IMG/VR virus record: IMGVR_UViG_3300018080_000595
Span: 1-23,699 of that record
DNA: 23,699 bases
From: a virus
Direction: 5' to 3' (one strand)
Shown here: positions 1 through 23,699 of the stretch, piece after piece
How positions within the stretch are numbered: position 1 is the stretch's first letter
Layout: every line of letters begins with the position of its first letter
Notes under the pieces: model-generated
The model's database searches: none
The model's input: only the letters and a program-made list of their open reading frames with translations
What the model was told of the DNA's origin: nothing
Position numbers and translations under genes: made by a program

Positions 1-1
1 G

Positions 2-154
2 AAGATCGACAGCAAGGAGGTCAAACGCAGATGCGCCATGAAGACACGCGGTCTGTGGGACCAGAAGGTGGGACCGGACGCGGCGGACGCGGCCCTGATC
101 GGCCGCTACCACGCGATCCGGGAGGCCTATCGCAACCTCCGCCGCAAACGATGA
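2..154 (+). CDS. C-terminal end of an unknown protein (5' end outside window)
   Basis: The reading frame is open from the window edge to a TGA at 152-154 and encodes about 50 residues. Nearly all of its third codon positions are G or C, unlike the competing frame that begins at ATG 31, so I take this frame as the coding one. An in-frame ATG at 38 could be a start, but the AAGGAGG at 14-20 is too far from it, and a longer protein entering from upstream is more likely. The end is strongly basic (LRRKR). It overlaps the next gene by ATGA. No function is recognised. Confidence 0.55.
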   Translation, partial: KIDSKEVKRRCAMKTRGLWDQKVGPDAADAALIGRYHAIREAYRNLRRKR

Positions 155-405
155 ACGCACGCTGTCCATTCTGTAGTCGGCCCATCGTGGTGGGGGAGAC
201 GACCACGGCGAAGCAACGTGAGGCCGGTCTTGTGTACCTGCTCACCCGGTGTGTCCACTGCAACGTCCGTATAGACGCGGCCGGGGTTGGGAGGGAGGAA
301 GCCGAAAGGGACCTCACGGACCGGCTGCGTAAGCGTGAGGGGACCACCCCGGACCAGTGGAGGATCAAGGTACGACCCGAGCGGGGACGACGGAGGCGAC
401 GGTGA
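151..405 (+). CDS. Small zinc-ribbon protein
   Basis: An 84-residue protein with two Cys-x-x-Cys pairs: CPFC at residues 5-8 and CVHC at 34-37. This is the layout of a one-zinc ribbon. The second half is charged and ends in a run of arginines, which suggests nucleic-acid contact, but no specific family is recognised. The start at ATG 151 overlaps the preceding stop (ATGA), the usual junction in this genome. An upstream in-frame ATG at 31 has a good AAGGAGG before it, but the extra 40 residues are Gly/Pro/Arg low-complexity shadow of the upstream gene. The zinc ribbon is seen; any role in DNA binding is inference. Confidence 0.7.
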   Translation: MNARCPFCSRPIVVGETTTAKQREAGLVYLLTRCVHCNVRIDAAGVGREEAERDLTDRLRKREGTTPDQWRIKVRPERGRRRRR

Positions 406-569
406 CAGGGAAGAAGGTCAACAAGGATCAGATGGTCAAGGTGCGGGTCACCGAGGAGGAGGCGGAGCGGCTCCGTGAGCTCGCGGAGCGCGAAGGACTG
501 ACCGTGTCCGAGTATCTGCGCCGACGCGCGTTGCGGCGGCGAGCATCGGTGAGGGAGAGTGATCGATGA
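402..569 (+). CDS. Ribbon-helix-helix DNA-binding protein
   Basis: A 55-residue basic protein. After a lysine-rich start comes a short strand (MVKVRVT), a helix rich in Glu/Arg, a turn (EGLTVSEYL) and a second helix. This is the ribbon-helix-helix pattern shared by Arc/CopG repressors and MobC-like accessory proteins. Such proteins bind DNA as dimers through the strand. The start is GTG 402, overlapping the upstream stop as GTGA; an in-frame ATG at 357 would put 45 bases inside the zinc-ribbon gene and is less likely. It may be a phage regulator. Its operator is not visible. Confidence 0.72.
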   Translation: MTGKKVNKDQMVKVRVTEEEAERLRELAEREGLTVSEYLRRRALRRRASVRESDR

Positions 570-784
570 AAGAAGAAGGCCAGTGCCCATACTGCGGCCA
601 GTGGTCGGAGGTGGTGTGCGAGGACTACGTTGCCCCGTTCGTCGAGGAGGACGAGAACGGGGAGGAGTTGGTTTCCCCCGTCCACGTCTGGGGGTGGTGG
701 TGGAAGGACAGTGCTGACTGTCCCAAGTGCGGCGCCATGGTCCTCGTGGAGACGGAGTGCAGCTTCCGCAAGGTGGCGGCGTGA
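566..784 (+). CDS. Small zinc-ribbon protein, Trp/acid-rich centre
   Basis: A 72-residue protein with CPYC at residues 7-10, another Cys at 18, and CPKC at 52-55: a zinc ribbon split by an acidic loop with the unusual stretch VWGWWW near residues 41-46. It is coupled to both neighbours by overlapping stop/start codons (ATGA before, GTGA after). No named family is recognised. It belongs to a run of small Cys-x-x-Cys proteins in this early region. Confidence 0.68.
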   Translation: MKEEGQCPYCGQWSEVVCEDYVAPFVEEDENGEELVSPVHVWGWWWKDSADCPKCGAMVLVETECSFRKVAA

Positions 785-1143
785 CCGGTCAGCTTTCCCT
801 GGGCCTCGAGCCGCCGACCACGACAGGCCGCGGCAGGTCACCGTCGCCGACCAACGCGCCCAAGACCGCGCCGAAACCAGACGGCCGCGATCCCCACGTC
901 GTTCTGGAGGAGTGGTGCGATCAGGAGGAGTGCCTGATCTTCCTGTGGGGCGCGAATCCGCACATCTGCAACGCCAGGTCCCACTCGTCCCGCGATCCAG
1001 GGTTGGATCGGTGGGTGAAGCGCAAGCGGGCCGAGGAGATCCTGGCGGCCTACGGCTACGTGCACACGTCGAACCAGATCAAGCGCGAGCCGGGCAGCCA
1101 GATCGACATCAAGGCCAAGGTGTACAGGAGACGAAATGGTTAG
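781..1143 (+). CDS. Hypothetical protein
   Basis: A 120-residue protein starting at GTG 781, which overlaps the previous TGA as GTGA. The first 40 residues are Pro/Thr/Lys-rich and probably disordered. The rest is more structured, with Cys residues in EEWCDQEEC and HICN that could bind metal, followed by a basic helix (WVKRKRAEEILAAYGY). The stop at 1141-1143 overlaps the start of the lipoprotein gene by 8 bases. I do not recognise a family. Confidence 0.6.
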   Translation: MTGQLSLGLEPPTTTGRGRSPSPTNAPKTAPKPDGRDPHVVLEEWCDQEECLIFLWGANPHICNARSHSSRDPGLDRWVKRKRAEEILAAYGYVHTSNQIKREPGSQIDIKAKVYRRRNG

Positions 1144-2005
1144 AGTCATCGCACTGATACTAGTCGCGCTCGCAGGGTGCGAGTCGGCGCAGGTCAACTA
1201 CGGCCCGGACCAGGGCCACGAGATGGACGGGGGGGCCGATACAGATGGGGACACCGACACGGACACCGACACGGACGCGGATGGCGACGGTGATAGCGAC
1301 GGCGATAGCGACACCGACGCGGACACTGATACCGAGACTGGGACGGGCAGCGGCACTGACGCTGGAGATGATGAAGACGGCGGTGCGCCAGATGGGGGAG
1401 ACGGCGATGCAGATACGGACACCGACACGGATGCCGACACTGACACCGTGGCCGACACCGACACTGAAACAGATGATTGGCCGGATGGCGGCACCGACAC
1501 AGACGCAGACACCGACACGGACACCGACACGGACACCGACGCCGATACGGACACGGGCAGCGAGACGGACACCGACACGGAGACGGACACCCTATCGGAC
1601 GTAGACGCTGGGCCGGACCTGTGCGCCACGGCCCCGGCGGATCCTGGGTTGTGGTGCGATCCAGAGTCCGGCTTGGTGTGGGAGGTGGACGGGCCGACCT
1701 ATCCGAACGCGGGCTACTACGTCACCGAGGCCAGGTGCGGCGCACTCACCATCGGCGGCCTGTCCTGGCGGATCCCCGCCTACTACGGGGAACTCGACAC
1801 CCTGGTCGAACCGGAGGGTGTCGGTGGGTGCCACTGGCAGGAGTCGGTGTTCGGGACGACGTGCTCGCCGATGATCTTCTGGACCGCACCATACGACCCG
1901 GAGGATCCGCTGCACCAGACCATCGGCATGAACTTCGACACGGGGGCGCCGGTGGGGATCAACTTTCTCACCTACAGCGCACGTGCGATCTGCATCGGGG
2001 AGTAG
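1136..2005 (+). CDS. Lipoprotein with Thr-Asp repeat stalk and DUF1566/Lcl-like C-terminal domain
   Basis: A 289-residue protein. A short hydrophobic signal peptide ends in the lipobox LAGC (residues 12-15), so Cys15 should be lipidated; Glu at +2 is not an inner-membrane retention signal by the E. coli rule. Residues about 33-153 are almost only Thr, Asp, Gly, Ala and Ser in TDTD-type repeats, predicted to form an extended acidic, probably calcium-binding stalk. Residues about 160-289 look like a DUF1566/Lcl_C domain: DPESGLVW, later LSWRIPAYYGEL, then FWTAPYDP and a final RAICI, with several Cys. The start has AGGAG five bases upstream. Similar proteins are common in Myxococcota. In a phage it is best read as an acquired surface protein or moron, for example for superinfection exclusion or host surface alteration. 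That role is inference. Confidence 0.8.
   Translation: MVRVIALILVALAGCESAQVNYGPDQGHEMDGGADTDGDTDTDTDTDADGDGDSDGDSDTDADTDTETGTGSGTDAGDDEDGGAPDGGDGDADTDTDTDADTDTVADTDTETDDWPDGGTDTDADTDTDTDTDTDADTDTGSETDTDTETDTLSDVDAGPDLCATAPADPGLWCDPESGLVWEVDGPTYPNAGYYVTEARCGALTIGGLSWRIPAYYGELDTLVEPEGVGGCHWQESVFGTTCSPMIFWTAPYDPEDPLHQTIGMNFDTGAPVGINFLTYSARAICIGE
1237..1600 (+). repeat. Hexanucleotide-type microsatellite (GACACC/GACACG) coding for Thr-Asp
   Basis: Within the lipoprotein gene the DNA is made of degenerate tandem GACACN units, most regular at about 1495-1550. The unit is six bases, so slippage adds or removes Thr-Asp pairs without shifting the frame. Imperfections (GAT, GCG, GGC codons) break the array into blocks. 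This is a protein-coding low-complexity repeat, not a CRISPR array. Confidence 0.85.
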
Positions 2006-2013
2006 GAGGAGAC

Positions 2014-2763
2014 GTGGCCAATGTCAGCGAACAGCACATCGCGGGCGTTGTCGTCACGTACCTCCAGCAGTTGGGGTGGGACGTGTACCAGGAGGTGCAG
2101 GTCAACTGGGGCGGCAACCGTGCGGACATCGTGGCCGTCCAGGGACCGGTGGTGCGCGTCATCGAGGTCAAGACGTCGTTCACCGCGGCCCTCCTCGAGC
2201 AGGCATGGTTCTGGACCCACTACGCCAACCTCGTGCACGTCGCAGTTCCGTACGAAAAGACTTCGTCCCGTGTCCGCGGCCGATCCATTCTCAAGCACTT
2301 CTGCCGCGAGCAGGGGATCGGCGTGTACGGGGTCGACGAGGCGCACAAGTACATCGTCGGCGAGTACCAGGCGGGGATCCGGGTCACCGAAACCGAGGAA
2401 GCGCGGTTGCGTCGGCGCGTCGGTGACCACCTCCGGTCGTCGCTGCGCGAGGAGCACAAGGAGTGGGGCGAGGCCGGGAACGCGCACAACCGGTACTGGA
2501 CCCCGTTCAAGGGAACGTGCGAGGCGTGGCGGCGACACGTCGAGGCCCACCCGGGATGCACGCTCAAGGAGATCATCGCTGCGGTGGACCACCACTACGC
2601 GTCGGACAAGGGGGCCAAGTCGAGCATGATCAAGCTGATCGAGCGCGGTGTGGTGCCCGGGATCGAGGCACGGCGGGACGGCAGGGCGTGGACCCTGTGG
2701 CCGAAGAAGGACCCGCCAAGGGTACGCGGGCGCGGACGGGCGCCCCAGGGAGAGGCACAATGA
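2014..2763 (+). CDS. PD-(D/E)xK nuclease-like protein with C-terminal winged-helix-like region
   Basis: A 249-residue protein. The N-terminal third has the order of a PD-(D/E)xK nuclease: Glu27 in a helix/strand (YQEVQV), Asp38 in NRADIVAV, then Glu51-Val-Lys53 in VIEVKTS, followed by a helix (EQAWFW). This resembles MmcB-like and restriction-type nucleases, where the two acids and the lysine hold the catalytic metal. The C-terminal part (about 165-235) contains TLKEIIAAVDHHY and a basic end like a winged helix. The start is GTG 2014, with AGGAGGA at 2004-2010. Its stop overlaps the Toprim gene by ATGA, which suggests a shared job in DNA cleavage, repair or recombination. The fold is inferred from motifs only. 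Confidence 0.7.
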   Translation: MANVSEQHIAGVVVTYLQQLGWDVYQEVQVNWGGNRADIVAVQGPVVRVIEVKTSFTAALLEQAWFWTHYANLVHVAVPYEKTSSRVRGRSILKHFCREQGIGVYGVDEAHKYIVGEYQAGIRVTETEEARLRRRVGDHLRSSLREEHKEWGEAGNAHNRYWTPFKGTCEAWRRHVEAHPGCTLKEIIAAVDHHYASDKGAKSSMIKLIERGVVPGIEARRDGRAWTLWPKKDPPRVRGRGRAPQGEAQ

Positions 2764-3725
2764 AGGAGCGTTTCAAGGAGAAGGGGTTCAGACCCGAGAC
2801 GTTGGCGGTGATCGAAATCTGCGAGGAAATCCTGGACGAGTACGCGGCCGAGGGGTACGACCTCACGCTGCGGCAGCTGTACTACCAGCTGGTGGCGCGG
2901 GATCTGTTCCCAGCGTCGTGGGCGGATCCGAAGACGGGCACGAAGAACCGCCAGAAGAACTACACACGCCTCGGCAACATCGTGAACGACGCCCGGCTCG
3001 CTGGTCTGCTGGACTGGGACGTGATCGTGGATCGCGGCCGCGAAACCGAGGCCAATTCCCACTGGTCCCACCCCGGGGGGATCCTGTTCGCCGCATCGAG
3101 GTGGTTCACCATCGACAAGTGGAAGGACCAGCCGATCCACGTCGAGGTTATGTGCGAAAAACAGGCGCTCGAGGGCGTGCTGGTGCCTGTGTGCCTGGAC
3201 TTGGACGTGCCGTTCACCAGCAACAAGGGGTACGCGTCCCAGTCGTTCATGTACCGCAAGGGCAAGGAGATCGACGGTGCGATCCGGGACGGGAAGAAGG
3301 TTGTGGTGCTCTACCTGGGCGATCACGACCCGTCCGGCCTGGACATGGACCGGGACGTCCAGGAGCGGCTGTGGATGTTCGCGGCCACGGATGTGCGCGA
3401 CGTGGACGTGCGGCGCGTCGCCCTCACCATGCCCCAGGTCAACACCTACGGACCGCCGCCGAACCCAGCCAAGGTCACGGACAGCAGGTTCGCCGACTAC
3501 CGCAAGAAGCACGGTGACGAGTCGTGGGAGCTCGACGCACTGGAGCCGCGTGTCCTCGCCGACATGGTGAAGCGGAAGATCATCGACCTGCGCGACGACG
3601 ACCTGTGGGACGAGGCGGTGAACGACGAGAAGATCATGAAGACCGAACTGTCCGAGATGGCGGCGAAGTACGACTCCAAGCGGTGGTTCGACAAGTGGGA
3701 GCGGCGGCGGAGGGACAGATCATGA
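2760..3725 (+). CDS. Spo11/topoisomerase VI subunit A-like Toprim protein
   Basis: A 321-residue protein. Near the N-terminus is LTLRQLYYQLVAR with Tyr41-Tyr42, matching the winged-helix catalytic-tyrosine motif of Spo11 and topoisomerase VI subunit A. A Toprim domain follows: Glu133 in VMCEKQALEGVL and the Asp188-x-Asp190 pair in YLGDHDPSGLD, which bind magnesium. The size is near that of subunit A. No ATPase B subunit (GHKL) is encoded in the window, so it may act alone like Spo11 or the proposed Mini-A group, making or resolving double-strand breaks. It starts inside the stop of the nuclease-like gene (ATGA). Fold assignment is fairly firm; activity is inference. Confidence 0.75.
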   Translation: MKERFKEKGFRPETLAVIEICEEILDEYAAEGYDLTLRQLYYQLVARDLFPASWADPKTGTKNRQKNYTRLGNIVNDARLAGLLDWDVIVDRGRETEANSHWSHPGGILFAASRWFTIDKWKDQPIHVEVMCEKQALEGVLVPVCLDLDVPFTSNKGYASQSFMYRKGKEIDGAIRDGKKVVVLYLGDHDPSGLDMDRDVQERLWMFAATDVRDVDVRRVALTMPQVNTYGPPPNPAKVTDSRFADYRKKHGDESWELDALEPRVLADMVKRKIIDLRDDDLWDEAVNDEKIMKTELSEMAAKYDSKRWFDKWERRRRDRS

Positions 3726-4111
3726 CCGTGAAGTGCCCCTACTGCGGCGGCGACGCCGAGCTTGTCGATAGCGCCGATGTGTACGACGGGCGCAGCTACG
3801 GCCCGATCTATCTGTGCCGCCCGTGCCAGGCATGGGTCGGTGTCCACAAGGCCGGACCGCTCAAGGGGGAACCGTTGGGACGACTCGCCGACGCCGAACT
3901 GCGCCAGTGGAAGCGGCGGGCACACGACGCGTTCGACGTGTTGTGGAAGGCCAAGATGCGGACCGGATACTCAAAGGGGATCGCCCGCAGGCTTGGGTAT
4001 CGGTGGCTCGCCGACACGTTGGGAATCGAGGAGCACCGCTGCCACATCGGCATGTTCGACGTGGACCAGTGTCGGCGCGTCGTGGAGGTGTGTTCCAGGA
4101 GAGGCGAATGA
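3722..4111 (+). CDS. Zinc-finger-containing protein, DUF3268-like
   Basis: A 129-residue protein with CPYC at residues 5-8 and CRPC at 32-35, then AWVGVHK, PLGRLADAELRQWKRRAHDAF and DVLWK. This order matches the phage/prophage family of 'zinc-finger-containing' proteins (DUF3268), in which the ribbon is followed by a helical part with conserved Arg, His and Trp. The biochemical role of the family is not known to me. It is joined by ATGA overlaps to the Toprim gene before it and to the coiled-coil gene after it. Confidence 0.72.
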   Translation: MTVKCPYCGGDAELVDSADVYDGRSYGPIYLCRPCQAWVGVHKAGPLKGEPLGRLADAELRQWKRRAHDAFDVLWKAKMRTGYSKGIARRLGYRWLADTLGIEEHRCHIGMFDVDQCRRVVEVCSRRGE

Positions 4112-4560
4112 AGATCGACGGACCCAAACCTGACGAACCGAACAACGTGATCCCGTTTGACCCAGGGCGCGACAGGCCCGAGCAACCGTGGCTGCGCAGG
4201 GAGTACCACAAGCGGGAGAAGTGCCATCACCTGCAGGTCGTGGTGAGCGCGGAGGATCGTCGGTGCTACTGCGGCGAATGCGACGTGGAGCTTGATCCGA
4301 TCGCCGTGTTGCTCGAACTGGCCCACAAGGAGCGCAACCTCTACTACTCGCGCAAGGAGGTGCGGCGGTACGAAGGCCAGGTCCAGGAGTTGAAGCGCGA
4401 GGAACGACGAGTCAAGGCGAGATTGCGGCGGGCACAGAAACGGCTTGCCGAGACGGAGGATATGATCGATGCGACCGACCACAGAACAGCACCTACGCGC
4501 ATTCAGGGAGGGGCGGGACGCGTGCCGCGCCGCAGCCGGGGATCCGGCGATGGTGCGTAA
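4108..4560 (+). CDS. Cys/His-containing coiled-coil protein
   Basis: A 150-residue reading frame. Residues about 38-60 hold a possible metal site (KCHH, then CYCGEC). Residues about 68-118 are a long charged helix (ELAHKERNLYYSRKEV onwards) predicted to form a coiled coil. The last 30 residues (4469-4560) overlap the next small gene in another frame and are Arg/Gly/Thr-rich with no pattern, so they are probably a tolerated tail. This resembles phage proteins in which a small zinc knuckle precedes a coiled coil. Function unknown. Confidence 0.6.
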   Translation: MKIDGPKPDEPNNVIPFDPGRDRPEQPWLRREYHKREKCHHLQVVVSAEDRRCYCGECDVELDPIAVLLELAHKERNLYYSRKEVRRYEGQVQELKREERRVKARLRRAQKRLAETEDMIDATDHRTAPTRIQGGAGRVPRRSRGSGDGA

Positions 4561-4648
4561 TCCGTACCACGTGGTGAACGAGCGGAGGCAGTGGCAGTGG
4601 TGGAACCGCGGCTGGAACGCGTTCTGGAACCCGGCATGGAGTAGGTGA
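4469..4648 (+). CDS. Rmf/CrpP-like small protein
   Basis: A 59-residue frame. It contains LRAFREGRDACRAAAGDPA, then NPYH, then a Trp-rich end (RQWQWWNRGWNAFW). This is the signature of the ribosome modulation factor/CrpP fold: a small helix with A-x3-G-x2-A spacing, a conserved Asn-Pro-Tyr, and a C-terminal W-x2-G-W. Rmf pairs ribosomes into inactive 100S dimers in E. coli; phage and plasmid relatives have unclear roles. GGAGGA at 4455-4460 lies eight bases before the ATG. It overlaps the previous frame by 92 bases and shares one base (TGATG) with the next gene. Family membership is by motif; function is open. Confidence 0.65.
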   Translation: MRPTTEQHLRAFREGRDACRAAAGDPAMVRNPYHVVNERRQWQWWNRGWNAFWNPAWSR

Positions 4649-5055
4649 TGCAACTTGCGCTCGAGCTCAAGGCGCCGTCGGCGGCGGGGACGGTCCACAA
4701 GGGGCCGATCATGGACGACGAGGGTCACGATGGGTGCGATTGCTGCGCCCAGCGACTGCGTTGCGGGAAGTGCGGCGCTCGCTACCTCGGCAGGCTGTAC
4801 GCGTACTTTTACCGGTACGACACGGCCGACGAGGACGGGTACAAGGTGGGGATGAACGGCACGTTCGGGGATCTGCCCGGGCCGTGCTGCCTGGAGGAGG
4901 ATCCGGTCGGGTTCGCGGCCGCGGAGGAGAACGACGGTTGGGGCGAAACCCTGGTGCGCCATGGACAGCGCGTCCTGGGAGGTTGGGGTGTCCTGGAAGG
5001 AAGGATCTGGATTCCGAAGACGTGGCCCACCGGGGACTCCCCGTGGGGCAAGTAG
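4648..5055 (+). CDS. Cys-rich hypothetical protein
   Basis: A 135-residue protein with a cysteine cluster, C30, C32, C33, C39 and C42 (CDCC then CGKC), suitable for binding zinc, and a further Cys pair (PGPCCLEED). The middle is aromatic (LYAYFYRYD). The start at ATG 4648 follows GGAG at 4638-4641; a GTG directly before it (4645) is an alternative. The C-terminal third is Gly/Trp-rich. No family is recognised. Confidence 0.58.
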   Translation: MQLALELKAPSAAGTVHKGPIMDDEGHDGCDCCAQRLRCGKCGARYLGRLYAYFYRYDTADEDGYKVGMNGTFGDLPGPCCLEEDPVGFAAAEENDGWGETLVRHGQRVLGGWGVLEGRIWIPKTWPTGDSPWGK

Positions 5056-5071
5056 CAGAAAGGACTCTCCG

Positions 5072-5584
5072 ATGAGATGGACAAGAATCTTCACCTACCT
5101 GTGGACCCTGCCGTGGGATCTGCTGGTGTGGCTCGCGGCCGTGGTGGTCGCGCTCGTGACCCGCGGCAAGCTGGCCTGGCAGGACATGGGGGTGTGGGCT
5201 GTCCTCCCCCCGCGCCAGTACCAGCGCAACGACTTGGTGTGGCTCGGTATCACCCTTGGGCACGGCGGTGTCCTGTCAGCTGTCGGGTTTGGGACGCGCC
5301 ACGACACGACCAGGACCGAACGACACGAGGGGGTGCACGTTGAGCAGTTCGAGGCGATGGCCCTGGCCGGCGCGGTCCTGGGCCTGATCGTGTTCATCGG
5401 GTTCGCCGCAATCGGTGCGCTCGAGGTCGGCGCGTGGATCGGATCGCTGGTGTGGTTCGGCGCGTTCCCGGCGGTGATCGGTGCGGGCCACGTCGTCGCC
5501 AAGGTGCGTGGTGAACCCCTGTACTGGGGGGCGACGCACGAGGAGGCGGCGCGGGCCATCGCGGATGTGGAGGGCGAGAAGTGA
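5072..5584 (+). CDS. Membrane protein with HExxH zinc-metallopeptidase-like motif
   Basis: A 170-residue protein. Hydrophobic segments lie at about 8-30, 97-115 and 118-140. Between the first two is H85-E86-G-V-H89 followed by VEQFE, and near the C-terminus YWGATHEEAARA supplies Glu157/Glu158. The order HExxH ... E and the phrase 'HE-x-VH-x-EQ-E' resemble small membrane-associated zincin-like proteins of bacteria (HELVHxRQYE type), where the His residues and a distal Glu bind zinc. A phage protein of this sort could act on the host envelope, but catalysis is not shown. AAGGA at 5059-5063 serves the start; the end overlaps the next gene as GTGA. Confidence 0.6.
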   Translation: MRWTRIFTYLWTLPWDLLVWLAAVVVALVTRGKLAWQDMGVWAVLPPRQYQRNDLVWLGITLGHGGVLSAVGFGTRHDTTRTERHEGVHVEQFEAMALAGAVLGLIVFIGFAAIGALEVGAWIGSLVWFGAFPAVIGAGHVVAKVRGEPLYWGATHEEAARAIADVEGEK

Positions 5585-5955
5585 CCAAGATCGAGGACCA
5601 GTGCTGGAGGAATAAGCCGCCAGGTTGGAAGGTGGTTGGCACGTGGGGCAACGCCGTCGCCTGGTACAACCGCAAGAAGAAGTTGCGGGTCCTGGCGTCG
5701 GTGGACGAGATCGATGGCGAGCGGTGGCTCCACGTGTCCCTGTCCCATCCCCGGCGCCTCCCGACCTACGACGAGCTTTGCTACCTCAAGCGGCACTGGT
5801 TCGGCGCGGACGCTACCGCGGTGGAGATCCACGCGCCCAAGGACGAACACGTCAACCACCACGAGTTCTGTCGCCACTTGTGGGCGACCCTGGACAGGAA
5901 ACTACTTCCCGATATGCGTCGGGCCGTGTCCGACGACGGGGAGTTGTCGATTTGA
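5581..5955 (+). CDS. Phage hypothetical protein, DUF7694-like
   Basis: A 124-residue protein starting at GTG 5581 (GTGA overlap). It has WLHVSLSHPRRLPTYDEL, then LKRHWFG and, further on, APKDEHVNHHEFCRHLW. This sequence of motifs (strand with SHP, 'RLPT' turn, 'VNxH ... HLW' end) is what I recall of the phage family DUF7694; the function of that family is not known. The start could also be read one codon later, but no better start is visible. Confidence 0.6.
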   Translation: MTKIEDQCWRNKPPGWKVVGTWGNAVAWYNRKKKLRVLASVDEIDGERWLHVSLSHPRRLPTYDELCYLKRHWFGADATAVEIHAPKDEHVNHHEFCRHLWATLDRKLLPDMRRAVSDDGELSI

Positions 5956-5976
5956 AAGGCGCCGCAGCCAGGCGCA

Positions 5977-5990
5977 GAAAGGGTAAACGG
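5977..5990 (+). promoter_or_regulatory. Repeated ribosome-binding leader, copy 1
   Basis: GAAAGGGTAA at 5977-5986 followed by ACGG and ATG 5991. Its match to the two later copies supports ATG 5991 over the upstream TTG 5952. Confidence 0.55.
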
Positions 5991-6377
5991 ATGGAAGAGG
6001 CACAGAAAAATGGGCAGTTCAAGTTCGGTCAGGAGGTGTGGATCGTGGACCCGTGGCCCGAGTGGTGCGGGATCACGTCGCGTCACGCCGACGCCGTGTA
6101 CAACGAGCAGATCCGCGTTCAGCGGCTCGTGTTCCTGTCCGAGGTCAAGTACTCACCGTCGGAGCGCGGCGGCGAGTGCCCTCCGGTCAAGGAGTTGCGC
6201 CTCGGCACCCACCTCGGCCACGTGATCAACGTGGCAGTGGACCGGGTCTTCGCCGATCCCGTCATGGCCACCGAGAAGGCGCTGGACGCGATCCGGGGCA
6301 AGGTCAACGAGCTCGACCACCTGCTCCAGCGGTACAAGCAGATCGCGGTGGAGACGCGCCAAGGAGGTGAGCCGTGA
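5991..6377 (+). CDS. Hypothetical protein
   Basis: A 128-residue protein. The N-terminal part (FGQEVWIVDPW) looks like a small beta barrel opening, and the last 40 residues are a charged helix (EKALDAIRGKVNELDHLLQRY) that may form a coiled coil. ATG 5991 has the leader GAAAGGGTAA four bases upstream, the same as two later genes. A TTG at 5952 overlapping the previous stop (TTGA) is an alternative that would add 13 basic residues. No family recognised. Confidence 0.6.
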   Translation: MEEAQKNGQFKFGQEVWIVDPWPEWCGITSRHADAVYNEQIRVQRLVFLSEVKYSPSERGGECPPVKELRLGTHLGHVINVAVDRVFADPVMATEKALDAIRGKVNELDHLLQRYKQIAVETRQGGEP

Positions 6378-6616
6378 GGATAATCACCAACAGCGACTTG
6401 AAGCGGGCCGTCGAGGGGTTCCTGGATCAGCACCGGAAGGACATGCCATGCGCGATCCAGGTCAACGTCCTAGACACGGTCGTCCCCGGCACCGCCTTGG
6501 TACAGCTCCAGGAGCGGCAGCCCAGTTCCGTCCCGGCGATCTTCGCCCACGGGATCGGCGTGGGCATGTTGCGCGTGGCCCGGCGCCTGGACCGTGTCCT
6601 GACAGGGAGGGGGTGA
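6374..6616 (+). CDS. Small hypothetical protein
   Basis: An 80-residue protein beginning at GTG 6374, overlapping the prior stop as GTGA. It has a helix (DLKRAVEGFLDQH), a strand-rich centre (IQVNVLDTVV, ALVQLQER) and a second helix (VGMLRVARRLDRVL). Mixed alpha/beta layout; nothing in it points to a known family. Confidence 0.55.
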   Translation: MRIITNSDLKRAVEGFLDQHRKDMPCAIQVNVLDTVVPGTALVQLQERQPSSVPAIFAHGIGVGMLRVARRLDRVLTGRG

Positions 6617-6619
6617 CCG

Positions 6620-6925
6620 ATGGATCCTGCCGAATACACGGCGACCCAGACCAAGATCACCGCCATCGCAGCGGTGCTGCGCGATCTGGATCTTGCGGGC
6701 TTCTTGAACGCGATCCAGCGCAGCCAGACGGTCGCGCCGATCTTCGATCCGAGCCTCTATCGAAGGGGAGCGGCCAAGCTGGACCTGATGCGTCAGACGG
6801 CTAACGCCTTGTACCGTGCCCAGTGCGAACTCCCGGACGTGAAGCAGTGGATCGAGGCGCAAGAAGAACAGGACGCGGTCGAGTCCATGATGGGCATCGT
6901 ACCGCAGAGAAGGGAGGGGCCATGA
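6620..6925 (+). CDS. Small helical hypothetical protein
   Basis: A 101-residue, mostly helical protein with one conserved-looking central phrase (PIFDPSLYRRGAAKLDLM). The C-terminal part is acidic (IEAQEEQDAVESMM). A strong AGGGAGGGGG sequence lies just before ATG 6620, three bases after the previous stop. No family recognised; the next gene starts inside its stop codon (ATGA). Confidence 0.55.
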   Translation: MDPAEYTATQTKITAIAAVLRDLDLAGFLNAIQRSQTVAPIFDPSLYRRGAAKLDLMRQTANALYRAQCELPDVKQWIEAQEEQDAVESMMGIVPQRREGP

Positions 6926-7098
6926 AGTTCGCACGACACCCCGGCGAGAACGAGTTCCCGTGGTACGAGGCGGAGATGGAGTGGAAGCGGTCGGTGGAGC
7001 GCAACGTGTGCTGGAACAGGCGCCTGGTCTTGATCTCGCTCGCCCTCGGGGCCGGGATCGCCGGGTTCATCACTGTGGTCACCGTGGTGATGTTTTAG
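6922..7098 (+). CDS. Small single-pass membrane protein
   Basis: A 58-residue protein. The first 35 residues are charged and hydrophilic; residues about 36-58 (LVLISLALGAGIAGFITVV and on to the end) form one clear transmembrane helix that ends the protein. This makes it a tail-anchored or type II small membrane protein. GGGAGGGG precedes the ATG, which overlaps the upstream stop. Roles such as a pinholin-like or inhibitor protein are possible, but nothing near it is a lysis gene. Confidence 0.6.
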   Translation: MKFARHPGENEFPWYEAEMEWKRSVERNVCWNRRLVLISLALGAGIAGFITVVTVVMF

Positions 7099-7100
7099 AG

Positions 7101-7114
7101 GAAAGGGTAATCCT
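7101..7114 (+). promoter_or_regulatory. Repeated ribosome-binding leader, copy 2
   Basis: GAAAGGGTAA at 7101-7110, four bases before ATG 7115. The same 10 bases, at the same distance from the ATG, occur at 5977-5986 (ATG 5991) and 7337-7346 (ATG 7351). The second and third copies also share TCC after the motif. It contains a purine-rich Shine-Dalgarno element. Confidence 0.6.
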
Positions 7115-7324
7115 ATGTCGAAGGTACGAATGCAGTTCGATTTCACGAAGGAGGCGGCGGACAAGATGAAGGAGATCCGCAAGCGGATCGACGCCGGGTC
7201 CAACGCCGAGGTGGTGCGCCGGGCCATGTCCCTCCTGGACTACGCCACCGGCGAGGCGGCGCAAGGCAGTAAGGTCGTGATCCGGCGACCAGACGGGGAC
7301 GAGCACGTGGTCCTGGTCAAGTAG
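7115..7324 (+). CDS. Ribbon-helix-helix-like small protein
   Basis: A 69-residue protein. A strand (VRMQFDFT) is followed by a helix (EAADKMKEIRKRID), the turn AGSNAEVVRRAM and a second helix, then a short strand-rich tail (KVVIRRPDGDEHVVLV). This is a ribbon-helix-helix-like pattern with a C-terminal hairpin, as in many small regulators that sense strain or bind operators. It stands between two genes with the same leader. DNA binding is inference. Confidence 0.62.
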   Translation: MSKVRMQFDFTKEAADKMKEIRKRIDAGSNAEVVRRAMSLLDYATGEAAQGSKVVIRRPDGDEHVVLVK

Positions 7325-7336
7325 GACGCACGAGCG

Positions 7337-7350
7337 GAAAGGGTAATCCA
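7337..7350 (+). promoter_or_regulatory. Repeated ribosome-binding leader, copy 3
   Basis: GAAAGGGTAA at 7337-7346 followed by TCCA and ATG 7351. From GAAAGGG to the ATG it differs from copy 2 by one base. Confidence 0.6.
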
Positions 7351-7929
7351 ATGGGCAACAACTTGGACCTCAACAAGATGCTGGGCGTGCCGCGCACGGT
7401 CCAGTGTCCACGGTGCCGCCGCACAGCACCCACATTCTCCGACGACTACGACGTGGAGTGCGGCGATCCGAACCCGGACGAGGGGTTCTGGGATCTTGGG
7501 ATGTACTGTCCCGAGTGCGAGCACGAGTGGACGATGCGGTTCGCGGTGGATCTCGTCCAGGTGCCACCGGAACGGCAGTGTCAGAAGGGCCGCGTCGTGA
7601 TCCAGTTCGAGCGGGACAAATCTAACGAGGAAGGTGTGTCGATGATCACCGAGTCCACGGTGGAGCTCGCGCAAGGCAGCGATCCGCTGACCCAGGACGA
7701 CCTCCTGGAGATCCTGGCCACGGAGGTGGGTACGATCGCGGAGGCTACCGGGATCTCGCTGGGCCAAGTCCTGACCGAGATGGCCCTGGGCCACATCGTC
7801 GCACACGAACGGTACGACGCGCCCCCCAGTTGCTGCACGTGTGGCGCCGAACTCGATCCTGGACGGTACAGGTGCGACGACTGCCAGAACCCGGTCCACG
7901 ACGCCACTGAGGAGGTCGGCGATGAATGA
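7351..7929 (+). CDS. Protein with two zinc-ribbon ends
   Basis: A 192-residue protein. The N-terminal ribbon uses CPRC (19-22) and CPEC (53-56). The C-terminal ribbon uses C161/C164 and C175/C178 (CTCGAEL, CDDC). Between them residues about 112-150 are helical (DLLEILATEVGTIAEATGI). An in-frame ATG at 7642, preceded by GAGGAAGG at 7627-7634, could give a separate C-terminal product of 95 residues carrying the helices and the second ribbon only. No family recognised; a role as a nucleic-acid-binding accessory protein is plausible. Confidence 0.65.
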   Translation: MGNNLDLNKMLGVPRTVQCPRCRRTAPTFSDDYDVECGDPNPDEGFWDLGMYCPECEHEWTMRFAVDLVQVPPERQCQKGRVVIQFERDKSNEEGVSMITESTVELAQGSDPLTQDDLLEILATEVGTIAEATGISLGQVLTEMALGHIVAHERYDAPPSCCTCGAELDPGRYRCDDCQNPVHDATEEVGDE

Positions 7930-8125
7930 CGAGCACTTGCGATACCTTGGATGCCTCAAGCTCCTGGAGGAGTGTTCGCCGCACGTGGATGACGAGATGC
8001 GGGAAAGCATCGAAAGGGCGTTCGAAGACGCGGTGGCGGCCTCCGGTGGGACGCTGAGGATGCACCGGCTGCTGGATCGGGTTTGCATCGACGTGGCAGT
8101 CCCCACCGAGAAGCCACAGCCATGA
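7922..8125 (+). CDS. Small acidic hypothetical protein
   Basis: A 67-residue helical protein with a first helix (HLRYLGCLKLLEECSPHV), a second (DEMRESIERAFEDAVAA) and a short basic stretch (RMHRLLDRV). GAGGAGG lies shortly before ATG 7922, which overlaps the upstream stop by eight bases. No family recognised. Confidence 0.55.
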   Translation: MNDEHLRYLGCLKLLEECSPHVDDEMRESIERAFEDAVAASGGTLRMHRLLDRVCIDVAVPTEKPQP

Positions 8126-8400
8126 AGTACCTGTACAAGTTCAAGAATGTCCTCACCGGCGCCGAGGCGGTGGGCTACCTGCAGGGCAGCGGCGGCACGG
8201 CCGTTCCCATCGAGGCGATCCGGGACGAAGTGCGGCGAGTCGAGGCAGGCACGATACGGTTCAGCACAAGGTTCTTCGAACCGATCCCAGGGGCGGTCAA
8301 GATCCTGCTGCGTGGCGCCGACGACAAGTCCCACGACGACCCGGCCGGGTTCACCCTCATGGCGCTCAACGGCCTCCGGGTCGAGGCGGTGGAGGAGTAG
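8122..8400 (+). CDS. Small hypothetical protein
   Basis: A 92-residue protein, mixed alpha/beta, with a basic opening (MKYLYKFKNV) and a strand-rich centre (TIRFSTRFFEPIPGAVKILL). It begins by ATGA overlap and is directly abutted by the next gene. No family recognised. Confidence 0.55.
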   Translation: MKYLYKFKNVLTGAEAVGYLQGSGGTAVPIEAIRDEVRRVEAGTIRFSTRFFEPIPGAVKILLRGADDKSHDDPAGFTLMALNGLRVEAVEE

Positions 8401-8739
8401 ATGTCGTACAAAAGCCAACTCCTGATCGACGGCAAGCAGGTGGGGACGGTCACGCCCCCCCTGGTCCACACCACCACGATCAAGTGCGAGCGGTTCACGG
8501 CACGGCCCGGGGACGTGTCGATCCGGTGCGTCCGCACCAGGGACAGGGATCTGTTCTACGCACTGACCGACGGTGCGCGGCGGCGACTGCCCGACCTGGA
8601 GATCCGCAACGAGGACGGTCGCTTCATGCGCCTGATCCGCCCACTGGTCCTGGGAGGGTTCGGGGATCCGCCCCGTGGTCGGCGCAACTGTGTGGCGCAA
8701 TCCGTTAATCTGCGCCCGGAGAGGATAGGCGACAGATGA
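8401..8739 (+). CDS. Small hypothetical protein
   Basis: A 112-residue protein whose ATG follows the upstream TAG without a gap; GGAGGAG at 8389-8395 inside the previous gene is its ribosome-binding site. The N-terminal two thirds look like a beta-rich fold (YKSQLLIDGKQVGTV, VSIRCVRTRDRDLFYALT). The end is basic and Pro/Gly/Arg-rich. It resembles nothing I can name. Confidence 0.55.
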   Translation: MSYKSQLLIDGKQVGTVTPPLVHTTTIKCERFTARPGDVSIRCVRTRDRDLFYALTDGARRRLPDLEIRNEDGRFMRLIRPLVLGGFGDPPRGRRNCVAQSVNLRPERIGDR

Positions 8740-8972
8740 CACATCGACTTACCAGGGACCTGCGCTTCTACGGGTTCACAATCCCCGCAGGTACCGAGTG
8801 CCGCGAGCTCACCGACGCCGAACTGGCCGCGTTCCGCGAGGAGAAGTCTCACCAGTACCCAGGGGGACCTCCCGGCTGCACATGGGCGGACGCAATGCTG
8901 GAAAACGCTCACCCCATATTCTGCCAGGGCAAGGTGCGGATCCTTCAGCGCGACGACTTCGCGCCTCGATAA
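8736..8972 (+). CDS. Small hypothetical protein, last gene before the promoter gap
   Basis: A 78-residue protein with a strand pair at the start (DLRFYGFTIPAGTECREL) and the phrase CTWADAMLENAHPIF. The opening resembles small phage proteins that carry a 'FYGFTIPAGT' beta hairpin, but I cannot name the family. It starts by ATGA overlap and ends at TAA 8970-8972, after which comes the only well-formed promoter of the window. Confidence 0.55.
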   Translation: MTHRLTRDLRFYGFTIPAGTECRELTDAELAAFREEKSHQYPGGPPGCTWADAMLENAHPIFCQGKVRILQRDDFAPR

Positions 8973-8980
8973 TCTCCGGC

Positions 8981-9020
8981 GTATATACTTGACAGGCGCC
9001 GCCGCGATCTCGTATATACA
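8981..9020 (+). promoter_or_regulatory. Sigma-70-type promoter with two flanking GTATATAC operators
   Basis: TTGACA at 8989-8994 is separated by 18 bases from TATATA at 9013-9018, close to a consensus housekeeping promoter. The palindrome GTATATAC occurs at 8981-8988, touching the -35 box, and again at 9012-9019, covering the -10 box; with one more base, CGTATATAC is identical in both. Centres are 31 bases apart, about three helical turns, so two bound dimers would lie on one face of the DNA. A near-copy GTCTATAC is at 9032-9039. The likely user is the ribbon-helix-helix protein encoded directly downstream. Confidence 0.72.
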
Positions 9021-9029
9021 GAGCCAACG

Positions 9030-9236
9030 ATGTCTATACGCGAGAAACGGCGCACTGCCCAGGTCAACCTCCGACTCACACCGGAGGAGCTGACCACGAT
9101 CCGCAACGCCGCGACTGCGCTCGATGTCACCGTGACCGAATTGATGGTGGGCGCCACCCTTGACAAGATCAACAGTCAAGACGGGTCCCAGTTCAAGGGG
9201 ACGCTCCGGCGTCTCCTCCAGGAGCACGGCTCATGA
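9030..9236 (+). CDS. Ribbon-helix-helix regulator, probable autorepressor
   Basis: A 68-residue protein. Basic start (MSIREKRR), strand AQVNLRLT, helix EELTTIRNAATALD, turn and second helix VTVTELMVGATLDKI: a ribbon-helix-helix repressor of the Arc/CopG kind. Its ATG lies only about 10-12 bases after the -10 box, so transcripts would begin some 3-6 bases before the ATG with no Shine-Dalgarno sequence, a nearly leaderless message. The palindromes in its own promoter suggest self-repression. It is coupled by ATGA to the candidate small terminase, so it heads the later operon and could time late gene expression. Regulation is inference. Confidence 0.7.
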   Translation: MSIREKRRTAQVNLRLTPEELTTIRNAATALDVTVTELMVGATLDKINSQDGSQFKGTLRRLLQEHGS

Positions 9237-9877
9237 CAGCGAAGGCCAAGGGCAGTGGTGGTTCGGCCAAACCACCGGCAAAGGCTAGTAGGGGCAAATC
9301 GCCCGGCCAGGGAAAGGCACCGAAGAAGCCGGGGAAAGTCCGGGCACCGCGGATCAACGTCGCCACCTTCAACAAGCTCCAGGACGCGTTCTTCAAGGAC
9401 CAGAACATCGAGAAGGCGGCGAAGGCGGCGGGCGTCGGCTGGTCCACGGCGAAATTCTACATCGACGGTGCGGGGCGGCCGAACGAGGGCATGGCGCCGA
9501 TTCGGAAGGCGTTCCTGGACGTCCAGGCCGAGGCCCAGGAGCGGAAGCAGTTGACCCTGATCAGGTTCCACGAGGAACAGGCCGAGGAGTTGGACGAGAT
9601 CATCCAGGTGAGCCTGGCCGAGTTGCGCCTGATCAAGGCGGAGATCCTGGTGCGGGTCAAGGAGTACCAGGACAGCGACGGCAAGAAGATCAAGACCGGC
9701 GCGTCGTTGGCGTCGGCCCTGGGGACATACGAGCGCGGGGCGCGGCTGATGGAGCGGTTCCTGGGCGGGCCGGACCAGATCCACGAGCACCGCGGCGACG
9801 ACCCGTTCCGGGACTGGACCGAGGACGAGGTGGTGGAGTTCATGACGACGGGCAAGATGCCCGACCACGCGAGGTAG
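9233..9877 (+). CDS. Candidate terminase small subunit
   Basis: A 214-residue protein. The first 40 residues are Lys/Gly/Pro-rich and probably disordered. Then comes a helix-turn-helix (FNKLQDAFFKDQNIEKAAKA followed by AGVGWSTAKFYIDG), and then long charged helices (residues about 90-165: QAEAQERKQLTLIRFHEEQ and on) fit to make an oligomer. A DNA-binding helix-turn-helix before a coiled coil is the layout of phage small terminases, which recognise the packaging site. It lies six kilobases before the large terminase, unusual but not rare. Another kind of DNA-binding protein is possible. Confidence 0.45.
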   Translation: MTAKAKGSGGSAKPPAKASRGKSPGQGKAPKKPGKVRAPRINVATFNKLQDAFFKDQNIEKAAKAAGVGWSTAKFYIDGAGRPNEGMAPIRKAFLDVQAEAQERKQLTLIRFHEEQAEELDEIIQVSLAELRLIKAEILVRVKEYQDSDGKKIKTGASLASALGTYERGARLMERFLGGPDQIHEHRGDDPFRDWTEDEVVEFMTTGKMPDHAR

Positions 9878-9879
9878 AG

Positions 9880-10155
9880 ATGGCAGTGGACAGGCGCGAC
9901 GAGTGGATGCAGGTGACGCGACGTGGACGTGTGCGCGTGTTCGCCATTTATGACCACCCCAGGGACTACCCGGACTGCTTCGTTGTCCGCGCCATGGAAA
10001 CGGCAGGCGACATCCCGCCATGGTGCGTGGTCTTCATGATGGAAGCGAAGTTCGCCGACACACTAGAGGCCGCACGCGGCCTGTTGCCTGGCGGACTTGT
10101 GAAAGTTGGGCCGTCACCAGGGGACGACCCTGTGATCGCGGAAGTTTGGATGTGA
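9880..10155 (+). CDS. Small hypothetical protein
   Basis: A 91-residue protein starting two bases after the previous stop. It has a strand-rich N-terminal half (RGRVRVFAIYDHP, DCFVVRAME) and one helix (TLEAARGLL). The phrase 'YPDCFVVRAME' and a closing 'VIAEVWM' suggest a compact alpha/beta fold. It is a common type of short phage protein but no named family is recognised. Confidence 0.52.
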   Translation: MAVDRRDEWMQVTRRGRVRVFAIYDHPRDYPDCFVVRAMETAGDIPPWCVVFMMEAKFADTLEAARGLLPGGLVKVGPSPGDDPVIAEVWM

Positions 10156-10168
10156 CAAGGAGAGGCAG

Positions 10169-10471
10169 ATGCAACAGCCACAGATGAAGATCGAGTTGGG
10201 GTCCTACGCCAAGGACGTCATCACCGGGTTCGAGGGGATCATCATGTCCTACACGTTCCACCTGACCGGGTGCGACATGGTGGCGTTAAAGCCCCGTGAC
10301 CTGGACAAGGATGGGAAGGTCAAGGACGCGTTCTGGTGCGACTACACGCGCGTCGAGGTGATCAGCGGGCCGCCGCCCGAGATCCAGAAGGTCCTGGCGG
10401 CAGCCGCCGCCCAACAGCCGACGGACACGGGGTGCACCGGCGAGGAGTGCCCCGAGACGAGGGAGGTGTGA
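10169..10471 (+). CDS. Conserved phage protein, 'KDVITGFEG ... TGCD' type
   Basis: A 100-residue protein with IELGSYAKDVITGFEGIIM, then FHLTGCDMVALKP and LDKDGKVKDAFWCDYTRVEV. This order (LG-x-x-AKD-x-ITGF-x-G, then TGCD, then LDKDGK ... W) is a well-known small beta-barrel protein of tailed phages, whose function I do not know. The rest is an Ala/Gln-rich linker with a final Cys pair. AAGGAGAGG lies before ATG 10169. Confidence 0.65.
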   Translation: MQQPQMKIELGSYAKDVITGFEGIIMSYTFHLTGCDMVALKPRDLDKDGKVKDAFWCDYTRVEVISGPPPEIQKVLAAAAAQQPTDTGCTGEECPETREV

Positions 10472-10472
10472 C

Positions 10473-10961
10473 GTGGGTGATGGACCAGGCAAGAACGTTG
10501 CCCTGGAGATGCTGTGGGAGGTCATGGGCGCCAAGGACGCGCAGATCCTGACCACCAAGCACCCCGAGATCGTGCGGCGGTTCGGTGCCCTGATCGAGGA
10601 CAGCGCCGAACGGGGGCGGTTGCGGCGGTTCCTGGGGATCCCGGACCACGCCACCGTTCGCAACCTGGACGAGCGCGTCGTGTTCACCACCCCGGAAACG
10701 TGCGCTACCGACAACGAGGTGCCGCCCACGGCGGTGGTGGACTACCTGTGCGGCCGCGTGGCCGCGCTCGAGGAGGAGCTGGCGCAGACCAGGGCGCGTC
10801 GGGCCGAGGCGGTGAACAGGATCGAGGAACAGCGTGTCGAGCGCCAGGAGATGATCGGCAGGATCGAGGAGATCGTGACCTACCTGGGCGAAGTGCGCGA
10901 CAAACGGGACGCGTTGCGCCGTGTCCTGGTCGACCTCAAGCGCGAGGTGGGGGAGGGATAG
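10473..10961 (+). CDS. Coiled-coil hypothetical protein
   Basis: A 162-residue protein starting at GTG 10473 two bases after the previous stop, with GGGAGG at 10461-10466. The first half is mixed, and the second half (about 88-160) is a long charged helix with heptad-like spacing (VAALEEELAQTRARRAEAVN, then IGRIEEIVTYLGEVRDKRDA). It may form a rod or dimer. No family recognised. Confidence 0.58.
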   Translation: MGDGPGKNVALEMLWEVMGAKDAQILTTKHPEIVRRFGALIEDSAERGRLRRFLGIPDHATVRNLDERVVFTTPETCATDNEVPPTAVVDYLCGRVAALEEELAQTRARRAEAVNRIEEQRVERQEMIGRIEEIVTYLGEVRDKRDALRRVLVDLKREVGEG

Positions 10962-10964
10962 GTG

Positions 10965-11153
10965 ATGCCGTCCAAGGACGCGGGAACATTCACGATCCGT
11001 GTGGAACGCGGCCGGTGGCCGTGGACCGTGGATATCGTGGTGTACGACCGCGCCGGCGAGGTGGTGGAGAGGTGGCGCGACAAGCGTTTGGAGTCGACCC
11101 CGTGGTGGGTTTGCCTGTGGTGGCGGATCCTGGACAGACTGGAGGGACCATGA
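10965..11153 (+). CDS. Small Trp-rich protein
   Basis: A 62-residue protein. The N-terminal half has two strands (FTIRVERGRWPWTVDIVVYD), and the end is TPWWVCLWWRILDRL, an amphipathic Trp-rich stretch that may bind a membrane. GGGAGGG at 10951-10957 fits ATG 10965; a GTG at 10962 just before it is an alternative. The stop overlaps the next gene (ATGA). Confidence 0.55.
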   Translation: MPSKDAGTFTIRVERGRWPWTVDIVVYDRAGEVVERWRDKRLESTPWWVCLWWRILDRLEGP

Positions 11154-11461
11154 CCACCATCGACGAGGCACTTGGAATCGAGGTCAGGATGCGGCGGGCC
11201 GTGCCGCGTCAGTTCGAGGCGGATGCGACCAAGCTCCCCGGGTCGCCACCTATCGGCCGCGGTTCCTCGGAGGCGGAGGCCAAGTTCGATCTGCTGGCCA
11301 AGCTGGCGTGGGACCGCGTCTATACGCGACCGACCTACGCGGCGATCGTGGACCGCCTGTTGCGGGCGGCGTGGAACGAACAGTGTTCGGTGCGGCGAGA
11401 AGCAGCCCCAGGGATCCGGGTCACCGCGGCGGACGATCAACGGCCCCAGGCGGCCGAATAA
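11150..11461 (+). CDS. Hypothetical protein
   Basis: A 103-residue protein, acidic at the start and basic in the centre (VRMRRAVPRQFEADATKL), with a helix (FDLLAKLAWDRVYTR) and a second one (YAAIVDRLLRAAWNE). No family recognised. It begins by ATGA overlap with the Trp-rich gene and ends at a TAA 17 bases before the next start. Confidence 0.52.
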   Translation: MTTIDEALGIEVRMRRAVPRQFEADATKLPGSPPIGRGSSEAEAKFDLLAKLAWDRVYTRPTYAAIVDRLLRAAWNEQCSVRREAAPGIRVTAADDQRPQAAE

Positions 11462-11478
11462 ACGACGGGAGAGGCGCG

Positions 11479-11952
11479 ATGATCAAGGCGAACGTCAGTG
11501 TGCACGATGTGATCGAACTGCTCAACGACTTGGTGGAGCGGGACCGGGACGGCATGGGGGTCCTGGTCAACACGCGGATCGCGGTGGAGCCGCCGGTGGC
11601 TCACCACCCAACGGTCCAGGTGCTGTTCCACAAGGCGGACGACGGGCGCACCCTGTACCTACTGGGCACGTTGGGCTTGCTCAACGGCCTGTTCGGTGTA
11701 CAGGACAAGACGGGCGTCGGCGCCATCGCGGCCATCTACGAGGTGACGTGTCAGGAGTGCGGACTCCAGGCCAACACGGGACAGCGCGTTGGTGAGGAGT
11801 GCAAGGGGTGCGGCGGCCCACTGGTCCCGGGTCAGCTGGTGGAGTTCGCCCTGACAGACGCGGCCCAGGAGGATCTGGAACCGTTGCCGTTCGACGGCGG
11901 CGATGACGTCGGCCCTGTCGCGTTCGACGGGCCAGGCGAGGTGGAGGACTAG
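11479..11952 (+). CDS. Phage protein with N-terminal helical domain and zinc ribbon
   Basis: A 157-residue protein. The N-terminal half, with VHDVIELLNDLVERDRDGM, then NTRIAVEPPVAHHPTVQV and later LLGTLGLLNGLFG, is a pattern found in small phage proteins. A zinc ribbon follows (CQEC at 91-94 and CKGC at 108-111), and the end is acidic. It directly abuts queD, whose ATG follows its stop codon with no gap, so it may share its message. Function unknown. Confidence 0.62.
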   Translation: MIKANVSVHDVIELLNDLVERDRDGMGVLVNTRIAVEPPVAHHPTVQVLFHKADDGRTLYLLGTLGLLNGLFGVQDKTGVGAIAAIYEVTCQECGLQANTGQRVGEECKGCGGPLVPGQLVEFALTDAAQEDLEPLPFDGGDDVGPVAFDGPGEVED

Positions 11953-12441
11953 ATGCACAGTATCAGCAAGGAATTCAAATTCGAGGCGGCACACCGACTG
12001 CCACTCCACGAGGGTGGATGCCGCAACCTGCACGGCCACAGCTACCGCGTCGTCGCCCATCTCGAGGGGGCCGAGTTGCGCCGTGTCGGTCCCTCCACCG
12101 GCATGGTCGCCGATTTCAAGGACCTGTCCACGGTGGTGCGCGGGATCCTGGACGAGGGGAAATGGTGCGGCGCGGACACGGTGCCGTGGGACCACGCCGT
12201 GATCCTGTGGGAGCAGGATCCGCTCCTGGAGGTGCTTCGTGCCGCGGACCTGGACCTGCGGGTCGTGGTGATGATCAACATGCCAACCGCTGAGAACATG
12301 GCCACCCTGCTCGCGTCGATGATCGCCAGGGGGTTGGCAGAGATCCCGGTGGTCGGCGCGGACGTGATCAGGGTGGACGTGTGGGAGACGGAGAAGTCGT
12401 GCGCCACGTGGGAGGCGCACTACGAGGAGGCGATCAAATGA
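11953..12441 (+). CDS. queD: 6-carboxy-5,6,7,8-tetrahydropterin synthase
   Basis: A 162-residue QueD homologue; converts dihydroneopterin triphosphate to 6-carboxytetrahydropterin, the second step to preQ0. Zinc ligands are His14 (FEAAHRLP), His27 and His29 (NLHGHSY). Cys23 takes the place of the catalytic Cys, Asp80-His81 (WDHAVIL) the Asp-His pair, and Glu145 (VWETEKSCA) the substrate-binding Glu. MVADFKDL is also typical. Longer than the 120-residue E. coli form by internal insertions. It starts directly after the previous stop and overlaps folE by ATGA. It heads the five-gene 7-deazaguanine cassette. Confidence 0.92.
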
Positions 12442-13016
12442 CAAAGCCGACAGAAGCAAACGCGCTCGCCGCGGTTCGGACCATGGTGGAGTACATCGGG
12501 GAGGACCCGGAGCGGGAGGGGTTGGTCGACACGCCGAAGCGCGTGGTCAAGTCCTGGAAGCACCTGTTCGGCGGCTACGACAAGAAGCCGGAGGGGATCC
12601 TCCAGACCGCGTTCGCCAGCGACAGCTACAACCAGATGGTGTGCCTCGGTCCCATCGAATACTGGTCCACGTGCGAGCACCACATCCTGCCGTTCTACGG
12701 CCACGTCTATGTCGCCTACCTGCCGGACAAGAACGGCAAGGTGGTGGGCGTGTCCAAGCTGGCGCGTGCCGTCGAGGTGTATGCACGCCGCCTCCAGATC
12801 CAGGAACGGATGACCGACCAGATCGCGGAAGTCGTGGAGAACACCGCAGGTGCCCTGGGCGTGGGCGTGCTGGTCCGGGGTCGTCACCTGTGCATGGTGG
12901 CGAGGGGGGTGGAGAAACGGGAAGCATGGATGACCACAACGGCCCTGCGTGGACGGTTCCTCGAGGACCCACGCACCAGGGGCGAGTTCATGGCCTTCGC
13001 GGGCCGGGAGGGGTAG
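12438..13016 (+). CDS. folE: GTP cyclohydrolase I, type IA
   Basis: A 192-residue GTP cyclohydrolase I. It turns GTP into 7,8-dihydroneopterin triphosphate, the entry step for both folate and 7-deazaguanine synthesis. The zinc ligands Cys79 and His82 ([10 protein letters not shown]) and Cys152 ([10 protein letters not shown]) are all present, as are [20 protein letters not shown] and the N-terminal [14 protein letters not shown]. It seems complete. ATG 12438 overlaps the queD stop. In this operon its product most likely feeds QueD rather than folate, since no folate genes lie nearby. Confidence 0.95.
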
Positions 13017-13019
13017 GAG

Positions 13020-13775
13020 ATGAAACGAGGAGCGGTGATCCTACTGTCAGGCGGGATCGACAGTACCACGTGCCTGGCGCGGCTACAGAACATGCACCTG
13101 ATCGACCCGGAGGAGATCGTCGCCCTGATCTTCGACTACGGCCAGACGTTGCGGCGCGAGCTCGACGTGGCCGTGGACAACGCCCAGAAGTACGGCGCCC
13201 AGCCCAAGATCGTGCGGGTCGACCTGGGGTGGATGGCACCGGAGTGCGGCCTGTTGAAGGGCAACACCGAGGCGGTCAAGGGGCTTCCGAAGGGGCGCGG
13301 TCGTGGCCAGATCGAGGATGGCGGTACGCCGCCCAGCTACGTCCCGTTCCGCAACGGGATCTTCCTGGCCTACGCGGTCGGATTCGCCGAGGCCCACGGG
13401 ATCAACAGCATCTACCTGGGCGCCAACGGGTTGGACAGCGGCAACTACTGGGACGACCGTCTGGAGTTTGTGGAGGCGATGGAGCGTGCGGCCCGGGAGG
13501 GCACCGACCCGTCGTTCCATCCGCGGATCTGCGCCCCGTTCGCCACCTGGCCCAAGGCCAAGATCGTGGACCTCGGTCGCAAGCTGGGCGTGGACTACGA
13601 CGCCACGTGGTCGTGCTACTTGGACGGGGAGGCCCACTGCGGCGAGTGCGACTCGTGCCGCCAACGGGAGGACGCGTTGTGGGCCGGCGGCTGGTACGAC
13701 GGGGAACAAACAGTCAAGACCCCGGACCAACTGGCCTACGACCGGGCGCACCGGGACGAGAGGGGGCACAACTGA
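13020..13775 (+). CDS. queC: 7-cyano-7-deazaguanine (preQ0) synthase
   Basis: A 251-residue QueC. It uses ATP and ammonia to turn 7-carboxy-7-deazaguanine into preQ0. The ATP-binding PP-loop SGGIDST is at residues 10-16. YVPFRNGIFLA and GANGLDSGNYWDDRLEF are the family's central motifs, and the zinc site is Cys199, Cys207, Cys210 and Cys213 (WSCY, then HCGECDSC). There is no glutamine amidotransferase fused to it, as found in the archaeosine-type Gat-QueC. GGGGTAGGAG precedes the ATG, and the stop shares one base with queE (TGATG). Confidence 0.94.
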   Translation: MKRGAVILLSGGIDSTTCLARLQNMHLIDPEEIVALIFDYGQTLRRELDVAVDNAQKYGAQPKIVRVDLGWMAPECGLLKGNTEAVKGLPKGRGRGQIEDGGTPPSYVPFRNGIFLAYAVGFAEAHGINSIYLGANGLDSGNYWDDRLEFVEAMERAAREGTDPSFHPRICAPFATWPKAKIVDLGRKLGVDYDATWSCYLDGEAHCGECDSCRQREDALWAGGWYDGEQTVKTPDQLAYDRAHRDERGHN

Positions 13776-14365
13776 TGCTGTACAAGGTCCACGAGATCGT
13801 GCGGTCGATCCAGGGCGAGGGCGCCAGGATCGGTATTCCCACCACGTTCCTGCGTTTCAGCGGGTGCAACCTCAACTGTCCGTTCTGCGACACCAAGGAG
13901 CACACGAATGGCCGCGACATGTCCCTTCAGATGATCCTGGACGAGGTCGAGGAGTTGGGGTCCGACGTGGTGTCCCTGTGCGGCGGCGAACCCGCGCTTC
14001 AGGTCGACAACGTCCTGGTCCGCGCACTCCACGCGCTCGGCGCCATGCTCACCATCGAAACCAACGGCACGCTTGCCGTGGCCGAGGGGATCGACTACGT
14101 GGTGGTCAGTCCCAAGGTCGGCCCGTCGCGTCTGATCGAGAACTTCAGCCGCCCCGTCGCCGAGTTGAAGTATATCGTGGAGGCCGGGTGCAAGATCCCG
14201 GTGCCACTGATCGCCGCGGACAACTACTTCCTGTCCCCCGCGTACGACGGGGACCGGGTGGTCCAGGAGAACGTGGACTGGGCGGTGCACCTGATCGAGG
14301 AGAACACTAGCGAGATTCCCTGGCGGCTCAACGTCCAGGCGCACAAGGCGTGGGGGCTGTCATGA
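13775..14365 (+). CDS. queE: 7-carboxy-7-deazaguanine synthase (radical SAM)
   Basis: A 196-residue radical SAM enzyme; rearranges 6-carboxytetrahydropterin into 7-carboxy-7-deazaguanine. Cys31, Cys35 and Cys38 (GCNLNCPFCDT) form the iron-sulfur site; SIQGEG (11-16) and LCGGEPALQ (GGEP at 70-73) bind substrate and SAM; the end LNVQAHKAWG matches QueE. Slightly short for the family (about 210-220 residues), as small QueE proteins often are. Start at ATG 13775 shares a base with the queC stop; the next gene overlaps by ATGA. Confidence 0.94.
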   Translation: MLYKVHEIVRSIQGEGARIGIPTTFLRFSGCNLNCPFCDTKEHTNGRDMSLQMILDEVEELGSDVVSLCGGEPALQVDNVLVRALHALGAMLTIETNGTLAVAEGIDYVVVSPKVGPSRLIENFSRPVAELKYIVEAGCKIPVPLIAADNYFLSPAYDGDRVVQENVDWAVHLIEENTSEIPWRLNVQAHKAWGLS

Positions 14366-15225
14366 GGGTGTTCGAGGTCGTGATCAAGCGCCAGGATCTC
14401 GAGGCGGTGATCGAGACGCTGTATCCCAACGTCCTGATCAGCTACGTCTACGCCCAGCGGTTCCTGCCCACCGTGGACCTGCTCGATGACAGGTTCCACT
14501 TCTTCCTGGACAGCGGCGCCCACAGCGCCAACACCCTGGGCATCGAGATCGACATCGACGAGTACATGAAGTTCATCGCCGACCGGTCCCACATAATCGA
14601 CGTGTACGCCGGGCTGGACGTGATCGGGGATCCGGTGGCCAGCGCGGAGAACCAGCGTGTCATGGAGGAGGCGGGGTTCGCGCCGTTGCCCACCTACCAC
14701 TTCGGGGAGCCGATCGCGGTGCTTGAGGAGTTGGCCGAGCGATACGAGTTCTTCTGCCTGGGCGGTGTGGTGGGCAAGAGCGACGCGGCGAAGATCATCT
14801 GGCTCGACGACCTGTACGCCCGGGTCCTGGCCAAGTACCGGGACACCCGCAAGATCCATATGTTCGGCGTGGGCAGCGAGAAGATCCTGCGCCGCTACCC
14901 GTTCTACTCCGCGGACTCGTCGGCCGGTTCCCTCCAGGCGGGCAACAAGACGTGGCACATGCAGGACGGGCGCACCTACAAGCTGCGGGACCTGGCCGAG
15001 AAGGGACTCAACACCGTCGAGGCTGTGCTCGCCGCCCAAGTGGAACAACGCGAGGACCTGGCCGGCGCCGAGAAGTGCAAGGTGCGGTTCACGCGGTGGC
15101 TGATGAAACGACACCGCCTCCAGGAGTCCGTCACGTCGATGTGGCGCGAGCGCGGGATCGAGTGGAACGACCAGACACGCGCCGACACGGCGCCACAGGA
15201 GATGTGCGATGGCCAAGCTCAATGA
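14362..15225 (+). CDS. dpdA: DpdA-like DNA transglycosylase (phage type)
   Basis: A 287-residue TIM-barrel protein of the TGT/DpdA kind. It is predicted to swap guanine in DNA for preQ0. Visible motifs: LDSGAHS (49-55) with Asp50 as the TGT-type acid; YAGLDVIGDP (Asp86); TYHFGEP (His113); LGGVVGK (133-139); HMFGVGS (166-172); and SADSSA with Asp185 as candidate nucleophile. It lacks the Cys-rich zinc site of tRNA-guanine transglycosylases and is shorter than them (usually about 375 residues), which fits phage DpdA proteins acting on DNA. It directly follows the four preQ0 genes by ATGA overlap. Exact subfamily is not settled from sequence alone. Confidence 0.85.
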   Translation: MRVFEVVIKRQDLEAVIETLYPNVLISYVYAQRFLPTVDLLDDRFHFFLDSGAHSANTLGIEIDIDEYMKFIADRSHIIDVYAGLDVIGDPVASAENQRVMEEAGFAPLPTYHFGEPIAVLEELAERYEFFCLGGVVGKSDAAKIIWLDDLYARVLAKYRDTRKIHMFGVGSEKILRRYPFYSADSSAGSLQAGNKTWHMQDGRTYKLRDLAEKGLNTVEAVLAAQVEQREDLAGAEKCKVRFTRWLMKRHRLQESVTSMWRERGIEWNDQTRADTAPQEMCDGQAQ

Positions 15226-15805
15226 CCCGCGATGGATCGAGTTGCCCGTGGGCAAGCTCGTAGGCGCCGATTGGAACTACAAGGTGGAGGACCCAGACCA
15301 GGCCGAGAAACTGATCGCCAACATCAAGCGCAACGGTCAGGTGGAGAACATCCTGGTGCGCGAGTTGGACACGGGGTTCTTCGAGGTAATCAACGGGAAC
15401 CACCGCCTCGCCGCGTTCAACCACCTCGGGATCAAGAAAGCGGTGTGCTTCAACTTCGGCCCGATCACCGACTCCCAGGCGTGGCGGATCGCCATCGAGA
15501 CGAACGAGACGAAGTTCAAGCGCGACGACGCCAAGCTGGCGGTCCTGATCAAGGAGATGACCAGCGGCAGCGGCGCCGAGTTCAACGTGGCCGACCTCAA
15601 CACCACGATGCCGTTCGACCGGGAAACCCTGGAGGGGTTCTCCCAGATGGTGGACTTCGACTGGAACGCGTTCAAGAAGGCCAACGACGAGCAGCTGAAG
15701 GCCCTCCAGGAGAAGAAGGACGCGAAGTCCAACGTGACGATCACCGTGGAGGCGACGTGTCCAGAGTGCGGCCACAAGTTCCAGGTGAGCGGCAAGAAGA
15801 AGTAG
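15209..15805 (+). CDS. ParB/sulfiredoxin-like nuclease-domain protein
   Basis: A 198-residue protein. The N-terminal half has the ParB/Srx fold: IELPVGKLVGADWN, then ANIKRNGQVENILVREL, then FFEVINGNHRLAAFNHLG (NGNHRLAA at 62-69). GNHR matches the phosphate/nucleotide loop of this fold. The C-terminus has one Cys-x-x-Cys (C184, C187), half of a zinc ribbon. Phage ParB-like proteins bind DNA, cleave it, or bind CTP. ATG 15209 lies 17 bases inside the dpdA-like gene, with AGGAG upstream, so it is translated with the cassette. It sits next to the large terminase gene and could act in packaging or DNA recognition. Confidence 0.75.
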   Translation: MAKLNDPRWIELPVGKLVGADWNYKVEDPDQAEKLIANIKRNGQVENILVRELDTGFFEVINGNHRLAAFNHLGIKKAVCFNFGPITDSQAWRIAIETNETKFKRDDAKLAVLIKEMTSGSGAEFNVADLNTTMPFDRETLEGFSQMVDFDWNAFKKANDEQLKALQEKKDAKSNVTITVEATCPECGHKFQVSGKKK

Positions 15806-15806
15806 C

Positions 15807-17396
15807 GTGGACGCGGCAATCCACAAGGACTTCCGCCCTCCTGTGGGCCACCTCCCGCGGCTGGTCGCGGACAAGTTCATCCGTCCACCGTCCCGGGACA
15901 GGCTGATCAAGCGTGCCGTGGCGATACGCAACCACCACATCGCCCTCGCTCGCAAGTCGGCGTCGGCGTTCATGGAGTACGCGTTCCTGGACGAGTCGAG
16001 CCGCCTTCCCTACGCCCAGCAGTGGTTCCACGACGAGTGGCACCAGGCCTGGGATCGGTATCAGCGGGTCATGGTGATCGCGCCTCGTGACCACGCCAAG
16101 ACCAGCAACGTGGTGGGGCGCGTGATCTGGGAACTGGGCAACAACCCGAACCTGCGGACCAAGGTGGTGTGCGCGAGCGACGGCCGGGCCAAGGAGCGCC
16201 TGTTCGAGATCGACCAGCACATCACCACGAACCCCCGTGTCCGGGAGGTGTTCCCCGACCTACGGCCGAACCCAGACGCGCCCTGGAACGCCCACCGTCT
16301 GGTCCTGATGCGATCCGCGAGGCACAGGGACGCGTCGGTGGAGGCCCTGGGCATCACCTCCACGGCGACTGGCGGCCGCGCCGACCTGCTGATCGCCGAC
16401 GACGTGGTGGACCGCCGCAACGCCCTCACCTTCCCGGCCCTCCGCGAGCAGATCAAGCAGGCATGGAAGGCGGACTGGACCAACCTCCTGGAGCCGGACA
16501 GCCGCGTCTGGTACATCTGCACGTTGTGGCACCCCGGGGACCTGTCCCACGAGATCATGGGCGGCAGCACGTACAAGGTGCTGCGGTACGACATCGACGC
16601 CAACTTCGGCGCGATCTGGCCGGACAAGTGGAGTGAGGCCGCGCTGCGGATGCGGTTCGACGAGATCCAGAGCATCGAGTTCAACCGTGCCTTCCGCAAC
16701 CAGGCGATCGACATCGAGTCCGCGCTGATCCGACCGGACTGGTTCGAGTTCAGCGACCTGCGCCAGGACCAACGGTTCGCCGAGTTGGTGGAGCAGGATC
16801 GGTTGGTGTTCTTCACCAGCTACGACCCCGCCGGCACGCCGAACCCACGGTCCAAGACCAGCAAGCAGCAGGACTACACTGGGTGCTGCGTTGGCGCGAT
16901 CGACCAGGAGCGCGGGGTCCTGTACATCGTGGACGCCTGGCACCAGCGGATGTCGGTCAAGACCCTGGCCGACGTGATCCACGCCGAGGCGCAGACATAC
17001 GATCCGTGGCTGGTCCTGATCGAGAAGATCGGCCTGTCCACCGTGGACGAGTGGGTGATCAACGAGCACCCCGAGATGGAGGGCCACATCAAGGTCACCA
17101 AGCCCAAGATCAGCAAGCAGATGCGCCTTCTCGGCGCCACCCCGTTGCTGGAAAAGGGCAAGGTGGTGTTCTCGGCCCACCTGGACCCGAACGGCGGTCT
17201 GTTCGACGGCAGCCGCGGCAGCCTTGTGGACGAACTGATCGAGTTCCCGTTCGGCAAGCACGACGACATGGTGGACGCCTTTTCGCAGCTGGTCGGTGCT
17301 GCACGGACGCACTTCCTTGACGTGGACGCCGACGGGGGGGAAGATGTAATGGAGATCCACATCGGCGACGAGGACGAGCATGAGTACCCGTTCTAA
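15807..17396 (+). CDS. terL: Terminase large subunit
   Basis: A 529-residue packaging motor/nuclease. Walker A is APRDHAKTS (92-100), Walker B LLIADD (194-199), and a coupling motif CTLWHPGD lies at 238-245. The C-terminal RNase H-like nuclease supplies Asp340 (YDPAGT), Glu406 (LIEKIG) and Asp486/Asp487/Asp490 (HDDMVDA). It cuts the concatemer and drives DNA into the empty head. It starts at GTG 15807, one base after the ParB-like stop, and overlaps the next gene by 17 bases. The family is firm; the headful or cos mode cannot be read from it. Confidence 0.93.
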   Translation: MDAAIHKDFRPPVGHLPRLVADKFIRPPSRDRLIKRAVAIRNHHIALARKSASAFMEYAFLDESSRLPYAQQWFHDEWHQAWDRYQRVMVIAPRDHAKTSNVVGRVIWELGNNPNLRTKVVCASDGRAKERLFEIDQHITTNPRVREVFPDLRPNPDAPWNAHRLVLMRSARHRDASVEALGITSTATGGRADLLIADDVVDRRNALTFPALREQIKQAWKADWTNLLEPDSRVWYICTLWHPGDLSHEIMGGSTYKVLRYDIDANFGAIWPDKWSEAALRMRFDEIQSIEFNRAFRNQAIDIESALIRPDWFEFSDLRQDQRFAELVEQDRLVFFTSYDPAGTPNPRSKTSKQQDYTGCCVGAIDQERGVLYIVDAWHQRMSVKTLADVIHAEAQTYDPWLVLIEKIGLSTVDEWVINEHPEMEGHIKVTKPKISKQMRLLGATPLLEKGKVVFSAHLDPNGGLFDGSRGSLVDELIEFPFGKHDDMVDAFSQLVGAARTHFLDVDADGGEDVMEIHIGDEDEHEYPF

Positions 17397-17973
17397 ATCC
17401 ACGACCATGCGCGATGTGGAAACCGGCGCGGAGTACAGCCGCTACGACAACGGAGACGTGACCGTGACCACCGAGATTGCACAGCACCCCTACCGCGCCC
17501 TCGCGGGCAAGGCATTCGTCACCCTGGACGACACCGTGATCGCCGCGGTCAACGACGACCAGTGGGAGCGGGTCCTGGGTCTGCGCCTGGGCCTTCCCGG
17601 GGGCACCGAGGTGGACGTGGACGACGCCGAGCTCGAGCGTGCCCTCGAGGACATCGAGGAGTGCGACGAGGTGTGGGAGGAGGCGGTGGAGATCCGACCG
17701 GACCTGTTCACCGGCGGCCCCGACCACATGGAACTCCTGGTGCCGTGCGTGGTCCGAGACGGGGACCTGCCGCCCGTCCGCGTCCTGATCCCGACCGGAA
17801 CCCTACGTGACCACTTCCAACGGGCAGAACCCGGCACAGGGACGCACGTGGACAGGAAGACGAAGTGCCGTCACCACCACAAGGACTTCGGCAAGATCAA
17901 GTGCCGCGGCTGTTTGCGGCGGTGGTGGCAGGGACGGGTCAAGGAACTGGAGGGTGACGATGACCAAGCGTGA
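17380..17973 (+). CDS. Hypothetical protein with C-terminal Cys/His cluster
   Basis: A 197-residue protein between the terminase and portal genes. Its centre is acidic, with a long Glu/Asp stretch (DDAELERALEDIEECDEVWE), and its end has KCRHHHKD and KIKCRGCLRRW, a likely zinc site. ATG 17380 overlaps the terminase stop by 17 bases. The next gene starts 14 bases inside its end. No family recognised. Confidence 0.6.
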   Translation: MSTRSKSTTMRDVETGAEYSRYDNGDVTVTTEIAQHPYRALAGKAFVTLDDTVIAAVNDDQWERVLGLRLGLPGGTEVDVDDAELERALEDIEECDEVWEEAVEIRPDLFTGGPDHMELLVPCVVRDGDLPPVRVLIPTGTLRDHFQRAEPGTGTHVDRKTKCRHHHKDFGKIKCRGCLRRWWQGRVKELEGDDDQA

Positions 17974-18499
17974 TCAGGCGCCGCCCCGTGTGCGGCTCGC
18001 CAAGCACGTGGATCTGGCCAAGGCCAAGCCCGGGTGCAAGCGGTGCAACGGCCGCGGGATCGTGGGGTACAAGAACGCCGACCTGGGCGACGGCAACGGG
18101 CCGCAGCAGATCCCGATCATCTGCCGGTGCGTGAGCCGGGCCGACGGCGGTGTCCAGCCCGACGAGTTCGACAGGATCATGAAAGAGGCGGCGCAGCAGA
18201 TCGACGACGGGGTGTTCCACGAGCACCTCCTCGCGGACTTTCACGCGGCACCGGACGAGCAGAAGCCCCGGATCCTGGCCGCGTTCTTCCGGGACGTGGT
18301 GGACGACCGCAAGGCCAAGGCGTCCAAGGACGCGGTCAACAAGGTCCTGGAGCTGATGCACCGACGCAAGGACTGGAACGACCTTCGGGTGGCGGCGACG
18401 CGGATCCTGATGCGACAGGCCGCCGACCCACTGGCCGACCAAGACGCGCGGGACCTGGCGCAAAAGGCGATGGCCGCGTCCCGAGCTTCGATGAACTGA
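17960..18499 (+). CDS. Protein with DnaJ-type zinc motif and helical body
   Basis: A 179-residue protein. CKRCNGRG (residues 26-33) and CRC (55-57) recall the CxxCxGxG zinc motif of DnaJ-like proteins; the rest is helical (IMKEAAQQIDDGVFHEHLLA; DAVNKVLELMHRRKDWNDL). GGAGGG at 17949-17954 serves ATG 17960. Being between terL and the portal, it may help packaging or head assembly, but no specific family is recognised. Confidence 0.6.
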   Translation: MTKRDQAPPRVRLAKHVDLAKAKPGCKRCNGRGIVGYKNADLGDGNGPQQIPIICRCVSRADGGVQPDEFDRIMKEAAQQIDDGVFHEHLLADFHAAPDEQKPRILAAFFRDVVDDRKAKASKDAVNKVLELMHRRKDWNDLRVAATRILMRQAADPLADQDARDLAQKAMAASRASMN

Positions 18500-18509
18500 G
18501 GAGGACCAC

Positions 18510-18827
18510 ATGGCGATGCCAGAGATCAGAGTGTATCCGTTCGACGAGAACCCGGTAGGTTCGCTGCCCCTGGGCGCCGGCCACGAGCACGACGTGCGCC
18601 AGATGTCGGATAAGGGGTACGAGTACCAGACCGACGTGGGCGTGGTGGCTGTGTTCGACCTGGAGGGGTCGGTGGCCGGTGACGTGTGGACCACGATCCA
18701 GGCGGGCCTGGGACCGGCGGACGCACAGGGCGTGATCCCCGCGCAGTACAACTACGTGCGGGTCAACGGCACCAACGCCGGGGTCCTCAACGGCGCCGAG
18801 CTCAAGATCGCCGGCAAGGTTCTGTGA
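18510..18827 (+). CDS. Small beta-rich protein, possible head accessory
   Basis: A 105-residue protein, predicted mostly beta (EIRVYPFDENP, YQTDVGVVAVFDLEG, YVRVNGTNAGVLNGAELKI). Its size and place directly before the portal fit a small virion or decoration-like protein, though none is recognised by sequence. GAGGA precedes the ATG, and the stop shares one base with the portal start (TGATG). Confidence 0.55.
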   Translation: MAMPEIRVYPFDENPVGSLPLGAGHEHDVRQMSDKGYEYQTDVGVVAVFDLEGSVAGDVWTTIQAGLGPADAQGVIPAQYNYVRVNGTNAGVLNGAELKIAGKVL

Positions 18828-20785
18828 TGGGGGGTCCCGCGAAAAGAGGCGGGGCCAAGGGCGGGCGCACCGCCAAGGGCAAGACGGACGACACCGGGTT
18901 CGTGGTGGACATCCGGGAGGTCCTGGCCAAGGCAGCGGTGATGACCGGCCGCTCCGTCGACGAGAGTCAGGCGATCAGTGCCCTGGACCGTCGGCGCGAG
19001 GTGTACGGTGACGCCGGCGCGGTGGAGCCACCCTACGACCCCGAGTCCCTTCTCAACTACATCGAGCTGACGCCGCACGTCGCGCCCAACATCGCCGCCT
19101 ATCAGACCAATATCGAGGGATATGGTTTCCAGGCCGTGGTGTGCGAGTCGTGGATGGAGGACCTGGACAGCGAGGAAGCCACCGAGGCGATCCGCAACGC
19201 GCTCCAGATCGAGCGGTGGGTCGAGGAGGAGGAAGCCGCCCTGGACGCCGCGGAGAAGGCCGACGAGGACGAGCCGGATCCTGAACTGGACCCCGACGCC
19301 GGCGAGCCGGTGGACGAGGACGACGATGGGGAGGTCACCGACCAAGAGATCGACGACGTCCGCGAGCAGTTGCGCGTTGCGTTGCGCCGAGAGCAGTTCC
19401 TGTTCGAGGCGTTCTTCAAAACGTGCTGCAGCGCGATGTCGTTCATCAAACTCCGCCGGGTCACCCGGTACGACATCGAGGCGCACGGGTGGGGCGCGTG
19501 GGAGATGCTGACCGACGGCTACGGCCGGTTGAAGCGCCTCAACTACATCCCGGGCTACACGGTGCGGCCGCTGCGAGACGAGGGGGAACTGGTCGAGGTC
19601 ACCGAGCCGGATCCGGTCACACCCTTGTCCGAGGGACGCGAGGTCCTGGTGCACCGTCGGTTCCGCAGGTACGTCCAGATCGTCGGGGACCGCAAGTCCT
19701 ACTACAAGTCCCCAGGCGACCCACGGGTGATCAGCGCCACCACGGGCACGGTCTACAAGTCGGTCCAGGAGATGCGGCGCCCCGAGGAGGACGGCGGCGA
19801 GGGCAAGGATGCGAAGGAAGCGAACGAGCTGATCTACATCCCGCTCCACGATCCGCGCAGTCCGTGTCCGCCACCACGGTGGATCGGTAACCTCCTGGCC
19901 GTCCTGGGAGTGCGCGAGGCCGACGAGACGAACTACTTCTACCTGGACAGCAGCGCGATCCCTCCCGGGATCCTGTTTGTCGGCGGCGGCAAGGTGCCAC
20001 GGGACATGAAGGACCGCCTCGAGCAACGTATGACCCAGGAGTTCGGCGGGTCCGAGAACCGCCACAAGATCCTGGTCGTGGAGGCGCACCCCATGAAGCA
20101 GAAGGGTGAGGAGCGCACCCTGATGCCCACGATGGAGTTCGAGTCCCTGCGATCCGCACAGCAGAGCGACGCCACCTTCACCAACTACGACGAGCGCAGC
20201 GCGGATCGGATCGGCGCCTCGTTCCGGTTGCCACCGATGTTGCGTGGCTACACCCCGAAGAACCTCAACCGTGCCACGGCCATCGCGGCGTTGTCATTCG
20301 CGGAGGAACAGGTTTTCGAGCCGGAGCGCGAGGACATCGACTGGGTTGTGAACAAGTACATCCTGCCCAGGATCGGCGTTGTCCTGCACCGGTTCCGGTC
20401 CAACTCCCCGCCGACACGTAGCCCCGAGGAGATCGCGGATCTGATCAAGGTGGCGGCCCCCCACGGCGGTCTTTTGCCCTACGAGATCCGCACGTTGCTA
20501 GGCGACGCGCTCAACCGTGGGCTGGCCAAGGTCGAGGAGGAGTGGAGCCGGTGGCCGATGCCGATGACCCTTGCAGGGATCGGGGAGGGCGGCCAGGTCG
20601 TACCAGAGGAAGGGGACGAGGAGCAGGTGGCAACGATGGCGCAACTGACCAACCAGCTGAACCAGTTGGCCAAGCGGGTCGAGGCGATCCTCACCGACGA
20701 GTTGCGCCAGGCCGGGTTCGACATGGACCTGTCAGCGGAGTTCCGGGACGTGGACGACCTGGAGGCGGAGGAGGACGATGAGTAG
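18827..20785 (+). CDS. Phage portal protein (PBSX/HK97-like)
   Basis: A 652-residue portal; forms the ring at the head vertex through which DNA enters and leaves. After a basic N-terminus come LLNYIELTPHVAPNIAAYQT and NIEGYGF, then a highly acidic insertion (residues about 115-180, DEDEPDPELDPDAGEP), then the core: AWEMLTDGYGRLKRLNYIPG, YTVRPLRDEG, IYIPLHDPRSP, PRWIGNLLAVLG and the Pro-rich helix region. The end is another acidic tail. The acidic insert is uncommon and makes it longer than typical members (about 450-500 residues). It shares its start base with the preceding stop. Confidence 0.85.
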   Translation: MGGPAKRGGAKGGRTAKGKTDDTGFVVDIREVLAKAAVMTGRSVDESQAISALDRRREVYGDAGAVEPPYDPESLLNYIELTPHVAPNIAAYQTNIEGYGFQAVVCESWMEDLDSEEATEAIRNALQIERWVEEEEAALDAAEKADEDEPDPELDPDAGEPVDEDDDGEVTDQEIDDVREQLRVALRREQFLFEAFFKTCCSAMSFIKLRRVTRYDIEAHGWGAWEMLTDGYGRLKRLNYIPGYTVRPLRDEGELVEVTEPDPVTPLSEGREVLVHRRFRRYVQIVGDRKSYYKSPGDPRVISATTGTVYKSVQEMRRPEEDGGEGKDAKEANELIYIPLHDPRSPCPPPRWIGNLLAVLGVREADETNYFYLDSSAIPPGILFVGGGKVPRDMKDRLEQRMTQEFGGSENRHKILVVEAHPMKQKGEERTLMPTMEFESLRSAQQSDATFTNYDERSADRIGASFRLPPMLRGYTPKNLNRATAIAALSFAEEQVFEPEREDIDWVVNKYILPRIGVVLHRFRSNSPPTRSPEEIADLIKVAAPHGGLLPYEIRTLLGDALNRGLAKVEEEWSRWPMPMTLAGIGEGGQVVPEEGDEEQVATMAQLTNQLNQLAKRVEAILTDELRQAGFDMDLSAEFRDVDDLEAEEDDE

Positions 20786-21008
20786 CCTGTTCGACGCCGC
20801 CAAGGATCCGTCAGTCCACGTCGGGGACTACTTCATCAACCTGGCGATCGACGAGGCAGGCGAGCCGCACCCGATGCGCCGCGTCCGTGTCGCCGAGGTG
20901 GACGACACAGGCATGATCCGCCTCACGTCCGCCATCTCTGGCCTCGGCGGTATGGAGCGGGTCGTCTCTCCTGCCACGCTGGGCCGCGAATACAGGAGAG
21001 ATCAATGA
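20778..21008 (+). CDS. Small hypothetical protein after the portal
   Basis: A 76-residue protein overlapping the portal end by eight bases and joined to the next gene by ATGA. It has a first helix (SSLFDAAKD), strands (VHVGDYFINLAID, MRRVRVAEVDDTGMIRL) and a short tail. A head or connector accessory is plausible from position only. Confidence 0.55.
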   Translation: MSSLFDAAKDPSVHVGDYFINLAIDEAGEPHPMRRVRVAEVDDTGMIRLTSAISGLGGMERVVSPATLGREYRRDQ

Positions 21009-22123
21009 CAGCGGAGAAACTCACCAGCGATGACATCCAAGGGATCCTTAACGGGATGGACCACCCCGTCGTGGAGAAGATCAACGAGCTTGTGGACCTC
21101 GTGAACGCGGGCGGGATCATGCAGGATCTCCAGAGTGTCCTGGACGTGGGCAGTTCGGCGGTCATGTCCATGCCACTGGACATCGACATCGGCGCCCTCA
21201 ACGCGCTCGACCTGATCGCGGGACTCGGAACGGTCCACGGTGCGTTCGACATATCGAGCATCGACGTGTACGGCCCGGCATACCCACCACGGGATCCAGG
21301 GGCCACCCTTGGGCCGTCCTCGTTCGCGGCTGGATTCCTCAACGACGTGTCGGGGTACGCCGCGGCCGCGTTGGCCGGCCAGTCCGAAGCGTCTGGATCC
21401 TACGCGATGACCCGAGGCGAGGAGAACGAGGCCAAGGGATGGGGCGCGACCGCCCTCGGCTACAAGTGCAAGGCCAACGAGGGGTATGCGCTCGCCATCG
21501 GCATGGAGTGTGAAGCGACGTACTGGAGCGCGGTTGCGATCGGCGGATTCTGTAAGGCGACCGCCGCCACTGCCGTCGCGATCGGCAACGGATACTGGAG
21601 CGGCGCCACGATCCGCTACCTGCAGGCCCTGGGGCAAGGGTCCTACAACTTCTCCACGGTCAACGGTTCCTACGGTGCGGCCCAGACCGGTGCGGCGGCG
21701 ACACGGTGCGGGATCTGGGGCGGCCTCAACCACGAGATCAAGGCTGGTGCCACCGAGGCGCAGATCATCGGCGGTCGGACGGTGGTAATGGAAGCAACCG
21801 CCGACAGGTCGGTGGCCATCGGACTGAACGGGGCGACGATCACCGACCCCGACAAGGTGTACCAGCGCAACCTCAACATCTGGGACGACCCGGCCCAGGA
21901 CGACGCCCTGACCCACATCCTGGCACGCGACCCCGCCACCAAGGAGACGAAGTACGTGGACAAGGGCGCGGTGTCGATGCACCTGGGCTACGGCATTACG
22001 GGCGACCGGCCCGGCGGCCTGGGGGCGACCGACACCGGCAAGCAGTATTTCGACACGACACTCGGCATGCCTATCTGGTGGGCCGGCGCCGGTTGGGTAG
22101 ACGCGACAGGAGCACCCGCGTAG
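21005..22123 (+). CDS. Fibre-like structural protein with YadA-type head repeats
   Basis: A 372-residue protein. The first third is mixed helical. Residues 152-193 hold three exact 14-residue repeats: GYKCKANEGYALAI, GMECEATYWSAVAI, GGFCKATAATAVAI. These match the left-handed beta-roll head repeats of YadA-like trimeric adhesins; a further SVAIG is at 269-273. Each repeat also carries a Cys in the same place (155, 169, 183). The C-terminus (GKQYFDTTLGMPIWWAG, WVDATGA) is a motif I know from phage fibres. Together these suggest a trimeric fibre or head fibre attached near the portal. Its target is unknown. Confidence 0.65.
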   Translation: MTAEKLTSDDIQGILNGMDHPVVEKINELVDLVNAGGIMQDLQSVLDVGSSAVMSMPLDIDIGALNALDLIAGLGTVHGAFDISSIDVYGPAYPPRDPGATLGPSSFAAGFLNDVSGYAAAALAGQSEASGSYAMTRGEENEAKGWGATALGYKCKANEGYALAIGMECEATYWSAVAIGGFCKATAATAVAIGNGYWSGATIRYLQALGQGSYNFSTVNGSYGAAQTGAAATRCGIWGGLNHEIKAGATEAQIIGGRTVVMEATADRSVAIGLNGATITDPDKVYQRNLNIWDDPAQDDALTHILARDPATKETKYVDKGAVSMHLGYGITGDRPGGLGATDTGKQYFDTTLGMPIWWAGAGWVDATGAPA

Positions 22124-22142
22124 ACGGGGGAAAGGACACGAC

Positions 22143-22211
22143 ATGCGAACCGACGACAAACCGAAGCCGCGCCCAGTACCCAAGGACTGGCCGCCGAAGG
22201 ACGAGGACTAG
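22143..22211 (+). CDS. 22-residue Pro/Lys/Asp-rich peptide
   Basis: A very short frame, MRTDDKPKPRPVPKDWPPKDED, between the fibre-like gene and the next one. GGGGGAAAGGA just upstream is a strong ribosome-binding site. Its TAG abuts the next ATG, the tight spacing of real genes here. The peptide is hydrophilic and Pro-rich. It may be translated, or may only be the leader of the next gene. Confidence 0.42.
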   Translation: MRTDDKPKPRPVPKDWPPKDED

Positions 22212-22736
22212 ATGGCAAGCGGCGGTGGTGGGGACACCTTCCCCGACGAACTGGACCCGATCACGGTTCCGTTGCCGATCCCGATCCCTCGGCCGCGCGA
22301 GGACGACCTCGTGGAGCTCACGTTCACCTTCACCAAGGGACTGGAGCGGCAGTACGGTGGCGGTGAGTTGGGTGAGGCGATGTCCGCGGCACGGTACGAC
22401 TGGGCGTGTGAGGTCGCTGCCAACTCGTTCGGCCTGGTCGTCAACCAGAATACCGGCAAGCTGGAAGGCGCCTTGGCCATGATCGCCAACGCGGCTGCGA
22501 AGTACGCGGCGTTCCACCTGGCGTACACCAAGCAGGAGCCGCCACAACCCGTCCCGGCAAACCCTGGGGCGTTCACCCCGTTCTCCACCGAGGTTCTGAC
22601 CGTGCTCGACGGCACCGCCGCGTTCCGTGGGTTCTGCGCCGGGGTCCACTCCCTGGACCCGGACGCGGTCGGCACCGTGGACGTCCAGTTCGGGCCGCTG
22701 TGGGGTAAGGGGCGCCCGCCTGGAGGGGACAAATGA
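22212..22736 (+). CDS. Hypothetical structural or head-completion protein
   Basis: A 174-residue protein. After a Gly-rich start it has repeated Pro-Ile/Leu stretch (ITVPLPIPIPRP), a helix region (AMSAARYDWACEVAA; ALAMIANAAAKYAAF), and a strand-rich end. GAGGA at 22203-22207 fits ATG 22212. Position among head genes suggests a structural or connector role; no family recognised. Confidence 0.55.
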   Translation: MASGGGGDTFPDELDPITVPLPIPIPRPREDDLVELTFTFTKGLERQYGGGELGEAMSAARYDWACEVAANSFGLVVNQNTGKLEGALAMIANAAAKYAAFHLAYTKQEPPQPVPANPGAFTPFSTEVLTVLDGTAAFRGFCAGVHSLDPDAVGTVDVQFGPLWGKGRPPGGDK

Positions 22737-23110
22737 CCGAGCGCGAGTGGTACGACGGACCGTACCGAGTGATCGACGGCGTGGACACGCTGGGGCGCCG
22801 TCCACACCCCGCCCTCGGTGACATCATGGCCCACCGCAGCGGCGCCGTGATCCTCCGGTGTCCCAAGTGCCACGCGATGCAGTTCACCAGGGCCGAGGTG
22901 TACAACGCCAAGTCCTCGCCCACCCTGGACCGCCCGATCCACTGCGGCAGCGGCCACTGCAAGAAGTGCGGGATCTGGTTCACGATCACGAACGGGCGAG
23001 CAGCCGAGTGCGAACCTCCTGTACGACCTTCCCGTCCCATCCCGAAGAAGCTGGCCAAGGCAGGCGTCAAGCCGCCGCCCAAGCTCGAGATCGAACCCTC
23101 GGAGTCCTAA
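22733..23110 (+). CDS. Zinc-binding protein, head region
   Basis: A 125-residue protein with CPKC at residues 43-46 and a second cluster at Cys71, Cys76 and Cys79 (HCGSGHCKKCG), a likely treble-clef or ribbon zinc site. The end is Lys/Pro-rich. It overlaps its upstream neighbour by ATGA, and its stop shares one base with the next ATG (TAATG). Function unknown. Confidence 0.6.
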   Translation: MTEREWYDGPYRVIDGVDTLGRRPHPALGDIMAHRSGAVILRCPKCHAMQFTRAEVYNAKSSPTLDRPIHCGSGHCKKCGIWFTITNGRAAECEPPVRPSRPIPKKLAKAGVKPPPKLEIEPSES

Positions 23111-23699
23111 TGCTCGGCGCGTACTCCACGCCCGCGAGCGGGTTCATGACCCTGGACCCTGTGGCCGACCTGGGGACCGACCCAGTGGTGGCGCTGTGGA
23201 AGGTGGGCGTGCGGGGCAAGGCGCCACTGGTCAAGGCCGAGGGGTACGCGATGGTCGTTATGGGCGGGGTCGGGGTGGTCCCGGTCCACGTCAACGCACG
23301 CACACTCCAGCAGGTCCGCCAGGAGGCCGTGAAGTGTCTCCCTATGGGGGAGGTCACGATCCTCCGTTCCCGGTTCAGGGGACGGCGCACGGTGTTTGAG
23401 AGGGTGGAGACGATCACCCCGATGCGACCAGCCGAGGCCGAGCTCAACGCCGCGGCGTCGATGGTTGGGCCGAGTGGTGTGCTGGTGGAGAAGGCCCTGT
23501 CCCCGCAGGATCCAGTGGACTCGCGCCTGATCGCCCAACGACTCGCCGGCCAGCTGCGATTCGCCGAGCGGGAGATCCTGGCGCCCAAGCTGGAGAAGTA
23601 CGTTCGGCGCCTCAACATCGACTGGCCCAACCTGTCCGCCCAGGAGAGCGCGAAAAGACTGGCGATGATCCGGGGCGATCTCCGCAAGATGCTGGGGGC
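23110..23699 (+). CDS. Unassigned protein, 3' end outside window
   Basis: The frame from ATG 23110 is open to the window edge (at least 196 residues). The N-terminal part has strands (VVALWKVGVRGKAPLVKAEG; YAMVVMGGVGVVPVHV). The later part is helical and basic (LRFAEREILAPKLEKYVRRL; ESAKRLAMIRGDLRKML). By position after the portal and fibre-like genes it may be a head morphogenesis protein, but no diagnostic motif is visible in this part. Confidence 0.6.
   Translation, partial: MLGAYSTPASGFMTLDPVADLGTDPVVALWKVGVRGKAPLVKAEGYAMVVMGGVGVVPVHVNARTLQQVRQEAVKCLPMGEVTILRSRFRGRRTVFERVETITPMRPAEAELNAAASMVGPSGVLVEKALSPQDPVDSRLIAQRLAGQLRFAEREILAPKLEKYVRRLNIDWPNLSAQESAKRLAMIRGDLRKMLG

Follow-up and report, generated by a model that had tools for sequence, protein, structure and literature searches.

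A predicted operon for 7-deazaguanine DNA modification, with a variant QueC, upstream of the terminase gene of an uncultured phage

What would a phage do with a set of genes for a modified guanine placed just ahead of the gene encoding its terminase, and which base would end up in its DNA? The question is raised by an IMG/VR record of an uncultured phage, 23,699 bases long and a fragment of its genome (called here the window), in which the following genes lie in the order queD-folE-queC-queE-dpdA-parB-terL:

queD, 11953-12441, + strand: 162 aa, 6-carboxy-tetrahydropterin synthase
folE, 12438-13016, + strand: 192 aa, GTP cyclohydrolase I; overlaps queD by 4 bases
queC, 13020-13775, + strand: 251 aa, 7-cyano-7-deazaguanine synthase of a variant subclade (YGQTLRRE, YWDD); 3-base gap after folE
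queE, 13775-14365, + strand: 196 aa, 7-carboxy-7-deazaguanine synthase (radical SAM); overlaps queC by 1 base
dpdA, 14362-15225, + strand: 287 aa, candidate preQ0:DNA (guanine) transglycosylase; overlaps queE by 4 bases
ParB-like gene, 15209-15805, + strand: C-terminal zinc-ribbon-like motif, candidate DpdB-like partner; overlaps dpdA by 17 bases
terL, 15807-17396, + strand: large terminase (phrog_38, 7e-72); starts one base past the ParB-like gene

A first-pass annotation had read queD, folE, queC, queE, and a dpdA-like gene as a single run from 11953 to 15225. The coordinates are correct, and each gene product matches its family strongly. The run had also been described as fused by overlap; the genes do overlap, but there is no fusion protein.

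QueD matches PF01242 (PTPS, 6e-26) and phrog_2389 (1e-28), and in an alignment with phage QueDs, its C23, H27, D80-H81, E114, and E145 are invariant. FolE matches PF01227 (GTP_cyclohydroI, 2.4e-64) and exceeds the cut-off of TIGR00063. QueE, in which Cx3Cx2C is present, matches the QueE-like family phrog_2076 (5.4e-31) and PF04055 (1.5e-14), while QueC matches PF06508 (2.9e-49) and has no Gat domain. FolE, QueD, QueE, and QueC make up the established pathway from GTP to preQ0.

The window has a sibling, IMGVR_UViG_3300030616_000001 (G001), of 94,958 bp, whose ends share 117 identical bases, so that it looks like a complete genome. It is 95-96% identical to the window over most of the shared region, and genome-wide absences were taken from it. 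All genes of G001 lie on one strand, and they include the same operon, portal, capsid, and tape measure as well as T4-type tail tube and baseplate proteins, DnaB helicase, RecT, and YqaJ nuclease. Comparison of the window with G001 gives dN/dS of 0.06 for queD, 0.29 for folE, 0.22 for queC (from an ungapped codon comparison), 0.16 for queE, and 0.06 for dpdA, and so purifying selection acts on all five genes, which are being maintained. A value of 1.03 for queC was rejected, as it arose from a gapped nucleotide alignment. The ParB-like gene shows no nonsynonymous changes at all relative to G001.

Much hangs on whether the fifth protein belongs with enzymes acting on DNA or with those acting on tRNA. 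Its best match is to the phage DpdA family phrog_887 (1.5e-41), to which 227 records of the phage collection also match, phages 9g and CAjan among them, and it is ~24-43% identical to phage DpdAs. In alignments with viral DpdAs the invariant residues include D50-S51, which aligns with the DSGG motif of E. coli TGT, H113, H166, and D185, which by analogy with TGT may be the nucleophile. H166 is the equivalent of H196 in 9g, a residue described as one that DpdA conserves and DpdA2 lacks (PMC6884629). The zinc site of TGT (CxCxxC...H) is missing, there being only three scattered cysteines. No Pfam family matches the protein, the tRNA-guanine transglycosylase family PF01702 included, and in a tree it lies well away from E. 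coli TGT, on a lone branch among phage DpdAs whose nearest neighbour is not strongly supported. On these three grounds, Pfam, zinc site, and tree, the protein was rejected as a tRNA-guanine transglycosylase. The first-pass reading, against which a grouping with such enzymes would have told, thus stands.

A relationship to TGT is nonetheless visible in the predicted structure. An AlphaFold2 model of DpdA, for which 47 viral homologues were used, is confident between residues 50 and 190 and weak past residue 190. Its best matches in the PDB are archaeosine TGT (1iq8, 9.7e-7) and then bacterial DpdA, which inserts preQ0 into DNA (7ui4, 7.7e-6), with TM scores of 0.45-0.50 by query length, and the modelled fold appears clearly, if loosely, to match the TGT-like barrel of the superfamily. 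Among predicted viral structures, some of those closest to the model belong to phage proteins that carry the annotation queuine tRNA-ribosyltransferase. Comparing profiles with E. coli TGT gave an alignment of just the region of the DSGG motif, at 1.7% probability, and so the kinship of DpdA with TGT rests on fold.

If these assignments hold, then FolE, QueD, and QueE would convert GTP to 7-carboxy-7-deazaguanine (CDG), and QueC would convert CDG through the amide ADG to preQ0 (7-cyano-7-deazaguanine). DpdA, perhaps with the product of the overlapping ParB-like gene as its DNA-binding partner, would exchange guanine in phage DNA for preQ0; some of the G positions would then carry 2'-deoxy-preQ0, which would block host restriction enzymes. 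It is probable that the operon is such an anti-restriction system, putting 2'-deoxy-preQ0 in phage DNA, where we infer the activity of the operon, the exact base, the role of the ParB-like protein, and the protection alike. There is precedent in the phages classified as group 2 by Hutinet et al., which carry DpdA with FolE, QueD, QueE, and QueC but no amidotransferase, CAjan and Rosebush being examples (PMC6884629). In these, dPreQ0 takes the place of ~32% (CAjan) and ~28% (Rosebush) of G, and CAjan with an inactivated dpdA loses both the base and its resistance to restriction (PMC6884629). The window encodes all four of the pathway enzymes and a DpdA of the 9g family, hence the same gene set and the same prediction of dPreQ0.

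The prediction also depends on what else the phage encodes. The first-pass annotation had seen no QueF, ArcS, or amidotransferase-QueC fusion and had called for a wider search, with DpdC added. In the complete sibling, no QueF, TGT/ArcS, QueA, glutamine amidotransferase domain, or Gat-QueC was found, nor, in PADLOC scans of its non-structural genes, any DpdC. The same scans gave a single weak match to DpdF (4.9e-5), probably a generic helicase. The sole radical-SAM-like protein found in G001 besides QueE is a DUF5131 protein with CxxxCxxC (66587-67429). The enzyme assignments of the first pass and its choice of 2'-deoxy-preQ0 are therefore supported, although the form of QueC tempers any statement of the exact base.

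That form is unusual. The signatures of canonical (cluster 1) QueC are SGGxDS, YxQxHxxE, VPxRN, YPDC, and zinc motifs, and Y35, R99, Y131, and Y189 of the E. coli enzyme have been shown to be essential (PMC13329287). The QueC of the window keeps all four essential residues (Y40, R111, Y143, and Y200) as well as the P-loop, VPFRN, SCY, and the four-Cys zinc motif. The earlier remark that all key residues are visible needs correcting, however, for the protein departs at the His of YxQxHxxE, replaced by Leu, and at the Pro and Cys of YPDC, so that it reads YGQTLRRE and YWDD in place of the usual YGQxHxxE and YPDC or YPDT. PDC or PDT occupies the latter site in 82 of 86 QueC relatives drawn from viral and bacterial contigs. 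YWDD appears there only in two near-identical contigs and in an unrelated phage, L162, whose QueC (L162:6001-6693) is 54% identical and which also has dpdA, queD, queE, and folE. The YWDD proteins form a supported viral clade (99/98) in a tree. YWDD combined with Leu was encountered in no more than two phage lineages, each of which carries dpdA. The notion that this QueC is a detached domain of Gat-QueC found no support, as the protein does not join Gat-QueC in the tree. The subclade could reveal which residues determine whether preQ0 or ADG is made.

Might the variant enzyme then stop at, or mainly release, ADG (7-amido-7-deazaguanine), so that the DNA carries dADG? The replaced His and Cys belong to two substrate-side motifs, and the replacements fall within the supported subclade just described. 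Also, the QueC of phage CP20 (Firehammervirus CPt10 in the taxonomy) departs from the signature, at other positions, and the DNA of CPt10 is reported to be fully dADG (PMC8306585). Against this, the residues known to be essential in E. coli are all kept, and those replaced are not reported as essential (PMC13329287). On this evidence we consider dADG rather unlikely, though worth keeping in mind beside dPreQ0.

The readings that would take the modification away from DNA altogether fare worse. That the genes raise the level of queuosine in host tRNA, leaving DNA unmodified, has the precedent of phages that carry preQ0 genes and lack DpdA, for which such a role has been proposed (PMC6884629). 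Here, however, the DpdA that overlaps the operon belongs to a proven DNA family, no TGT, QueA, or QueF was found, and DpdA of 9g does not replace E. coli tgt (PMC6884629), all of which makes a tRNA role very improbable. Less probable still is that QueC and the TGT-like protein act as a pair on protein rather than on DNA, in the manner of type IV CBASS (Cap9/Cap10) or Qat. QueC and TGT-family proteins have been reused for the deazaguanylation of protein in CBASS and Qat systems (PMC13329287; PMC11996544). But the full preQ0 pathway, the membership of DpdA in its family, and the context of phage structural genes all speak against a protein target; none of the six gene products was identified by PADLOC as a CBASS protein; and the spacing from YxQ to E is that of canonical QueC and not of Cap9.

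The ParB-like protein matches phrog_723 (9e-21), and a ParB-like gene likewise adjoins dpdA in Rhodococcus phage Finch, Arthrobacter phages Sonali and Mufasa8, and Cellulophaga phage phi38:2. Mycobacteriophage CRB2 has been proposed to have a partner of the DpdB type, itself of the ParB superfamily (PMC6392294), and ParB-domain genes have been noted beside phage genes for cytosine modification (PMC12783734). By analogy it is plausible that the product of the overlapping gene binds DNA as a partner to DpdA. In a related complete genome, G010, which is without DpdA, the gene that precedes terL is nevertheless a ParB gene, 69% identical, and so the role of the protein would not be tied to DpdA alone.

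The position of the operon is best seen against its terminase relatives, 34 contigs (L108-L141) with terminases 46-100% identical, one further weak match having been excluded. The order terL-portal is kept among them, but the region upstream of terL differs. A recognised modification gene is found there in 15 of the 34, a comparison in which many contigs are short, the gene calls are simple, and the presence of cassettes is listed contig by contig. In the lineage of the window the region holds preQ0-DpdA genes with queC. Four contigs (L122, L124, L130, and L135) have instead a divergent DpdA with folE, queE, or queD, plus ParB but no queC; L125 has DpdA and ParB, and L128 has queD, queE, and ParB. 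Elsewhere the genes are of other kinds: L114, L119, and L129 have a TET-associated glycosyltransferase (TAGT, PF20691), which G016 has ~2.7 kb upstream of terL; L110 and L111 pair a C5-cytosine methyltransferase with a radical SAM protein of the B12 type; and L118 has an amino acid:DNA transferase (ADDT, PF18724). Six more relatives have upstream of terL only an uncharacterised radical SAM protein. G010, whose TerL is 80% identical, is 97,966 bp with 144 identical end bases, and it gives no match to DpdA, QueC, FolE, QueD, TAGT, or ADDT.

A complete phage genome, G024 (96,656 bases, 127 identical end bases), carries a longer run, ~20 kb from terL (L250:1323-8523; 28.8-36.0 kb of the genome): queD, queE, folE, a gene for a 130 aa protein, genes for SPASM radical SAM, P-loop kinase-like, and glycosyltransferase-like proteins, a divergent dpdA, and two parB genes. 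There is no QueC anywhere in G024, and its cluster is predicted to make a CDG-derived, possibly glycosylated hypermodified base. A protein of 115-132 aa follows folE in the QueC-less clusters (L122:2422-2769, L124:5634-5981, L130:1710-2066, L135:1175-1573, and L250:3062-3454); it belongs to phrog_17812 in L124 and has a His-rich motif reminiscent of QueD-like T-fold proteins.

It may be, and we hold the matter to be evenly balanced, that in this ~95-100 kb lineage the stretch upstream of terL is a dedicated, swappable locus for base modification, usually with a ParB-like gene, and that the variant QueC is one specialised part that may change the base inserted. The comparison suggests that phages exchange whole systems of DNA disguise at one chromosomal site, which would offer a direct route to study how phages outpace host restriction.

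As to the host, the first-pass annotation had thought it myxobacterium-like. That view is unsupported: a scan with the terminase profile of a genome collection (one genome per species, 84,980 species) found no cellular relative. Neither the window nor its sibling carries tRNAs. The window does encode a predicted lipoprotein (1136-2005) in which a long Asp/Thr repeat, of a different length in the sibling's copy, precedes a Cys-containing domain, but this is insufficient to name a host.

How, finally, does the locus compare with known systems? It resembles most the group 2 phages, CAjan and Rosebush, sharing with them DpdA, FolE, QueD, QueE, and QueC and the lack of amidotransferase and QueF. 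In Rosebush-type phages such as Arbiter, the same genes adjoin the terminase gene, much as in the window. The window differs from group 2 in belonging to another phage lineage, ~95 kb in size with baseplate genes of the contractile-tail type, in its gene order, in a DpdA only ~26-31% identical, and in a QueC of a rare subclade; also, Pfam scans of its sibling gave no match to the preQ0 transporter Vut_1. Finch, Sonali, Mufasa8, and phi38:2, with a ParB-like gene beside dpdA and preQ0 genes, are like the window in arrangement but low in sequence identity, and phi38:2 encodes QueF besides. Enterobacteria phage 9g, which carries dG+, has the same DpdA family, FolE, QueD, and QueE, but its QueC is a Gat-QueC, whereas that of the window stands alone with no amidotransferase. 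Bacterial DpdA, the second-best match by fold, shows no significant match by sequence. The adjacency of DpdA to a gene of the ParB superfamily recalls the DpdA-DpdB pair of the dpd island (PMC6392294), but that island, which makes dADG, has DpdC and further Dpd proteins, and neither DpdC nor the rest of the island was found in the scans of the sibling. No near-identical DNA occurs in annotated phage records. A DpdA profile fetched 78 IMG/VR loci and QueC one more; in 52 of these 79, DpdA and the complete set of four preQ0 genes lie within ~6 kb. The preQ0-DpdA gene set is thus widespread and already known from other phages, and the window is a further case, one that adds a deep, unstudied lineage to the phages predicted to replace guanine by 7-deazaguanine.
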